A model generated the notes under the pieces. The model saw nothing but the letters and a program-made list of their open reading frames with translations, was not told the DNA's origin and did no database searches. The translations under genes and the position numbers were made by a program. From Providencia huaxiensis (GTDB lineage: Bacteria; Pseudomonadota; Gammaproteobacteria; Enterobacterales; Enterobacteriaceae): a DNA stretch of 64,000 bases. Below, one piece after another: positions 1 through 64,000 of the stretch (the first letter of the stretch is position 1; every line of letters starts with the position of its first letter). The stretch covers positions 3,224,001 through 3,288,000 of the forward strand of contig NZ_CP031123.2 of NCBI RefSeq assembly GCF_002843235.3, given 5' to 3'.

Positions 1-913
1 GTGACACCGAAGTCACCCCTTGCCCAGCTAATGCAGCCCATTCGAGGTTATCGAAACTTAAAAAACCAATATCTGTCCCCCAACGTAGCCCTTGCTTATT
101 CATGACATATGCCAACTGCAAGGTCAGCACGCCATTGGCGGCGACAATCACTTTGCGCATACCACGATGTGCCGTACAAAAATCAGCAACGATGGCTTCT
201 AATTTTGCCGGGTCAGGCAAGGTCACTTCATGAAATTCGCTTTGAATATGTTGATGGCTCTGCGATAACGCTTGGAATGTCTGTAAACGCTCCTGACGTG
301 CGCTGTTATACACAATGGGCTCAGTCACGAAGCAAATCGCTTCAAATCCTTGTTCAATCAGATGATTAAAGGCCATTTGTGCAGAAGCGGGGTTATCTAA
401 CCCAACCATATCACTGGGAAAGTTATCGATTTTTCTATCTAATAAGACAAAAGGAAGCGTGGTTTCTTTCAACACATCAATGAATTGCTCATTAACACCC
501 GCTGAATTTATAATAAGCCCATCCACGCGGTAACCTTTTAGTAGCTGAATAAATTGGCATTCACGCTCAATGCTATTATTGGCATTGCAAACCACTGTCA
601 TAAAACCTTGTTTGATTGACTCGGCTTCCACCCCTTTTAGGACTTCAACAGAGAATGGGTTACCGATATCGGCAATAATCAAGCCAATCAAGCCTGTCCG
701 CCCATGTTTCAAGCTACGTGCCATTTGGTTGGGGCGATAGTTTAATTCACGGATGGCACTTTCAATACGTTGACGCAAATTATCTGAAAGCAAATGGAAT
801 TCACCATTCAAATAACGTGAGATACTGGTTTTCCCTGCCTGAGCTTTGGCAGCGACATCTTTGATCGTGGCAACTTTTTGCGTTTTCGGGGCCATAGCTT
901 GCGGTTTTCCCAT
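1..913 (-). CDS. LacI-family transcriptional regulator (3' end cut by window edge)
   Basis: Read on the reverse strand, this frame opens with ATG and encodes about 304 residues without a stop before the window edge. Residues about 15-35 form a LacI-type helix-turn-helix (ATIKDVAAKAQAGKTSISRY), followed by the hinge region (NYRPNQMARSL) and a periplasmic-binding-like effector domain with the usual VDGLIINS and SFDNLEWA motifs. The helix has Gln-Ala where most relatives have Gly-Val. A second ATG six codons in, at 895, is an alternative start. The gene lies 43 bp after dsdC on the same strand, but nothing visible links it to D-serine. Half-sites in the palindrome just upstream resemble those of gluconate/idonate regulators, so a sugar-acid effector is a guess only. 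Confidence 0.85.
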   Translation of the reverse strand, partial: MGKPQAMAPKTQKVATIKDVAAKAQAGKTSISRYLNGEFHLLSDNLRQRIESAIRELNYRPNQMARSLKHGRTGLIGLIIADIGNPFSVEVLKGVEAESIKQGFMTVVCNANNSIERECQFIQLLKGYRVDGLIINSAGVNEQFIDVLKETTLPFVLLDRKIDNFPSDMVGLDNPASAQMAFNHLIEQGFEAICFVTEPIVYNSARQERLQTFQALSQSHQHIQSEFHEVTLPDPAKLEAIVADFCTAHRGMRKVIVAANGVLTLQLAYVMNKQGLRWGTDIGFLSFDNLEWAALAGQGVTSVS

Positions 914-940
914 TCTCTAAAAACATCACCAAGTGGTTAT

Positions 941-954
941 CTTACTCGAGTAAG
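941..954. promoter_or_regulatory. Perfect 14-bp palindrome, candidate LacI-family operator
   Basis: CTTACTCGAGTAAG is a perfect palindrome with a central CG, as in LacI-family operators. It lies 27 bp upstream of the regulator start at 913, inside the 43-bp gap after dsdC. Its TTAC/GTAA half-sites resemble those of GntR/IdnR-type sites. Autoregulation is inferred. Confidence 0.4.
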
Positions 955-956
955 CG

Positions 957-1928
957 TCATTTTACTTGTGATATTGCGTTAACTTGCTGTTTTAACCATT
1001 GAATAAAAATATCTGCCTTCGGATTACGTTTATCATTAAGCATCGCAAAATAGTGGCGTTGTTCGCACTTCAGCGAAATGTCGCCAAATGGCATTACTAG
1101 TTCTTGCCGCTTAAGACGTTTTTCAACCAATTGTTTACGCCCCATGGCTACACCTGCATGGTTCATGGCGGCAACAATCGCTAGATCAGAACGATCAAAA
1201 CATAAGTTTCGGCGATGAGGAAACAACGTTAATTGGTAATACTCACTCCACGCCTTCCATTCATCATAGTCAGAGTTACTGCTCCATGCTTGCCTATCAT
1301 GCAATAAAGTACAATTTTTCAATTGGTGCATATTATTAAGTAAATCATGCTGTTCTGCATATTGTGGGCTACAAACTGGGACAATTGATTCTGACATTAA
1401 ATCTTCACAATATAAGTTTGGCCGAGTGATATCATCATAATAAATAGCAACATCAATACCATAACCTCGAAAATTAACGTCATCGTTCCCTGTTAATAGA
1501 TTCAATTGAATCGAGGGGTATTGATGAGCAAAATCCGCAATTTTGGGAATTAACCAGCACTGAGCGATGGATGGTCGCGAATATACCGTAAGTTCACCCG
1601 AGATTTCTTGGTTCTTGATATCAATGATTTCTTGGTTAATATCATCCAAATTTTTGCGTAAAGCCCAGTAAATCCGCTCACCATCAACCGTCAATTCAAT
1701 GCGCCGATGAAAACGTTCAAATAATTTAAACCCCAATTCCCCTTCTAGGGTGTTAATTCGGTGGCTAACTGCACTAGGCGTTAACGCCAGTTCCTGTGCC
1801 GCCAATGCAAAAGAGCAGTGCCGTGCCGCCGCTTCAAAGGTATGTAGACGCGATAGCTGATAACTTGATAACCGTTTATTCCACTGAATAAATCCAGATT
1901 GCTCAAATTGATTGAAATGTGCTGACAC
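957..1928 (-). CDS. dsdC: D-serine deaminase activator, LysR family
   Basis: LysR-type activator of dsdXA that responds to D-serine. The protein follows E. coli DsdC closely: an N-terminal winged helix (HTFEAAARHCSFALAAQELA, then SAVSHRINTLE), then an effector domain with SRPSIAQCWL, LLTGNDDVN, CTLLHDRQAWS and FDRSDLAIVAAMNHAGVAMG. The longest frame begins at a TTG (1958) without a ribosome binding site. I chose the GTG at 1928 because GGAGG ends four bases before it, giving 323 residues against about 311 in E. coli. It is divergent from dsdX across about 215 bp, the standard arrangement for this activator. Confidence 0.93.
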   Translation of the reverse strand: MSAHFNQFEQSGFIQWNKRLSSYQLSRLHTFEAAARHCSFALAAQELALTPSAVSHRINTLEGELGFKLFERFHRRIELTVDGERIYWALRKNLDDINQEIIDIKNQEISGELTVYSRPSIAQCWLIPKIADFAHQYPSIQLNLLTGNDDVNFRGYGIDVAIYYDDITRPNLYCEDLMSESIVPVCSPQYAEQHDLLNNMHQLKNCTLLHDRQAWSSNSDYDEWKAWSEYYQLTLFPHRRNLCFDRSDLAIVAAMNHAGVAMGRKQLVEKRLKRQELVMPFGDISLKCEQRHYFAMLNDKRNPKADIFIQWLKQQVNAISQVK

Positions 1929-2022
1929 AACGCCTCCGATAAAAACAATGACCCCCAATGATCTCTACAATACCCATTTTAAGATGAATTAGGGTGACTC
2001 AAATGCACTAATCTCCATTTTA

Positions 2023-2038
2023 TATGACTAATATCACA
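2023..2038. promoter_or_regulatory. Candidate CRP site in the dsdC-dsdX intergenic region
   Basis: TATGA-N6-TCACA matches the CRP core TGTGA-N6-TCACA in nine of ten positions. It lies about 107-122 bp upstream of dsdX. The E. coli dsdXA promoter is known to need CRP as well as DsdC, so the position makes sense; binding here is inferred. Confidence 0.45.
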
Positions 2039-2144
2039 CCCTTGAGTTAATTTAGCTCATCTAAACCATATGTTTCATCGTTTGTCACCTTTGAATATTT
2101 ATTATCCAATAGAAGAACAACAACAAGATGATCAGGGGTAGGAT

Positions 2145-3482
2145 ATGGACTCTACAATGTGGATGATTGGTACTTTAGTTATCAGTATTTTACTAATCAT
2201 CGTTTCAATTATTAAATTTAAGTTTCATCCCTTTTTAGCACTTTTACTCGCCAGCTTCTTTGTCGGTATCTCCATGCAAATGAACCCATTAGAGATGGTC
2301 AGCGCCATCGAAAATGGCATTGGCGGTACGCTTGGTTTTTTAGCCGCCATTATTGGGTTGGGTACCATACTCGGCAAAATGATGGAAATTTCAGGTGCCG
2401 CTGAACGCATCGGGGTCACTTTACAAAAAAGCCGCTGGTTGACGCCTGACGTTACCATGGTGCTAATTGGGTTAATCTGCGGTATTACGCTGTTTGTTGA
2501 GGTTGGTGTGGTGTTACTGATCCCACTCGCATTTTCCATTGCCAAAAGAACCAATACCTCGTTATTAAAACTGGCTATCCCATTATGCACCGCTCTGATG
2601 GCCGTCCATTGCATCGTACCGCCACACCCTGCTGCCCTATTTGTCACAAATGAATTGGGAGCTGACATTGGCACGGTGATTGTCGCAGGGTTAGCGGTAG
2701 GCTTAGTCGCCTCATTAGTTGGTGGGCCACTGTTCCTCAAATTCTTAGGTGACCGCTTACCATTTAAAACTGTGCCGGAAGCCTTCTCTGACCTTGAAGT
2801 ACGTGAAGAAAAAGACTTACCTTCTTTAGGTGCCACACTGTTCACGGTGTTACTGCCAATTGCTCTCATGTTAATCAAGACAGCCGCTGACTTGAACATG
2901 AGCAAAGACAGCCAGTTATTTACCTTATTACAGTTTATTGGTAACCCAATAACCGCTATGTTTATTGCTGCTTTTGTCGCTTATTACATGTTAGGTATTC
3001 GACGTAATATGGGTATGAGCGTATTACTCAGCAAAACCGAAGAGAGTTTTAGCTCAATTGCTAATATCTTATTGATTATCGGGGCAGGTGGGGCATTTAA
3101 CGGCATCTTAAAAGGCAGTGGATTGAGCGACTCCTTAGCGATGGTGTTATCGGGCATTGATATGCACCCCATCTTGCTGGCCTGGCTGGTCGCCATTATT
3201 CTTCATGCCGCTGTCGGTTCTGCCACCGTTGCGATGATGGGCGCAACCGCGATTGTGGCTCCATTAATGCCAATGTACCCACACATTAGCCCAGAAATCA
3301 TGACATTAGCCATTGGCTCCGGCGCAATTGGCTGCACTATCGTCACTGACTCGTTGTTCTGGCTAGTTAAACAGTACTGTAATGCCACTTTAGCCGAAAC
3401 ATTCCGTTTTTATAGTGTCGCCACGTTGATTGCGTCTTTCGTCGCGCTGGCAGGGACTTTTGCACTTTCATTTGTGATTTAA
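2145..3482 (+). CDS. dsdX: D-serine permease DsdX, GntP family
   Basis: Inner-membrane D-serine/H+ symporter of the gluconate permease family: 445 residues, the length usual for DsdX, with about 12 hydrophobic segments. Recognisable stretches are the N-terminal TLVISILLIIVSIIKFKFHP region, GGTLGFLAAIIGLGTILGKM, HCIVPPHPAAL and the conserved AAVGSATVAMMGATAIVAPL near residue 360. A strong site (AGGGGTAGGAT) precedes the ATG. The stop is 12 bp from dsdA, so the two are one operon supplying D-serine to the dehydratase. Divergence from dsdC supports D-serine rather than gluconate as substrate. Confidence 0.93.
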   Translation: MDSTMWMIGTLVISILLIIVSIIKFKFHPFLALLLASFFVGISMQMNPLEMVSAIENGIGGTLGFLAAIIGLGTILGKMMEISGAAERIGVTLQKSRWLTPDVTMVLIGLICGITLFVEVGVVLLIPLAFSIAKRTNTSLLKLAIPLCTALMAVHCIVPPHPAALFVTNELGADIGTVIVAGLAVGLVASLVGGPLFLKFLGDRLPFKTVPEAFSDLEVREEKDLPSLGATLFTVLLPIALMLIKTAADLNMSKDSQLFTLLQFIGNPITAMFIAAFVAYYMLGIRRNMGMSVLLSKTEESFSSIANILLIIGAGGAFNGILKGSGLSDSLAMVLSGIDMHPILLAWLVAIILHAAVGSATVAMMGATAIVAPLMPMYPHISPEIMTLAIGSGAIGCTIVTDSLFWLVKQYCNATLAETFRFYSVATLIASFVALAGTFALSFVI

Positions 3483-3494
3483 AAGAGAGTAATT

Positions 3495-4829
3495 ATGACT
3501 CAGATAAATGTTGATAAGTTAATTGCTGACTACCCTTTAGTTCAGGACTTAATCGATTTAAAGCCAATTGCGTGGTTCAACCCAAATGTCACGACAACAC
3601 AAGCGGGTTTGCCTTATGTCGGGCTAACCATTGAAGATGTGCAAGACGCAGAAGCGCGATTAAACCGCTTTGCGCCTTATTTGATGAAAGCCTTTCCTGA
3701 AACCCAAGCCACACAAGGGATCATAGAATCCGAAGTGGTCACTATTCCACAGATGCAAGCCGCTCTTGCAGCTCGCTACCAAACGCCAATTACCGGGAAA
3801 ATATTACTTAAAAAAGATAGCCACCTGCCAATTTCAGGGTCAATCAAAGCTCGGGGCGGCATCTATGAAGTCCTCACCCATGCGGAAAAACTCGCCTTAG
3901 CAGCCGGTATTTTATCAACAGACGATAATTACGAAATTTTATTTTCTGAACAATTTCGTCAATTCTTTAGCCAATACCGCATCGCGGTAGGCTCAACCGG
4001 CAACCTTGGCATGTCTATCGGCATTATGAGCGCTAAACTCGGTTTTAGTGTCAGTGTGCATATGTCCGCTGATGCCAGACAGTGGAAAAAAGACAAATTG
4101 CGTTCACATGGCGTGAATGTGGTGGAATACGAGCAAGATTACAGCATTGCCGTCGAACAAGGCCGTAAAGAAGCCGAAAAAGACCCGAACTGCTTTTTTA
4201 TTGATGATGAAAACTCTACCACCTTATTTTTAGGTTATGCCGTGGCAGGCTTGCGCTTGAAAAAGCAATTTGCAGACCAAGGTGTTACCGTAGATAACGA
4301 CCACCCGCTGTTTGTCTATTTACCCTGCGGTGTCGGGGGTGGTCCCGGTGGTGTCGCTTTCGGGCTAAAACTCGCCTTTGGGGATGCCGTCCACTGCTTA
4401 TTCGCTGAACCAACCCACTCACCTTGTATGCTGCTAGGAGTACATACTGGCCTGCATGATGGAGTCTCTGTTCAAGAAATTGGTATCGATAATATCACCG
4501 CCGCAGACGGCCTTGCGGTTGGCCGTGCATCAGGCTTTGTAGGACGCGCAATGGAGCGGTTAATTGATGGTTATTACACCATCGAAGATAGCGAAATGTA
4601 TAACCTGTTAGGCTTACTCAACCAGACAGAGTCTATTAAATTAGAACCGTCGGCCTTGGCGGGTATGACTGGCTGCGTGCATGTCACGCAAAACACCGAT
4701 TATTTGCAATCAAAAGCACTCACACCAACGAAACTGGCTAACGCAACACATCTGGTATGGGCAACGGGTGGTGGTATGGTTCCTGCAGATGAAATGCAAA
4801 AATATTTATCACAAGCCAATCTAAACTAA
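3495..4829 (+). CDS. dsdA: D-serine dehydratase (ammonia-lyase), PLP-dependent
   Basis: Converts D-serine to pyruvate and ammonia in the cytoplasm, which both detoxifies D-serine and lets it serve as a carbon and nitrogen source. The 444-residue protein has the fold-type II PLP lysine in SGSIKARGG (Lys118, the same number as in E. coli), the substrate loop [12 protein letters not shown], and the glycine-rich phosphate-binding loop [14 protein letters not shown]. It is preceded by GAGAG about seven bases from the ATG and is the last gene of dsdXA. An inverted repeat follows 13 bp after the stop. Confidence 0.96.
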
Positions 4830-4842
4830 TAATTAACATGTT

Positions 4843-4878
4843 CAAAGCCCTCTTACATTCAATGATATGAGGGCTTTG
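4843..4878 (+). terminator. Inverted repeat after dsdA, terminator-like
   Basis: CAAAGCCCTC at 4843-4852 pairs perfectly with GAGGGCTTTG at 4869-4878 around a 16-base loop. Only ATAAAAAC follows, so there is no T-run, which makes it a weak intrinsic terminator. Part of the right arm is repeated on the far side of the toxin-antitoxin pair (5907-5923, followed there by a T-run), suggesting that the original terminator was split or duplicated. Confidence 0.5.
4861..4877. repeat. Left copy of imperfect direct repeat flanking the toxin-antitoxin pair
   Basis: AATGATATGAGGGCTTT here matches AATGAGAAGAGGGCTTT at 5907-5923 in 15 of 17 positions, in the same orientation. The two copies bracket the toxin-antitoxin genes. 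Confidence 0.5.
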
Positions 4879-4904
4879 ATAAAAACTCGGGATCCCAAGC
4901 TTGG

Positions 4905-5417
4905 TCAGTTCGGGTGAATACCCAATGCGAATTGTAGATCGGCAAGCGTTATCATCAACATCATAGAGTCAAGTGGTGAAGGGACGAAACCAATGTGCTC
5001 ATAGAACCGTTTAGCATTGTCCGTTAATGCGTGAACCACAACCCCTCGAATGCCCACCAGCCCAGAAGCCTGAATAACACGATGACAGGCATCTTTAACT
5101 AACCCCCTACCAACTCCAAGACCCTTCGCCCTTGTATCTACAGCTAGCCTGCCGAGTAAGATGACGGGAATGTCAGAGGGCATGTTGCGGCGAAATCGCC
5201 CAGCGGCTTGATTGGTGCTCACAACCCCGGTGGACAAGGCATAGTAACCCATTACTTGGTTATCCGAAGTGGTCACAAAAGTGCGCGAGGCCCCTGAGTT
5301 TTGATAACTCATTGCCCGGTTTTTTAACCAGAGATCCAATGCCTCTTCACCAGAGGAAAACCCTTCCAGTAAATGGCCTGTTTTTAGTGGTTCTGGCGCT
5401 GTTAGCTTCAATGTCAT
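4905..5417 (-). CDS. GNAT-family acetyltransferase toxin (TacT/AtaT type)
   Basis: Toxin of a type II GNAT-RHH module. Characterised relatives acetylate aminoacyl-tRNA and stop translation. The 170-residue protein has the acetyl-CoA loop RAKGLGVGRG (about 96-105) and the catalytic-type tyrosine in RFYEHIGF (about Tyr139). The longest frame starts at 5426, but the second ATG at 5417 overlaps the antitoxin stop as ATGA and sits behind GGGAGGA, so I use it. It is co-transcribed with, and translationally coupled to, the DUF1778 antitoxin. Which aminoacyl-tRNA is targeted cannot be read from the sequence. Confidence 0.9.
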   Translation of the reverse strand: MTLKLTAPEPLKTGHLLEGFSSGEEALDLWLKNRAMSYQNSGASRTFVTTSDNQVMGYYALSTGVVSTNQAAGRFRRNMPSDIPVILLGRLAVDTRAKGLGVGRGLVKDACHRVIQASGLVGIRGVVVHALTDNAKRFYEHIGFVPSPLDSMMLMITLADLQFALGIHPN

Positions 5418-5701
5418 TCCTCCCAAGGGGATTTAGACATCATCGTTTTCCTCAATGCCTCATTACTACTCGGCGCGGCATCAAGCTGGCTGATAAATTC
5501 TTGGTAAACCTCGGCGCTGACGTTAATCACCCGCAGATCGGCCAGTGTTTCTTCAGCTGCACGCCGCGCTGCTTCCAGAACAAATTCGGTACGGTTTTTT
5601 CCCACAGCATTCGCAGCACGGTCGATCAGGATTTTGTCTTCCGGTTTTATTCTCAGGTTAAGAGATGAGCGAGTCACGGCAACATCATTTTGAGTCGACA
5701 T
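5414..5701 (-). CDS. DUF1778 ribbon-helix-helix antitoxin (TacA/AtaR type)
   Basis: Antitoxin partner of the GNAT toxin. The 95-residue protein has an N-terminal ribbon-helix-helix (SLNLRIKPEDKILIDRAA, then GKNRTEFVLEAARRAAEE) for DNA binding and a flexible C-terminal tail (about 60-95) that in relatives wraps the toxin. GGGAGG lies six bases before the ATG. It ends in TGA overlapping the toxin ATG. The upstream region is rich in inverted repeats, as expected for autorepression by the toxin-antitoxin complex. Confidence 0.92.
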   Translation of the reverse strand: MSTQNDVAVTRSSLNLRIKPEDKILIDRAANAVGKNRTEFVLEAARRAAEETLADLRVINVSAEVYQEFISQLDAAPSSNEALRKTMMSKSPWEE

Positions 5702-5719
5702 ATCGACCTCCCAATTGAT

Positions 5720-5798
5720 TGCTTACTCAGCTAAGCATACAGAAATGTAATGTCGTTGTCATTACATTGTAAATACAAGATTGTCGTACCATGTATTT
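5720..5798 (-). promoter_or_regulatory. Operator region of the toxin-antitoxin operon with three inverted repeats
   Basis: Upstream of the antitoxin start are TGCTTA/TAAGCA (5720-5725 with 5732-5737), AATGTAATG/CATTACATT (5744-5752 with 5760-5768, perfect nine-base arms) and AAATACA/TGTATTT (5771-5777 with 5792-5798). Such clusters are typical of RHH antitoxin operators overlapping the promoter. Which one is bound is not known. Confidence 0.5.
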
Positions 5799-5906
5799 AT
5801 GACGTAAATACCACATTGATTTAACAGTGAAATTAATAAAAAAATCAAAAAGCTGACATGAGTGAAATCCCCCAATAGCTGGGAAACCAATTATTAGGGG
5901 TCACTT

Positions 5907-5923
5907 AATGAGAAGAGGGCTTT
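5907..5923. repeat. Right copy of imperfect direct repeat flanking the toxin-antitoxin pair
   Basis: AATGAGAAGAGGGCTTT, 15 of 17 identical to 4861-4877, here followed by TT so that the string ends in a five-T run. AAGAGGGCTTT (5913-5923) is also the exact complement of AAAGCCCTCTT at 4844-4854, so the two would form a complete terminator if the insert were removed. Confidence 0.5.
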
Positions 5924-5949
5924 TTACCATCAACCGCACATTATTCGCT

Positions 5950-7005
5950 TTATAATGATTGCCCCGGTAATGGCACTAAATCACTTTCAATATAGCGTCT
6001 TACTAACGTCGCAAGCGCGACTAATGAGTCAAGATGCGTTCTTTCCCAGCCGTGGGAACTGTCTAGAGCAAAACAGGCTAAAGCCGCACGAATATCCCAC
6101 CCTGCATCAATCGCGGCGGCACTATCCGAACGATAATGTTTAAACGTATCGCGGACGTGAGGAATATCATACTGCTGACATAGCTGCAATAAATGCCGTG
6201 TAATGGCTAAATCAAACGGCCCGGTTCTGTCACGAAAAGCTAAAGTGAGTGCGTCATCCCGTGTGGTTTGGTCTGGGGCAGAAACAGAGTTATCAATCGC
6301 TAATAATTCTTGAACCTGCGGACCAAAACCGTGTGTTCCGCCAATACCGACCTCTTCTGAAATCGTGAACATCATCTGGCAAGGCACCGCTGGCACAATG
6401 CCATCATCCACCAGTGATTTTAATGCAGCTAACATCACCGCGCAGCCAGCTTTGTCATCTAAATGACGAGAAACAATAAAACCGTTGTCAATGAATTCGG
6501 GTTGCGCATCAACCGCAACAATATCACCGACATTTAAGCCATGGGATTGCAAATCAGCGAAGTTATAACAGGGGGCATCAAGGCGAATTTCTAAATTATC
6601 CCAATCGGCTATTTGGGTATCAACTTCAGTATTAAAGCGATGCCCAGAGGCTTTTAATGGCAAAATCGTGCCGCGATATTGGTGATTGTCACTAAATACC
6701 GTCACCCTTGCACCTTCCGCAAAACGCGCTGCCCATGTACCTGTATTACGCAGAGCCAAACGCCCATTCGGTTTGAGTTGTGTCACCATTGCCCCTAACG
6801 TATCAAGGTGGGCGGCTAATGCACGTTTAGGCTCTTCAGAGCCAAGCGTGATATATAACACCCCACGGCGTGTGTATTTCGGTGTGAACCCCAACTCAGT
6901 CAACCATTGGTGAGTTTGTGCCACGGCTTGCTCCGTCATACCAACCGGGCTAGGCGTACATAACAATGTTTTTAATACAGAGGTCAGATATACTTTATCT
7001 ATCAT
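5950..7005 (-). CDS. M42-family metallopeptidase (FrvX-like aminopeptidase)
   Basis: Probable cytoplasmic zinc or cobalt aminopeptidase of the M42 family. Metal-site and catalytic residues are in place: His66 in AAHLDTLG, bridging Asp183 in SRHLDDKAG, Glu217/Glu218 in ISEEVGIGG, Asp238 in AIDNS, and His324 in THLDS. The longest frame starts at 7023 and overlaps gntR. The ATG at 7005 (MIDKVYL) lies four bases after the gntR stop and behind AGG, giving 351 residues, so I use it. It is the last gene of the peptide transporter operon and probably hydrolyses the imported peptide. Substrate range is unknown. Confidence 0.85.
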   Translation of the reverse strand: MIDKVYLTSVLKTLLCTPSPVGMTEQAVAQTHQWLTELGFTPKYTRRGVLYITLGSEEPKRALAAHLDTLGAMVTQLKPNGRLALRNTGTWAARFAEGARVTVFSDNHQYRGTILPLKASGHRFNTEVDTQIADWDNLEIRLDAPCYNFADLQSHGLNVGDIVAVDAQPEFIDNGFIVSRHLDDKAGCAVMLAALKSLVDDGIVPAVPCQMMFTISEEVGIGGTHGFGPQVQELLAIDNSVSAPDQTTRDDALTLAFRDRTGPFDLAITRHLLQLCQQYDIPHVRDTFKHYRSDSAAAIDAGWDIRAALACFALDSSHGWERTHLDSLVALATLVRRYIESDLVPLPGQSL

Positions 7006-7009
7006 TATA

Positions 7010-7780
7010 TTACCTATCTTCACTTAAAAAACGTTCTTGCAATGTGGCTTGCAGCGCTAACATGGCTTGTTCTGCATAAGCCATATGAGCTTCCATCACC
7101 GATTGAACTTTTGCGACATCTTTACGGCGTAATGCTTCGATTAATTGATATTGGTATTCAATGCCTTGGCGTCTATCGACAGGCTCAGGTTTTAAATAAA
7201 TATCCTTACAAACCGCTAAATCTTTGAGTAAACGCTGTAAAAAATGGCAAATAAACACTAATAAAACGTTGTCGGAATAGCTGGCAACCACGGCATGAAA
7301 ATCCAGTTCGGCCATCCGCTGTTGCCAGCGTTCGTTTTCATCTGCGGGTTCATGGTCATAAATGGCGATGGTATCGTACAGCTTTTGAATACCCTCATTA
7401 TCAATGTTGTCAATCGCACTAACGGCAACCACTGGTTCGAGTAATTTACGTAGCGTATAAATATCTTTGATTGATATATCCCGCGTAAACAAATAGTTCG
7501 ATAACAAACTCATTGCTCGGGATTCAGTCATGGAATCAATAAACGCGCCACCACCCGGCCCGGTTTTCGTTTTAATTAATCCTTGAACTTCTAATGATTT
7601 CAGTGCTTCTCGCACCGTACTTTTGCTGGCGTTATAATGTTCAATCAGTTCTTTTTCTTGTGGCAAACGGTCACCGGGTATGAGGTTATTGGCCATGATA
7701 GTTTCTTTTATTGCATTGACGATTTCATCAGTCCGCTTAATACGTACTGGCTCTATTGTCGTCGGCTTATTGGTGCTCAT
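7010..7780 (-). CDS. GntR-family regulator, FadR (FCD) subfamily
   Basis: A 256-residue regulator. The N-terminal winged helix-turn-helix (about 15-80) carries PGDRLPQEKELIEHY, SKSTVREALKSLEVQG and GPGGGAFI. A C-terminal all-helical FCD domain (about 105-240) has the metal/ligand-site pattern Asp/His...His: ELDFHAVVA near 150 and MEAHMAYA near 233. It lies 30 bp after the last ABC gene and four bases before the peptidase, within the operon it presumably controls. The twin 16-bp palindromes upstream of the binding-protein gene are the obvious operator candidates. Confidence 0.9.
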   Translation of the reverse strand: MSTNKPTTIEPVRIKRTDEIVNAIKETIMANNLIPGDRLPQEKELIEHYNASKSTVREALKSLEVQGLIKTKTGPGGGAFIDSMTESRAMSLLSNYLFTRDISIKDIYTLRKLLEPVVAVSAIDNIDNEGIQKLYDTIAIYDHEPADENERWQQRMAELDFHAVVASYSDNVLLVFICHFLQRLLKDLAVCKDIYLKPEPVDRRQGIEYQYQLIEALRRKDVAKVQSVMEAHMAYAEQAMLALQATLQERFLSEDR

Positions 7781-7810
7781 ATTAGGTTCTCAACTGGTTT
7801 AAATTATTTT

Positions 7811-8614
7811 CTAAACGACTGAATCAACACGAATACGTGGGGCACTCGCCAATAAATTTCGCGTATATTCATGCTCCGGCGCGGCAAATAAGCTGCGGGT
7901 ATCTCGACATTCTAGCAAATCCCCTAAATAGAGTACGGCAACCCTATCTGCTATCGATTCCACTACCGCTAAATCGTGGCTAATAAATAAATACGACAAC
8001 GAAAACTGTTGTTTAAGTTGTTCTAATAACAACAAGACTTGCGCTTGCACCGAAACATCCAACGCACTAACTGGCTCATCAAGGACTAATATCCGCGCAT
8101 CTGCGGCTAAGGCTCTCGCAATCGCTAGCCGCTGTGCCTGTCCTCCCGAAAACTCATGGGGATAGCAAGCTAACGCGTCAATTGGCATATTGACGGCCTC
8201 AAGTAATTCCGCCAAGCGTTTCGCCCTTTGTGATGCACTCATGTGCTTTAAGTATTTCAAGGGAACCGTTAATGTTTCCCCAATCGTTTTACGTGGGTTC
8301 AAAGATGCGACAGGGTCTTGAAAAACATACTGAATAGCTTGCCCAAACGCACGAGCACCTTGCTGCAGCCACTCGGCTCGAGTCTGCCCTAATACGCTAA
8401 TTTCCCCCGAGGTTTCACGCTCCAACCCAACTAAAATACGCGCTAAGGTGCTTTTTCCAGAACCACTCTCCCCTACAACAGCAAGTGTTTCGCCTTCATA
8501 GAGCGATAATGAAATGTTTTTTAGTGCATGAACTTGGCGCCCTCGGGGGTGAAATAGGCTCTTCGGCTGCCCGAAGGTTTTCACCAACTGATTAACCTCA
8601 ATCACTTTTTTCAT
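7811..8614 (-). CDS. Oligopeptide/dipeptide ABC transporter ATPase (DppF-like)
   Basis: Second ATPase of the peptide importer, 267 residues. Walker A is GESGSGKST (about 48-56), the Q-loop region is YVFQDPVASLNPR, the ABC signature is FSGGQAQRLAIARAL, Walker B is ILVLDEPVSALD, and the switch is FISHDLAVVE. It starts on the last base of the preceding fusion gene, so the two are tightly coupled. It differs from typical DppF in its very short C-terminal tail (about 20 residues after HEYTRNLLASAP). Confidence 0.9.
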   Translation of the reverse strand: MKKVIEVNQLVKTFGQPKSLFHPRGRQVHALKNISLSLYEGETLAVVGESGSGKSTLARILVGLERETSGEISVLGQTRAEWLQQGARAFGQAIQYVFQDPVASLNPRKTIGETLTVPLKYLKHMSASQRAKRLAELLEAVNMPIDALACYPHEFSGGQAQRLAIARALAADARILVLDEPVSALDVSVQAQVLLLLEQLKQQFSLSYLFISHDLAVVESIADRVAVLYLGDLLECRDTRSLFAAPEHEYTRNLLASAPRIRVDSVV

Positions 8615-10428
8615 TAAGCCTCCTGCGTTGATGCTAAATCATTACCATTAGGCTGATGACCATAGAGTTGTTGAACCTGCTTTAAAAACCCACGCCCTTC
8701 CCCTAACTTCGGTACACTGGCGATCAGACGTTGTGTGTATGGATGCTGAGGCTGACGTAATACCGTTTGCGTATCCCCCGTTTCGACTATCTCACCTTGC
8801 TGCATCACCGCAACACGGTCGCAAATTTGATTAATAACCGCGAAGTCATGGGTAATAAATAAGAGCGCAACACCGCGTTCACGGCGTAGTTGGTTGAGTA
8901 ACTCTAAAATACGCGCCTGGACCGTGACGTCTAATGCGGTGGTCGGCTCGTCGGCAATAATCAACACTGGGTCATTGGCCAACGCCATCGCGATCCCTAC
9001 CCGCTGACGCTGCCCGCCCGAGAGCTCATGGGGATAGGCATCAAAACGTTCTTGCGCATCAGGGATCCCAACACTATCCAATAATTCGATAGCTTTATTT
9101 TTCGCCTCATAGAGTGACAAAGACTGGTGAGCAGTGATGGCTTCACGCAATTGCACACCAATGGTAAATTGCGGATGGAGTGTCGTCAGTGGGTCTTGGA
9201 AAATATAGGACACCTTCGCACCACGACGGCGCTGCATAACGGATAATGGCAATGACAACATTTCTTCATGTTCTACATAAATCCCCCCCGCGGTAATCAG
9301 CGCAGGAGGCGACGCTAGCAGCCCCATCACAGACAAAGCCGTAACACTCTTACCTGAGCCGCTCTCCCCAATTAACCCTAAGCACTCCCCCGCTCCAACG
9401 GTAAAACTGATCCCTTTTACAGTCGGACGTAATTGATTTCCTTGGCGAAAAGCGACAGACAACTCTTTGACTTCTAATACCGCTTGTTTATCCCCTGTTT
9501 TCGCAGGAATATTAACTCTATCAGTCTGTGTCATCGGTTGTGAGCGCTGTAGAGCCCCTGATTTTAACCGGGGATCAAGAATGTCACGCACGCCATCCCC
9601 TAACAGGTTAAAGCTAATCACAATAAGAAAGATCATAATACCGGGTACCAATGCCACATGAGGAGCGACAAACATTTGTGCGCGTCCTTGCCCTAACATT
9701 GAACCTAAATCTGCATTCGGTGGCTGAGTCCCTAGCCCTAAAAATGACAAGCCCGCCGTCTCTAAGATCATCCAACCGATGGTCGTTGACATGGTAACCA
9801 CAATAATTGGCAAGACATTCGGTAACACTTCCGTTAATAGCACTTGTAGGTGGTTTTTACCTGACAGCCTTGCTGCTTGAATAAAATCCCTATCACGCAA
9901 ACCCACCGTTAACCCACGAATATTTCTCGCAAAAAAGGGAATATTGACCAATGCGATAGCATATAACGCATTGAGTAACCCTGGCCCAAGGACTGCGACA
10001 ATCGCTAATGCCAATAGTATGTATGGAAATGCCATTAGCATATCAATACAACGCATCAATAATGTATCGGTGCGATGGCCTACATAGCCAGCCACCAAGC
10101 CAATCAGGGTGCCGAATATTGCCGCAATGAGCGTTGCTGAGATACCGACCAATAGGGATACTCGGGTTCCCCACAGCAATCGAGACAAAATATCTCGCCC
10201 TAAATGGTCTGTCCCTAATAAATGATCAGGTGAAAAAGCGGGAAGTAGCCGATTTACTAAATCGGTTTTATCTGGATCAGCAAGGGGGAGCCAAGGGGCT
10301 AAAAATGCCAAGAGCATAATGATAACTAAAATAAATAGCCCCAACGTTGCTAGACGGTTCGCCAATAATAACGAGCCGATCGATTGGCGATGACGATGCT
10401 GAATAACAGGGGTCACAGACTGGCTCAT
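8614..10428 (-). CDS. Fused peptide ABC transporter permease-ATPase (DppC-DppD fusion)
   Basis: A single 604-residue protein. Residues 1-about 292 are a DppC-type permease: N-terminal helix LFILVIIMLLAFLAPWLP, then GTDHLGRDILSRLLWG, the EAA loop around DRDFIQAARLSGKN, ending DILDPRLKSG. A linker of about 25 residues (RSQPMTQTDRVN and so on) leads to a DppD-type ATPase at about 317-604, with GESGSGKSV, FQDPLTTLHP, LSGGQRQRVGIAMAL, VLIIADEPTTALD and FITHDFAVI. Usually these are two genes. No frameshift or start is needed, so the fusion looks genuine; such fusions are known in some peptide transporters. It overlaps the DppB-like gene by four bases. Confidence 0.9.
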   Translation of the reverse strand: MSQSVTPVIQHRHRQSIGSLLLANRLATLGLFILVIIMLLAFLAPWLPLADPDKTDLVNRLLPAFSPDHLLGTDHLGRDILSRLLWGTRVSLLVGISATLIAAIFGTLIGLVAGYVGHRTDTLLMRCIDMLMAFPYILLALAIVAVLGPGLLNALYAIALVNIPFFARNIRGLTVGLRDRDFIQAARLSGKNHLQVLLTEVLPNVLPIIVVTMSTTIGWMILETAGLSFLGLGTQPPNADLGSMLGQGRAQMFVAPHVALVPGIMIFLIVISFNLLGDGVRDILDPRLKSGALQRSQPMTQTDRVNIPAKTGDKQAVLEVKELSVAFRQGNQLRPTVKGISFTVGAGECLGLIGESGSGKSVTALSVMGLLASPPALITAGGIYVEHEEMLSLPLSVMQRRRGAKVSYIFQDPLTTLHPQFTIGVQLREAITAHQSLSLYEAKNKAIELLDSVGIPDAQERFDAYPHELSGGQRQRVGIAMALANDPVLIIADEPTTALDVTVQARILELLNQLRRERGVALLFITHDFAVINQICDRVAVMQQGEIVETGDTQTVLRQPQHPYTQRLIASVPKLGEGRGFLKQVQQLYGHQPNGNDLASTQEA

Positions 10429-11372
10429 GATTTCAACCTCGGGTCTAACATGGCTTGCACAACATCCGCAAGCAAATTGATAAAGACATAGGACGCTGCC
10501 GCAATCAATACGCCCCCTTGGACTAAAAACAAGTCACGGGTTGCTACTGCCTTGACTAGCATGGCGCCTAGCCCCGGCCACTGAAAAACGGTTTCAATGT
10601 ACACCGCACCACCAAAAACAAAACCCGCTTGGATACCAATGACTGGGATGACTGAAACCAGCGCCATACGAAATGCATGGCGGAAAATCACTCTGCGTTC
10701 GCTCAGCCCTTTAGCTCTGGCGGTACGAATGAAATCGAGCCTTAATACTTCTAACATTGCCGTACGTGTCAAACGCGCAATCACTCCTGTCGCAACCAAT
10801 GAAAGCGTTACAGCAGGTAAAACAAGGTGATGTAATAAATCGCTCAGGCCACCGCCTTGCCAAATATCATACATTCCAGATGCCGGAAACCATTGTAATT
10901 GAACAGAAAAAAGCATAATCATCAGTAAGCCTATCCAAAAAGATGGCATTGATATACCCAATAAAACAGCGAGTGTAATAAACCGATCACTCCAACTGAA
11001 CTGACGAATGGCAGAAAGGACCCCGGCCAGCAGCCCTAGAATTGAGCTGAGTAACAACGCACTTCCGCCCAAAATTAACGTGGCAGAAAATCGCTCTAAA
11101 ACCTCATCAACAACTGGACGGTTAAGGACAAATGAGCGGCCAAAGTCACCCGAAATTAAATTATTCATCCAAATAAAATATTGCTGATATAACGGCTTAT
11201 CGAGCCCAAGCTCAACTTTGACTCTCGCCACATTTTCAGGAGTCGCCCAAGGGCCAAGCAACGCTTGAGCTGGGTCTCCAGGGATCATTGCCATGATAAA
11301 AAAGACAATTAACGTCAAACCAATCAGTATGGGTATGGTCGCTAAAACGCGTTTCAAACAGTATAACCACAT
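10425..11372 (-). CDS. Peptide ABC transporter permease (DppB-like)
   Basis: Inner-membrane permease of 315 residues with about six membrane segments: N-terminal RVLATIPILIGLTLIVFFIM, the periplasmic domain with IPGDPAQALLGPWA, and the EAA loop RTARAKGLSERRVIFRHAFR. It ends MLDPRLKS, as DppB proteins do. The longest frame starts at a TTG (11393). The ATG at 11372 behind GGGGA gives the normal DppB N-terminus (MWLYCLKRV), so I use it. It sits between the binding protein and the permease-ATPase fusion. Confidence 0.92.
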   Translation of the reverse strand: MWLYCLKRVLATIPILIGLTLIVFFIMAMIPGDPAQALLGPWATPENVARVKVELGLDKPLYQQYFIWMNNLISGDFGRSFVLNRPVVDEVLERFSATLILGGSALLLSSILGLLAGVLSAIRQFSWSDRFITLAVLLGISMPSFWIGLLMIMLFSVQLQWFPASGMYDIWQGGGLSDLLHHLVLPAVTLSLVATGVIARLTRTAMLEVLRLDFIRTARAKGLSERRVIFRHAFRMALVSVIPVIGIQAGFVFGGAVYIETVFQWPGLGAMLVKAVATRDLFLVQGGVLIAAASYVFINLLADVVQAMLDPRLKS

Positions 11373-11423
11373 AGTTTTTCCCCATAAAATCAAATGATTA
11401 ATTGAATAATCAATTCACATTAA

Positions 11424-12983
11424 TCAATCTTTACGAACGTCTTTAAGTAATAAATTAAAATTAGGCTGCAATTTGAAATGCTTAACATGCTCATTCGCGA
11501 CCGCATTTTGCTTCCAATTCGCGACAAACAACCAAGGTGCATCTTGATGAACAATTTTTTGTACTTGCCGATATAGCTGGGCGCGCTCCTCGAGGTTATT
11601 GGTGACTCGAGCTTTGTCTAATAACCTATCAAGCTGCTTGTTACTGTAATAACCGGAATTAAACCCGCCTTTATCTGGCCAAGAGGCGCTATGTAAGGTT
11701 AAAAAGGGTAAAGTATCTGGGTCATTCGTCATCCATGCCATTTCAGCCATGTGTGCTTGTTTGAGGCCTGCATTGACCTTGGATAGGTAGGTATTCCACT
11801 CAAAAGTTTGGATTTCGACAGATAACCCAACCGCTTTCAGGTCAGCTTGAATGGCGGTTGCCATGGGGATCGGGTCTAGCATCCCTGAGCCCCCTTCCGT
11901 GACATAAAAAATAACTTTTTGCCCTTGAGCCCCTGCTTCTGCTATCAATTGGCGTGCTTTTTCAGGGTCATAAGGATAAGCCTTGGTTTCTGCATCAAAT
12001 GCCCAATCAAATGCTGATGGAATGGGCCCTTGTGCTACCCCCGCAGAGTCCTGAAGAATATATTTCACAATATTGTCTTTATTTACCGCATAGTTAACGG
12101 CTTGCCTCACACGCACATCATCAAACGGTGGTTCAGACGCATTGAGCATGGCATACCAAACATGAGGCCCTACCGCTTCATAAACATCAAAGCGGTCGTC
12201 ATTAACAAATAGCGGGACATTATCAGCGGGTACCTCAACCATGGCATCAATCCCCCCTGATAACATTTCTGCGACCCGAGTATTAGCGTCAGTAATAGGC
12301 CGAAAAACCACATGCTCTAAACTGGGTTTTCCATCCCAATAGTTTTCATTCGCGGATACGACCACCCTTTGGTTTGCGGTCCACTCATCAAATTTAAAAG
12401 GCCCTGTTCCACTGGGATGGCGGCTAAAGTCTTTGTCGTATTGTTTTACTGCTGTAGGTGAAACAATCAGCCCTGCCGGTGTCGCTAAGTTCGATAAAAA
12501 CGGGGCAAACGGCTCTTTTAAGGTAAAAACGACGGTTCTGTCATCCGGGGTCGTTATCTTGTCTATCGCGGAGAAAAAAAACGATAATGGGAATGGCCCT
12601 GTATGGTAGTACGGGTGCTGGTTATCCAGCATTCGTTCAAACGTGAATTTGACGGCATCCGCATTGAATGGGCTGCCATCGTGAAATTTTATATCTTCGC
12701 GTAAATGGAAAGTATAGGTGAGGCCATCGTCACTAATAGACCATGACTGGGCTAAAGCAGGCTCAAGCGTTAATGTGCCATCGGCATTGCGAACTAACCC
12801 TTCATACAAGTTAACCAAAATTCGGGAATCATTCGCTGCTGTCGCCACTTGTGGGTCTAATGACTGCGGCTCAGCAACTTGCCCTAATAACAAGACATTA
12901 GGATGATTCACCGCCAATGTCGGTAGCGAAATAAAGCATAAAAGCCAAAGACTGGCTATCCATCTACATAAACGCATCTTCAT
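11424..12983 (-). CDS. Periplasmic peptide-binding protein (SBP family 5, DppA/OppA-like)
   Basis: Substrate-binding protein of the importer, 519 residues from the ATG at 12983. That start lies behind GGGGAGG and directly yields a signal peptide (KMRLCRWIASLWLLCFISLP, cleavage near TLA). The longer frame from 13040 adds 19 residues ahead of the signal and has no ribosome site. Family motifs include VAEPQSLDPQ, LAQSWSISDDGLTYTF, IKFHDGSPFNADAVKFTF, PSGTGPFKF and VRQAVNYAVNKD. There is no lipobox, so the mature protein is soluble. It is the first gene of a six-gene operon. The ligand could be a dipeptide, a longer or modified peptide, or glutathione. Confidence 0.92.
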   Translation of the reverse strand: MKMRLCRWIASLWLLCFISLPTLAVNHPNVLLLGQVAEPQSLDPQVATAANDSRILVNLYEGLVRNADGTLTLEPALAQSWSISDDGLTYTFHLREDIKFHDGSPFNADAVKFTFERMLDNQHPYYHTGPFPLSFFFSAIDKITTPDDRTVVFTLKEPFAPFLSNLATPAGLIVSPTAVKQYDKDFSRHPSGTGPFKFDEWTANQRVVVSANENYWDGKPSLEHVVFRPITDANTRVAEMLSGGIDAMVEVPADNVPLFVNDDRFDVYEAVGPHVWYAMLNASEPPFDDVRVRQAVNYAVNKDNIVKYILQDSAGVAQGPIPSAFDWAFDAETKAYPYDPEKARQLIAEAGAQGQKVIFYVTEGGSGMLDPIPMATAIQADLKAVGLSVEIQTFEWNTYLSKVNAGLKQAHMAEMAWMTNDPDTLPFLTLHSASWPDKGGFNSGYYSNKQLDRLLDKARVTNNLEERAQLYRQVQKIVHQDAPWLFVANWKQNAVANEHVKHFKLQPNFNLLLKDVRKD

Positions 12984-13068
12984 TCGCGCCTCCCCGAGTG
13001 CTGACATTGCTATATGATTGTGAAGTGTGATTTGTGTCAATTTTGTTAATAATTTTATCTTTTTCTTT

Positions 13069-13084
13069 ATTTATGATGATAAAT
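13069..13084. promoter_or_regulatory. Candidate GntR operator, copy 1
   Basis: ATTTATGATGATAAAT, with six-base inverted arms around GATG, lies 85 bp upstream of the binding-protein start and 62 bp upstream of the DUF1028 start. An identical copy begins 32 bp further on. Assignment to the operon's GntR regulator is inferred from location. Confidence 0.5.
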
Positions 13085-13100
13085 TATATTTCAAGCAAGA

Positions 13101-13116
13101 ATTTATGATGATAAAT
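13101..13116. promoter_or_regulatory. Candidate GntR operator, copy 2
   Basis: Identical 16-mer to 13069-13084. The 32-bp centre-to-centre distance is about three helical turns, placing both copies on the same face of the DNA. It lies 30 bp before the DUF1028 ATG, where binding could block that promoter or initiation. Confidence 0.5.
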
Positions 13117-13146
13117 TTGATCAAGGTCTAATTTATGAGGTGTAAA

Positions 13147-13809
13147 ATGACATTTTCAATTGTGGCGCGCTGCCCAGTGACAGGAAAAATAGGCGCAGCA
13201 ACGGCAACAGGTGGCCCTGCTGTTGGTGCATTAGTCTTACATGGTGAAAGCCAAACGGGTGCAATCGCCACTCAAGCAATGACAAACCCTATTGCAGGAC
13301 TAACAGGTATTGAATATTTGCAACAAGGTCATAATGCGAATAAAAGCTTAGATTACCTAGTGACACAAGATATTGGCTGCGAACAACGGCAATTGATTAT
13401 TCTTGATAACCACGGTGGTACAGCCGATTGGACGGGACAAGATTGCTTACCTTGGTGTGGAAGTTTATCGGAGCCCAACTTCGCCATTGCTGGAAATATG
13501 TTAGCTGGTGAGCAGGTTCTGGATGCCATACATCAAAGCTATTATAAAAACGCCCATCAAGATCTGGCTGATAGGCTACTGATTGCCATGCAAGCAGGTG
13601 CAGATGAAGGCGGTGACTACCGGGGGATCCGTTCCGCTGCATTAAAAATATGGAATAACCGACAATATGCAGATATCGATATTCGCTGTGACTGGTCTGA
13701 AGCACCGTTATCCGCGCTTGTCACCATTCTTCAACAAGTCCGATCCGAGGATTATGCTAATTTTTTCGCACAAATTCCTACAGGGAATGAATATATCACT
13801 AATAATTGA
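13147..13809 (+). CDS. DUF1028 family protein (putative Ntn-hydrolase fold)
   Basis: 220 residues with the DUF1028 signature: MTFSIVARCPVTGKIGAATA at the start, GGPAVGALVLHGESQTGAIATQ, then NFAIAGNMLAG near 120 and GGDYRGIRSAAL near 160. Structures of this family have an N-terminal nucleophile hydrolase fold, but no activity is established as far as I know. A start at 13135 is possible. I chose the ATG at 13147, where GAGGTG lies upstream and the product begins Met-Thr, leaving Thr2 as N-terminal residue after Met removal, as an Ntn hydrolase would need. It is divergent from the peptide transporter operon. A role in hydrolysing an amide or isopeptide in imported peptides is inference. Confidence 0.82.
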   Translation: MTFSIVARCPVTGKIGAATATGGPAVGALVLHGESQTGAIATQAMTNPIAGLTGIEYLQQGHNANKSLDYLVTQDIGCEQRQLIILDNHGGTADWTGQDCLPWCGSLSEPNFAIAGNMLAGEQVLDAIHQSYYKNAHQDLADRLLIAMQAGADEGGDYRGIRSAALKIWNNRQYADIDIRCDWSEAPLSALVTILQQVRSEDYANFFAQIPTGNEYITNN

Positions 13810-14727
13810 ACCTATCATGGTGCATATCGACTAATAAAGTAAAATAACTGAATGATATGTACCTAAAATAAAAAATAGCCATCCGCTAAATGACAATTAA
13901 CCACATGAATCACTCTGTATTTTTTCTTATTACAACCAATTTAGCTTTTTATTCAATTTCCAATTCATTACTTAATCTTAATTATCTATTCTTGTTATAC
14001 ATTCTCTTAACTTTTATCTCTGATAGTCATCAAAAAATAAATGGTTATTTTTACAACATTAAAGATAATAGAAAATACCTATCTCTTTGAGTCTGTCTAA
14101 TTCTATCTCATAAATGATGACGTTAATTAACCTTAGTAAATGCTAGGTTATTTTCTTCTGCTTATGTATTACACATAAAAAATAGAATGAACAACATTAT
14201 CAACACGTTAAAAACAGCCATTACTATTAATATCATGAATGATATTTAGACAGGCCAGCCAAGCAATATTAAATAAACTTAAATTTTGTAGGTCTTACCA
14301 GATGGATAATTAATAATCAAATGAACAAAAATAACTCAAAGAGGTCATTAAAATTCCATTTATATATTATATTTCTCATTTTATAACTTAAGGGATATTC
14401 AGAACTTTCATCTATGGTGAAATATTAATCTCCTTCTTTGATCCCCTCATCAATTATTAACCTTAAGTTAAATTATCATATTTACACCTGTACACTTTTA
14501 ATGACATTAACATTAAAAAAATATTAATTCTTACATCTCTAAAATAAAGTAATCACCGACAAAGCCTTTACAGCACTGAGCACATCAATTTACGTCACAT
14601 TTCATTTCAATGACCTTTGTTAACAAATGCTACCGACACTTAACAATTACAAAATATATGATAAGATCATCATCTCAATTTGAAATTATTTACTATATAA
14701 AAAACAAGATTGTTATTGAGGTTATAG
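13810..14727. other. 918-bp AT-rich intergenic region
   Basis: No convincing gene. A 66-codon frame at 13890-14090 has no ribosome site and a low-complexity hydrophobic product. The last 60 bases hold plausible promoter elements for the deaminase gene (TATGAT near 14657) and its site GAGG, six bases before the ATG. The length suggests room for regulator binding, but no specific site could be assigned. Confidence 0.5.
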
Positions 14728-16146
14728 ATGAAAATCTCGAGAAGAAAGCTATTATTAGGGGTTGGTGCTGCTGGAGTTCTAGCAGGGGGTGCTGCAGTTG
14801 TTCCTATGATCAATCGTGAAGGTCGTTTTGAATCGACTAAATCACGTGTACCTGCTGTTGCTGGTACTGAAGGCAAATTACCTGAGTCTGCAGATGCAGT
14901 CATCATCGGTGCTGGCCTTCAAGGGATCATGACTGCAATTAACCTTGCAGAAAAAGGTCTTAATGTTGTTATCTGTGAAAAAGGTGTTGTCGGCGGTGAG
15001 CAATCAGGCCGTGCATACAGCCAAATCATCAGCTACAAGACCTCCCCAGCGATTTTCCCTTTACACCACTACGGGAAAATTCAATGGCTTGGAATGAACG
15101 AAAAAATCGGTGCTGACACCAGCTACCGTGTTCAAGGCCGTGTTGAAGTACCTTCTAGCGAAGAAGATTTAGAAATTTCAAGAGCGTGGATAAAATCTGC
15201 ATCTGAAAACCCAGGTTTCGATACCCCATTACGTACCCGTATGATTGAAGGTACTGAACTGGCTAATCGTCTGGTTGATGCACAAACTCCATGGAAAATT
15301 GGTGGATTTGAAGAAGACTCAGGTAGCCTTGACCCAGAAGTTGTCACACCAACCATGGCAAACTACGCAAAATCAATCGGTATCCGCATCTACACCAATT
15401 GTGCAGTACGTGGTATCGAAACTGCAGGCGGTAAAATCTCTGATGTTGTCACAGAAAAAGGTGCAATCAAAACTTCTCGTGTTGTTCTGACGGGTGGTAT
15501 TTGGTCGCGTCTGTTCATGGGTAACTTAGGTATTGACGTTCCAACACTGAACGTTTACCTGTCACAACAACGTATTACTGGCGTACCAGGTGCACCAAAA
15601 GGTAACGTACACTTACCTAATGGTATTCACTTCCGTGAACAAGCTGATGGCACCTACGCGGTTGCTCCACGTATCTTTACCAGCTCTATCGTTAAAGACA
15701 GCTTCCTGTTAGGACCAAGATTCCTGCACGTATTAGGCGGTGGAGAATTACCATTAGAGTTCTCTATTGGTAAAGACTTATTCAACTCCTTCATGATGGC
15801 AACGTCTTGGAACTTAGATGAGAAGACACCATTCGAAGAGTTCCGTACAGCAACGAATACACCAAACAACGAACACTTAGATGGCGTTCTAGAAAGACTG
15901 AGAAAAGAATTCCCAGTATTTAAAGAGTCCAAAGTGGTTGAACGTTGGGGTGGTACCGTTGCGCCAACGGATGATGAAATTCCAATTATTTCAACAGTCG
16001 AGCAGTATCCAGGTTTAGTCATCAACACCGCAACAGGCTGGGGTATGACAGAAAGCCCTGCATCTGGTCGATTAACGGCTGAATTATTAATGGGCGAAAA
16101 ACCATTTATCGACCCAACGCCGTACAAACTTTCTCGTTTTAACTAA
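14728..16146 (+). CDS. Membrane-bound L-amino acid deaminase, type I
   Basis: FAD enzyme that oxidatively deaminates L-amino acids to 2-keto acids and ammonia without releasing H2O2, passing electrons to the respiratory chain. Characteristic of Proteus, Providencia and Morganella. The N-terminus ISRRKLLLGVGAAGVLAGGA combines a twin-arginine-like motif with a membrane anchor. The FAD dinucleotide motif is VIIGAGLQG (about 58-66). The middle part (AYSQIISYKTSPAIFPLHHY, GIHFREQADGTYAVAPRIFT) is close to what I recall of the Proteus type I enzyme, which prefers aromatic and bulky residues, rather than the second Proteus paralogue. C-terminal TATGWGMTESPASG is conserved. 472 residues, normal length. 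GAGG lies six bases before the start. An exported RidA gene follows. Confidence 0.93.
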   Translation: MKISRRKLLLGVGAAGVLAGGAAVVPMINREGRFESTKSRVPAVAGTEGKLPESADAVIIGAGLQGIMTAINLAEKGLNVVICEKGVVGGEQSGRAYSQIISYKTSPAIFPLHHYGKIQWLGMNEKIGADTSYRVQGRVEVPSSEEDLEISRAWIKSASENPGFDTPLRTRMIEGTELANRLVDAQTPWKIGGFEEDSGSLDPEVVTPTMANYAKSIGIRIYTNCAVRGIETAGGKISDVVTEKGAIKTSRVVLTGGIWSRLFMGNLGIDVPTLNVYLSQQRITGVPGAPKGNVHLPNGIHFREQADGTYAVAPRIFTSSIVKDSFLLGPRFLHVLGGGELPLEFSIGKDLFNSFMMATSWNLDEKTPFEEFRTATNTPNNEHLDGVLERLRKEFPVFKESKVVERWGGTVAPTDDEIPIISTVEQYPGLVINTATGWGMTESPASGRLTAELLMGEKPFIDPTPYKLSRFN

Positions 16147-16175
16147 AAAACGGGAAAAATAGCGATTTTTACTGT

Positions 16176-16239
16176 GGATCTATTAGTGAATAGTTTAAAG
16201 TTAAATGAAAGTTTAATTTTTGATAAAATTAATAGATCC
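16176..16239. other. Long-loop inverted repeat between deaminase and ridA-like gene
   Basis: GGATCTATTA (16176-16185) pairs with TAATAGATCC (16230-16239) across a 44-base AT-rich loop. A smaller hairpin, AAAAAT/ATTTTT, sits at about 16155-16170. There is no clean terminator T-run, so these could be processing or stability elements allowing read-through into the ridA-like gene. Confidence 0.35.
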
Positions 16240-16269
16240 TATTTACTTTGATAATGTTAAGGAGTTTAC

Positions 16270-16773
16270 ATGCGCTATAAAACTTTATTGCTTTCTCTGC
16301 CTTTGATTTTAGGTGTAGCAAGTGCGAATGCAGCTGATGATGTTAAACGCGTTCCAGTGAAAGGATTCCCTATCTCTGAATCAGTAGAAATCGGTGCGGG
16401 CAACAGCCTTATTTTCCTGAGCGGAAAAGTACCTTCTAAAATCTCTGCAGACGCTAAAGAAGGCGTTTTAGAGTCTTATGGTAATACCGAAGCACAAACT
16501 ATCAACGTGTTAAAACAAATCCAAGCTAACCTTGAAGGTATGGGTTTGACCATGAACGACGTTGTTAAAATGCAAGTATTCTTAGTTGGTGGTGAAGAAA
16601 CTCAAGGTACTATGGACTTTGCTGGCTTTATGGCTGGTTACAACAAGTTCTATGAGTCTGAGAAAGTAACTAATCTGCCAGCTCGTTCTACCTTCCAAGT
16701 CGCTAAACTGGCTAATCCAGCTTGGAGAGTAGAAATCGAAGTGACAGCGGTACGCCCAGCTGCAAAAAAATAA
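16270..16773 (+). CDS. Exported RidA/YjgF-family protein
   Basis: RidA proteins hydrolyse reactive enamine/imine intermediates to keto acids and ammonia. This 167-residue copy is longer than cytoplasmic RidA (about 128) because of a signal peptide (KTLLLSLPLILGVASANA, cleavage near residue 21) and an extended loop. It keeps FLSGKVP, the GMGLTMNDVVKMQVFL strand-helix region, and the arginine in LPARSTFQV, the position that binds the carboxylate in RidA. GGAG lies before the ATG. It follows the membrane-bound deaminase by 123 bp, so it very likely handles that enzyme's imino-acid product in the periplasm; this coupling is inference. Confidence 0.88.
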   Translation: MRYKTLLLSLPLILGVASANAADDVKRVPVKGFPISESVEIGAGNSLIFLSGKVPSKISADAKEGVLESYGNTEAQTINVLKQIQANLEGMGLTMNDVVKMQVFLVGGEETQGTMDFAGFMAGYNKFYESEKVTNLPARSTFQVAKLANPAWRVEIEVTAVRPAAKK

Positions 16774-16793
16774 GTTATTCGATAACGAATAAC
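16774..16793. terminator. Perfect hairpin directly after the ridA-like gene
   Basis: GTTATTCG and CGAATAAC form an eight-base stem with a four-base loop starting right after the stop codon. It is AT-rich and no T-run follows, so termination is uncertain. A second imperfect hairpin (GGGGCAT to ATGTGCC) follows at about 16804. Confidence 0.4.
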
Positions 16794-16989
16794 TAAACGA
16801 TAATGGGGCATAGCAATGTGCCTCGTTATATTAATTACCTTTCTTCTATTGCCATATCTTTCAACATCCTCTCACAGATTGTTACTCTCGTTTCCTGTAT
16901 GCTATTGCTTAAAGTTCTTCAATAAATAAACGTGCTATGCTGCGATTATCAATCGTAAACGTTAGTAATGGCATAAGACAAGGTAATGT

Positions 16990-18456
16990 ATGATTAAAGA
17001 GTCTCTCAAGATCCATGGAAAAAAGCAGTTTGAAATCAAACAAAAAGTGTTGTTTCCACGTAAGTCTAAAGAGATCCGTTACCAAGTAGATACTTTTTTC
17101 TTTTTACCTTCATCATTACAGATTAACCCTGACCTCTATGCAGCATCAAACCTCCAGCGCAGCCTAAAGAACTATATTCGGCTACGCCCACCTACAGTAA
17201 AATTATCATCACTTACTGATGAAAACGGGGCATTGAATGAGCTAAAGCAGTGGCTACAGCAATATAACCCACAAAACTTACCTTCATTGGACGAATATGA
17301 AAATAGGCTAAAACGTTATGCTTTAACGTTCAAAAGAACGATCCGCTTGAACATTAAAATGGTAAGCCAAACTCCCCAACGGCAGACTCCCGAATATTTG
17401 ACTGAGTTCATGGCAAATATCGCCAAATGTTTCTGTGCTTATCGGGAATTAGCCATTCCGTCAGCCAAAATTGAAGAAGCTATCCATTCCAATGCTTTTT
17501 CTTATTGTGACGAATTTATGACGTATTACACCATGAATTATTTGCGTGATTTATTAGCAGATAAACAAATACCGTTACGCGAAGAAATACGTCATTTTTG
17601 GTACCAAGAGATGCGTTATTTGAAAAAGCAGTATCCTGATTGTTTTCCCAGTGATGAAACGGATGCTGAATTAGTCACATACCGCCGCAATTTATTGAAA
17701 AAATATATTAATCGTTATCTCTATTTAGAAATTCGTCATAAACGGGGGCTTCCTCTTCTACTACACTCTATCTATGGTATTGCAGCTGCAATTTCAATGA
17801 TTTTCGCGACTGTTATCGCCTTTTTCTGGCAAGGAAAATATGGTGCTTTAAGTGCCAACTTATTTTTAGCGATGATCATCGGCTATATCTTCAAAGATAG
17901 GCTAAAAGAAGTTGGCCGGGAGCAATTGTATCGGCTATTCCAAAAATGGATCCCTGACCGCCAATTGCGTATTTATCGGGAAGGTATTAAAGCACCTGTT
18001 GGTATCTGTAAGGAGTCCTTTCGCTTTATCAATGAAGCGATGCTTTCACCCGATATCCGTGAAATGCGGCAAAAATCCCATTGGGTTAATTTGGTCAATG
18101 TTCAACGTATGGAAGACATACTGTATTACCGAAAGGATGTGCTACTGCATAATCGCCAATCCGTCTTCGAAAAGAACCAATCTTCTATCGCCGATATTAC
18201 TCGGTTCAATATTTCTGATTTTTTGAAACACATTGATATTAGTTATGAAGAGTTAACCGTCAATGATGATGAGCCCGCGATTATGGGAGAAAAGGTTTAC
18301 CATATTTACCTTTGCCGTCGCATCACGATAAATAAAAAAACCTACAATGAGCTGGCGCGTTTAGTGGTAAATGCCGATGGGATAAAACGCTTAGAAATGT
18401 TGCAATCACTGGACTTGCTGACAACCGATGAAGACATTGAAATTTCACCGCAGTGA
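16990..18456 (+). CDS. Conserved-looking hypothetical membrane protein, 488 residues
   Basis: I do not recognise the family. The N-terminal 250 residues are soluble, charged and mostly helical, opening with a basic stretch (KIHGKKQFEIKQKVLFPRKS) and a motif RYQVDTFFFLPSSLQINP. Two adjacent membrane helices follow (about 256-278 and 283-301: GIAAAISMIFATVIAFFW, LFLAMIIGYIF). A C-terminal 180-residue domain ends with a beta-rich segment (KVYHIYLCRRITINKKTYNE). No catalytic motif is apparent. The loop between the two helices is very short, so both termini should be cytoplasmic. AAGG lies before the ATG. It is monocistronic, with a palindromic repeat after it. The complete, well-formed frame supports a real gene. 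Confidence 0.8.
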   Translation: MIKESLKIHGKKQFEIKQKVLFPRKSKEIRYQVDTFFFLPSSLQINPDLYAASNLQRSLKNYIRLRPPTVKLSSLTDENGALNELKQWLQQYNPQNLPSLDEYENRLKRYALTFKRTIRLNIKMVSQTPQRQTPEYLTEFMANIAKCFCAYRELAIPSAKIEEAIHSNAFSYCDEFMTYYTMNYLRDLLADKQIPLREEIRHFWYQEMRYLKKQYPDCFPSDETDAELVTYRRNLLKKYINRYLYLEIRHKRGLPLLLHSIYGIAAAISMIFATVIAFFWQGKYGALSANLFLAMIIGYIFKDRLKEVGREQLYRLFQKWIPDRQLRIYREGIKAPVGICKESFRFINEAMLSPDIREMRQKSHWVNLVNVQRMEDILYYRKDVLLHNRQSVFEKNQSSIADITRFNISDFLKHIDISYEELTVNDDEPAIMGEKVYHIYLCRRITINKKTYNELARLVVNADGIKRLEMLQSLDLLTTDEDIEISPQ

Positions 18457-18501
18457 AGATTACCCCTTTTTATAAAAAATATTCTAACATTTAATTTTCT
18501 A

Positions 18502-18696
18502 AATCATTCGAACTGTAGCAAGGCGGCAAGAGAAGCTAATCCCTAGGAGCATACAAAAGTATGTGACTAGGGTTAGCGAACGTAGCCAACACCGCTACAG
18601 CTCGAAGGATGACGAAAATTGGGAGCATACAAAAGTATGTGACCCGGGGTAGCGAGCATAGCCAACACCGCTACAGCTCGAAGGATGACGAAAATT
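18502..18696. repeat. Palindromic intergenic repeat element with tandem half-copy
   Basis: The outer arms CATTCGAACTGTAGC (about 18505) and GCTACAGCTCGAAGGATG (about 18594) are near inverted repeats. Inside, GCTAATCCCTAG and CTAGGGTTAGC pair around CATAC-AAAA-GTATG. The right part (18546-18620) is then repeated at 18622-18696 with a period of 76 bp and few changes. The layout (long hairpin, GC-richer than its surroundings, intergenic) resembles repeated elements I recall from Serratia and Yersinia genomes. It abuts the stop codon of the ABC ATPase gene and may terminate both converging genes. Confidence 0.75.
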
Positions 18697-19454
18697 TAGT
18701 AGTAGAGAGCAATATACTGGTCATCCACCCTCTTAATATCAACCGGGGTATCAAAAATATCCTCAATAATTTCAGATTTCATGATCTCCTCAGGCTTACC
18801 GTGATAAGACAAACGGCCGTTTCTCAGTGCAACAATGTAGTCAGAATAAACTGACGCAAAGTTAATATCATGGATAACTAAAATAATCGTTTTTCCCAGC
18901 TCGTCTGCGGCTTTACGCAGCAGTTTCATCATAATCACGGCATGCTTCATATCAAGATTATTCAATGGCTCATCGAGTAAAACATATTCTGTATCTTGGC
19001 ATAAAACCATTGCCACATAGGCCCGTTGACGTTGACCACCCGATAATTCATCTAAATAACGGTGACGTAAATCTGATAAGTTTAGAAAAGAGAGTGACTC
19101 ATCAATTTTCTTTTTATCATCAATGGTTAAACGACCTTTGGTATACGGGTAGCGCCCAAAACCGACCAACTCTTCAACCGTTAGTCGACTCGCAAATTGG
19201 TTCTCTTGGCGCAAAACAGATAAACATTTTGCGAGTTTATCACTCGGAGTTGTTGATACATCAAGTTCATTCACTTTGACATAGCCACCGTCATCGGGCT
19301 GTAACAAACGCCCGATAATCGACAACAGTGTTGATTTACCTGCACCATTAGGCCCGATGATTGAGGTAATACCGCTATTTTTAATTGTTGTTGTTACGTT
19401 ATCTAAGACTTTAGTATCCTGATAACTTTTCGATATCTGACTAATTTCAATCAT
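18696..19454 (-). CDS. Siderophore ABC transporter ATPase
   Basis: ATPase of an iron-siderophore importer, 252 residues. Walker A is GPNGAGKST (about 36-44), the signature is ELSGGQRQRAYVAMVL, Walker B is YVLLDEPLNNLD, and the switch is VIHDINFA. The overall form (ISQISKSYQDTKVLDNVTTT, GFGRYPYTKGRLT) matches the YclP/VctC/CeuD group rather than FepC. It is the last gene of a four-gene operon, with one base between it and the upstream permease gene. Its stop codon touches the intergenic repeat. Confidence 0.92.
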   Translation of the reverse strand: MIEISQISKSYQDTKVLDNVTTTIKNSGITSIIGPNGAGKSTLLSIIGRLLQPDDGGYVKVNELDVSTTPSDKLAKCLSVLRQENQFASRLTVEELVGFGRYPYTKGRLTIDDKKKIDESLSFLNLSDLRHRYLDELSGGQRQRAYVAMVLCQDTEYVLLDEPLNNLDMKHAVIMMKLLRKAADELGKTIILVIHDINFASVYSDYIVALRNGRLSYHGKPEEIMKSEIIEDIFDTPVDIKRVDDQYIALYY

Positions 19455-19455
19455 A

Positions 19456-20439
19456 CTAAAACCTTCTTAACACCATATAAATAAAGAATATTCCACCGAC
19501 AAACTCGATAACAACCGATAATGTCCCCGCCATATTTAGGCCATATTCAAGGATCAATTGACCACCAACCAGTGCAATGACACCAAGTAGAAAGGAAACG
19601 GGTAGCAAATAGCGGTGTTGGCTACTGCCAGCCACTAAGTAAGCTAAGTTCGCGACCATCAAACCTAAGAATGTTAAAGGGCCAACCAGTGCCGTCGAAA
19701 CAGCAACCAAGATTGAAATAAGCAACAAGATAACCGTGACTTGCTGGCGATAATTAATCCCTAAGTTCACCGCATTGGCTTGCCCTAACGCGATAACATC
19801 GAAACAATAGCGCATACGCCACAATAAAACGCCCACGACCGCAGTGATAAGCAGCGTGAATAGAATGAGCTCAGGTGTCCCTTTGGTAAAGGTGGCAAAC
19901 ATCCGGCTTTGTAAAATGGAAAACTCATTGGGATCCATTAAGCGCTGTAGCAATGTCGCTACACTGCGAAATAATGTGCCAAGAATAATACCCACCATCA
20001 ATACTAGGTTGATATTCATTTTAACTGACACAAATAACCAGCGATAAAGCAGTACAGAGAACAGCACGAGTAGAGTGGACTCTAATAAAAACTTACCAAT
20101 ATTCAATAGCCAAGAGGATGGAAAGCTATCGGTATAGAAGACAAAAATGGTTTGTAATAATATAAATAATGCTTCCAATCCCATGATAGATGGAGTCAAT
20201 ATCTTATTATTAGCAATAGTTTGAAAGAGAACTGTTGAAACCCCTGAGGCAAAAGCCACCACGATCATGGTGAGAACAATATAGCCTCGGTGCGGCAAAA
20301 TGTAGGCAAGATTACTGCCCAAATTGACCGTCATATAAAGAACAATGGATAACAATGACAATGCCAGTAGTATCCATATTCTTTGCAACGGCGTTACCCC
20401 TTTCCTAGGCAACGCTATTGATGAGTTAACTTTTTGCAT
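19456..20439 (-). CDS. Siderophore ABC transporter permease, FecCD family (second permease)
   Basis: Polytopic permease of 327 residues with about nine hydrophobic helices. It contains the FecCD-type coupling region DVIALGQANAVNLGINYRQ and GPLTFLGLMVANLAYLVAGS near 250. Its first 14 bases overlap the end of the first permease gene. Together they form the heterodimeric channel for the ferric siderophore. The closest architecture is YclO/VctG/CeuC-type. Confidence 0.9.
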   Translation of the reverse strand: MQKVNSSIALPRKGVTPLQRIWILLALSLLSIVLYMTVNLGSNLAYILPHRGYIVLTMIVVAFASGVSTVLFQTIANNKILTPSIMGLEALFILLQTIFVFYTDSFPSSWLLNIGKFLLESTLLVLFSVLLYRWLFVSVKMNINLVLMVGIILGTLFRSVATLLQRLMDPNEFSILQSRMFATFTKGTPELILFTLLITAVVGVLLWRMRYCFDVIALGQANAVNLGINYRQQVTVILLLISILVAVSTALVGPLTFLGLMVANLAYLVAGSSQHRYLLPVSFLLGVIALVGGQLILEYGLNMAGTLSVVIEFVGGIFFIYMVLRRF

Positions 20440-21388
20440 AACGTTGTTGCTTCAACAATAAATATAAAAAAATCACCGCGCCAACAACACCTAAAATCAC
20501 ACTTGCAGGGATTTCAAATGGATAGCGAATTAAGCGCCCAATAATGTCACAGAGTAAAACTAAGCCACCACCAGCAAGACAAATCCATGGAATGGTTTTA
20601 CGTATGTTATCGCCCATCACTAAGCTCACCAGATTTGGAATAATTAAGCCTAGGAAAGGTAATGCCCCGACCACCACGACCACCACACCACTGATTAAGG
20701 CGATAATCGATAAACCGATAGTCATCACTTTGCGATAATTTAGGCCAACATTAATTGAAAACTCACGTCCCATACCGGCAACCGTAAAGCTATCTGCAAT
20801 CCAGCAAGCAATTAACGTTAATATTCCTACTAACCACAAGAGTTCATATCGACCTTGAATGATGCTAGAAAAGTCACCACTCATCCATGCACCAAGAGAT
20901 TGCAATAAGTCGAAATAATAAGCAGTAAAGATGGTTAATGCGCTAATCACTGCACCTAACATAATCCCTACCAGAGGGACGATTAGTGCAGATTTTAAAA
21001 TTACGCGGCGCAATAGCATCATAAACAGCATGGTGCCAAGGAGTGCAAAACCGCTGGCGACCACCATCTTGGTCATAATACTCGCTGCTGGGAAAAGTAC
21101 CATGACAACCAATAAACCTAAGCTGGCTGACTGGGTTGTTCCTGCAAGAGAAGGCTCCACAAAACGGTTTTGCGTTAATAATTGCATGATTAGACCTGCA
21201 ACGCTCATCGCGCTACCGGCTAAAATCAAGGATATGGTTCGGGGAATTCGGCTAATAAAAAAGATGTCTTGCATCTCTGGGTCGGTGAAAAGCGAAACGG
21301 GTGACACGTCACCCGCTCCAATAAACAAGCTTAATACCGCTAAAACCAATAACGCGATAATTCCACAAAAAAGATAAAGCGTTTTCAT
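20426..21388 (-). CDS. Siderophore ABC transporter permease, FecCD family (first permease)
   Basis: Permease of 320 residues. SRIPRTISLILAGSAMSVAG (about 46-65) and LIMQLLTQNRFVEPSLAGTTQSA are diagnostic of FecCD proteins, as are GREFSINVGLNYRKV and VGALPFLGLIIPNLVSLVMGD. It lies three bases after the binding-protein stop and overlaps the second permease, so it is tightly co-translated. Similar to YclN/VctD/CeuB. Confidence 0.9.
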   Translation of the reverse strand: MKTLYLFCGIIALLVLAVLSLFIGAGDVSPVSLFTDPEMQDIFFISRIPRTISLILAGSAMSVAGLIMQLLTQNRFVEPSLAGTTQSASLGLLVVMVLFPAASIMTKMVVASGFALLGTMLFMMLLRRVILKSALIVPLVGIMLGAVISALTIFTAYYFDLLQSLGAWMSGDFSSIIQGRYELLWLVGILTLIACWIADSFTVAGMGREFSINVGLNYRKVMTIGLSIIALISGVVVVVVGALPFLGLIIPNLVSLVMGDNIRKTIPWICLAGGGLVLLCDIIGRLIRYPFEIPASVILGVVGAVIFLYLLLKQQRYAKS

Positions 21389-21391
21389 CGG

Positions 21392-22360
21392 TTATTTTGC
21401 TTGGCTCTTCTCTAGTGCTGTATTGATGTCGTCCATCAACTGAGAATAAGTTTGGATCCCACCTGCGATATACACGGCAGTTGGGTCAAGGTAAGTAATT
21501 TGGCCTTTTTCCCATGCTGCTGTTTTTCTCACTAATGCGTTATCAAGTACCTCTGCGGCTGGCTGAGCATCAGATTTACCAATCGCACTATCACGGTCGA
21601 TAACAAATAACCAATCTGGGTTCAATTTCACCAGTAATTCTGCATTAACGATATTACCGTGACGCCCTGTGTTTTCAGTAAATACATAAGCCGGTTCGAA
21701 ACCTAACACATCAAAAATAAAGCCAAAACGTGAGCCTGGGCCATACGCGGAGATTTTACCACCACTGACTAAGATCACCATCGCTTTACCTGCTGTCGGT
21801 GCTTTAGTTTTGATACCTTCAATTTTTGTGTTGAAGTCAGCAATCAGTTTTTTGGCTTGTTCTTCTTTACCAAATAATGCGCCAAGCTCATTAGTACGCT
21901 CAGTTAAGCTACCAATAAAGTTTTTGTTATCAATGTCTAATGAAATAGTTGGAGCAACACCACTGAGTTTGTCATAGGCATCACGAGCACGGCTACCACC
22001 TAAAATCAGGTCAGGTTTAGCATTACTTAATGTTTCATAAGCAGGTTCAAATAATGTTCCGCCATTGACGTATTCAGAGCCGCTATATTTCGTTAAGAAT
22101 TCAGGGAAGCGAACGTTGGTTTGTGGAACACCAGCAACCGGGGCTCCGAGTGCATCCATGATGTCCAGTGTTTCCATGTTCATCACCATAACTTTTTGCG
22201 GATGACGAGGAATTTCAGTTTTGCCTTGGGCATGTTCTACTGTGATAGTTTGTTTTTCTGCAACTTGAGCTGTTTCTGATGTGTCTTTCGCGTTATCACA
22301 ACCCGCTAATACTAATGCTGATAACAAAGCAATACCCGAAACTAATGATTTTACAAACAT
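21392..22360 (-). CDS. Siderophore-binding lipoprotein (YclQ/CeuE/VctP-like)
   Basis: Periplasmic binding lipoprotein for a ferric siderophore, 322 residues. It has signal peptide ALLSALVLAG followed by lipobox cysteine 20 (LAGCDNAKD), then IPRHPQKVMVMNMETLDIMDALG, KPDLILGGSRARDAYDKLSGVAPTI-type helical backbone motifs (about 115-140), and GPGSRFGFIFDVLGFEPA. Relatives bind catecholate siderophores or their fragments, such as enterobactin linear products, petrobactin or vibriobactin; which one is not readable here. No receptor or biosynthesis gene adjoins. GGAGG-like bases precede the start. Confidence 0.9.
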   Translation of the reverse strand: MFVKSLVSGIALLSALVLAGCDNAKDTSETAQVAEKQTITVEHAQGKTEIPRHPQKVMVMNMETLDIMDALGAPVAGVPQTNVRFPEFLTKYSGSEYVNGGTLFEPAYETLSNAKPDLILGGSRARDAYDKLSGVAPTISLDIDNKNFIGSLTERTNELGALFGKEEQAKKLIADFNTKIEGIKTKAPTAGKAMVILVSGGKISAYGPGSRFGFIFDVLGFEPAYVFTENTGRHGNIVNAELLVKLNPDWLFVIDRDSAIGKSDAQPAAEVLDNALVRKTAAWEKGQITYLDPTAVYIAGGIQTYSQLMDDINTALEKSQAK

Positions 22361-22448
22361 CTAATTTCCTCCGTCCATCGATAAAAGTACTGATGATTAA
22401 ATTTGGTGACCCATAATTTAGCGTATATTACACGCAAATAAGCGCAAA

Positions 22449-22463
22449 TGATATTAGTTTGCA
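22449..22463. promoter_or_regulatory. Candidate Fur box upstream of the siderophore transporter
   Basis: TGATATTAGTTTGCA matches the 7-1-7 Fur consensus TGATAATnATTATCA at 10 of 14 positions. It is embedded in a wider inverted repeat, GCAAATG (22444-22450) with CATTTGC (22462-22468), about 90-100 bp upstream of the lipoprotein gene. Iron control is expected for such an operon. Confidence 0.45.
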
Positions 22464-22598
22464 TTTGCATTCGCTAAAAAGTTGTTACAACGCACAAAAA
22501 CATCAATTTCATTCTATTGGTGGATAATTAAGAGAATTGCAAAAGTAAAACGGTAGGGAAAATATTAAGGAATTAAGATGAGGAAACGGTGACTTGAA

Positions 22599-22630
22599 GA
22601 TGGATATATTGATAGATGGATATATTGATA
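22599..22630. repeat. Two-copy 16-bp tandem repeat
   Basis: GATGGATATATTGATA occurs twice head to tail, followed by a partial third unit (GATAGATTGA). It lies between the fimbrial operon and the siderophore operon and has no clear function. Confidence 0.7.
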
Positions 22631-22738
22631 GATAGATTGAATTTACAGTTAAACCTTGATGCCCTACTCATTTGTACAAAAGACAATACAAAACCGTAAT
22701 CTCAACCTACCTATCACCACTAATCATTTAAAAACTCA

Positions 22739-23011
22739 TTATTGTATATCATCCAAGTTCCCATGTTTATTAAGCTGGGAGCTAATATCTTCAAGGAACC
22801 AATCGATTGGGGTTCCCATTAAAAATGCAAGTTTGAACAGATGAAACAGGTCAATTTTAATTTTGCCTCTTTCGTAACGCGAGATCTGTTGTTGGCTAAC
22901 ACCTAGCAACTGAGCTAACTGAAAGCCTGTATATCCCAACTCTCTACGCTTTTCTAAGATCCTCTGACCTACCATATAATGGATTTTTTCACTACCATTT
23001 TCTGAATACAT
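22739..23011 (-). CDS. mrpJ: MrpJ-like fimbria-associated HTH regulator (XRE type)
   Basis: A 90-residue single-domain regulator: helix-turn-helix of the Cro/C1 type (RILEKRRELGYTGFQLAQLL, then SQQQISRYERGK, about 17-55) and C-terminal FKLAFLMGTPIDWFLED. In Proteus mirabilis, MrpJ is the last product of the mrp operon and represses flagellar genes when fimbriae are made. Here too it is last, 14 bp after the tip adhesin. It is probably the switch from motility to adhesion; that role is transferred from Proteus. Confidence 0.88.
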   Translation of the reverse strand: MYSENGSEKIHYMVGQRILEKRRELGYTGFQLAQLLGVSQQQISRYERGKIKIDLFHLFKLAFLMGTPIDWFLEDISSQLNKHGNLDDIQ

Positions 23012-23025
23012 ATTTTCACCATTTA

Positions 23026-23868
23026 TTAAGGCACAGTTAAAATAAGGGCTGCGGCACCTTCAAACTGACCAGCTTGAACTCGGCCATTAGTGCCTAGCAC
23101 GGCTTTGAGGGTGACCGAGTTTGTTCCACCTGCAGGCACATGGATTTTGTAACCATTTTCCCCAGGTGTATCGTTCCCACCTAAATACAAATTCGCATAT
23201 AAGCTATTATCCGCCCGTAGATTTACACGACCATTTGTCACGTTAACACCAGTTGCAACCACCAAAACATCCATCGATAAGTTACATGTCACACTAATGT
23301 TCACTTGTTTTGATTGGCCAGCGAGATCGGCTTCACTAATTGGGCCAAAGTTGATATCCGGGACGGTATTGTTGATCTTACAAGCTCCAATTGGTGGAGG
23401 CGCAATACCACATAATGAGCCGGGAATTAACCCACCGTTACTTGTAACCCCTGTGCGATCTTGGTAAAACAGCCCCACACATTCCTGATTATTCTGTAGC
23501 CTAACCCCGGTATGAACAGCCCACTGTGTTGCTGGAGCTGTCGCCTTTGCCAAAACGCCGGGTATATTCTGAACATCAAGCATGTATCGATATCTAGAAA
23601 TTTCGGCCAACTCGACGGTTGCCGCCCCCGGTGTTCCATTAGCGGTATGCTTATGGCTTATGGTGAGATAGCATTTCGACCATCCGAAACAAGGATTAGG
23701 CGTAGTTGGCAATTCAGGGTCCCAGCGGGCAATAACGTACTTATAGTCTGCATCGCCATTATTTGGGTTATTACCGGGTCTTGATTCAGTGATATAGGAA
23801 AAAACATAAGCTGATGCAGTAGATGAAAACATGACTGCACCAATTAATAGCGATAAAAATACTTTCAT
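23026..23868 (-). CDS. mrpH: MrpH-like fimbrial tip adhesin
   Basis: Two-domain tip adhesin, 280 residues, with signal peptide (cleavage after ASA, about 20). The mature start YVFSYITES and YVIARWDPE match MrpH. The receptor-binding domain keeps His72 and His74 (ISHKHTANG) and His119 (WAVHTG), the zinc ligands described for Proteus MrpH (72, 74, 117 there). The paired cysteines and GSLCGIAPPPIGACKINN mark the junction to the C-terminal pilin domain (about 155-280), which ends in hydrophobic ALILTVP for the chaperone. It lies 17 bp after the preceding minor pilin. Confidence 0.9.
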   Translation of the reverse strand: MKVFLSLLIGAVMFSSTASAYVFSYITESRPGNNPNNGDADYKYVIARWDPELPTTPNPCFGWSKCYLTISHKHTANGTPGAATVELAEISRYRYMLDVQNIPGVLAKATAPATQWAVHTGVRLQNNQECVGLFYQDRTGVTSNGGLIPGSLCGIAPPPIGACKINNTVPDINFGPISEADLAGQSKQVNISVTCNLSMDVLVVATGVNVTNGRVNLRADNSLYANLYLGGNDTPGENGYKIHVPAGGTNSVTLKAVLGTNGRVQAGQFEGAAALILTVP

Positions 23869-23885
23869 ATTAGTTCACAGCCTTA

Positions 23886-24416
23886 TTATTCATAATCTAA
23901 TTTAAATGTTGCTACAGCACTGTAAGGCCCTACTTTTATTGTCTTATCTGCAATAGCATCCGGTTCACCTTTTAAATAGGCATAGAACCGCAATTGGTTA
24001 GCGCCATCTTGTAGCGTTAGCTTCGAGCCTTTCTGTTCAAGAGCCAGTGGTGTTTTATCTGAATTTTGCAGCCCCACCGCAAAACCAGATGCGACACTAC
24101 TTGTTGATAATGCTAAAAAACCAGGAAGCGCTAGATTCGGAGTTCCAGAGAAAGTGACTTCTACAAATTTACCAATCGTTGTGTCACAATCAGACAGCTT
24201 AATCACAAACTCTTTAGGTGGAGTTTCACCATAGGCATAAAAGTTTTTTTCTGGTGTATCAAAAAAATCCATCGGGATGTTTTCATCACCAGGTAAAATA
24301 GTGCAGGGTTCCTCCACTAAATTACCGATAATCCTTAAATTATCAGGTACAGCAAAAGCCGTACTAACGTCGATAAGTAAGGCTCCAGCTACTGCACATT
24401 GAATTAGTTTGTTCAT
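23886..24416 (-). CDS. Minor fimbrial subunit (MrpG position)
   Basis: Pilin-like protein of 176 residues with a signal peptide (KLIQCAVAGALLIDVSTAFA) and the pilin fold: early cysteine in LVEEPCTILPGDENIPMDF, second cysteine in LSDCDTTIGKFVEV, and C-terminal beta-zipper VATFKLDYE. Its start overlaps the previous stop as TAATG. The place before the adhesin suggests an adaptor or tip-fibrillum subunit. Assignment to MrpG rests on gene order only. Confidence 0.85.
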   Translation of the reverse strand: MNKLIQCAVAGALLIDVSTAFAVPDNLRIIGNLVEEPCTILPGDENIPMDFFDTPEKNFYAYGETPPKEFVIKLSDCDTTIGKFVEVTFSGTPNLALPGFLALSTSSVASGFAVGLQNSDKTPLALEQKGSKLTLQDGANQLRFYAYLKGEPDAIADKTIKVGPYSAVATFKLDYE

Positions 24417-24901
24417 TATTGGTACTCCGCTAGCAATGTCCCTGTTGCGGTAAAGCCTCCTTCAGGCAACGTAACTCCCAATCTCTTAACTGGAACAACT
24501 TCTAAAACAGGCGGTTGCCCATACGTAATCTTTAACGGTTTATTGATTTCAAAGCCTAAACCATTTTGGGTAATACGCATGCCAAGATCTCGGAAATTGG
24601 TTTCCAGAGCCGACGTATCAAAGTCGGTTGCAGTTCCTTTGATTGTCAGCATCAAGTCCCAACCTTTTAAATTGTCTTCACACTTCAATGCGTAATTAAT
24701 AGGTTTCGTGAATCTGACTCCATCTATTTTATGTAAACCAATATCTTTATATTCAATGACGTTGACTTTATCTTCAAAAACAGTGCAAGGCGGTGGAATT
24801 AATAAAGTTCCCGTAAATTCCACATCGTTCGCCATCGCAGCGCTAGCAGGTATTACTAGCAGACCCATTATCAGCGGAAATCTTTTCATTATTTTTTGCA
24901 T
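24416..24901 (-). CDS. Minor fimbrial subunit, second member of a tandem paralogous pair
   Basis: 161 residues from the ATG at 24901, chosen over a longer frame because GAGGG lies seven bases upstream and the product then begins with a signal peptide (KRFPLIMGLLVIPASAAMA). The core IPPPCTVF, KPINYALKCED, FDTSALETNFRDLGMRI and VVPVKRLGVTLPEGGF aligns with the upstream neighbour (LAPPPCKI, KPINYNIDCEK, FDTGAIETDLPGLGIAF, AIPVRDLSTTLTKGG). Both end in a YQ beta-zipper. The pair looks like a tandem duplication of the mrpF-position gene. Confidence 0.85.
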   Translation of the reverse strand: MQKIMKRFPLIMGLLVIPASAAMANDVEFTGTLLIPPPCTVFEDKVNVIEYKDIGLHKIDGVRFTKPINYALKCEDNLKGWDLMLTIKGTATDFDTSALETNFRDLGMRITQNGLGFEINKPLKITYGQPPVLEVVPVKRLGVTLPEGGFTATGTLLAEYQ

Positions 24902-24911
24902 TATTTTTCCC

Positions 24912-25466
24912 TCACTGATAATCAAGTTTGATAGTGACGCCCGCATGAAAAACCCCACCTTTTGTCAATGTTGTGGATAAGTCACGAACAGGTATAGCTT
25001 CAAATTGAGGGGCATTTGGGTACACGAACTTGATTTCTTGATTTAATCGAAGCTTGCTTCCGTTATAACGAAAAGCAATCCCTAAACCCGGAAGATCTGT
25101 CTCAATTGCACCAGTATCAAAAGATGCAGGAATACCAATCAACGTCATTTTCATTTGCGACGTTGGCCTTTTTTCACAGTCAATATTGTAATTTATGGGT
25201 TTCGAATAGGCGTTCCCGTCAATTCGCGTACTCATGATTTCATCAAAATTGACTTTGATGATATTTCCACCATTAATTTTGCAAGGGGGTGGTGCTAAAA
25301 CAACTCCTTTAATCGGTACGGTTATCATACCGGGTGTGACTGTCGCCCGTGTACTTCCCGACGGGCTAATACGTGAATCGGGTAACCCTGCATAGGAGGC
25401 CGATGTAAAAAGTAGTCCAACGAGACATGATGCCAGCAGGTACCGCTGCTTATTTAAATCACTCAT
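24912..25466 (-). CDS. Minor fimbrial subunit, first member of a tandem paralogous pair
   Basis: 184 residues, signal peptide (LLASCLVGLLFTSASYAG), then an extra 30-residue Ser/Thr/Pro-rich stretch (DSRISPSGSTRATVTPG) before the pilin core. Conserved pilin cysteines lie in APPPCKINGG and NYNIDCEKR. AGGTGG lies three bases before the ATG, which overlaps the preceding gene by eight bases. Paralogue of the next gene downstream, which lacks the N-terminal extension. Confidence 0.85.
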   Translation of the reverse strand: MSDLNKQRYLLASCLVGLLFTSASYAGLPDSRISPSGSTRATVTPGMITVPIKGVVLAPPPCKINGGNIIKVNFDEIMSTRIDGNAYSKPINYNIDCEKRPTSQMKMTLIGIPASFDTGAIETDLPGLGIAFRYNGSKLRLNQEIKFVYPNAPQFEAIPVRDLSTTLTKGGVFHAGVTIKLDYQ

Positions 25467-26040
25467 AATCCACCTTAAAGTCCATTACGGCGCTGAAACT
25501 TCCTTCCGTCAATTTTTCGGGAGTTCTCACTGGTGTGACAAAATATTGAAGAGTCCCCTGCGGTGCATCAAGGAATTGTGGACGACCTCGGCTTCCTAGC
25601 CTGATATCTTCTCGTTGTGCGTCAGTCACTTCTAATGCCAAGCCAGAGACACCTTTTACACTTAACATTTCTGGAAAGTGTTTATCCGATACGGCAACAA
25701 AGGAAACCGTTATGACGGGCTGCATTGCATCCCAAATCGCTCTGCCCGTTCTCGTGTCTTTCATTCGGCTTTCTGTACGAATGCAATGTCTAAATTCTAA
25801 TTCAAATGACACTGGTTCAGCTCTATCACCAGGTTTACGGAGTGAATAAGAAGGGATCTCCCCTAGAGACACTTCTTGGCGCTTTGAATTGGTCACATCC
25901 ATCGTACAAGGTGCCTCGGTCATCATGCCATTTACTGTCAATGTTCCGTGTAATCCATCAATATCCCAGCTACTTATTCCAAAGGTAAACACTGGAACTA
26001 AGCTGAATAAGATAGTGCTGAACTGGAGAGTCCTTTTCAT
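25459..26040 (-). CDS. Minor fimbrial subunit (MrpE position)
   Basis: 193 residues from the ATG at 26040, where GGAG stands upstream and a signal peptide follows (KRTLQFSTILFSLVPVFTFG). The longer frame from 26103 would run into the chaperone gene. Pilin features: TEAPCTMDV, ELEFRHCIRTES, and beta-zipper MDFKVDYE. An insertion (KDTRTGRAIWDAMQPVITVS) in the middle is longer than in the sister subunits. It lies 13 bp after the chaperone stop. Confidence 0.85.
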   Translation of the reverse strand: MKRTLQFSTILFSLVPVFTFGISSWDIDGLHGTLTVNGMMTEAPCTMDVTNSKRQEVSLGEIPSYSLRKPGDRAEPVSFELEFRHCIRTESRMKDTRTGRAIWDAMQPVITVSFVAVSDKHFPEMLSVKGVSGLALEVTDAQREDIRLGSRGRPQFLDAPQGTLQYFVTPVRTPEKLTEGSFSAVMDFKVDYE

Positions 26041-26053
26041 ACATTGTTCTCCG

Positions 26054-26806
26054 TTATCTATCCGTCGAAGATTCAACTTTGCAAGTTGTACCTGCGCAAC
26101 CAAACGTCAATTTAGGCCTTCCACCATAATCATTGATATAAGTTAGAACTGGCTTTGCCCCCATAGCACTTGCGCTACCCTTAAGCATTCCGTTACCTTT
26201 TGGTGAGATCATCACAGGCTCAAACTGCTTCACCGTATCTCCTCCCACTTTTGAACTTGCATCCACAATCGTGACAAAGTAAGCAGTTGGATTCGTGACT
26301 TCGTAGGCATCACCTTTACGCGTTAACGTAATTTTTTCTTGCCATGGGTTTTCTAAATCCGTACGAGTGGCATATAACGCTTTTGGTCGATAAAACAACT
26401 TAATACGTGTTTGTAATGCAATTTGTAATACGTTAGCTTCTTTACTACGTGGCGGAATCTCACGTAAGTTAAAGTAATAAACACTTTCTCTGTCCTGAGG
26501 TAATGTCGCGATATCAGGAAGAGATTGAATTTTAACTTGGCTACCTTCACCTGGTTCTACGCGTTGAACTGGTGGTAACACCGTGAGTGGGCTTTCAATT
26601 TTGTTACCATTAGCGTCTTCAATCCAGCCCTGCGCAAGATAAGGTAACTCTGTGTTTTCATTCTTAATATTTAAGCTAATGGTCTTTTCAGCCCCATTAT
26701 AAATGACGCGTGTTCTATCAAGTGCAATAGCGGCCAAAGCCTGTCCACATAGCACTGCAGATAACGTAATTGTCGTAGTAAAAAATGCAATTTTCTTAAT
26801 ATTCAT
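26054..26806 (-). CDS. mrpD: Periplasmic fimbrial chaperone
   Basis: PapD-type chaperone, 250 residues from the ATG at 26806 (the longer frame begins at a TTG). Signal peptide KKIAFFTTTITLSAVLCGQ, cleavage near ALA. Mature domain 1 has the classical IALDRTRVIYNGAEKTISL with Arg8 equivalent, LPYLAQGWIED, the signature YYFNLREIPPRS, and Lys in IALQTRIKLFYRP, which anchors the subunit carboxylate. Domain 2 ends in two cysteines (FGCAGTTCKV) probably bonded. It donates subunits to the MrpC-like usher. Confidence 0.92.
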   Translation of the reverse strand: MNIKKIAFFTTTITLSAVLCGQALAAIALDRTRVIYNGAEKTISLNIKNENTELPYLAQGWIEDANGNKIESPLTVLPPVQRVEPGEGSQVKIQSLPDIATLPQDRESVYYFNLREIPPRSKEANVLQIALQTRIKLFYRPKALYATRTDLENPWQEKITLTRKGDAYEVTNPTAYFVTIVDASSKVGGDTVKQFEPVMISPKGNGMLKGSASAMGAKPVLTYINDYGGRPKLTFGCAGTTCKVESSTDR

Positions 26807-26841
26807 ATGTACCAACTATTTATAAAATCAAGCAACTTGGG

Positions 26842-29532
26842 TTACTCGGTATAATCTGCGCTGTAAGCAATATCCGGTGGCTTCAATAACCAACGCTGAC
26901 TCGGTTCTACGCCCTGTTTAACGGGTGCAGGTTTGTAGACAGGGGCTGGTTGCCCAACAGGAACAGCTTTTGCAGGCATATATCCAGGTTCAATACCTGG
27001 GCTGCTTGTACACGGTAATAACAGTGAGTTAAATTCCGCCGTTTTAATATTTTCTGGGATCTGAATTTTGCATTGCGCACTTCCATCCCAATGCACATCT
27101 AAAACTTCATTTGGATTGACACCAGAGATATATACGGAGCCATTATCAGTCACGATACCGAGCTCTCTATTTTTCTCATTTCTCACGGTAGCCCCGAATG
27201 GCGGATAACTTCCATCGGCCAGTGCCAATCTCACCATCGTTTTAACACCCGCTAACACCTCAAATTCGCGGTAAGCAACAGCCCCTTCAGTCAACGTAAT
27301 AGGCTGCGATGTCCGAATAGCTTCCACATCGTCAGGCAGCTGAGTCACATCAATATGCGCGCTGGTACGGTAGTAATCACTGATGTCAGAGACTACTGCT
27401 TTACCAAAAATATTGGTTTCTGTGGTTGGCCCAAAACCTTGAATAGGGACATTTTTCACACCTTCAGTACCTACCATCACCCGGCTTCCACCTGGCGTGT
27501 TAATGCGGTGTAATGCGGCACCATGCCCTGTGACTGTTGCACCACCCTGTAGAGAAAATGCAGCTGAAGAGGTATCGCCATTGATATAACTGGTACTTGC
27601 CGTAACGGTTGCTAAATCAGCGTAACGCGTATAGAAACCATCAATGGTTCCACGTCCACGACTACTAACCCCAGTACCAACACGATAATTTGTTTTATCA
27701 TCAACGGAATCGAAATAGCTGACGGTATGTGAATTACCATCCCTCGTCACCATGTTGTTATAGCTAATTGACGCTCTATCAGCCCAAGGCAAAGAGAGGT
27801 TCATATATAGCCCATCATCATTATTTCTATTATCAAATTTGTTACGGAATGCCGTTAAACTTAAATTGATGTTTTTAAAACGACCAATATCAAAATATTT
27901 AGCAATAGAAATGTTATAGCGTTTTGCCGCAGGCTTATTCCAATAGGTTTCGTGGTTATAGTTCAGATACGCAGTCAGATCCGCACTAGTGAAGTACTTA
28001 TTAAATGTGATCGTATACAGCTCTTTACTATTATCGAATTCCACCCCTCTGTAACGACGGTCGAGATATTGGTTCATACTCATAAAGTCGCGTTCAGAGA
28101 ATCGATATCCTGCGAAGGTGACTTGGCTATCATATTCTTCAAAACGTTTTGAATAACTTAAGCGATAAGACGCCCCTGTATAGATTTTGTTTTCTGTTTT
28201 CAGTTTTGCTCGTGACTCAGTGATATCGAATGAAATTGCACCGAAGGCGAGTAAATCTCGACCAACACCGAGTGATAATGCGTTATAGTCACCTGCCGCG
28301 ACACCACCACCGAATAATGACCAACCGTTAGAGACCCCCCAGCTAAATTCCCCTGTAACGAATCCTTGCCCTTCTGTTTCATGTTCCATATTATTCGGTC
28401 GGCCACCGGCAATCTTAAACAGCACTGAGCCTGGACGAGTTAAATACGGAATGGAGGCGGTATTCATTTGGAATTCTTGTATGGAGCCATCCTGCTCTTC
28501 GATACGTACATCTAATTTACCGCTAACGGCATCACTTAAATCTTGAATACGAAAAGGCCCCGGAGCAACTTGCGTTTCATAAATGACACGCCCTTGCTGA
28601 GTCACAATCACTTTTGCATTGGTTCTCGCAACACCAGTGACTTCAGGTGCATAGCCACGTAAGTTAGGTGGTAACATTCTCTCATCAGAGATAAGACTTA
28701 CCCCCATATAACGGAATGAGTCAAATAACCCTGAGCGAAGAAATTGCTCCCCCATCGTTAGCTTTGCATTTAGCTCTTTGACGGCTCGATAAGCATAATA
28801 TTGGCTCCAATCCCATTTACGATCTGTGGATTGACCATTCGTTCGATTATAACTTGCTTGCCAGTCAGCTCTAAAACGCCATGCGCCTAAGTTAAAACCT
28901 GTCGTACCGTTACCAGTAACTGACTGGGTATTGGCTGAATCTGCAGGCCTTGTTAAGTTAGCATTCAAGTTATAGTCAAAGATCAGAGCGGGAACACCTT
29001 CATCCCAACGAGATGGGGGATCCCAGTTATCAGAGGTAAATTCGATATAAGCCTGAGGTACAGTAATGGTGATCGTTTCTTTGGCTAAAGAACCACTTAC
29101 TGTCATTCCTGGGATCGTTTCTGGAATTAAACATTGGCCATTTTTAGCAAATTCAACCTTTTGTTTCCATTCATCGCGCAAAGCGATATGGTCAACAACA
29201 TCTGGCGTTAAACAAGGCTCAGTCATACCCGGATCATTAGGATCCGCGATATATTCAATATCAAAAATGTCAGCTAAATCGCGACTATTTAAATTAATTT
29301 TAAATGGGTACTTCCCAGGCATAACATAACCTGCGCGAGAGAACTCATTTAAGGAAATATTTTTTTTATCCTGAAGATCTAAAACATCCGTATTAAACTC
29401 AATACTATCATTATTTGCATTAGCTAAATTTATATGAGCAATGGCTATAAACACCATGGTAGCAACAGGCGTTAAAAAATAACTTACTGAGTTATTAAAT
29501 ACTTTATTTTTACTTTTTAATCGCAGAGCCAT
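26842..29532 (-). CDS. mrpC: Outer-membrane fimbrial usher
   Basis: Usher (FimD/PapC family), 896 residues, normal length. After a signal peptide, the N-terminal chaperone-binding domain has EFNTDVLDL and FSRAGYVMPGKYPFKINLN. The beta-barrel shows the family pattern (NLNANLTRP, GFNLGAWRFRADW, YAYRAVKELNAKLTMGEQFL, LPPNLRGYAPEVTGVARTNA in the plug region around 300, RPGSVLFKIAGG). C-terminal domains end with GVNPNEVLDVHWDG. A Pro-rich tail (about 850-885, repeated PVGQPAPVYKPAP) is unusual. AAGGGA precedes the ATG. Confidence 0.94.
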   Translation of the reverse strand: MALRLKSKNKVFNNSVSYFLTPVATMVFIAIAHINLANANNDSIEFNTDVLDLQDKKNISLNEFSRAGYVMPGKYPFKINLNSRDLADIFDIEYIADPNDPGMTEPCLTPDVVDHIALRDEWKQKVEFAKNGQCLIPETIPGMTVSGSLAKETITITVPQAYIEFTSDNWDPPSRWDEGVPALIFDYNLNANLTRPADSANTQSVTGNGTTGFNLGAWRFRADWQASYNRTNGQSTDRKWDWSQYYAYRAVKELNAKLTMGEQFLRSGLFDSFRYMGVSLISDERMLPPNLRGYAPEVTGVARTNAKVIVTQQGRVIYETQVAPGPFRIQDLSDAVSGKLDVRIEEQDGSIQEFQMNTASIPYLTRPGSVLFKIAGGRPNNMEHETEGQGFVTGEFSWGVSNGWSLFGGGVAAGDYNALSLGVGRDLLAFGAISFDITESRAKLKTENKIYTGASYRLSYSKRFEEYDSQVTFAGYRFSERDFMSMNQYLDRRYRGVEFDNSKELYTITFNKYFTSADLTAYLNYNHETYWNKPAAKRYNISIAKYFDIGRFKNINLSLTAFRNKFDNRNNDDGLYMNLSLPWADRASISYNNMVTRDGNSHTVSYFDSVDDKTNYRVGTGVSSRGRGTIDGFYTRYADLATVTASTSYINGDTSSAAFSLQGGATVTGHGAALHRINTPGGSRVMVGTEGVKNVPIQGFGPTTETNIFGKAVVSDISDYYRTSAHIDVTQLPDDVEAIRTSQPITLTEGAVAYREFEVLAGVKTMVRLALADGSYPPFGATVRNEKNRELGIVTDNGSVYISGVNPNEVLDVHWDGSAQCKIQIPENIKTAEFNSLLLPCTSSPGIEPGYMPAKAVPVGQPAPVYKPAPVKQGVEPSQRWLLKPPDIAYSADYTE

Positions 29533-29552
29533 AATAGTCCCTTAGTAATAAC

Positions 29553-30104
29553 TCAGTAATAATCCATTTTAAAACGGATAGTTGTCTGATAATTTCCTGG
29601 TTTTAAGCGTTTATTATTAGGTACTACCCGCACCTTATAGTGCAGAGTTGTCTCCCCCGCGCTAATAGGTAAATCAGGCATTGCCTTACCAGGTATTGCA
29701 ACATTTCCAGCCATATCAGAAATTTTTACTGACAATCCATTTGCATGCCCAAAAACATCGAAGTTACGGCCATCAGTTGGGCCATCAAATGTAATATTGA
29801 AAGTTTGCCAATTAGGGGTTCCAGGAGTTACCGGTGTTAGAACACAATTGATAAGGCGTATAGAGAAATCACTTGTTGGACTTTCTCTGTCGTGAATTAT
29901 CTGGCTAACCGGTACAGTCGTTATGCTAACTGATTGATCTCGGCTATCTGCATCTATTGCACAAGGGCTCTCAATGATTGAACCGCCCATAGTAACAGTT
30001 CCTTTGAACTGACTTTGTGCCCGAGAATTTTGATTTTGCGCACTGACTATCGGGGCAAATATCATTCCTGAAAGCACCATGACAATGATGCCAAAGTGAT
30101 TCAT
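29553..30104 (-). CDS. mrpB: Minor fimbrial subunit, MrpB-like
   Basis: 183 residues with signal peptide (IIVMVLSGMIFAPIVSAQ), pilin cysteines in IIESPCAIDADSR and RLINCVLTP, and C-terminal TIRFKMDYY. Located between the major pilin and usher as mrpB is in Proteus, where it is thought to end fimbrial growth. GGAG lies five bases before the ATG. The strand before the first cysteine (QFKGTVTMGGSI) is the chaperone-complementing donor region. Confidence 0.87.
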   Translation of the reverse strand: MNHFGIIVMVLSGMIFAPIVSAQNQNSRAQSQFKGTVTMGGSIIESPCAIDADSRDQSVSITTVPVSQIIHDRESPTSDFSIRLINCVLTPVTPGTPNWQTFNITFDGPTDGRNFDVFGHANGLSVKISDMAGNVAIPGKAMPDLPISAGETTLHYKVRVVPNNKRLKPGNYQTTIRFKMDYY

Positions 30105-30153
30105 AGCGACTCCATCTCAACTTAATAACCAATTTCAATGCATTAAAATTAGT

Positions 30154-30175
30154 GCCCATACATCCTTGTACGGGC
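30154..30175 (-). terminator. Intercistronic stem-loop after the major pilin gene
   Basis: GCCCATAC (30154-30161) pairs with GTACGGGC (30168-30175), eight pairs with one wobble and a six-base loop, nine bases after the last pairable end of mrpA. Such hairpins after major pilin genes attenuate transcription or stabilise the pilin mRNA, giving more pilin than usher. No T-run is present. Confidence 0.5.
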
Positions 30176-30183
30176 TATACCAA

Positions 30184-30714
30184 TTACTGGTAGCTCAGAG
30201 CAAATGTTGCAATTGCATCAAATTCACCTGGTACAGCTGGTTTGTTTGTTGCATCATCATCGCCTTGCAAATAAGCTTGGAAACGCAATGTGTTCGCACC
30301 AGTTAATAAAGTTTGAGATGGTGATTTAGCACCTAAAGCAATTTTGGTGCCGTTGAAATCAGTGATCACGATACCCGCGTTTTTCGCAGTACCAGCAATA
30401 GCTAAACCATCAGTTACCGAAGTACTTGGAATACCAGTAAATGTAGTTTGAACTGTTTTCAGAGTTGTGATGTCGCACTGCTCTAATTGAATATTGAAGT
30501 CACGAGCAATACTTTTACCGCCACCGTTTAATGCAGATGTTGCGATAGCACCCATTGGTACTTCAAATGCTTGAGATCCTGGTGGAATTGAGCAAGGAGC
30601 ATCAATAATTGAACCTTTAAAAGTGACTTGGCCGCCACCTTGGTTTGCAGAAGCAGAACCAGCAACTACTGCTAAACCTAAACCTAATACTAAAGCAAGT
30701 TTATTTAATTTCAT
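30184..30714 (-). CDS. mrpA: Major fimbrial subunit, MrpA-like
   Basis: Structural pilin of an MR/P-type fimbria. The mature N-terminal region has the donor strand and first cysteine (GQVTFKGSIIDAPCSIPPGS). The second cysteine is in NIQLEQCDITT, and the C-terminus is ATFALSYQ. The start at 30714 gives MKLNKLALVLGLGLAVVAGS, almost the Proteus MrpA signal peptide; the frame continues upstream to 30747 but those residues have no signal-peptide logic. 176 residues. First gene of the ten-gene operon. Confidence 0.92.
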   Translation of the reverse strand: MKLNKLALVLGLGLAVVAGSASANQGGGQVTFKGSIIDAPCSIPPGSQAFEVPMGAIATSALNGGGKSIARDFNIQLEQCDITTLKTVQTTFTGIPSTSVTDGLAIAGTAKNAGIVITDFNGTKIALGAKSPSQTLLTGANTLRFQAYLQGDDDATNKPAVPGEFDAIATFALSYQ

Positions 30715-30747
30715 TTTATACATTTCCATTAGATAAAAAGACAACAC

Positions 30748-31850
30748 AAATTAAAATAATGAGTTATTATTAATCTGATTATTTCAACTTTTTCTTAAAA
30801 TATATTCGATTAGCAAATATTAAAGATTGACACCAATAACTATTTCTATTTATCAAACTCTATTAGTTAATAAATGAAATAATTAAACAATGCATCAATG
30901 CGTTGCCATTATTATACCACATTTTAGTTATGTCAAATTTAAGGGTTAATTAAACATCTTAACTATAAGTTAGTGATATATATATATAATTCATAACATG
31001 CCCCATCTTAAATACACCATTACGGGATAAGTTGGTGATGTGCTTCTAATTAAATTGACCTTTTCTTAATAAAAAACCATAAAATAAACCCAATCATTAT
31101 TAATAAAGTTTTTTATACTCATAAAACGGGTTCTTATTAGTGAAAAAAAATGGGATGAGATAAAGTGAAATCATGAAATTAACTCAAAAATATTAAATCG
31201 AGATTTTACCGAAAAATAATTAATCAGAAACTTCCCAAAAAAAACAATTAAATATTTTCATAATGTTTCTAAACTCACCAATTGTTACATTTTAAATGAG
31301 TAATAAATTAAAAATAAATCCATAAATATCATCATGATAGATTAAAAACAACCATGAATTCAATATAAACAACACCTAGGTACCATTAATATAATAAAAC
31401 ACTTTTTAAATAAAAATAAAAATAGAAATAATTGATAGAAAATAAAATGAAAAACGATAGCCAGACAGCCTTAATATTTCAAATTATTTCAAAAAGTAAT
31501 TAAAAGTAACTTTCAATAACTTTATAAATACCACCAGAAGGATTAAAATAGAAAAACAAGACACCTTTAATAGAAATAAACCAATCTCTATTTAAGTTGA
31601 TTAGCTAAATTAAGGTAAGTTAAATAGCAAAAATGAGGATATCCCAAAAATGAGTAAAAGTAATGCCATAAATTATTGTCGACAATTACATTACTGACCT
31701 AATAATAATATCTCAAATATAGAAACCGCTGTTTAAGTCAAAACACCATAAAGACTGAGCATAACTTACCATTATATTTAACATTACCTACACCCAAATT
31801 AGAGTATGTTTATATGGCGATACAAAGTAAATCACCACTTAAAACAAAAA
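30748..31850. other. 1.1-kb very AT-rich region upstream of the fimbrial operon
   Basis: No gene is supported. In Proteus mirabilis this place holds the recombinase gene mrpI and an invertible promoter; I see neither a recombinase frame nor a pair of long perfect inverted repeats. Long A-runs and T-runs suggest H-NS-type silencing. Apart from the mrpA promoter candidate and the nar terminator at the edge, I cannot assign anything. Confidence 0.5.
30911..30919 (-). promoter_or_regulatory. Candidate extended -10 promoter for the fimbrial operon
   Basis: On the minus strand the bases read TGGTATAAT, a perfect extended -10. TTGACA lies 14 bp upstream (30936-30931), closer than the usual 17, so the extended -10 may carry the promoter. 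This gives a leader of about 190 bases before the mrpA start. Confidence 0.4.
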
Positions 31851-31874
31851 ACCCCATCTCATATGAAATGGGGT
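31851..31874 (-). terminator. Rho-independent terminator of the nar operon
   Basis: ACCCCAT (31851-31857) pairs with ATGGGGT (31868-31874) around a loop that itself contains TCATATGA. On the minus strand it is followed by TTTTTGTTTT. It lies 84 bases after the narI stop, a textbook intrinsic terminator. Confidence 0.85.
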
Positions 31875-31957
31875 GCCAAAATAGCAATATTTGTTGTTTA
31901 CACAAGAACAAGTTGTACAAAAGCAATGTACTGGCCCACCGCCTTGTGGAGCCAAAC

Positions 31958-32635
31958 CTAATGGCGATTTCTCACCAATTGATACCGACGAGTCAGGTAT
32001 TCGATAGGGGCACTCCAAATGTGCACTAAACGGCAGAATGGGAAGAGTAAAAATATCGTCATACCCAACACAATATGCAGTTTAAAAACGATGCCAACAC
32101 CTTCAAGGTAATTGGATGCCCCCCAATGGAATGTCACAATAGACTGCGCCCATCCCACTAATTTTAGCATTTCGCTGCCATCCATATGTTGCGCTGAGAA
32201 TGGAATGGTAAGTAACCCTAAGCAAACTTGCACCACCAGCAAGGTTAAAATCATAATGTCACCGAAGGATGAAGTTGCTCTCACGCGAGGGTTCGTCAGG
32301 CGGCGCTTCAACAGCATCGCGCCACCAATTAACATCATCACACCTGCTGCCCCCCCACCAATCATCGCCATTAATTGCTTAATATGCATTGGCAGAAAAG
32401 ATTCATACATCCAATGAGGCGTTAACATACCTAAAAAGTGCCCGACAAAAATCCCAATAATCCCCAAATGGAATAAGTTTGATGCCAAACGCATGTTCTT
32501 TTTATCTAACATTTGGCTGGAACCCGCTCGCCACGTGTATTGCCCGTAATCGTAACGTAACCAACTACCGACAATAAATACCGTCCCAGCGATATAGGGG
32601 TATATATCGAAGAAAAATTGATTGATAAAATTCAT
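31958..32635 (-). CDS. narI: Nitrate reductase A, gamma subunit (cytochrome b)
   Basis: Membrane diheme b subunit that oxidises quinol and passes electrons to NarH. 225 residues with five membrane helices. Haem-ligating histidines are recognisable in [16 protein letters not shown] (two, about 56 and 66) and in [23 protein letters not shown] (two, about 187 and 205). Last gene of the operon; its ATG overlaps the narJ stop by four bases. Confidence 0.96.
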
Positions 32636-33354
32636 TTTTGAACTCCTACATGGCTACCCACACTGAGATCCAAATATTGTGGTACCACCGCATTGGCGAA
32701 GCGATGTTGATGTGCTGCCACTTCGCTACCACATGTTTTTTCATCAGCAAAAAATTTCACTTGCTCCTCTTCCCAAACCGCATCTAGCGCCTCTGGAGTG
32801 TCATCCCGTACTTCGATTGCTACTTGTTTGCTTAATTGCTCCGCAGCAATGTCGCTATGGGAAAACTCAAGTAAAAAATCAAATAAAACAGAGAAACGGC
32901 TTTCTCGCTGTTTTAGCCTTTCCCCTAACAGCGCTAAAATTGGCGCAATATCCTGTAACCCCTCGATAGTTTCATCGGTCGGTAATGCCGTGAGGTATTC
33001 CAAATAAATGGGCAAATGGTCGGGTAATTCACGGCAATCAATTTGTAAACCGTGTTGCTGGTATTGAGCCATTAAATCAACCATCGCTTGCCCTCGGTCT
33101 CTGGACTCACCATGCACATGCTCAAATAGCAATAATGATGTCGCGCGCCCTCTATCAAACAGCTCACAATATTGCGCTTGCATATCGAGTAAGTCTTCAT
33201 TGAGATACTCACGCACAAACACCATCAGTTGAACAGCGCGTGTGACAGACAGTTCATCAGCCTGTTCTAGCGCTTCAATGAGCTCATCACGATGTAACCA
33301 AAGCGCTTCCGAAGGGTATTCCAATAACCGAGAGATCACTTTTAGTGCCATCAT
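32632..33354 (-). CDS. narJ: Nitrate reductase molybdenum cofactor assembly chaperone
   Basis: TorD-superfamily chaperone that holds NarG until the molybdenum cofactor and FeS are inserted. 240 residues, all-helical, with [14 protein letters not shown] at the start, [22 protein letters not shown] (about 60-82) as the family signature, and [12 protein letters not shown]. Overlaps narH and narI by four bases each, so expression is coupled. It is not part of the final enzyme. Confidence 0.95.
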
Positions 33355-34892
33355 AGTGCTTTCTCCTGATTATTTTTTGGTGTGATATCAATGGCATCAA
33401 TGCGTCTGCTATTAAACAAATTCGCTTTGCTATCGCTACCATGGCAGCCATCACCAAAACTAAAGCCACAAGCTTTCGCTTCAGGAAATGCTTCACGCGC
33501 CAATTCTCGATGACTGGATGGAATGACAAAACGATCTTCATAGTTAGCAATAGCTAAATAACGGTACATTTCTTGTGCTTGAGCTTGTGTTAATCCAACT
33601 TGCTCTAACGCACTGGTATCACATTGGTTTTCTACGGTTTCTGCTCGCTTGAAATGGCGCATCGCTAACATACGTTTTAACGCCAATAGCACCGGTTCGG
33701 TATCCCCTGCGGTCAACAAATTCGCAAGGTATTGCACTGGAATGCGTAAACTTTCTACATCCGGCAATACACCGTTATTAGCTAAGAGCCCTGAATCTGC
33801 CACTGACTGAATTGGTGACAAAGGGGGGACATACCACACCATGGGTAACGTGCGGTATTCAGGGTGCAGTGGCAGAGCTAAGCGCCATTCCATCGCCATT
33901 TTGTACACTGGGGATTTCTGTGCCGCATCGATCACGCTTAATGGGATCCCTTGTTTTTGCGCTTCTTCAATCACTTTTGGATCATGGGGATCAAGGAAAA
34001 CATCAAGTTGGCTTTGGTAAAGGTCGGTTTCCTTTTCGACACTGGCTGCCGACTCAATTTTATCGGCGTCATACAGCAATACCCCTAAATAGCGGATACG
34101 ACCAACACAGGTTTCAGAACAAACCGTTGGCATGCCTGACTCAATACGTGGGTAACAGAAAATACATTTTTCTGATTTACCGCTTTTCCAATTGAAATAG
34201 ATTTTTTTATACGGGCAACCGGTTAAGCACATGCGCCAGCCGCGGCATTTGTCTTGGTCAATCAACACAATACCGTCTTCTGAGCGCTTATAAATTGCCC
34301 CACTTGGGCAGGTCGCTACACACGCTGGGTTTAAACAATGTTCACACAGGCGTGGCAAATACATCATGAACGTATTTTCAAACTGCCCGTACATCTCTTT
34401 TTGAATATGTTCAAAGTTTTTATCTTGGGCTCGCTTGGCGAATTCACCGCCTAAATCATCTTCCCAGTTTGGTCCCATTTTCACGTTACTCATTCGCTCA
34501 CCCGTAATTAATGAACGAGGGCGCGCGGTTGGTACGTGTTTGCCTTCTTTGGCATTTTTTAAATGGCCGTAGTCATAATTAAACGGCTCATAATAATCAT
34601 CCAAAGCAGGTACATCTGGGTTAGCGAAGATTTTCGATAAAACACCCACTTTGTTCCCCATCCGTGGAACCAATTTACCCTTAATAGTGCGTATCCAGCC
34701 TCCTTTCCACTTTTCTTGGTCTTCCCAATTATGGGGATAACCAATACCCGGTTTAGTTTCGACGTTATTAAACCATGCGTATTCAACCCCTTCGCGGCTA
34801 GTCCACACGTTTTTACAGGTCACTGAGCAAGTGTGACAACCAATACATTTATCAAGGTTTAGCACCATGCCGACTTGAGAACGAATTTTCAT
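33351..34892 (-). CDS. narH: Nitrate reductase A, beta subunit (iron-sulfur)
   Basis: Electron-transfer subunit with three 4Fe-4S and one 3Fe-4S centre. The four cysteine groups are visible: CIGCHTCSVTCKNVW near the N-terminus, CEHCLNPACVATCPSGA near 185, CRGWRMCLTGCPYKK near 217 (Trp in place of one Cys, as expected for the 3Fe-4S site), and CIFCYPRIESGMPTVCSETC near 244. 513 residues, normal. The ATG shares one base with the narG stop. Confidence 0.97.
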   Translation of the reverse strand: MKIRSQVGMVLNLDKCIGCHTCSVTCKNVWTSREGVEYAWFNNVETKPGIGYPHNWEDQEKWKGGWIRTIKGKLVPRMGNKVGVLSKIFANPDVPALDDYYEPFNYDYGHLKNAKEGKHVPTARPRSLITGERMSNVKMGPNWEDDLGGEFAKRAQDKNFEHIQKEMYGQFENTFMMYLPRLCEHCLNPACVATCPSGAIYKRSEDGIVLIDQDKCRGWRMCLTGCPYKKIYFNWKSGKSEKCIFCYPRIESGMPTVCSETCVGRIRYLGVLLYDADKIESAASVEKETDLYQSQLDVFLDPHDPKVIEEAQKQGIPLSVIDAAQKSPVYKMAMEWRLALPLHPEYRTLPMVWYVPPLSPIQSVADSGLLANNGVLPDVESLRIPVQYLANLLTAGDTEPVLLALKRMLAMRHFKRAETVENQCDTSALEQVGLTQAQAQEMYRYLAIANYEDRFVIPSSHRELAREAFPEAKACGFSFGDGCHGSDSKANLFNSRRIDAIDITPKNNQEKAL

Positions 34893-37800
34893 TATGCTTT
34901 CTCCTTTCCGCTCAAGGTCTGCTGGTAGGCATCACCTTCACCATCCAGCCAGTCAACCTGTTTCATTTTGCGAACAACCACAAATTCATCACGATTAGAA
35001 CCTACTGTTCCGTAGTAATTGAAGCTATAGGCAAGGTGCGCATAGCCACCGATCATATGCGTAGGTTTCGGGCAAACACGCGTGACCGAATTATGAATTC
35101 CGCCACGTTGAGCCGTAATTTCAGATCCAGGCAAGTTGATCAGCCGTTCTTGGGCGTGGTACATCATGATCATGCCATCAGGAATACGTTGGCTAACGAT
35201 CGCTTTAGCGGTTAATGCACCATTACTGTTAAAAGCTTCAACCCAATCGTTATCTTCGATACCAAGCTCGCGGGCATCTTCTTCGCTAAGCCAAACCACT
35301 GGGCCACCGCGGCCTAACGTCAACATTAATAAGTTGTCGCTGTAAGTAGAGTGGATCCCCCATTTTTGGTGCGGTGTTAAAAAGTTCAGTGCTTTTTCTG
35401 GGAACCCATTGGATTTTTTCCCCATAAGTGGCTGAGCGGCTCGTGTGTCAATCGGTGGGCGATATACCACAAGGCTTTCCCCAAAGGCACGCATCCATTC
35501 ATGGTCTTGATATAACTGCTGGCGACCACTGAGCGTTCTCCATGGGATCATTTCATGAACGTTGGTGTAACAGGCGTTGTAAGAAACATGTTCATCTTCC
35601 AACCCTGACCATGTCGGGCTAGAGATAATTTTACGCGGCTGCGCAACAATATCGCGAAAACGGATTTTTTCGTCTTCTTTATGACGAGCAAGATGAGTAT
35701 GGTCGCGGCCTGTTACTTTGCTTAACGCATCCCATGCTTTTACTGCCACCTGCCCATTGGTTTCAGGCGCGAGTGTTAAAATAACTTCAGCGGCATCAAT
35801 CGCTGTTTCAATTTTTGGCCGCCCAGCATTAGCCCCCTCTGGCTGAGTTTTATTGAGTTTTTTCAAGAAATCAATTTCATCTTGCGTATTCCAATTGATC
35901 CCTTTTCCCCCATTACCCAATTTATCCATCAGTGGGCCAAGAGAGGTAAAACGTGCATAAGTATTTGGATAGTCACGCTCAACACAGATAATGTGCGGTG
36001 CAGTTTTTCCGGGGATCAGCTCGCACTGGCCTTTTTTCCAATCTCTCACATCAAAAGGCTGTGCCATCTCAGCAGCACTATCATGTTGGATCGGCAACGT
36101 CACCACATCCGTTTCTTTGCCTAAGTGCCCAACGCTGACTTCAGAAAATGCTTTGGCAATCCCCTTGTAAATTTCCCAATCGCTTTTGGATCCCCAAGCT
36201 GGGTCAACTGCCGCAGAGAGCGGATGAATAAATGGATGCATATCCGAGGTATTCATATCGTCTTTTTCATACCAAGTAGCAGTCGGTAAAATAACGTCCG
36301 AGAACAGGCAGGTGCTCGACATTCTGAAGTCGAGAGTCACCACTAAGTCAACTTTCCCTTCTGCCGCTTTATCTTGCCATTCCACTTCTTCAGGTTTGAC
36401 GCCGCCTTGTTGGCCTAAGTCTTTGCCTTGAATACCATTTTCAGTTCCTAATAAGTATTTCAGTAAGTATTCATGGCCTTTCCCTGCGGAACCCAATAAA
36501 TTTGAACGCCAAATAAACAGATTTCGTGGGAAATTTTGAGGGTCATCAGGTTGCTCTGAAGCAAAGCGAATATTGCCTTCTTTCAACTGTTTAACAGTAT
36601 AATCAGTGGGTGACATCCCTTCACTTTGTGCATTCTTCGCAATATTTAATGGGTTGACATTTAACTGTGGTGCTGACGGCAGCCACCCCATGCGTTCTGC
36701 TCGTACATTCATATCAACCAAACTGCCACTAAAGGCTTGCTTATCGGCTAGAGGCGATAACAACTCTTCTGTTGCGACTGTTTCATAACGCCATTGGCTT
36801 GAGTGGTTATAAAAGAAAGAAGTGCTATTCATATGACGAGGTGGGCGCTGCCAGTCCAAACCAAAGGCTAAAGGTAACCAACCCGTTTGTGGACGTAATT
36901 TTTCTTGCCCCACATAGTGAGACCAGCCACCACCGCTTTGCCCTACACAACCACAAAAAATCAACATATTGATAATCGCGCGGTAGGTCATATCCATGTG
37001 ATACCAGTGGTTAATCCCTGCGCCAACAATCACCATAGAGCGGCCATGGGTTTTCTCTGCGGTATCGGCAAACTCACGCGCTATGCGAATAATATTTTGG
37101 CGGCTAACCCCTGTGACTTTCTCCGCCCACGCAGGTGAATACGCTTTCATATCATCGTAATCAACTGCACAGTTTTCATCACCAAAACCACGGTCAATGC
37201 CGTAGTTCGCTAGCATTAAATCATAAACACTAGTAACTAATGATTCGCTACCATCAGCTAACTGAATACGTTTAGCGGGCAGTTTATGTAATAAAATATC
37301 TTTAAGTTCAACATGCTGGAAGTGCTCGCTTTCTAAGCCACCAAAGTAAGGGAAACCAACATCGACAAATTCATCATAGCTATCTGCCAAGCTGAGTTTC
37401 ATTTTAATGTTATGTGCATCTTGTCCAGCGCGCGGTTCTAAATTCCATTTTTGACCGCCATCCCAACGGAATCCCATTGAACCTTGTGGAGCACATAATT
37501 CGCCTGTATCTTCATCAATCGCAATAGTTTTCCATTCGGCATTTTTTTCTTCGCCTAATGAATTATGTAAATCAGATGCCCGTAGCATGCGGCCTGCGGC
37601 ATAAGAGCCATCTTCACGCTTATCTAGCATGACAAGCATCGGCATATCGGTATACGTACGCACATATTCACGGAAATATTCAGCTTCGCGTTTTACATGG
37701 AATTCATTGAGGATCACATGCCCCATCGCCATTGCCATGGCGCTATCTGTTCCTTGTTTCGGGTTCAACCAATGGTCACATAATTTGGCAATTTCCGCGT

Positions 37801-38653
37801 AATCTGGCGTCACCGCGACCGTTTTCGTCCCTTTATAACGCACTTCTGCAAAAAAATGTGCGTCTGGCGTACGCGTTTGCGGAACGTTAGAACCCCAAGC
37901 AATAATATAAGACGAGTTGTACCAATCTGCTGATTCCGGTACGTCAGTTTGTTCGCCCCACGTCATGGGTGATGCAGGCGGCAAGTCACAATACCAGTCA
38001 TAAAAACTTAAGCACGAGCCACCAATTAATGATAAATAGCGCGCACCTGAGGCATAGGAAACCATCGACATCGCGGGAATGGGTGAAAAACCAACAATGC
38101 GGTCAGGACCAAATTCTTTAATCGTCGCGACGTTTGCCGCTGCAATCAGTTCATTCACTTCTTGCCAGCTTGAACGAACAAAACCACCACGGCCACGAGC
38201 TTGTTTATAGCTTTGTGCCTTTTGCGGATCATTGATAATAGATAGCCACGCTGCAACAGGGTCTTGATGCTCTGCTTTTGCTTCACGCCACAATTTAAGT
38301 AAGCGCTTACGCATCATTGGGTATTTAACACGGTTTGCGCTATATAAATACCAAGAGTAGCTCGCCCCACGAGGGCATCCTCTTGGTTCATGATCAGGTA
38401 GGTCTGGGCGAGTGCGTGGGTAATCCGTCTGTTGGGTCTCCCAAGTGACTAACCCATTTTTGACATAAATTTTCCAACTACAAGAGCCAGTACAATTAAC
38501 ACCATGGGTGGAACGCACGACTTTGTCATGCTGCCAACGGCTACGATAACCATCTTCCCAATCACGGTTTACATTTAATTCTTGCCCGTGATCACCTGAA
38601 AAGGTCTCGCCTAACTGCTTAAAATACCGAAATCTATCTAAAAACTTGCTCAT
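34892..38653 (-). CDS. narG: Nitrate reductase A, alpha (catalytic) subunit
   Basis: Molybdenum bis-MGD catalytic subunit, reduces nitrate to nitrite on the cytoplasmic side. The FS0 cluster site is THGVNCTGSCSWKIY with His and Cys ligands (about 50-58), and the fourth Cys is in PRGCPRGASYSWYL. The Mo-ligand aspartate lies in SFYDWYCDLPPASP. 1253 residues. The longest frame begins at 38692, but GGAGG precedes the ATG at 38653 and MSKFLDRFRYFKQ is the E. coli N-terminus. Follows narK by 67 bp. Confidence 0.97.
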   Translation of the reverse strand: MSKFLDRFRYFKQLGETFSGDHGQELNVNRDWEDGYRSRWQHDKVVRSTHGVNCTGSCSWKIYVKNGLVTWETQQTDYPRTRPDLPDHEPRGCPRGASYSWYLYSANRVKYPMMRKRLLKLWREAKAEHQDPVAAWLSIINDPQKAQSYKQARGRGGFVRSSWQEVNELIAAANVATIKEFGPDRIVGFSPIPAMSMVSYASGARYLSLIGGSCLSFYDWYCDLPPASPMTWGEQTDVPESADWYNSSYIIAWGSNVPQTRTPDAHFFAEVRYKGTKTVAVTPDYAEIAKLCDHWLNPKQGTDSAMAMAMGHVILNEFHVKREAEYFREYVRTYTDMPMLVMLDKREDGSYAAGRMLRASDLHNSLGEEKNAEWKTIAIDEDTGELCAPQGSMGFRWDGGQKWNLEPRAGQDAHNIKMKLSLADSYDEFVDVGFPYFGGLESEHFQHVELKDILLHKLPAKRIQLADGSESLVTSVYDLMLANYGIDRGFGDENCAVDYDDMKAYSPAWAEKVTGVSRQNIIRIAREFADTAEKTHGRSMVIVGAGINHWYHMDMTYRAIINMLIFCGCVGQSGGGWSHYVGQEKLRPQTGWLPLAFGLDWQRPPRHMNSTSFFYNHSSQWRYETVATEELLSPLADKQAFSGSLVDMNVRAERMGWLPSAPQLNVNPLNIAKNAQSEGMSPTDYTVKQLKEGNIRFASEQPDDPQNFPRNLFIWRSNLLGSAGKGHEYLLKYLLGTENGIQGKDLGQQGGVKPEEVEWQDKAAEGKVDLVVTLDFRMSSTCLFSDVILPTATWYEKDDMNTSDMHPFIHPLSAAVDPAWGSKSDWEIYKGIAKAFSEVSVGHLGKETDVVTLPIQHDSAAEMAQPFDVRDWKKGQCELIPGKTAPHIICVERDYPNTYARFTSLGPLMDKLGNGGKGINWNTQDEIDFLKKLNKTQPEGANAGRPKIETAIDAAEVILTLAPETNGQVAVKAWDALSKVTGRDHTHLARHKEDEKIRFRDIVAQPRKIISSPTWSGLEDEHVSYNACYTNVHEMIPWRTLSGRQQLYQDHEWMRAFGESLVVYRPPIDTRAAQPLMGKKSNGFPEKALNFLTPHQKWGIHSTYSDNLLMLTLGRGGPVVWLSEEDARELGIEDNDWVEAFNSNGALTAKAIVSQRIPDGMIMMYHAQERLINLPGSEITAQRGGIHNSVTRVCPKPTHMIGGYAHLAYSFNYYGTVGSNRDEFVVVRKMKQVDWLDGEGDAYQQTLSGKEKA

Positions 38654-38671
38654 CGGATTGCCTCCAAAGAG

Positions 38672-38688
38672 ACGGCGACCGGCGCCGT
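38672..38688 (-). other. GC-rich hairpin in the narK-narG gap
   Basis: ACGGCG (38672-38677) pairs with CGCCGT (38683-38688) around five bases. It stands out in an AT-rich gap and ends 19 bp upstream of the narG start. Possible RNA processing or stability element separating narK and narG messages; function inferred. Confidence 0.4.
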
Positions 38689-38720
38689 ACATTGCTAAAA
38701 TTGATTTTTATGACTTGTTA

Positions 38721-40121
38721 TTATTTGTGTTTACGGCCATATACCAGCCATGTGATAAACACACAGGAAAGATAAAATACAAAAAACACTTTCATCGCAT
38801 CTGCCGGTGACCCCGTCAGTGTTAGTGATGTACCGAACGCTTTTGGAATAAAGAAGCCACCTATTGCCCCAATTGCAGAAATAAACCCTAGAGCCGCAGC
38901 ACTTTCTGTTACCGCCTCTTTTTGGGCTTCTTGCTCTGAAGCTCCTCTTAAGATGGCCTTGTCCATAGTTAATTTACGGAAAACGACAGCAATCATTTGG
39001 AAGGTTGAGCCACTACCTAGCCCTGCCGTTAAAAACAACACCATAAATACGCCATAAAATGCTCCAAAAGAGCCTCCTTGGCCGTTTTCTGGTAACGTAA
39101 AAAATAGCAAGCCGGAGAAAACCGCCATGACCACAAAGTTCAGTAATGTGACTTTCACACCACCAAAACGGTCAGACAACATGCCGCCGACTGGACGAGC
39201 TAGAGCTCCGAGGAAAGGGCCAAAAAAGGCAAACTTCAAAATAATGACGTCTGGGAACTGCGTTTTCGATAACATAGCAAAACCGGCAGAAAAACCGATA
39301 AATGAGCCGAATGTTGCCAGATATAACAGGCTTAATACCCATAGATGACCCCGTTTCAAAACAGGTAACTGCGCTTTAAGAGATGCCTTATTCGCCGCTA
39401 AATCATTCATGCCAAACCAAGCCATCACAGTAAAAAGCAGCAGAAATGGCACCCAAATCCAAGCGGCATTTTCTAACCACAACGTTGAGCCATCCGGCTG
39501 AGCCGCTCCAGCTCCACCCACAAAAGTAAATACGCCAACACCTACAATGAAAGGAGCCACCAATTGCATGACACTGACCCCTAAATTACCTAACCCACCA
39601 TTTAGACCAAGTGCCCCGCCTTGGCGAGCTTTAGGAAAGAAGAAGCTGATGTTGGCCATACTGGACGCAAAGTTAGCGCCAGCAAAACCACAAAGTAGGG
39701 AAATAATGACAAAGACTTGATAAGGCGTGGCAGGGTTTTGAATCGCATAACCTAGCCAAATACATGGGATCACTAAAAATAGTGTACTAATCGCCGTCCA
39801 GCGACGCCCACCAAAAATAGGAATAACAAATGAATAAGGGACTCTTAATAAAGCGCCTGAAACGGAAGGTAATGCGGTTAATAAAAATAATTGGTCTGTC
39901 GTAAAATTAAAACCCACTTTATTTAAGTTAACTGCAACTGCACTAAATAACATCCATACGCAAAATGCGAGCAATAAACATGGAATAGAAATCCATAAAT
40001 TACGATTTGCAATACGCTGCCCTGTTTGCTGCCAAAACCGAGTATCTTCAGGACGCCAATCCTGTATAACTCCGTTATTTGACGGTGCAACTACGTTATT
40101 AACATTATCTCGTTGAGACAT
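38721..40121 (-). CDS. narK: Nitrate/nitrite transporter NarK
   Basis: Major-facilitator protein of 466 residues with 12 helices. The two nitrate-signature regions are present: ANISFFFPKARQGGALGLNG, then GGLGNLGVS (about 160-185), and GLGSGSTFQMIAVVF (about 370). An extended loop after helix 10 and DWRPEDTRFWQQTG at the N-terminus match E. coli NarK (463 aa). It imports nitrate and exports nitrite for NarGHI. Expression should be driven by the Fnr and NarL sites upstream. Confidence 0.96.
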   Translation of the reverse strand: MSQRDNVNNVVAPSNNGVIQDWRPEDTRFWQQTGQRIANRNLWISIPCLLLAFCVWMLFSAVAVNLNKVGFNFTTDQLFLLTALPSVSGALLRVPYSFVIPIFGGRRWTAISTLFLVIPCIWLGYAIQNPATPYQVFVIISLLCGFAGANFASSMANISFFFPKARQGGALGLNGGLGNLGVSVMQLVAPFIVGVGVFTFVGGAGAAQPDGSTLWLENAAWIWVPFLLLFTVMAWFGMNDLAANKASLKAQLPVLKRGHLWVLSLLYLATFGSFIGFSAGFAMLSKTQFPDVIILKFAFFGPFLGALARPVGGMLSDRFGGVKVTLLNFVVMAVFSGLLFFTLPENGQGGSFGAFYGVFMVLFLTAGLGSGSTFQMIAVVFRKLTMDKAILRGASEQEAQKEAVTESAAALGFISAIGAIGGFFIPKAFGTSLTLTGSPADAMKVFFVFYLSCVFITWLVYGRKHK

Positions 40122-40181
40122 AAATCACCCCGATAAATACAATTTCTGTTCGCAGTGTGTGGCGAATAGACCACCGTGAAG

Positions 40182-40195
40182 CTGATCTAAATCAA
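40182..40195 (-). promoter_or_regulatory. Fnr box upstream of narK
   Basis: On the minus strand TTGATTTAGATCAG fits TTGATnnnnATCAA except the last base. If placed at -41.5, transcription would start about 40147, 26 bases before the narK ATG, the class II arrangement of E. coli narK. Confidence 0.7.
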
Positions 40196-40241
40196 GAGAG
40201 ACTTAAATGAAATATTCGCGTTTTTTTTCGTTAACCACTAG

Positions 40242-40257
40242 AGGGGTATTAGGAGTA
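40242..40257 (-). promoter_or_regulatory. Pair of NarL heptamers upstream of narK
   Basis: On the minus strand TACTCCT (40257-40251) and TACCCCT (40248-40242) both fit TACYNMT, in the same orientation with two bases between them, about 95-110 bp upstream of the predicted narK start. A further TACTCCT lies at 40357-40351. Confidence 0.6.
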
Positions 40258-40452
40258 CAAGCCAATAACAAATTGAATTAAAACAAAAAAATTTATTACT
40301 CGGTAATTTTATGTATTGGAATTTAAAGCGAATATTTCAATGGGATATTAAGGAGTAATACCGAAGTGGCATATTCAATTTTATATAATAGAGAAACAAT
40401 ATCTACGTTATCAAAAATAATGAATAAACATGTACCGTAGAAAGGATTATTT

Positions 40453-42195
40453 ATGTCTATTGCTTATCACCGATTTTCAATCATTAACCAAGTTATTGGT
40501 TTAATGTTATTGATTGCCGTACTCGGTATTATTGGCATGACAATCTCAAATAGTATGATCATTAGTGTGCAAGGAAATGCACATGCAATTAATAAATCAG
40601 GCTCATTGCGGATGCAAAGCTATCATTTACTTTCATTAGTACCACTCAACCAATATTCTGACGTATATGTAAGTGAACTTGAGAAAAATTTATTAAGCGA
40701 TGAACTGACACAAGTCGTCGAAATAGAAGATTTAAAACCGCAATTTTCTGAGATTTATCAATATTGGGTTACAGAATTAAAACCTGCACTTAACCATGCA
40801 GTTTCGCCTAATGATGCACGGCTTGCGGTCGTTACTTTTGTTAATAAGCTTGATGCATTAGTTCGCAATATTGATGAAAAAACAGAACGAAAGATAACCT
40901 ATGTAGCAATCACTCAAATGGTATTTATTAGCCTCGTTTCGTTGCTACTTATTTTTGCTATCTGCCATTTTAGAAAGAAAATTTATACACCTTGGCTTAA
41001 GTTACTTCATATGGTGAATGCGATTAGTCACCAAGATTTTAGTCAGCGCTTTCCTGCAGGCAAAAAACAAGATGAGCTAAATTCACTGGGCCAAACGTTA
41101 AATCAAATGTCGGATGAGCTTGCACAAAGTTACCATCAATTAGAATCCCGAGTTATCGAAAAAACGGCTGACCTGCAAAATAAAAATAAAGTATTACTCT
41201 ATTTATACCAATCTAATCGCACCTTACATGCCATTGGGCCATTATCAGTCAGGTTAGAAAAAGTATTATCTGAGCTTAAAAGCTTAATACCGCTACAGAA
41301 TATCAGCTTGAGACTATACGAAGAAAATAATGATACCTACTTTCATGAAATTCATTGCCCAGAAAACGAAGAGCACTCTCTCAAGTCACCCAAGGTAACT
41401 GAACAACTTAAAGTAATATCATGGGAGATTTCCGATAACTTACAGCGTTATGGCATGATTTTGGCTGAAATAGATATAAATCAGCCATTATCTGAAGAGC
41501 AAAATAATTTAGTGCTGATGCTAGTTAAACAAATTGCTGGAATGCTAGCGATGGAGCACCAATTAGAACAACAACAGCAGTTACTGATTATGGATGAACG
41601 CTCGGCGATTGCGAGAGAATTGCATGATTCAATCGCACAATCATTATCTTGTCTCAAAATGCAAATTAGTTATCTGCAAATGCAACCTAAAACATTGCCA
41701 ACTAAGCACCAAGAACTATTAAACGAAATGCGTAATGAAATAAATTCCGCTTATAGCCAATTACGTGAACTTTTAACAACCTTCAGGCTAAAATTAACTG
41801 AACCCGGCTTATTCCCGGCTTTAGAAAGCACAATCCAAGAATTCAGTCAGCGCCTTGGTTTTCAAATTGGATTAAATTACCAAATTCCAGCAAAAAGCCT
41901 CTCCCCACATCAATCTATCCATATTATCCAGATAATCCGAGAAGCTTTAAGCAATATTCTCAAACATGCTAATGCAAACTGGTCACAAGTCTCATTAATT
42001 GAAAATAACGGATTAATCACCATGACGATAGAAGATAATGGGGAAGGGATTCAGCCTCAGCCAACAAAAAATAACCATTACGGATTGATTATTATGAGAG
42101 AGAGAGCTCTGAGCCTAAATGGGAAATATCAAATTTCGCCAAGAGTTCAAGGAGGCACTACTGTTAATGTCGAATTTCCACTGACTGTGGCTTAA
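40453..42195 (+). CDS. narX: Nitrate/nitrite sensor histidine kinase NarX
   Basis: Membrane sensor kinase. Two membrane helices (about 14-34 and 150-172) flank a periplasmic domain with the P-box HAINKSGSLRMQSY, the nitrate-binding helix. Then HAMP (about 175-225), a central GAF-like module, and a HisKA_3 transmitter with ARELHDSIAQSLSCLKMQ (phospho-His near 397) and ATPase motifs REALSNILKHA and DNGEGI. Compared with E. coli NarX the central module has lost the cysteine cluster; only one Cys remains (IHCPENEEH). 580 residues. Immediately upstream of narL. Confidence 0.94.
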   Translation: MSIAYHRFSIINQVIGLMLLIAVLGIIGMTISNSMIISVQGNAHAINKSGSLRMQSYHLLSLVPLNQYSDVYVSELEKNLLSDELTQVVEIEDLKPQFSEIYQYWVTELKPALNHAVSPNDARLAVVTFVNKLDALVRNIDEKTERKITYVAITQMVFISLVSLLLIFAICHFRKKIYTPWLKLLHMVNAISHQDFSQRFPAGKKQDELNSLGQTLNQMSDELAQSYHQLESRVIEKTADLQNKNKVLLYLYQSNRTLHAIGPLSVRLEKVLSELKSLIPLQNISLRLYEENNDTYFHEIHCPENEEHSLKSPKVTEQLKVISWEISDNLQRYGMILAEIDINQPLSEEQNNLVLMLVKQIAGMLAMEHQLEQQQQLLIMDERSAIARELHDSIAQSLSCLKMQISYLQMQPKTLPTKHQELLNEMRNEINSAYSQLRELLTTFRLKLTEPGLFPALESTIQEFSQRLGFQIGLNYQIPAKSLSPHQSIHIIQIIREALSNILKHANANWSQVSLIENNGLITMTIEDNGEGIQPQPTKNNHYGLIIMRERALSLNGKYQISPRVQGGTTVNVEFPLTVA

Positions 42196-42216
42196 TTGAA
42201 TTGGAGTAACTCATTA

Positions 42217-42873
42217 ATGAAAAATGAAAATAAACTAACTGGGCAATCCACCATTTTACTGATTGATGACCACCCGATGCTACGTAACGGAGTTAAACAA
42301 TTAATTAGTTTAGAACCCACATTAAAAGTAATTGGTGAAGCAGACGATGGAATAACGGGTATTAAAATTGCGGAAGAGCAAGACCCCGATTTAATCCTAT
42401 TAGATCTCAATATGCCGGGTATGAATGGCTTTGAAGTACTCGATAGTTTACGTAGCCGCGAACTTTCAGGCCGTATTATCTTATTTACAGTATCCAATTA
42501 CGGTGAAGACTTAATTAATGCATTAAAACGAGGTGCTGATGGCTATTTACTGAAAGACATGGAACCCGAAAAATTAATTATTGCATTAAAAGAAGCAGCA
42601 AGTGGTAAAATGGTCGTTAGCCCAACGCTCGCCTCTATTTTAGCTGAATCCTTAAGAGATAACCGAGCCTCTACAGAGCATAATTTATCGGCATTAACCC
42701 CAAGAGAAACCCATATCTTAGATTTAATCTCTCAGGGGCTATCAAATAAGATGATTGCTAATAAATTACAAATCACAGAGAGCACCGTCAAAGTCCATGT
42801 CAAACACCTACTAAAGAAACTCAATTTAAAATCACGCGTTGAAGCGGCTATTTGGGTTTTACAACAAAAGTAA
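42217..42873 (+). CDS. narL: Nitrate/nitrite response regulator NarL
   Basis: Two-domain regulator of 218 residues. The receiver has [17 protein letters not shown] with acid pocket, phospho-Asp63 in [13 protein letters not shown], and KDMEPEKL. The LuxR-type DNA-binding domain has [16 protein letters not shown] and [15 protein letters not shown]. The longest frame starts at a TTG (42196); the ATG at 42217 gives E. coli length, with GGAG ten bases upstream. Activates narK and narGHJI under nitrate. Converges on the next gene with only 12 bp between stops. Confidence 0.95.
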
Positions 42874-42885
42874 TGACACTGCACC

Positions 42886-44040
42886 TTAACTTAATGCATC
42901 AAGCCATGGCTGTTGTTTTGGGTAACGTCGACGATAGCCATGCATAGCAACAGATAATTGAATCAGATCCGTAAACCTTGTCGGGTCCAAACTGGTTTGC
43001 TTTTTAATTTGCTGTAACCGATAACTTAATGTATTTCTGTGAATGCCTAATTGCTGTGCGGTACTGCCTATTTCCCCATTTTGCGATAGGAATAACTCAA
43101 GGGTTTCAATTAAAATATCCCCCGAATCATGCAACAATATTTTATGGCAAATATCCAAAAAGAAATTAAATAGATAGCTATTTTCCAATTCATTAAAGAG
43201 GCATAAAGATGCCATTTCTTTAAATAGAAAAACTTGTTTATCGGGCACAGTTAGCCGGCCAACTTCAATGACTGAACGTGCGAAATGAACGGCATCCCTC
43301 ACATGTTCCTGCGTATCTGCCTGGACACCAACACCAATATAATATTGGCTAAGCTGGCTATCTAGAATGAAATGAAGATTAGGAATAAATGATTCATTTT
43401 GATAATGAGTTGATGGAAATAGCATCAAAATTTCGCGGCTATTAAGCAATAACACATCACTTTTTTCCATGGCTGATAATTCAGTAATGATCGTATCGAG
43501 TATTTCAGGACGATACTGAATAGCTTCAATATTAATAATCACAGGAATAGTCGGTAAAGTGAATGCAAAACCAGAGTTATGCAGTTTGAGTAACGCACTG
43601 CGTCCCTGTGCTTGCGTTGTACTTTCTATAAACTGGACAAATAACATATCTCGCAAACGGTGCTGCCAGTTAATACTACGCCGCTCAATTTCTTGTTGAA
43701 TTAGCAGCTCAGCCGTCAGTATGGCAAGCTCGGCATAACGCTGGATCACAACAGGGTCACCACTCACCCCAATGACTAATTCCACTTTATCTGCCACAAC
43801 AATCGGATGGTTTATCCCCGGAGCTACATTCGAATAAGCTCGCGCTTCATTTTCATTGTAAATAGTGATCCGTTTGCCGCAGCGAATCACTTCCACTGCG
43901 GCTTCATGAATTTCACCAATACGCTTTTTTTCCCCTGAGGCGATAATCACGCCCTGACTATTAATCACATTGACGTTGTGATGGATAATCCCCATTGCAC
44001 GCGTGACAATATCATTGGCTAATTTTTCAGTCAGTAGCAT
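42886..44040 (-). CDS. CdaR-family sugar-diacid regulator
   Basis: 384 residues, close in layout to E. coli CdaR (activator for glucarate, galactarate and glycerate genes). N-terminal diacid-recognition domain: LANDIVTRAMGIIHHNVNVI, SGEKKRIGEIHEAA, INHPIVVADKVELVIGVSGDP. C-terminal PucR-type helix-turn-helix: EIGSTAQQLGIHRNTLSYRLQQI at about 338-360. It is the last gene of the seven-gene minus-strand cluster, 14 bp after the glycerate kinase. The effector may be glycerate or the cluster's unknown substrate. Confidence 0.88.
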   Translation of the reverse strand: MLLTEKLANDIVTRAMGIIHHNVNVINSQGVIIASGEKKRIGEIHEAAVEVIRCGKRITIYNENEARAYSNVAPGINHPIVVADKVELVIGVSGDPVVIQRYAELAILTAELLIQQEIERRSINWQHRLRDMLFVQFIESTTQAQGRSALLKLHNSGFAFTLPTIPVIINIEAIQYRPEILDTIITELSAMEKSDVLLLNSREILMLFPSTHYQNESFIPNLHFILDSQLSQYYIGVGVQADTQEHVRDAVHFARSVIEVGRLTVPDKQVFLFKEMASLCLFNELENSYLFNFFLDICHKILLHDSGDILIETLELFLSQNGEIGSTAQQLGIHRNTLSYRLQQIKKQTSLDPTRFTDLIQLSVAMHGYRRRYPKQQPWLDALS

Positions 44041-44054
44041 CTTACCGCCTCACT

Positions 44055-45218
44055 TTAGGGTTTTATTTGCTTATTCGGATTCGCTAGTACGGTTCGCAGC
44101 AAATTTTCTGCTGTATCTGCCAAGTAACGCTCACCATTTGTCATGGCTTGCTCAAGGGAAATCGGCCCAGGGCACAATGACCACATTGCGCTAATACCAT
44201 GTTGATATAGGATACGGCTATCTTCACTGTATCCTCCGCAAAGCGCAATAACAGGCACACCATAATGACTGGCCATACGAGCCACTCCCACAGGAGCCTT
44301 ACCGTTCGCACTTTGGCTATCAAGCCGCCCTTCTCCTACAATGACTAAGTCCGCTTGTTGAATATAGGATTTCGCACCAAGGAGCCCCAAAACGAGATCG
44401 ATTCCTTTTTCGAGCTTTGCCGAAACAAACCAACGAAGCCCCGCACCTAATCCACCCGCAGCGCCACTGCCCGCCTCCAGCGAAACATCTTTTCCCGTTA
44501 TTGCTGACATTAATTTCGCATAGTGAGCCATTCCCATTTCAAGCTGATCAAGTGTGGCTTTGTCCGCTCCCTTTTGAGGACCATAAATATAAGTCGCGCC
44601 GTTATTGCCTAATAAAGGGTTTTCAACATCGCAAGAAACATTAAATTCAACCTTAGCGGCTCGCGAGTCAAATTTATCAAAATTAATCTTTGCAATATTA
44701 ATGAGGTCTTTACCGCAAATTGGCGCCTCAATAAGCTGAGAATTTTTATCATAAAACAAAGCACCTAATGCTTGAGCAAACCCTGCACCACCATCATTAG
44801 TTGCACTTCCTCCTATCCCTATGACAATACGAGAGCAACCCATATCGAGTGCATGCTTGACCATTTCCCCCAAACCATAAGTCGAGGCATTTTCAACGCG
44901 ACGGTGCTCGCGTTGAACTAATTCCAGCCCACAGCATTGTGCCATTTCAATAAAAGCAGTTTTTTCCTCCAGCACTAATAATCCTGCATCAACCTTACTA
45001 CCATAAGGTCCAGTACAGCTAAAAATGTAAGGTGTTACACCAGAAAGCGCCGGGCTATGTTCCAGTGACTCCAACAAACCTTCTCCACCATCAGATATGG
45101 GTAATAACGTCATATCTAATTCAGAGGATACACGCTTGAAACCCTCAGCAACGGCTTGACATGCTAACCTTGCAGAACAACTTCCCTTAAAGGAATCAAG
45201 TGCGATAACAATTTTCAT
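44055..45218 (-). CDS. Glycerate 2-kinase (GarK/GlxK family)
   Basis: 387-residue class II glycerate kinase that makes 2-phosphoglycerate from D-glycerate and ATP. N-terminal IVIALDSFKGSCSARLACQA and LPISDGGEGLLES are diagnostic. GIGGSATNDGGAGFAQALG (about 130-148) and GSGAAGGLGAGLRWF (about 250) form the nucleotide and substrate sites, and VIVGEGRLDSQSANGKAPVGVA is near 300. AGGA precedes the ATG. 33 bp after the MFS gene and followed by the CdaR-type regulator, as expected for a hydroxy-acid pathway. No aldolase or tartronate-semialdehyde reductase (garL, garR) is present. Confidence 0.93.
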   Translation of the reverse strand: MKIVIALDSFKGSCSARLACQAVAEGFKRVSSELDMTLLPISDGGEGLLESLEHSPALSGVTPYIFSCTGPYGSKVDAGLLVLEEKTAFIEMAQCCGLELVQREHRRVENASTYGLGEMVKHALDMGCSRIVIGIGGSATNDGGAGFAQALGALFYDKNSQLIEAPICGKDLINIAKINFDKFDSRAAKVEFNVSCDVENPLLGNNGATYIYGPQKGADKATLDQLEMGMAHYAKLMSAITGKDVSLEAGSGAAGGLGAGLRWFVSAKLEKGIDLVLGLLGAKSYIQQADLVIVGEGRLDSQSANGKAPVGVARMASHYGVPVIALCGGYSEDSRILYQHGISAMWSLCPGPISLEQAMTNGERYLADTAENLLRTVLANPNKQIKP

Positions 45219-45251
45219 GCAGACTTTCCTATTGTAAATGGCGATGTTGAA

Positions 45252-46592
45252 TTATTTGCTTTCCACTGAAGCCGATACTTGTAATGGTTGAGGTTCGCTC
45301 ATACCGTTAGTATTCACTCGTGAAGCAATAATCGTTCCGATAACTAACAAACCGACACCAAACCATAATCCAGAAGTCGCTGTTCCAGTGTAATCCTCAA
45401 AAAAACCAAGAATAAACGGGCCGAGGAAACCACCAAATAATCCTAAGCAGTTCAATAATGCTAAACTTCCCGCCAGCATACTGCCACTCATATAAGTGGG
45501 TGGAAGAGAGAAAATAATCGATTGAACCACAAAAAACATAAATGCAGTCAAGCAAAAGCCTATTAAGCCGACAACTGGGCCTCCCAGTGCACCTATCACT
45601 AATCCAACCGCCATCACGGCATAACCTGAAATTAAAATACGTGATGAACGACGCGGTGTATTGGCTTTTCTCGCCACAAAAATGCCACCAATTGCAGCTG
45701 AAATCCAAGGAATCGCCGTTAATAAGCCAATTTGAATCGGTGTCAGTTTGCCATACTCACCTATAATAGTAGGCAAAAAGTAACTTAAACCATAGACGGA
45801 GAACTGGTGAGTAAAATAGATAGCAACAATCATCATAAAGGCTTTATTTTTAAATGCCGCCTTAAGTGAGAATTTACTATTACTCACACTAATGCTGTTT
45901 TTATCTTGGTCGTGTTTATATTTAATATAATTCCGATCATCCTCATCTAACCATTTCGCATCTTCCGGTTTATTCGGCAACACAAACCACACAACAAATG
46001 CGAGGATCACCGCGGGTAAACCTTCAATAACAAACATCCATTGCCAACCATGGAAACCTAATAAGCCATCCATACTCAGCAATAAGCCACTTAGCGGTGC
46101 TCCAATAATATTCGCAAGACAGACCCCAAGTAAAAATAACCCCGTTGCTTTAGCTCGTTCCTCTTGGCTAAACCAATATGTCATATATAAAATAACCCCG
46201 GGATATAAACCCGCTTCAGCTGCTCCCAGTAATAACCGCAAGATATAAAAAGAAGTCGGCCCTGTCACAAACGCCATTGCCGCAGATAATAACCCCCAAG
46301 TGATCATAATCCGCGTGATCCAAAAACGCGCGCCCACTTTTTCCATTATTAAATTACTTGGGATCTCAAGAATCGAGTAGGTTAGGAAAAAAAGCCCTGC
46401 ACCAATACCAAATGCGGTTGCAGATAATCCTAAATCAATCGACATCGCATTTTTTGCCATGCCAATATTGGTTCGGTCAATAAAGCTAATAATGTACGCT
46501 AAAATCAACAACGGCATCAGGTTACGATATATCTTTGCGTTAGTTTTTTTACCCTGAGCTGCATAATCTAACTTTGCATTTGTAGAAAACAT
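45252..46592 (-). CDS. MFS transporter, anion:cation symporter family
   Basis: 446 residues, 12 helices. IDRTNIGMAKNAMSIDLGLS (about 50) and the loop GARFWITRIMITWG are typical of the ACS group that carries tartrate, glucarate, hydroxypyruvate, phthalate and similar acids (TtuB-, GarP-, GudP-like). The frame extends to 46763, but the ATG at 46592 behind GAGG starts a normal N-terminus (MFSTNAKLDYAAQ). Probably imports the carboxylate substrate of this cluster. The substrate cannot be told from sequence. Confidence 0.9.
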   Translation of the reverse strand: MFSTNAKLDYAAQGKKTNAKIYRNLMPLLILAYIISFIDRTNIGMAKNAMSIDLGLSATAFGIGAGLFFLTYSILEIPSNLIMEKVGARFWITRIMITWGLLSAAMAFVTGPTSFYILRLLLGAAEAGLYPGVILYMTYWFSQEERAKATGLFLLGVCLANIIGAPLSGLLLSMDGLLGFHGWQWMFVIEGLPAVILAFVVWFVLPNKPEDAKWLDEDDRNYIKYKHDQDKNSISVSNSKFSLKAAFKNKAFMMIVAIYFTHQFSVYGLSYFLPTIIGEYGKLTPIQIGLLTAIPWISAAIGGIFVARKANTPRRSSRILISGYAVMAVGLVIGALGGPVVGLIGFCLTAFMFFVVQSIIFSLPPTYMSGSMLAGSLALLNCLGLFGGFLGPFILGFFEDYTGTATSGLWFGVGLLVIGTIIASRVNTNGMSEPQPLQVSASVESK

Positions 46593-46673
46593 AGATAAGA
46601 TCCTCATGTTGTAGTGAAACAGGTACGGCTCTCGGCAATAAGTGACCCATACCTGTTGTTTTACTTCAGCAAC

Positions 46674-46696
46674 AGCCCGACGCCCCACGTCGGGCT
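46674..46696. terminator. GC-rich hairpin between thiolase and MFS genes
   Basis: AGCCCGACG (46674-46682) pairs with CGTCGGGCT (46688-46696) around five bases. On the minus strand GTTGCTG follows, so no T-run. It may be a partial terminator or RNA-stabilising element separating the four enzyme genes from the transporter, kinase and regulator. Confidence 0.5.
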
Positions 46697-46714
46697 TTCT
46701 GCTTGCAGTTTTTC

Positions 46715-47899
46715 TTATTCTCTTTCGAACAACATTGATATCCCTTGACCACCACCGATACACATAGTCACTAACCCGGTAGCAACCTGGCGGCGTTCCA
46801 TTTCATACATTAACTTCACAGGCAAAATAGCCCCACTGGCACCCACAGGATGACCCAGAGCAATTGCGCCACCATTCACATTCACTTTAGTGCTATCAAG
46901 AGACAAATCATTCATGACTGCAATAGCTTGTGCAGCAAACGCTTCATTTAACTCAATTAAATCAATGTCTTTTACATCCATTTTGAGCTTTTCCATTAAT
47001 CGACGGGTTGCTGGCGCGGGTCCAAAGCCCATAATGGCCGCTTCACAACCTGCTACAGCCCAATCGACCACTTTCATTCTTGGCTTCAGACCACGTTTTT
47101 CCGCCTCTTCACGACGCATCATCACTAATGCCGCAGCTCCATCATTGATACCTGAAGAGTTTGCTGCCGTAACCACACCATCAGCTTTAAATGCAGGACG
47201 CAATTTTGCTAATTTTTCACGTGGTGTATCCCGTGGATGTTCATCGGTATCAAAAATACGCGTGCCTTTACGGCCTTCAGGTATTTCTACGGGTAATATT
47301 TGATCAGCAAAATAACCCGCTTGAATCGCTTTTAACGCTTTTTGCTGGCTATCCCATGCAAAATCATCCATTTCTTCACGGGTAATATTGAACTGTTCTG
47401 CAACATTTTCTGCCGTCATTCCGTTGTGATAAGGGCCTTCTGGCCAAGTTAAGATAGACGTTAACCCATCCTCGAGCACATCATTCCCCATGCGGTAGCC
47501 ATAACGCGCTTTGCGTAAGTAATACGGCAGCATCGTCATATTTTCTGTACCACATGCCACCACAACATCGGATTGGCCAGTCTGTAGCAGCATCATGCCA
47601 TCAGCTAAAGCTTGTAACCCTGAGCCACATTGGCGGTTAACCGAATATGCAGTCGTTTCTTTTGGGAGCCCTGCTCGTAGCTGACAAATACGTGCGATAA
47701 AACCACTTTCTGCGATTTGCCCAACATTACCCACGATGACTTCATCAACATCTTCGGGGGCAATTCCTGCTCTTTTCACAGCTTCACGGATCACCACAGC
47801 TCCGAGGTCATGTTGATGCGTATTTGCAAAACTTCCCCCCATCGTGCCAATTGCTGTTCTCACACCACTCACAATGACAATATCATTCGCTTGTTTCAT
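46715..47899 (-). CDS. Thiolase, acetyl-CoA acetyltransferase type
   Basis: 394-residue thiolase II. Acyl-enzyme cysteine in NRQCGSGLQAL (about 88-90), ELNEAFAAQAIAV, GGAIALGHPVGASGA with active His (about 350), and second cysteine in CIGGGQGISM near the end. Catalyses reversible cleavage of acetoacetyl-CoA to two acetyl-CoA, or a related 3-ketoacyl-CoA. Nine bases after the SDR gene, so the two form a hydroxyacyl-CoA to acetyl-CoA pair like PhaB/PhaA or AtoB with a FabG-type reductase. Confidence 0.93.
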   Translation of the reverse strand: MKQANDIVIVSGVRTAIGTMGGSFANTHQHDLGAVVIREAVKRAGIAPEDVDEVIVGNVGQIAESGFIARICQLRAGLPKETTAYSVNRQCGSGLQALADGMMLLQTGQSDVVVACGTENMTMLPYYLRKARYGYRMGNDVLEDGLTSILTWPEGPYHNGMTAENVAEQFNITREEMDDFAWDSQQKALKAIQAGYFADQILPVEIPEGRKGTRIFDTDEHPRDTPREKLAKLRPAFKADGVVTAANSSGINDGAAALVMMRREEAEKRGLKPRMKVVDWAVAGCEAAIMGFGPAPATRRLMEKLKMDVKDIDLIELNEAFAAQAIAVMNDLSLDSTKVNVNGGAIALGHPVGASGAILPVKLMYEMERRQVATGLVTMCIGGGQGISMLFERE

Positions 47900-47908
47900 T
47901 ATTTCCCC

Positions 47909-48646
47909 CTATAGCACCATTCCGCCGCCAACATTGATCACTTCACCATTGATATAACGCGCTTTATCAGAGGCTAAAAAGGCAACACATTGGCCTACAT
48001 CGCGCGGATCCCCGGCAAAACCCGCAGGGATCTTACTGATCATGATGTCCCACACTTTTTCAGGTACACCACGGGTCATATCTGTATCAATAAACCCCGG
48101 GCAAATCGCATTTACTGTGACACCTTTACGGGCTAACTCGCGGCAAGCCGTTTTTGTCAGACCAATAACCCCTGCTTTAGACGCGGCATAGTTGGCTTGC
48201 CCAACATTCCCAAGCCAACTGGCCGAGGAAATATTGACAATTCGCCCATGTCCTTGCTCACGCATTAATTTTGCAGCCTCTTGCATGCAGTTAAATGTCC
48301 CTTTCAGATTAATATCAATGACTTTATCCCAATCATCTTCCGTTAATTTATGCAGCATGCCATCTCGGTTGATCCCCGCATTGTTCACCAGTACATCAAT
48401 CGCCCCAAAATGTGCTAACGTTTTAGAAAATAAGGTATTGACCTCTTCACGCTTGGCAATATCACAAGGAATAAAAATGGCTTGATGGCCTTGCTCTTGT
48501 AGCTGTTTTGCACTTTCTTCACCTGACGACATGGCTAAGTCAGAAATAACGACTTTTGCCCCTTCTTCCGCAAGCACCTGAGCAATAGCAAAACCAATAC
48601 CTCTTGCAGAACCCGTCACAATGGCGACTTTATCTTGTACTAACAT
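47909..48646 (-). CDS. SDR oxidoreductase, FabG/PhaB-like 3-oxoacyl reductase
   Basis: 245-residue classical short-chain dehydrogenase. Cofactor motif TGSARGIG (about 11-18), NNAG (about 89), catalytic Ser in VNISSAS, and YAASK (Tyr about 153). IDVLVNNAGINRDGML and GQANYAASKAG are like acetoacetyl-CoA reductases and FabG. In this cluster it probably interconverts a 3-hydroxyacyl-CoA and 3-ketoacyl-CoA. Direction and cofactor are not certain; Asp in VVISDLA suggests NAD(H). Confidence 0.9.
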   Translation of the reverse strand: MLVQDKVAIVTGSARGIGFAIAQVLAEEGAKVVISDLAMSSGEESAKQLQEQGHQAIFIPCDIAKREEVNTLFSKTLAHFGAIDVLVNNAGINRDGMLHKLTEDDWDKVIDINLKGTFNCMQEAAKLMREQGHGRIVNISSASWLGNVGQANYAASKAGVIGLTKTACRELARKGVTVNAICPGFIDTDMTRGVPEKVWDIMISKIPAGFAGDPRDVGQCVAFLASDKARYINGEVINVGGGMVL

Positions 48647-48672
48647 GGATAAATTCCTCTTTAATATTGAAA

Positions 48673-50241
48673 CTATAAATACGAAACCAGACCAAAAGGG
48701 GCTTCCTCAAATAATGAAGAAGACATCACCTTCAAATCAGGGGAAATTTCGGGTACGAAGTCCATATGGGCAAGGATGTCACGCTCTAGGTCAATACCGG
48801 GGGCAATTTCAACCAGTACTGGGGTTTCCCCCCCTAATGTGAACACTGCACGTTCCGTGACAAAATGCATGGTTTGGTTGATATTTCGTGCGACATCCGC
48901 ATTCCATGAAATTTGCCGTACTTGGTTAACTAACTTTCTAATATCCCCTTCCCGCACAATATTTAACTGCCCATTTTCACAACGAATATCTAACCCTTTT
49001 GCGGTAAACGTCGAGCAAAACACCACGTGCCGCGCATTTTGGGTAATATCAATAAACCCACCTGCCCCAGGGCAAATATTGCCTAGCAACGTCGCATTGA
49101 CATGGCCACGGGCATCCATTTCCCCTGCGCCCATATACGTGATATCAACGCCTGCACCGTTGTAGTACAACATTTGGTCTTGATGACTAATCATCGCTGA
49201 CAGGTTACGGCCTATACCAAAGTCAATACCGCCAGCTTGGACGCCCCCCCAAATCCCTGACTCCACGGTAATATCGACGCGCTTAGTTGCATTTTCTTCC
49301 TGAATAATTGAGCCGATAACATCGTTTGGAATACCCGTTCCTAAGTTAATCACACAGTTTTCATATAGATAACGGCATGCAATTCGCCCAATCAATTTGC
49401 GAATATCCAAAGGTAATGGCGTAGTTTGTTGGACAGGGGTGCGAATATCACCGCATAGAGTTGGGTCAAAAAACCAGCTTGAGGATTGGCGATGGTCTTC
49501 TTCAGGGTTATCGCACACGACAATGTGGTCAATAAAGCTTGCGGGAACAGTGACACGCTTGGGATGCAGAGTCCCTTCTTCAACGCAATACTTCACTTGT
49601 GCAATCACTTTGGCACCAAAACGTTTAGCCGCCAGTACCGCATGCAAGACCTCTAGGGCCATGGCTTCTTCATCGGTGGTGAGGTTACCTTTACTATCAG
49701 CGTGAGTTCCTCTGATCACCACCACATCTAAGGGAATTTCTGGGTACCATAACCATTCTTCCCCTTTGAAATTCACTTTTTCAACCAAAGGAGGAAGTAC
49801 CAACGTTTTCGCGTTCATCCTACCGCCTTCAAGATCAGGGTCGATAAATGTCCCTAACCCTACTTTGGATAAGCGCCCCGGTAAGCCTGCAGCCATTGCG
49901 CCATATAAGTGCACCATTTGCCCTTGAGGGAGGCAATACGCTTCGACTTGGTTATCATTAATCATTTGCATCCATCGAGGTGCTAACCCCCAATGGGAAC
50001 CAATGATCCGTTTCACCATCCCTTCATGGGCAAAGTGTTGATTCCCTCGAATACGGTTACACTGTCCAGCCGCATGAACCAGTGTTAATTGATTTGGTGT
50101 ACCCTCGGATAAAAAACGTTGTTCAATTGCCGATAAAATAGATTCAGCAGCACTGGTTAATGTCATTCCCACAGTACAAATCGTATCGCCATTATTAATT
50201 AATTTAGCGGCATCTTGTTTCGAAATAAATTTATTATTCAT
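48673..50241 (-). CDS. Acyl-CoA:acetate/3-ketoacid CoA-transferase (fused, YdiF-like)
   Basis: 522-residue class I CoA-transferase with alpha and beta halves fused. N-terminal half: SKQDAAKLINNGDTICTVGM, GSHWGLAPRWMQMI, GRLSKVGLGTFIDP. C-terminal half: INLGTGIPNDVIG and the catalytic glutamate in TVESGIWGGVQAGG (about residue 330), then GAGGFIDITQNAR. It moves CoA between acetyl-CoA and a short-chain or keto acid. AGG precedes the ATG. It lies 26 bp before the SDR gene. Confidence 0.92.
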   Translation of the reverse strand: MNNKFISKQDAAKLINNGDTICTVGMTLTSAAESILSAIEQRFLSEGTPNQLTLVHAAGQCNRIRGNQHFAHEGMVKRIIGSHWGLAPRWMQMINDNQVEAYCLPQGQMVHLYGAMAAGLPGRLSKVGLGTFIDPDLEGGRMNAKTLVLPPLVEKVNFKGEEWLWYPEIPLDVVVIRGTHADSKGNLTTDEEAMALEVLHAVLAAKRFGAKVIAQVKYCVEEGTLHPKRVTVPASFIDHIVVCDNPEEDHRQSSSWFFDPTLCGDIRTPVQQTTPLPLDIRKLIGRIACRYLYENCVINLGTGIPNDVIGSIIQEENATKRVDITVESGIWGGVQAGGIDFGIGRNLSAMISHQDQMLYYNGAGVDITYMGAGEMDARGHVNATLLGNICPGAGGFIDITQNARHVVFCSTFTAKGLDIRCENGQLNIVREGDIRKLVNQVRQISWNADVARNINQTMHFVTERAVFTLGGETPVLVEIAPGIDLERDILAHMDFVPEISPDLKVMSSSLFEEAPFGLVSYL

Positions 50242-50308
50242 GATAAAACCTACCTGAAGGCTAATATTTCATAGCCCCTTTTTGATTAATTAAAAACTAA
50301 TTTAGAAT

Positions 50309-51826
50309 TTAGTTATTTAAAGAGTAATATCGTAATTTCAAATCTTTCTTACTTATTTTCCCATTCCACGTTCTAGGAAAATTACGTGTAAACATAATTC
50401 TTACTGGAACTTTATAAGTTGGCACCCTGTCTTTTAACCATTCAATAATTTCTTTACTGGTTAAACATACTTGGTTTTCAGGAATAATAAATGCAATAGG
50501 CTCTTCACCATAAATGGTACTTTCAATTGGAATGACAGCGACTTCATTAACACCCGGATAATTAGAAATCAAATCTTCGACTTCAATAGAATATATTTTT
50601 TCACCACCACGGTTAATCATGTCTTTAATTCGATCTTGAATATAAAGAAAACCATCATCATCCCTATAACCAATATCCCCTGTGAAAAACCAACCATCAT
50701 TAAATGATGTCGTGTTCGCAGGGCTGTCAGGCCAATAACGTTGGATAACAACATCCCCCTTCACCCAAATGTTACCTGTCGTGTTAGCGGGTTTATCTTT
50801 ACCGTTATCGTCACGTATGGCCACCTGTAATCCGGGAACTGGTGTACCTGAGCTCGCTTTCTTATCACTATAACGAATATCTTCACGAAATATGGTGGCA
50901 GGGGATGATGTCTCAGTCAAACCATAAATAGAATGAATAGATGTTTTGGCGAATATATAAGAAAGCTCTTTAATCGTACCTTCATTTAAATGCCCTGCAC
51001 CACAAGCAATCATTTTTAATGAATTAAATCTTTCTAGATTAATACTTTTATTTTCTTTTATTTTTTGAATTAACAATATAAATACAGTTGGAGAACCATG
51101 TAGAAATGTTATTTTCTCTCTTGCAATTGTTGAGATAATATCTTTTGCATTAAATTTTTTCTGAAGATAGATCGTACCACCAATATGAATAAATAATGCT
51201 AAAATAGCGGAGAGCCCCGTAATATGATAAATCGGTACAGCCAAAATTGTTTTATCGTGTTCAGATAATTTTAACGTTTCCTGATAGGCATATACAGCAG
51301 ATAATATATTCTTGTGCGTGATCACAGCACCTTTCGGTGTTCCCGTTGTGCCCGAAGTGAATATCACCACCGCTGGGTCTTCTTCATCAACTTGGTTAAT
51401 AAAATTAATTTCATCGGTAAGGATTAAATTACGCCACTGAGAAAGGCTAACTCCTTTTTCACTGAGCTGTGCCAGCCATGGTTGGTATGTATCATCCCAA
51501 AAAATGGCATCGGCATTAATACAGGATAAATGCTCTTTACCTTCAAATTCTTTCATTTTGGTACTTAAGGGCATTACCTGAATACCCAGCCCTACCGCGG
51601 CATAAAATAATTGGCAAAATTCAATCGTATTACCCCAGCCGAGTACAATTCGATCGCCTTTTTTCAACTGCACGGTGGTTGTTAGCCACAACATTGTTTG
51701 GTTTACTTTCACAAGTAATTGGCGATAACTCCAACTTTGCTCTTCAAATACAATGGCAACAGCGTCTGGCTGCGCTTTTGCTCTCTGTAATAAGCTTTGG
51801 TAGATGTTTGAATTTGGCACAAGCAT
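50309..51826 (-). CDS. AMP-forming acyl-CoA synthetase
   Basis: 505 residues, ANL superfamily. Core motifs: P-loop FTSGTTGTPKGA (about 155), YGLTETSSP (about 300), WFFTGDIGYRDDDG, DRIKDMINRGGEKI, and the A10 lysine in GKISKKDLK near the C-terminus. The start was moved from the GTG at 51832 to the ATG at 51826, seven bases after GGAG. Similar in form to CaiC and medium-chain ligases; substrate unknown. The gene is visibly more AT-rich than the CoA-transferase downstream, hinting at a different origin. First gene of the cluster. Confidence 0.9.
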   Translation of the reverse strand: MLVPNSNIYQSLLQRAKAQPDAVAIVFEEQSWSYRQLLVKVNQTMLWLTTTVQLKKGDRIVLGWGNTIEFCQLFYAAVGLGIQVMPLSTKMKEFEGKEHLSCINADAIFWDDTYQPWLAQLSEKGVSLSQWRNLILTDEINFINQVDEEDPAVVIFTSGTTGTPKGAVITHKNILSAVYAYQETLKLSEHDKTILAVPIYHITGLSAILALFIHIGGTIYLQKKFNAKDIISTIAREKITFLHGSPTVFILLIQKIKENKSINLERFNSLKMIACGAGHLNEGTIKELSYIFAKTSIHSIYGLTETSSPATIFREDIRYSDKKASSGTPVPGLQVAIRDDNGKDKPANTTGNIWVKGDVVIQRYWPDSPANTTSFNDGWFFTGDIGYRDDDGFLYIQDRIKDMINRGGEKIYSIEVEDLISNYPGVNEVAVIPIESTIYGEEPIAFIIPENQVCLTSKEIIEWLKDRVPTYKVPVRIMFTRNFPRTWNGKISKKDLKLRYYSLNN

Positions 51827-51832
51827 GGACAC

Positions 51833-52323
51833 ACTCCGATACCGCTGAATATGACTGATATGCTATCAATGTATAAAATACACTCCGATAAATTAGTGCC
51901 AATCTTCACAAATTATTCACACCCTTTTTTTATTTGAATTAGTGATCTGCACAACCCATTTGTTAACGTTTTTTTTTTATTTAGGTCTCATTTCACACCC
52001 TGATTTTTATAACAAATGAAAATATTTACCTTTTGTTATTGGCGAACCACCCAAAAGGCACAGAAATTCCTATAAAGAACTCAACCTCCATTGTGCGTAT
52101 AAACAACGACTCACAAACGAAAAAGAGTTCAGGGTTAATACCTAACAAGCCCGTTTATCCCCTATCTGCTCTTGCACTCTGTGCTATTTAGCCTTCTCAC
52201 CAAACCCAATAAGATAATAATAGTGGTGAATTCACTAGAGATTGCTACAGTGGAACACGGTCATAATGAAAGAAATGATGAGAAAGCAATCGCCATCTTT
52301 GAAAACGGTTAAGGAGTTAACTC
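51833..52323. other. Divergent intergenic region between the acyl-CoA ligase gene and yghU
   Basis: 491 bp of AT-rich sequence with a T10 run near 51970. It must hold the promoters of both flanking genes. No specific operator, CRP or Fnr site was convincing. The yghU ribosome site AAGGAG lies seven bases before its ATG. Confidence 0.5.
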
Positions 52324-53163
52324 ATGGCAAACACCCCTTATATTCCCCCTAATGTCTGGCAATGGGAGCAAGGTAATGGCGGAAAATTCGCCAATATTAA
52401 TCGTCCAATTTCCGGTGCAACTCACGAAAAATCTTTACCTGTAGGTAAGCACCCACTACAGCTATATTCATTAGGAACACCGAACGGGCAAAAAGTCACT
52501 ATTATGTTAGAAGAGCTATTAGCCCTTGGCATTAAGGAGGCTGAGTACGATGCTTGGCTAATTAATATCGGTGAAGGAGACCAATTTAGTTCGGGTTTCG
52601 TTGAAATTAACCCTAACTCAAAAATCCCCGCCTTAGTCGACAGAAGTGGTAAGGAGCCAATCCGAGTATTCGAATCAGGTTCGATTCTGACCTATTTAGC
52701 TGAAAAATTTTCTGCTTTTTTACCCACAACTCAACCAGAACGTGCTGAAACCTTATCTTGGCTATTTTGGCAAATGGGCTCAGCACCTTTTGCAGGTGGC
52801 GGTTTTGGCCATTTTTATGCCTATGCTCCTGAAAAATTTGAATACCCTATTAACCGCTTTGCAATGGAAACCAAGCGTCAATTAGATGTGTTAGACAAAC
52901 GTTTAGCAGAACATAGATATGTTGCAGGGGAAAACTACAGTATCGCTGATATCGCCATCTGGCCGTGGTACGGTGCATTAGTGAAAGGTTGGCTTTATGA
53001 TGCCGCTGAGTTTTTATCTGTCCATGAATATAAAAATGTCATTCGTTGGGCTGATGAAGTCTATGCACGCCCAGCAGTACAGCGCGGTCGACGGGTTAAT
53101 CGCCTACAAGGTGATCCTGCACAGCAAGTACGCGAACGCCACGATGCGAATGATATAAGTTAA
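52324..53163 (+). CDS. yghU: GST-like disulfide-bond oxidoreductase YghU
   Basis: 279-residue nu-class glutathione-transferase relative, reduces small disulfides using two bound glutathiones. It follows E. coli YghU almost throughout: FANINRPISG, LQLYSLGTPNGQKVTIMLEE (about 45-64), NPNSKIPALVDR, VFESGSILTYLAEKF, GGGFGHFYAYAPEKFEYPINRF, and C-terminal RPAVQRGRRVNR. Single gene, not visibly connected to the neighbours. Confidence 0.95.
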   Translation: MANTPYIPPNVWQWEQGNGGKFANINRPISGATHEKSLPVGKHPLQLYSLGTPNGQKVTIMLEELLALGIKEAEYDAWLINIGEGDQFSSGFVEINPNSKIPALVDRSGKEPIRVFESGSILTYLAEKFSAFLPTTQPERAETLSWLFWQMGSAPFAGGGFGHFYAYAPEKFEYPINRFAMETKRQLDVLDKRLAEHRYVAGENYSIADIAIWPWYGALVKGWLYDAAEFLSVHEYKNVIRWADEVYARPAVQRGRRVNRLQGDPAQQVRERHDANDIS

Positions 53164-53573
53164 GTCATTTTTACCAACCAAAGTACTTAAATCGCACAAG
53201 GTAGTTATTATGAGCTCACCTTGTGCTTTTTTAAACTTTACCCCTCATTTAAGCTCACTAAAGTATGCCAATATTGTTCTATCAAATATAAACTTTTATC
53301 GTGTAACTTATTTATGTCAGGGACTGAACTCTCTTTATAAGCGTATTTTTATGATCCGCATCCTAATTGTTTCTGAATTATTTATTACATTTATTTTCAA
53401 ATTAACATTATTAAAAAATCCTTATAAATAATTAATCCATACTACTCATTCACAATTGCGCATTAAATTTAAAGGAATAATTAACAAACATGTAAGATAA
53501 AAGGTCAGCATTAAGAAAATGTATAATTAATCCTTTAACTTTATCTCCCGCCTTATATTGGCGGGAGCATTAT
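53164..53573 (-). terminator. Intergenic stretch with terminator at 53545-53567
   Basis: Most of this 410-bp region is AT-rich with nothing recognisable; a 73-codon frame at 53210-53431 has no coding character. At its end CTCCCGCC (53545-53552) pairs with GGCGGGAG (53560-53567) around TTATATT. It lies a few bases past the stop of the minus-strand chaperone gene. The following bases ATAAAGTT give only a weak T-run, but the stem is strong. Confidence 0.6.
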
Positions 53574-54248
53574 TTAGAAAAACAGCTTGGTCATTGTACG
53601 CTGTACTTGTAATTCTCTTGCTAACATATTTACTACTATATGTGTAATCTCCCCAGCCAATCGATACACTGGAGTTTTTGTATTTTGATAAACTAATTGG
53701 CAAAAACGTTCTTCCCAAGTAAGAAGATGTTCATATAAAACAATACGAGTTGCATGTTTATAATACTCCTTATCTTCACCCTTTAAATTTGGGTCCATTA
53801 TTTTTTGCCATAGTGTCGCTAATACTGACAGCATTAACCCTATATGGTCTTGCGGTTGTTTTTCATCAAGTATATATCGTAATTTATGCTCTTCTAAAAA
53901 AGCTATCCACTGATAAGTTGATGAGCGAAATAATAAATTTTCTTCATCTAGATAGACAGAGCCCCATGGTGGAGCTAGAGGCATTCCAATACCAACAAAT
54001 AATGATAAATGGTCTGCCTGTAATTTATCTAAAACATTTTCATCAGATAAATAGTTTTCTAATACACTACAATCATTACCTAATTTTTCTTGCCAATATA
54101 ATAAAATACCACTTGAACAGACTTCTTTTAAAAGTATAGCATTTGGCTCGAAAAAAAATAATTGGTATAACAACTTCAATGTAACAACAGTTTCTGATGG
54201 TTCAAGTTGTAATTGAGTATCTGTAATAATACTTTGGTCATTTCTCAT
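53574..54248 (-). CDS. TorD/DmsD-family molybdoenzyme chaperone
   Basis: 224 residues from the ATG at 54248, six bases after GAGG. The family signature is visible: LFVGIGMPLAPPWGSVYLDEENLLF (about 88-112) and EKQPQDHIGLMLSVLATLW (about 135-153), the twin-arginine peptide-binding region. Last gene of the Dms-like operon, 31 bp after the catalytic subunit, and therefore probably the dedicated maturation factor for it. Diverged from the second DmsD at the right edge. Confidence 0.88.
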   Translation of the reverse strand: MRNDQSIITDTQLQLEPSETVVTLKLLYQLFFFEPNAILLKEVCSSGILLYWQEKLGNDCSVLENYLSDENVLDKLQADHLSLFVGIGMPLAPPWGSVYLDEENLLFRSSTYQWIAFLEEHKLRYILDEKQPQDHIGLMLSVLATLWQKIMDPNLKGEDKEYYKHATRIVLYEHLLTWEERFCQLVYQNTKTPVYRLAGEITHIVVNMLARELQVQRTMTKLFF

Positions 54249-54279
54249 CACTTGCCTCTTTCCCCATAAACTACAGCAA

Positions 54280-56703
54280 CTATATAGCTTTAACTTCTAC
54301 CAAATTGGTGCCTTGTGGGTTGGCTTTAGCCAATGCAGTAGGTCTTAAGCGAGTAATAGTATTAATGCATCCGCCTATATCGATACCATTAGAATCCGGC
54401 TTATACCATGCTCCTTCAGCCAAAGCGACAACACCTGGCATAATACGAGGTGTGATTTTAATCGGTATCTGGATAGTTCCCCGATCATTGTAAACGTGAA
54501 TAAGTTGTCCTTGCTCCAAGCGACGCTCACTGGCATCAATAGGATTAATCAACAATGCATCTTCAATGACTTCTCGCAGCCAAGGGACATTATAGAATGT
54601 AGAATGTGGACGCCCTTTTGATTTAAATCCTATTAGCTGTAGTGGATATCGTTTCTTCGTATCTATATCCGTGTAGCTTTCCCATGTTTGTATATATTGC
54701 GGTAAAGGAGTAACTTTGTCCCCTTCATCTAATTGCCAAGTATTCGCGATTTTAGCTAGCTTATGGCTATATATCTGAATTTTTCCTGATTCCGTTGATA
54801 ATGCATTTTCTTTAGGATTTAATCTGAATGCTTTCAATACATAGCGATCTTCTTCAGGATCGAAAGGTCTACGTATTGTTTTCTTTTGTGACAATTCCTG
54901 ATAACTAGGAAAATTAGGATGTTTAACCCGGCTTTCTTCATATAAATGACGTTGCCAATCATCCCATGTTCTACCTTCTCTATATTGCTCTCCTATGCCA
55001 AACTTTTCTGCTAAATCTGAAAACACATCATAAGGGTGGCGACACTCATATAATGGATCCAATACATGTTCTGTTTTTGTTATATGTGTAGAAAATGCAA
55101 CAACGCGTGAATTTTCTAGCCATGTGATATCAGGCAGTAAGATATCTGCAAACTTGGCACTTGCAGTCATATGATTATCCATGACAAAAATAAACTCAAG
55201 CAGCTCTTCATTGGCTAATATTTTAGCCATTGCATTACAGTCAGAATGTTGATTTAATAGCCAATTACCTTGATACATAAACACACATTTTACATCTGTG
55301 TTAAGCTTATCTTCACCTTCAATACCGTCACTTAATGATGTCATTTCGTGACCTCGTAGGATCGCTTCCGACCATTTAAAACAAGGTATTTTTGCTTTGA
55401 CGGGGTTCTTGCCTGTAGGCATCTTAGCAATATCAGTTTTATGAAATAAAAAATCTGAGCCGCCATTATTCGTTCCAGGCAAACCAATTTTTCCAAGTAA
55501 AATTGGTAACATAAATATGGCCCGGGCTGTTTGCTCACCAGCTGCATGACGTTGAGGCCCCCAACCTTGAGCGATAAATGGAGCTTTAGCATTACCTAAT
55601 TCACGCGCTAGCTTATATATTTGCTCGCTAGGAACACCGCAAATATGAGCCGCATATTCAGGTCTTTTTTCTATTCCATCTTCACCCTGCCCTAAAATAT
55701 ACGCTTTATAACTAAGTGATGCGTCTAAAGCGGGTAGCCCATGCTCTGGTATCGCAGGCTCTGCATCATAACCGTAGCAATATTCCTTTAAGAAAGCTTC
55801 ATCAACAAATTTTTCGGTAATCAAAACCCATGACAACGCTTCGACTAATAAAGCATCTGTTCCTGGGCGAATTGGAATCCATTGGTCTTCCCGCCCACAA
55901 GCTGTATCAGTATATTGAGGGTCAATAATAATAGTCCGAGCAGAACTTTTCGCTTTGCTAACTTGATAATGATAAGTATCACTACCTCCGCTCATTCTAG
56001 TATTAGCGGGGTTATTACCAAAATAAACAATGAGGTCTGAACGAGCTAATTCTGTTGGAGCACTCCCCATTGTGTAAGACTTATCCCCATAGGTATAAGT
56101 TGAGGCAGTATCAATTTGGTGGCTACTATAATTACCAACAGGTGATAGAAAACCACCAATCATATTAAGGAAGCGAGGAACAAAATGATAGGGTCCATCA
56201 GGTTTACCATAGCCTATACGGCTAAATATAGCCTGATTACCATATTGGCTAATAATTTTACTCAGCCTAGTATATATTTCTTCTAATGCTTCATCCCAAC
56301 TAATTCTTTTAAACTCACCATCTCCTCGTTTGCCAACTCTTTTCATTGGATATTTCAAGCGATCTGGTGAAAATGTACGTTTATGTAGCGAACGCCCACG
56401 TAAACATGCTCGAACTTGATGCTGTCCGAATTGATCATTACCTATATCATCAGTTTCAATTCGCTTTATCTGATTATTTTCTGTAACAATCTTTAGTAAA
56501 CAACTGGAATGACAATGTGCCCAGCAGTTATGCCATTTTGTTACTTCTCCAATATGAGTTTCTATTACTGCTGATGCTATTGCATTCATAGAATGAGTAG
56601 ATAAAAAAGCACCTGAACCTAAAAATGTTCCCAGCTTTATAAAATGGCGTCGAGAAAGCGTATAACGTTCTTTTTCAAATTGGTCTTTTGTATCTTTAAG
56701 CAT
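54280..56703 (-). CDS. DmsA/YnfE-like molybdopterin oxidoreductase, catalytic subunit
   Basis: 807-residue Tat-exported molybdoenzyme. Tat signal SRRHFIKLGTFLGSGAF (about 18-34). The 4Fe-4S cysteines are in HNCWAHCHSSCLLKI, the fourth in RACLRGRSLHKRTF. DmsA hallmarks include VYFGNNPANTRMSGG, IDPQYTDTACGREDQWIPIR, QGWGPQRHAAGEQ and FKSKGRPHSTFYNVPWL. It reduces an S- or N-oxide, probably DMSO-like, but it is coded next to a TtrS-like sensor. It is far shorter than TtrA (about 1000 residues), so it is not tetrathionate reductase by length and motif. Order here is B-C-A-D rather than E. coli A-B-C. Confidence 0.92.
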   Translation of the reverse strand: MLKDTKDQFEKERYTLSRRHFIKLGTFLGSGAFLSTHSMNAIASAVIETHIGEVTKWHNCWAHCHSSCLLKIVTENNQIKRIETDDIGNDQFGQHQVRACLRGRSLHKRTFSPDRLKYPMKRVGKRGDGEFKRISWDEALEEIYTRLSKIISQYGNQAIFSRIGYGKPDGPYHFVPRFLNMIGGFLSPVGNYSSHQIDTASTYTYGDKSYTMGSAPTELARSDLIVYFGNNPANTRMSGGSDTYHYQVSKAKSSARTIIIDPQYTDTACGREDQWIPIRPGTDALLVEALSWVLITEKFVDEAFLKEYCYGYDAEPAIPEHGLPALDASLSYKAYILGQGEDGIEKRPEYAAHICGVPSEQIYKLARELGNAKAPFIAQGWGPQRHAAGEQTARAIFMLPILLGKIGLPGTNNGGSDFLFHKTDIAKMPTGKNPVKAKIPCFKWSEAILRGHEMTSLSDGIEGEDKLNTDVKCVFMYQGNWLLNQHSDCNAMAKILANEELLEFIFVMDNHMTASAKFADILLPDITWLENSRVVAFSTHITKTEHVLDPLYECRHPYDVFSDLAEKFGIGEQYREGRTWDDWQRHLYEESRVKHPNFPSYQELSQKKTIRRPFDPEEDRYVLKAFRLNPKENALSTESGKIQIYSHKLAKIANTWQLDEGDKVTPLPQYIQTWESYTDIDTKKRYPLQLIGFKSKGRPHSTFYNVPWLREVIEDALLINPIDASERRLEQGQLIHVYNDRGTIQIPIKITPRIMPGVVALAEGAWYKPDSNGIDIGGCINTITRLRPTALAKANPQGTNLVEVKAI

Positions 56704-56731
56704 AATGATATCTCTATTTTTAATAAGAATT

Positions 56732-57559
56732 CTAGAGGTGATTAAATGTAATTAACTCATAAAATACGGCACGGCCTAATAACTCCGCACTGAAGACTAA
56801 AAGCGTGACAAGTATTAAAGAGACTGTTTTAATCTGTACAGCACTTCTGATTATCCAAGTAAAAGCACATACAATCAGCATCATTTTGATGAACAAAAAC
56901 AATTTAATCCATTGAGGTAAAATTATATTTTCTATAACTAACTGGGTAAAAAAATGCATTAAATATCCAGTATTAACTGCCATACTTATAATAAAAATAA
57001 CACTCCACAGTTTGTTAAAAAATTTCCGACTATCTTCTTGATTAGTGACTATTTTAATGATCAGTGCAATCAGTAGTGAACCTGAAATAAAACCACTAGA
57101 TATAAAGTTTATTAACGTCCATTCCGAATTCCATAAATAAACAGTATCCAAATAGTAAACATTTGAAATGGCAATGATTTGTGCAAATGCAAAAATAGTA
57201 GCAATAACATTGATAATTATTTTTATCACATTATTTATATTAAGCCTTTCAAGAAATATCAGAGAAAATAACATGGCACCAAAAATAGATATCGTTATAA
57301 TTTCTATTGACATAGCTGATAAATGGGTTAAACCGAGTAACACATTTGGAGCCCGTAAAGGAGTACCTAAATGAGTTAATGCCACGGCCCCTGATATTCC
57401 AAGTAAAATAAGTAATATAATGAAAATATTAGTAAGCTGCTTTTTATTTATCAGAAATTGATAGCTGACTGAAATGACTCGCAAGTACTGCAAGAATATA
57501 AAACTAGCAGCGACTGCTTGAGCTAATACAGTAAAAAAAACTAAAGGAAATTCCTGCAT
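56732..57559 (-). CDS. DmsC-like membrane anchor subunit
   Basis: 275-residue quinol-oxidising anchor with eight predicted helices; the start EFPLVFFTVLAQAVAASFIF matches DmsC (EWPLMIFTVFGQCVAGGFI in E. coli), as do ALTHLGTPLRAPNVLLGLTH near 60 and AELLGRAVFYELITF at the end. The frame runs from a GTG at 57568, but the ATG at 57559 lies two bases after the dmsB-like stop and behind GAG. Very rich in Ile and AT-ending codons. Confidence 0.88.
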   Translation of the reverse strand: MQEFPLVFFTVLAQAVAASFIFLQYLRVISVSYQFLINKKQLTNIFIILLILLGISGAVALTHLGTPLRAPNVLLGLTHLSAMSIEIITISIFGAMLFSLIFLERLNINNVIKIIINVIATIFAFAQIIAISNVYYLDTVYLWNSEWTLINFISSGFISGSLLIALIIKIVTNQEDSRKFFNKLWSVIFIISMAVNTGYLMHFFTQLVIENIILPQWIKLFLFIKMMLIVCAFTWIIRSAVQIKTVSLILVTLLVFSAELLGRAVFYELITFNHL

Positions 57560-57561
57560 AG

Positions 57562-58188
57562 TTACCACTCCGCCTTATTAATGATAAAGCCTTGCTGACT
57601 ATGAGTAGGCTTAGCATGACGATTATGTCGAATAATTAAAGATGGTTGAGTCAGATTGGAATCTGGTAGGGGAGCGATATTAGCCGTTTCACCATATTTA
57701 GTTCGAAGGAAATCCATTGGCCCAAAATCAAGAGCCCGTAAAGGACAAGATGCAACACAAATTGGCGCTTTATTCTGAGCTATTAACTCAAAGCATCCAT
57801 CACACTTTGTCATATGTTTTTTTTCAGGGTTATACTGCGGCGCTCCATATGGGCAAGCCATTTCACAGTAGCGGCAACCTACGCAAATTTTTTCATCAAC
57901 AACAACTAAGCCATCATGCTCACGCTTATGCATTGCTCCTGTAGGGCAAGCTTTTGTACAAGCAGGATTACTGCAGTGATTACAACTAATCGAAACATAA
58001 TAGGCAAATACATTTTGTTGCCATGTATCATCACTAGTTTGTTTAGTCCATTCACCACCTGTGTATTCATATACACGGCGGAAATTAACGCCGATTGGTA
58101 ATTCGTTTTTATCTTTGCAAGAAACCTGACAAGTTTTACAGCCAGTACATTTACTCGTATCAACAAAAAAACCATACTGTTGTGCCAT
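57562..58188 (-). CDS. DmsB-like iron-sulfur subunit
   Basis: Ferredoxin subunit with four 4Fe-4S sites. The start at 58188 gives AQQYGFFVDTSKCTGCKTCQ, the DmsB N-terminus; 36 residues upstream in the longer frame are unrelated. Cysteine groups: CTGCKTCQVSC, CNHCSNPACTKACPTGA, CVGCRYCEMACPYG, and CDGCFELIAQNKAPICVASC. 208 residues. First gene of the operon, transferring electrons from the DmsC-like anchor to the catalytic subunit. AGG precedes the start. Confidence 0.92.
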   Translation of the reverse strand: MAQQYGFFVDTSKCTGCKTCQVSCKDKNELPIGVNFRRVYEYTGGEWTKQTSDDTWQQNVFAYYVSISCNHCSNPACTKACPTGAMHKREHDGLVVVDEKICVGCRYCEMACPYGAPQYNPEKKHMTKCDGCFELIAQNKAPICVASCPLRALDFGPMDFLRTKYGETANIAPLPDSNLTQPSLIIRHNRHAKPTHSQQGFIINKAEW

Positions 58189-58260
58189 AACCATATACCT
58201 ATATAGTATTAAATCCTTATAAGTATATTTACGATTTTTTGGCCATTTTTCTATTAGGGG

Positions 58261-58281
58261 TACCCACATAAAACATGGGTA
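58261..58281. promoter_or_regulatory. Inverted repeat upstream of the Dms-like operon
   Basis: TACCCA (58261-58266) and TGGGTA (58276-58281) bracket nine AT-rich bases, 73-93 bp upstream of the dmsB-like start in the 255-bp gap after the response regulator gene. A reasonable place for response-regulator binding; no consensus is known to me for this branch. Confidence 0.35.
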
Positions 58282-58443
58282 TATAATGTGGTTCACTGTT
58301 TTTGAATTCAGCGATTACTGCTAAATTTTATAATTAATAGAACATCAAAAACAACATCATAACCAATTGAAATATATTCATATTTATCAAATTAGATACG
58401 CTAACCAAGAACTATCTAATCAATAAGCGTCAATAATACGGTT

Positions 58444-59094
58444 TTATTTTTTTCGCCGAATTCTCATTGGAGGAGGAGGAATAGTTGCTATAAATGGCTC
58501 AATCTGAATGTAAATTTTAATCATTTCCGCCAATGTAGTTACATCCAAGTGACGTAGTGTACTCGCTTTATGAACTTCTACAGTCCGTGGTGATATGTGA
58601 AGAATATTTGACACTTCTAGATTATTTTTCCCATTCGCAAGCAAGGCTAAAATATCACGTTCACGTTGCGTAAGTTTTTGATATTTTTCAATATAATTTT
58701 TTTGATATATTTGTTTTTTACTATAAGACAACGCGGCTTCTACCGCACTAAGCAATGACTCCCTATAGATAGGTTTCTGTAAAAAGTCTACGGCACCGAG
58801 TTTAAGCGCATCAACTGCCATAGGGACATCACCATGCCCAGTAATAAAAATTATACCTAAAGTTTTATGATTCTGTTGAAGGATAACTTGTAGTTCTTGC
58901 CCACTCATTCCTGGCATTCGGCTATCAAGAACCAGGCATCCTTGCAATACACCTGATTGTTTTTGAATAAAGTCCAAAAATGCTTCTGCTGATGAGAAAC
59001 ATAATGGCTCATACCCTTCACCTTGTAGCATAAATTCCAAGGCGTCTAATACGGACTCATCATCATCAACTACAAATAAAAATGATTTTTTCAT
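58444..59094 (-). CDS. TtrR-like (FixJ family) response regulator
   Basis: 216 residues. Receiver: FLFVVDDDESVLDALEFML, phospho-Asp57 in CLVLDSRMPGMSG, FITGHGDVPMAVDALKLGAV, LQKPIYRESL. LuxR-type DNA-binding domain: LTQRERDILALLANGKNN, ISPRTVEVHKASTLRHL (about 160-185). C-terminal tail PPPPMRIRRKK. Fits TtrR and other FixJ-group regulators. It lies 53 bp after the TtrS-like sensor and directly upstream of the Dms-like operon on the same strand. Confidence 0.9.
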   Translation of the reverse strand: MKKSFLFVVDDDESVLDALEFMLQGEGYEPLCFSSAEAFLDFIQKQSGVLQGCLVLDSRMPGMSGQELQVILQQNHKTLGIIFITGHGDVPMAVDALKLGAVDFLQKPIYRESLLSAVEAALSYSKKQIYQKNYIEKYQKLTQRERDILALLANGKNNLEVSNILHISPRTVEVHKASTLRHLDVTTLAEMIKIYIQIEPFIATIPPPPMRIRRKK

Positions 59095-59147
59095 CCCAAA
59101 ATCCTCTGGAGCTCCCGAACATTAAGACGGGGTACAGTCAATATATT

Positions 59148-60911
59148 TTATTTAACTTTAGCTATAGGGATACGAGCTACAGCTCGGCAGCCTCCGGTTG
59201 ATAAATTTATCAATTCAAACTCACCGAAATGGGACTCCATGACTTCTTTACAAATCACCAACCCTAAACCAATACCATCTTGCTTCGTTGTCACAAATGG
59301 AGTTAACAACTTTTCAAAAGGCATTGATAAACCTGTACCCTGATCGTAAACCGATACTTCAACTTTATCATTTGTTTTCGTTAAGGTAATGGTGACTTGT
59401 TCACGATTATTTTGAAATGTAGCATCAATTGCATTTGTCAACAAATTCACAAGCAATTGTTCAATTGCTGCTTTATCCCCAAAGATAAAAACTGCATCAC
59501 TAGCTGACTTCCAATGTAAGTGAACGTGCTTTTGATCTGCATATATTTTAACTAAATCTATTGTTCCACCGATTAATGCATTTATATCTATATACTTTTT
59601 TTCTATTGCTTTCTTTTGAAGTAATGAACGAAAACGGCGCACAACCTCATCGACTCGATTAACCTGTCGATGGATTTTATCTAAGGGTACAGTGATATCT
59701 GTATCTAATTTGCCTTGATTCCTTCGTGAAATTTCACTTTCAGCATAGAGGCGAATTGCAGCTAGAGGCTGATTCAATTCATGTGCCAAGCCTGAACCTA
59801 ATTTATCAACTAATGCGTGACGTTGAACCTTATGCAAACTTTCTTGAGCATGTCTCAGTTTGAGATAATTCTTTCGGTAACGAAGAGACAAAAAGAAATA
59901 TTGAATAGGAAGAATTGCAAACAGTAATAGACCAGCAATGGTAGCGTAGTAATTATTAATTAACCAATTCCAAGTTTGATACCACCATTTTTCTTGTAGT
60001 GGATGCACCCCTAAGTCAGTAAATAACCGATCTAACTCAATTTGACTTTCAGGAACACTCCATCCCAGAGATTGGGCACTTTTTGCAGCAGAAGAATCTG
60101 ACGGAATATCGAATAAAGCAACAACGACTTGCTTAGCCAATAAACGGTCTGCCGCATTAGTCATAGCAAAACTCCAATTAGGATATAAATGAGTAGATAC
60201 TTTACAATGCGCGTCAGATTTATTTCGTTGACCAAGTATACGTAATTGATTTGGCTTTAATTCACCTTTTAAAATCATAGATTCAATCAAACAAACAGGT
60301 AAGATCGCCCCCTCTATTTGCCCACTAACCAATGCATCCACAACATGTTCATGAGGGTAGCCAATCTCAACCAGATGAGAAAAATATCCCTTTAGCTTCC
60401 TTTCATGAATGACATCATGAGCAAATGCCATAAACCCGCCAAAAGCTTGTTTACTCGCAGTCCCAATCGAATGCCCCGATAACTCTTCAATTGAAGATAT
60501 AACACTTTCTTCTTTCACCCAAACCGCGGACCCTGTTGAATATTTTGTTCCGCTATCCATAGGGCTAATCAAAGTTGCTAACCAAGAGAGTGATGATTTT
60601 CGACCAATACGGATACTTTCAGAGGGATTAACGATAATAAAAGGTAAACGTTGCCGTAAAATTTCTTCTTGTAACTGTTCTAGTAATAAAGGCTGTAGAG
60701 TGAAGTGATATTCTGGGAGACGCTCATTTAGCCAATCTATAGTCTTTTGCCAACGATTACTCGCCTCTTCTACCCCCCTATCAGCAAAAACACCAACTGT
60801 GATTACTTCTTTGGGTACTGAGGTTGGCTTTGATATTGCCAATGGGTTTAATAAAAAAAATAATAAGTTACATAAGCAAAGACTTATGAGTATTCTTTTA
60901 AGTATATACAT
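59148..60911 (-). CDS. TtrS-like sensor kinase with PhnD-type periplasmic domain
   Basis: 587 residues. Signal/anchor at 1-25, then a periplasmic-binding-like domain of the PhnD/SBP type (about 35-300: ITVGVFADRGVEEAS, LPFIIVNPSESIRIGR, SIGTASKQAFGGFMAFA, VSGQIEGAILPVCLIE), a membrane helix (about 328-347), a short coiled coil, a HisKA domain with GSGLAHELNQPLAAIRLYAE, and HATPase motifs LLTNAIDATF, YDQGTGLSM, GIGLGLVICK. This architecture is that of Salmonella TtrS, which senses tetrathionate. Here the adjacent enzyme is Dms-like, so the ligand may differ. Confidence 0.9.
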   Translation of the reverse strand: MYILKRILISLCLCNLLFFLLNPLAISKPTSVPKEVITVGVFADRGVEEASNRWQKTIDWLNERLPEYHFTLQPLLLEQLQEEILRQRLPFIIVNPSESIRIGRKSSLSWLATLISPMDSGTKYSTGSAVWVKEESVISSIEELSGHSIGTASKQAFGGFMAFAHDVIHERKLKGYFSHLVEIGYPHEHVVDALVSGQIEGAILPVCLIESMILKGELKPNQLRILGQRNKSDAHCKVSTHLYPNWSFAMTNAADRLLAKQVVVALFDIPSDSSAAKSAQSLGWSVPESQIELDRLFTDLGVHPLQEKWWYQTWNWLINNYYATIAGLLLFAILPIQYFFLSLRYRKNYLKLRHAQESLHKVQRHALVDKLGSGLAHELNQPLAAIRLYAESEISRRNQGKLDTDITVPLDKIHRQVNRVDEVVRRFRSLLQKKAIEKKYIDINALIGGTIDLVKIYADQKHVHLHWKSASDAVFIFGDKAAIEQLLVNLLTNAIDATFQNNREQVTITLTKTNDKVEVSVYDQGTGLSMPFEKLLTPFVTTKQDGIGLGLVICKEVMESHFGEFELINLSTGGCRAVARIPIAKVK

Positions 60912-61755
60912 AATAAGGAACCGTAATATTAAGTTCTAAGTACATAAAAAAATTGTTTAAGAATTTAAAAATTAAATTCACACTCTTCACCCATTGAAAA
61001 CGTACTGTGTTCAATTTTATCTTTCGCAAAGAAAAACATGCTATTGTTTATTATTCTTCTATGATTCAACAGATAGAGCAAATATTTTTCATCAAATAAC
61101 CACATATCGACATACTCAGAGGGATTTGTCATTCTTCAAACCAAAACTCTTGATGTAACGAGCTGACGTAGACTTTTGTAGACAAGATTGATAAAAACCT
61201 AGCATAGATTCTTCTATGATTCGCTACTTGAGAGAGTAATGAAACCTCTAAATTTACCCATTATAATAAGAAAAGGAAAATACCCATAAAAATGCTAATA
61301 ATCCTATTGAGTGCTGGCTTGAAACTAGTACCTTAGTATTAACGACCATTGTCGAACACTGTCTTATTTTTCGTAAAAAAATAGTTTTTTAATTAACAAT
61401 TAATTTTTAACTTTTGTTCATTTTCATTATAAATAAAGCCTAAAGTTTAAATGATAAAATTTAATTTCATGATTTCCTTGTGAGATTAGCTAGCAAGTTC
61501 AAACAAGCATTTAATTTACAACAAATAAAAAACACTCAATTTCTTAAATTCATTTTGATAATTTAAGAAATAAAGAAACTCATCATAAATGCCATCTAAT
61601 CATTTTACTCAGACAATAATATTTCAGCCACAAAAAATATTAAATAACACATATATTTCATATGGTTAAATTAAAACAATTTCTTCGGATTATTTATTTC
61701 CCGACCATTGATAGGCAAATCTTATTTCAGCAATTGCTTAAACCGATGGCCATCA
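60912..61755. other. AT-rich intergenic region with a 15-bp direct repeat
   Basis: About 845 bp between the divergent ttrS-like and yhjA-like genes, with no gene I can support. ATTCTTCTATGATTC occurs at 61053-61067 and again at 61208-61222, 155 bp apart. The second copy is part of CATAG-attctt-CTATG. Both lie upstream of the sensor gene. Long A/T runs suggest bent DNA. Confidence 0.5.
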
Positions 61756-61769
61756 TTGATAAAAATCAA
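61756..61769 (+). promoter_or_regulatory. Perfect Fnr box upstream of the yhjA-like peroxidase gene
   Basis: TTGATAAAAATCAA is an exact match to TTGATnnnnATCAA. With its centre at -41.5, transcription would start near 61804; CATCAT at 61792-61797 is a fair -10. The ATG is 67 bases downstream. E. coli yhjA is likewise Fnr-dependent. Confidence 0.8.
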
Positions 61770-61870
61770 GAACCTCTCAGACTTATTTATCCATCATAGT
61801 CCGGCTGTAGAATTATATTAATTAAAAAATATTTAAATATATTTGACCGCAATCTTTCAAGGATAGTGTA

Positions 61871-63277
61871 ATGAAAAAACTTACTCGCATTACGGTCGCT
61901 GTCATATTTTTGCTTTTACTCGGTTATTTTGGGTTATCTGGATATGTGTGGTATCACGATAACCAACGAAGAGAAAATAATGACATTCAGACATCTAAAA
62001 TTGCAGAAAATAATCAAGTCCTAAAGTTCTTTGCTGAAAAAGGATGCGATTACTGTCACACGCCGTCAACTGATTTACCTGCCTACGCATCATTCCCCAT
62101 TGCTAAGCAACTGATGGAGTACGATATTCAGCTAGGTTATAAATCATTCAACCTTGAGGCCGCTCGCGCTGCACTCATCGCAGGAGAACCTGTACCGCAA
62201 AGTGAATTAAATAAAATTGAGTGGGTTATGCAGAACCACACCATGCCACCAACGCGTTATGTTGCACTTCATTGGGCCAGTAGCGTCAGTGACGAAGAAC
62301 GTGATAACCTATTGAATTGGATAGCTAAACAGCGGGAAGAACACTATACCAGCCAAGATACCGCTGCTGAGCACCGCAATGAACCAATTCAACCAATTCC
62401 AAAATCACTGGATGTCGATGATGCAAAAGTCGCATTAGGTTTCCGCTTGTATCATGATGCGCGTCTGTCAGGGGATAGCACGATTTCTTGTGCACACTGC
62501 CACGCGCTCAATGCAGGTGGTGTTGATGGCCGTAAAACGTCAATTGGTGTTGGCGGTGCAGTAGGTCCAATCAATGCGCCAACGGTGTTTAACTCGGTAT
62601 TTAATGTCGAACAGTTTTGGGATGGTAGAGCACCTGATTTACAAGCCCAAGCCGGTGGCCCACCATTAAACCCTATCGAAATGGCATCAAAATCATGGGA
62701 TGAAATCATTGAAAAACTGGATAAAGACCCTGTCTTAAAGCAAGATTTCAATGCCGTTTACCCAGAAGGGTTCACGGGTGACACCATCACAGATGCGATT
62801 GCAGAGTTCGAAAAAACCTTAATCACCCCAGACTCTCCGTTTGATAATTGGTTAAGAGGCGACAAGACTGCATTAACCGCGCAACAACTCCATGGCTACC
62901 AGTTATTTAAAGAAAACAAATGTGCAACCTGCCATGGTGGTGTGATCTTAGGTGGTCGTTCCTTCGAACCGCTTGGTTTGAAAAAAGACTATGAGTTTGG
63001 TGAAATCACTGCACAAGATATTGGTCGTATGAATGTCACCTCTGATGAGCGTGATAAATTACGCCAAAAAGTACCAACGCTAAGAAATGTTGAATTAACA
63101 GCGCCTTATTTCCACCGTGGGGATGTCGCCACCTTAGATGAAGCAGTGAAACTGATGCTGCGTTATCAAGTCGGTAAAGAACTGCCACAGAAAGATGTCG
63201 ATGACATTGTTGCCTTTCTTGAAAGCTTAACCGGTGTGTATACACCGTATATGCAACAAAGTGATTCACAACAGTAA
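61871..63277 (+). CDS. yhjA: Tri-haem cytochrome c (quinol) peroxidase, YhjA-like
   Basis: 468-residue membrane-anchored peroxidase. N-terminal helix about 7-28, then a monohaem extension with CDYCH (59-63) followed by the two-haem CcpA core with CAHCH (near 208) and CATCH (near 352). Conserved VGGAVGPINAPTVFNSVFN, QFWDGRAPDLQAQAGGP and PTLRNVELTAPYFHRG. It reduces H2O2 in the periplasm with electrons from quinol, letting peroxide act as electron acceptor under low oxygen, consistent with the perfect Fnr box upstream. Same length as E. coli YhjA. Confidence 0.94.
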   Translation: MKKLTRITVAVIFLLLLGYFGLSGYVWYHDNQRRENNDIQTSKIAENNQVLKFFAEKGCDYCHTPSTDLPAYASFPIAKQLMEYDIQLGYKSFNLEAARAALIAGEPVPQSELNKIEWVMQNHTMPPTRYVALHWASSVSDEERDNLLNWIAKQREEHYTSQDTAAEHRNEPIQPIPKSLDVDDAKVALGFRLYHDARLSGDSTISCAHCHALNAGGVDGRKTSIGVGGAVGPINAPTVFNSVFNVEQFWDGRAPDLQAQAGGPPLNPIEMASKSWDEIIEKLDKDPVLKQDFNAVYPEGFTGDTITDAIAEFEKTLITPDSPFDNWLRGDKTALTAQQLHGYQLFKENKCATCHGGVILGGRSFEPLGLKKDYEFGEITAQDIGRMNVTSDERDKLRQKVPTLRNVELTAPYFHRGDVATLDEAVKLMLRYQVGKELPQKDVDDIVAFLESLTGVYTPYMQQSDSQQ

Positions 63278-63307
63278 ATATCAATAGCTGATTGATATGA
63301 AAAACCA

Positions 63308-63337
63308 ATAGCACCGTGCAAATGATAGCGGTGCTAT
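63308..63337. terminator. Bidirectional terminator between yhjA and dmsD
   Basis: ATAGCACCG (63308-63316) pairs with CGGTGCTAT (63329-63337) around 12 bases. On the plus strand TTTTATTTAT follows. On the minus strand TGGTTTTTC follows. It can serve both converging genes. Confidence 0.85.
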
Positions 63338-63343
63338 TTTTAT

Positions 63344-63976
63344 TTATAACGTATCTTTGTAAAACACCACTTTCTCTAATACAGGCAATGTTAACTGTTG
63401 TTGATATCCATCCAATGTTTCTTTGGCCAGTATCGCCAATGCGCAGTAAAAATCGCTGTTAGCCGAATCTATCAATACTTCGAGAAAATGTGCCGACCAA
63501 GGTAATAGATGCCAAGCGAGTAACTCTTCTAAATCAGCTCTGCGATTTTGCTCAGCGAGCCAAGCCGCTAACATCAAAATCAGCCCAAAGTGGTCTTCTG
63601 GCTCTTTTTGTGTTGTCACTGGCTCAACACCTTTAGTACGCATCCATTGGCGCAGCTCAACGGTTGAGTCACCAAAAACAATCTTTTCTTTATCTAACCA
63701 GACTGAGCCCCAAGGAGGCGCGGGTAAAGCATAAGGCCCGATAAACAAGCGCTGCCATGCTTCACTGAGGGGTTCATTCTCCTGAGCACTGGATTGTAAA
63801 AGCTGGCTAATTTTTGCTAAAGAAGGTAAGGAAAATGGCCATTCTTCATGCCAAGTTGGCTCTTGTAAAATCGAAATAATCTCTGCGTTGTTTTCATTTT
63901 CTGGTGAGAAATAAAATAAAGACCCCAGAACTCGCCCTGTGACTGCGACGTGCTCAAGAAAGTGCGCTTCTTGCAT
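63344..63976 (-). CDS. dmsD: Tat proofreading chaperone DmsD
   Basis: 210 residues, close to E. coli DmsD: VAVTGRVLGSLFYFSPEN at the start, AWQRLFIGPYALPAPPWGSV (about 74-93), SVWLDKEKIVFGDSTVELRQ, EPEDHFGLILMLAAWLAEQN and LLAWHLLPWSAHFLEV. It binds the twin-arginine leader of DmsA-type enzymes. It ends at a shared terminator, so it is the last gene of a minus-strand operon; the remaining dms or ynf genes should lie beyond the right edge. Ribosome site is weak (AGAG about 10 bases upstream). Confidence 0.92.
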   Translation of the reverse strand: MQEAHFLEHVAVTGRVLGSLFYFSPENENNAEIISILQEPTWHEEWPFSLPSLAKISQLLQSSAQENEPLSEAWQRLFIGPYALPAPPWGSVWLDKEKIVFGDSTVELRQWMRTKGVEPVTTQKEPEDHFGLILMLAAWLAEQNRRADLEELLAWHLLPWSAHFLEVLIDSANSDFYCALAILAKETLDGYQQQLTLPVLEKVVFYKDTL

Positions 63977-64000
63977 ATTGATTGTCTCTGAAGTTATCAG

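Follow-up and report, generated by a model that had tools for sequence, protein, structure and literature searches.

A TtrS/ThsS-type sensor pair encoded with a DMSO/selenate-type reductase in Providencia huaxiensis: a probable self-contained respiratory module

The six-gene operon of Providencia huaxiensis described here probably forms a self-contained, horizontally moving respiratory module in which a sensor pair acts, through a regulator site, on a DMSO/selenate-type reductase of its own. On our best reading, the TtrSR/ThsSR respiratory regulators have here a third branch, one that is connected to a DMSO/selenate-type enzyme. The operon occupies positions 53574-60911 on the - strand of the window, by which we mean the whole 64,000-nucleotide stretch analysed (G000:C6:3224001-3288000 within a 4.8 Mb genome), and encodes a PhnD-type histidine kinase (HK), a FixJ-like response regulator (RR), and DmsB, DmsC, DmsA and TorD/DmsD-family proteins (B, C, A and D). 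In the mechanism that we propose, the membrane sensor kinase would bind a small ligand through its periplasmic PhnD-type domain and would phosphorylate the FixJ-like regulator, which would then occupy a TATGTGG-N4-CC site immediately ahead of B and activate B-C-A-D. The products of these genes would assemble, with the help of the chaperone, into a periplasm-facing, quinol-linked molybdenum reductase of the DMSO/selenate type, and the most likely inducer would be the compound that the reductase itself reduces, or one chemically close to it.

Gene content and the catalytic subunit

The first-pass annotation had placed a TtrS-like sensor and a FixJ/TtrR-like regulator before DmsB, DmsC, DmsA and DmsD-like genes, and both the open reading frame positions and our profile searches agree with that description. 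HK (587 aa, 59148..60911, - strand) matches PF12974 (Phosphonate-bd, 68.5 bits), HisKA and HATPase, and is laid out as a hydrophobic N-terminal helix, a PhnD/PtxB-type domain at approximately residues 32-319, a second hydrophobic helix that likely crosses the membrane, a HisKA domain with H377 and the HATPase domain. RR (216 aa, 58444..59094, - strand) combines Response_reg and GerE domains, with D57 as the phospho-acceptor by position. With a PF12974 domain fused to HisKA and HATPase and an adjoining FixJ-like regulator, the pair belongs to the broad TtrS/ThsS-type class, and it scores below the NCBIfam equivalog cut-offs for TtrS (NF040750, 325.5 of 750 bits) and TtrR (NF040749, 177.7 of 290 bits).

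The structural genes are all on the - strand. B (208 aa, 57562..58188) is a DmsB-type iron-sulfur subunit (TIGR02951, 267.8 against a cut-off of 214.1); its start is most likely the ATG at 58188 and not the GTG at 58296 of a longer open reading frame, because that longer frame would overlap a conserved DNA site. C (278 aa, 56732..57568) is a DmsC-type membrane anchor (PF04976 DmsC, 85 against 22.3), A (807 aa, 54280..56703) is a DmsA/YnfE-family molybdenum catalytic subunit (TIGR02166, 1000.1 bits against 777.7), and D (225 aa, 53574..54251) is a TorD/DmsD-family maturation chaperone that passes the broader PF02613 profile (93 against 22.2) and falls under the cut-off of the DmsD equivalog NF008632 (90.4 of 162). 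The B-C-A-D order had been called unusual, which holds in so far as it differs from E. coli dms and ynf; it is nevertheless constant throughout the module, and ttrBCA likewise runs B-C-A.

The catalytic subunit carries a Tat-type leader, SRRHFIK, and its Ser193 (in NYSS) stands at the position of the DYSS motif of E. coli DmsA, aligning with the serine of DmsA, YnfE, YnfF and TorA. The DmsA serine aligned with Ser193 binds molybdenum. TtrA and Phs-type A subunits have no serine in this column, and in a low-identity alignment their cysteine, the candidate molybdenum ligand of those subunits, falls six columns further on. One review places DmsABC in the group with an aspartate ligand (PMC7759655). 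A shares 75-82% identity with its orthologues in other copies of the module (68% with that of Photobacterium profundum), 48.2% with E. coli DmsA, 46.6% with YnfE and 44% with YnfF, and the 22-24% identity to TtrA and Phs-type A bears out the earlier statement that A is not TtrA. It also lies under the exception-level cut-offs for E. coli-type DmsA (837.9 of 1600), YnfE (833.3 of 1675) and YnfF (793.1 of 1650). In a tree that sampled 32 of 120 homologues besides the loci, A falls in a 25-row clade (support 100/100) apart from DmsA and YnfE/F, 18 of the 25 rows being without known context. A is thus a distinct subfamily, at 48% identity to E. coli DmsA and in a separate clade, and not the plain DmsA orthologue under Fnr alone that the first-pass annotation had named as the outcome that would count against it. 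Among the homologues of A there are also unusually long DmsA-like proteins of about 990-1220 aa, several of them from E. coli (P0136, P0142, P0145, P0148-P0156).

Recurrence and mobility of the module

A survey of sensor/DmsA-like neighbourhoods found the six-gene set in four further genomes, besides two forms in which it is rearranged. The order HK-RR-B-C-A-D is kept in Photobacterium damselae, Vibrio sinensis, Shewanella halifaxensis and Shimwellia blattae, and the module is reordered to B-C-A-D-HK-RR in P. profundum; a scan of named genome contigs gave close sensors in P. damselae (65% identical), V. sinensis (60%) and P. profundum (38%). Because the six-gene set recurs in unrelated hosts, the linkage of HK-RR to BCAD is more than chance. 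Identities across the seven loci rise and fall together, with Spearman values of 0.94 for HK against A, 0.89 for HK against RR and 0.96 for C against A, and with D covarying less (0.54-0.67 with HK, RR, C and A; 0.43 with B), all of these values being descriptive in that locus pairs are not independent. Conserved synteny, a shared upstream site and this correlated divergence together sustain the proposal that the pair is wired to the Dms-like genes, and on balance the evidence points to a regulator pair that serves BCAD specifically. The ten flanking proteins in P. damselae, V. sinensis, S. halifaxensis and S. blattae indicate no common function. Behind the V. sinensis module lie genes for a stand-alone PhnD-type protein and for a large kinase-like protein (L026:17372-20948).

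Three PhnD-type kinases are encoded by S. halifaxensis, one in the module at 477 kb, one linked to phs at 3,817 kb and a third at 2,483 kb (L139), which has a regulator and no reductase recognised within the fetched stretch. We take the phs-linked sensor at 3,817 kb as ThsS because its locus has two copies of the exact published ThsR repeat. The module sensor (P0005) was considered for that identity and rejected, as it sits at 477 kb with its own BCAD, has its catalytic histidine at 377 against the published 372, and coexists with the phs-linked sensor.

The module itself is uncommon. In the large genome surveys, scoring was confined to the few best candidates of each genome, and the counts that follow are therefore lower bounds. 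Sensor relatives at E <= 1e-80 occur in at least 54 of 394 genomes of the order, and the module was absent from all fetched surroundings in that survey (58 places, the window aside), which held ttr, phs or no recognised reductase. At least 8 of 392 genomes of the same family match, 2 with the module and 6 with ttr. The genus of S. halifaxensis gave at least 1 match in 129 genomes (E <= 1e-140, query P0005), the family holding Vibrio and Photobacterium at least 3 in 329 (E <= 1e-130), and a class sample at least 1 in 369 at E <= 1e-245, this being the window itself. A comparison of 24 Providencia species, to which the lower-bound reading does not apply, returned no match to A above 49% identity in the other 23.

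Plasmids carry the module as well. HK-RR at 99% identity or more to the Proteus plasmid copy is present in 33 of 72,556 plasmid records (29 Escherichia, 3 Proteus and 1 Cronobacter), and BCAD is present in 35, with 34 of these at 80% or more of its length and one in which A is apparently annotated as two genes. Among complete E. coli genomes HK-RR occurs in 36 of 5,426, on plasmids in 33 and on chromosomes in 3. The plasmid sensor is 56% identical to the window HK and the plasmid A 77% to the window A. Five E. coli/Proteus plasmid regions were viewed from the 33 HK-RR records (L057, L058, L147, L148 and L149), each with cadR, HK, RR and IS1 followed by D-A-C-B in the opposite direction, an orientation that looks like an inversion at IS1. 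An ettA (ABC-F-like) gene is annotated beside D in four of the five, and ars genes lie nearby in one.

On the Providencia chromosome, the ccp-side right flank matches seven relatives at 81-94% and the yghU left flank matches two of them at 85-89%, the other five fetched stretches being without a left-flank match. The interval from about 53228 to 61704 has no counterpart in the seven relatives apart from weak dms paralogy at 67-72%, and one relative carries ABC transporter and acyltransferase genes in the module's place. At 36.2% GC, the operon lies below the window as a whole (41.1%); a separate local dip to 31% lies at 30001-32000. A horizontally mobile module is the best reading of these observations.

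The upstream site, the host genome and the sensor clade

The predicted regulator operator, TATGTGGGTACCCCTAATAGAAA, lies at 58248..58270 (- strand), its core starting 81 bp upstream of the likely start of B. A predicted FixJ/ThsR-like site is located upstream of B in all seven module loci, with the core beginning 78-89 bp upstream of the B start codon, the ATG in front of the conserved YGF, and in the plasmid copy it is still upstream of B even though BCAD is inverted and IS1 lies between BCAD and HK-RR. The published ThsR operator is TATGTGGTTTACCACAAT (PMC5408782), and the module promoters retain its left half and spacing, the right half being non-palindromic in five of the seven. A relaxed core, ATGTGG-N4-CC-N3-AT, matches six of the seven module promoters exactly and the seventh with one mismatch, a count that is not independent since the pattern was read off the same seven loci. 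The strict pattern TGTGG-N4-CCACA is exact upstream of the first reductase gene in 18/18 phs loci and present with at most one mismatch in 36/42 ttr loci, and at up to two mismatches it also occurs in 38 of 300 shuffled 410-mers. Of the six distinct module loci other than the window, L027 and L140 alone hold the strict palindrome exactly and L026 holds it with two mismatches; at that tolerance none was found in L025 or L058, and the match in L137 is elsewhere in its upstream region.

Across the 4.8 Mb genome, the exact ATGTGGNNNNCCNNNATAG core has two matches, one upstream of ttrB and the other upstream of the window B, against a chance expectation of about 0.6 by simple base counting; sites with one mismatch are at chance level (13 including the exact ones, and 13 for a reversed control). 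The genome holds a complete, separate ttr locus with ttrR, ttrS, ttrB, ttrC and ttrA, in which TtrS lies at C6:818672-820294 and TtrA at 822388-825456 (2050 bits, cut-off 1750). This TtrS shares 97% identity with a named Providencia sequence and 33% with the window HK. We considered whether the window pair might serve that distant operon, which would have undercut its link to the Dms-like genes, and rejected the idea, as the ttr locus has its own TtrSR and its own upstream site.

Five further DmsA-like genes in the host genome are 39-48% identical to the window A, and in this assembly two of the five have one in-frame TAA each. One of these is the A gene of the canonical dmsABCD, which begins just past ccp (63344-63976 of the window, continuing at G000:C6:3289530-3291887; L002, L118), and the other is a second DmsA paralogue (L004). 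A perfect FNR-type palindrome, TTGATTTTTATCAA, occupies 61756-61769, some 100 bp ahead of the ccp gene (61871), which it probably serves.

The sensors of the module loci group together. Our tree of 83 kinases (42 in ttr context, 18 in phs, 7 in dms, 7 without a recognised reductase and 9 of unknown context) was built by a quick method with midpoint rooting and SH-aLRT support only, and sampled 9 of 120 homologues besides the loci; L057 was dropped from the trees as a duplicate of L058. A clade of 12 with support 100 unites all seven dms-context sensors and five of unknown context. The 18 phs sensors all fall, with four that lack a recognised reductase, in another clade (support 100), and the window sensor lies outside it. 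The ttr sensors are not monophyletic, and long branches of uncertain placement lead to the host TtrS and to the third kinase of S. halifaxensis. A histidine aligned with an AioX ligand residue is present in 12/12 sensors of the module clade and in 0/71 of the other sensors compared. H187, E98 and M250 are predicted to belong to the ligand pocket of the window HK.

Competing explanations for the inducer and the regulator

The module sensor has gained acidic residues and lacks the lysine of the ttr group, which suggests a ligand other than thiosulfate or tetrathionate without pointing to any one compound. It is improbable, on our assessment, that the sensor still detects thiosulfate or tetrathionate and that the Dms-like enzyme reduces a sulfur oxyanion. 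Membership of the same sensor family and the cysteines C207 and C236, invariant in 12/12 module, 42/42 ttr and 18/18 phs sensors, fit such a continuity, but sensor positions 44, 98, 187 and 250 vary by group, the host already has TtrSR-ttrBCA, S. halifaxensis has ThsSR-phs in addition to the module, and the identity of A to TtrA and Phs-type A is about half of its 44-48% to DmsA and YnfE/F. Somewhat more credible, while still doubtful, is a sensor for a tetrahedral oxyanion such as selenate, tellurate, arsenate, arsonate or similar, paired with a YnfE-like oxyanion reductase for respiration or detoxification. Against it, the Ser-Asn-Ser part of the AioX pocket is aligned with Ala-Phe-Gly in the window sensor, and the PhnD-type fold is also used by ThsS and TtrS. 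Furthermore, A is about equally far from YnfE and DmsA, and metal-resistance genes are absent among the ten flanking proteins of the four chromosomal loci. Candidate ligands include both S/N-oxides and small oxyanions, and the substrate may be a sulfur or nitrogen oxide, as the first-pass annotation proposed, or for instance a selenium or arsenic oxyanion.

A plain DmsABC under Fnr, with the two-component pair as a bystander that controls something else, is very unlikely. A weak FNR-like site with one mismatch, found by pattern search at 58377..58390 (- strand), lies about 200 bp upstream of B, and 10 of 400 shuffles contain one as good; it could possibly place B under general anaerobic control. 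Such a site at one mismatch was not found in the other six module promoters, and the constant linkage, the correlated divergence and the regulator site directly upstream of B all argue against a bystander role. A search for a CRP site upstream of B in the module promoters gave a one-mismatch match in P. profundum only. The preferred reading remains a dedicated pair that responds to the substrate of its own reductase or to a relative of it. More tentatively, the module could be a transferable respiratory system for an acceptor new to dedicated sensors, in which a sensor with an AioX/ArrX/PtxB-type ligand histidine would recognise a tetrahedral oxyanion or N/S-oxide met by livestock and marine bacteria, and which E. 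coli plasmids would spread.

The closest known systems frame this proposal. ThsSR with phsAB-psrC of S. halifaxensis (Daeffler 2017, PMC5408782), as described there, shares the PhnD-type kinase, the FixJ-like regulator, the adjacent molybdenum reductase and the TATGTGG-N4-CC operator; it differs in that the sensor taken as ThsS is 35% identical to the window HK and belongs to another clade, its reductase is of the Phs/Psr type (A 24% identical) and its regulator gene is divergent. S. halifaxensis carries both this system and the HK-RR-B-C-A-D module. TtrSR-ttrBCA resembles the window operon in sensor and regulator layout, B-C-A order and upstream site core, whereas TtrA has about 1040 aa against 807 for the window A, the window membrane subunit is DmsC-type, and the window operon has a TorD-type gene where none was recognised in the host's ttr stretch. 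The arsenic-enzyme sensors AioX, ArxX and ArrX likewise tie a PhnD-like sensor to a DMSO-reductase-family enzyme, but there the sensor is a separate periplasmic binding protein, while in the window HK it is fused to the kinase (PMC5908839). The ThsSR study (PMC5408782) covers 838 PhnD-type sensor kinases, and among the matches listed in the open-licence literature, judged from titles and abstract openings, we found no description of such a sensor coupled with a DmsABC-type reductase.

E. coli DmsABC and YnfEFGH-DmsD share the A, B and C subunit families and the TorD-type chaperone with the window operon, and differ from it in gene order (A-B-C against B-C-A) and in A, which is 44-48% identical. 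According to the published account, E. coli dmsA is under FNR and ModE, general regulators only, and DMSO is not an inducer (PMC12096835); the natural substrate of DmsABC is therefore open to question. The module is found in a small number of marine and gut bacteria and on certain plasmids of E. coli, Proteus and Cronobacter, and the fact that E. coli plasmids carry it prompts one to ask which acceptor makes this worthwhile. The sensor family could supply a new biosensor, and for a DmsA-type enzyme with a dedicated sensor the substrate can be sought through the sensor's response, as was possible for the thiosulfate sensor.
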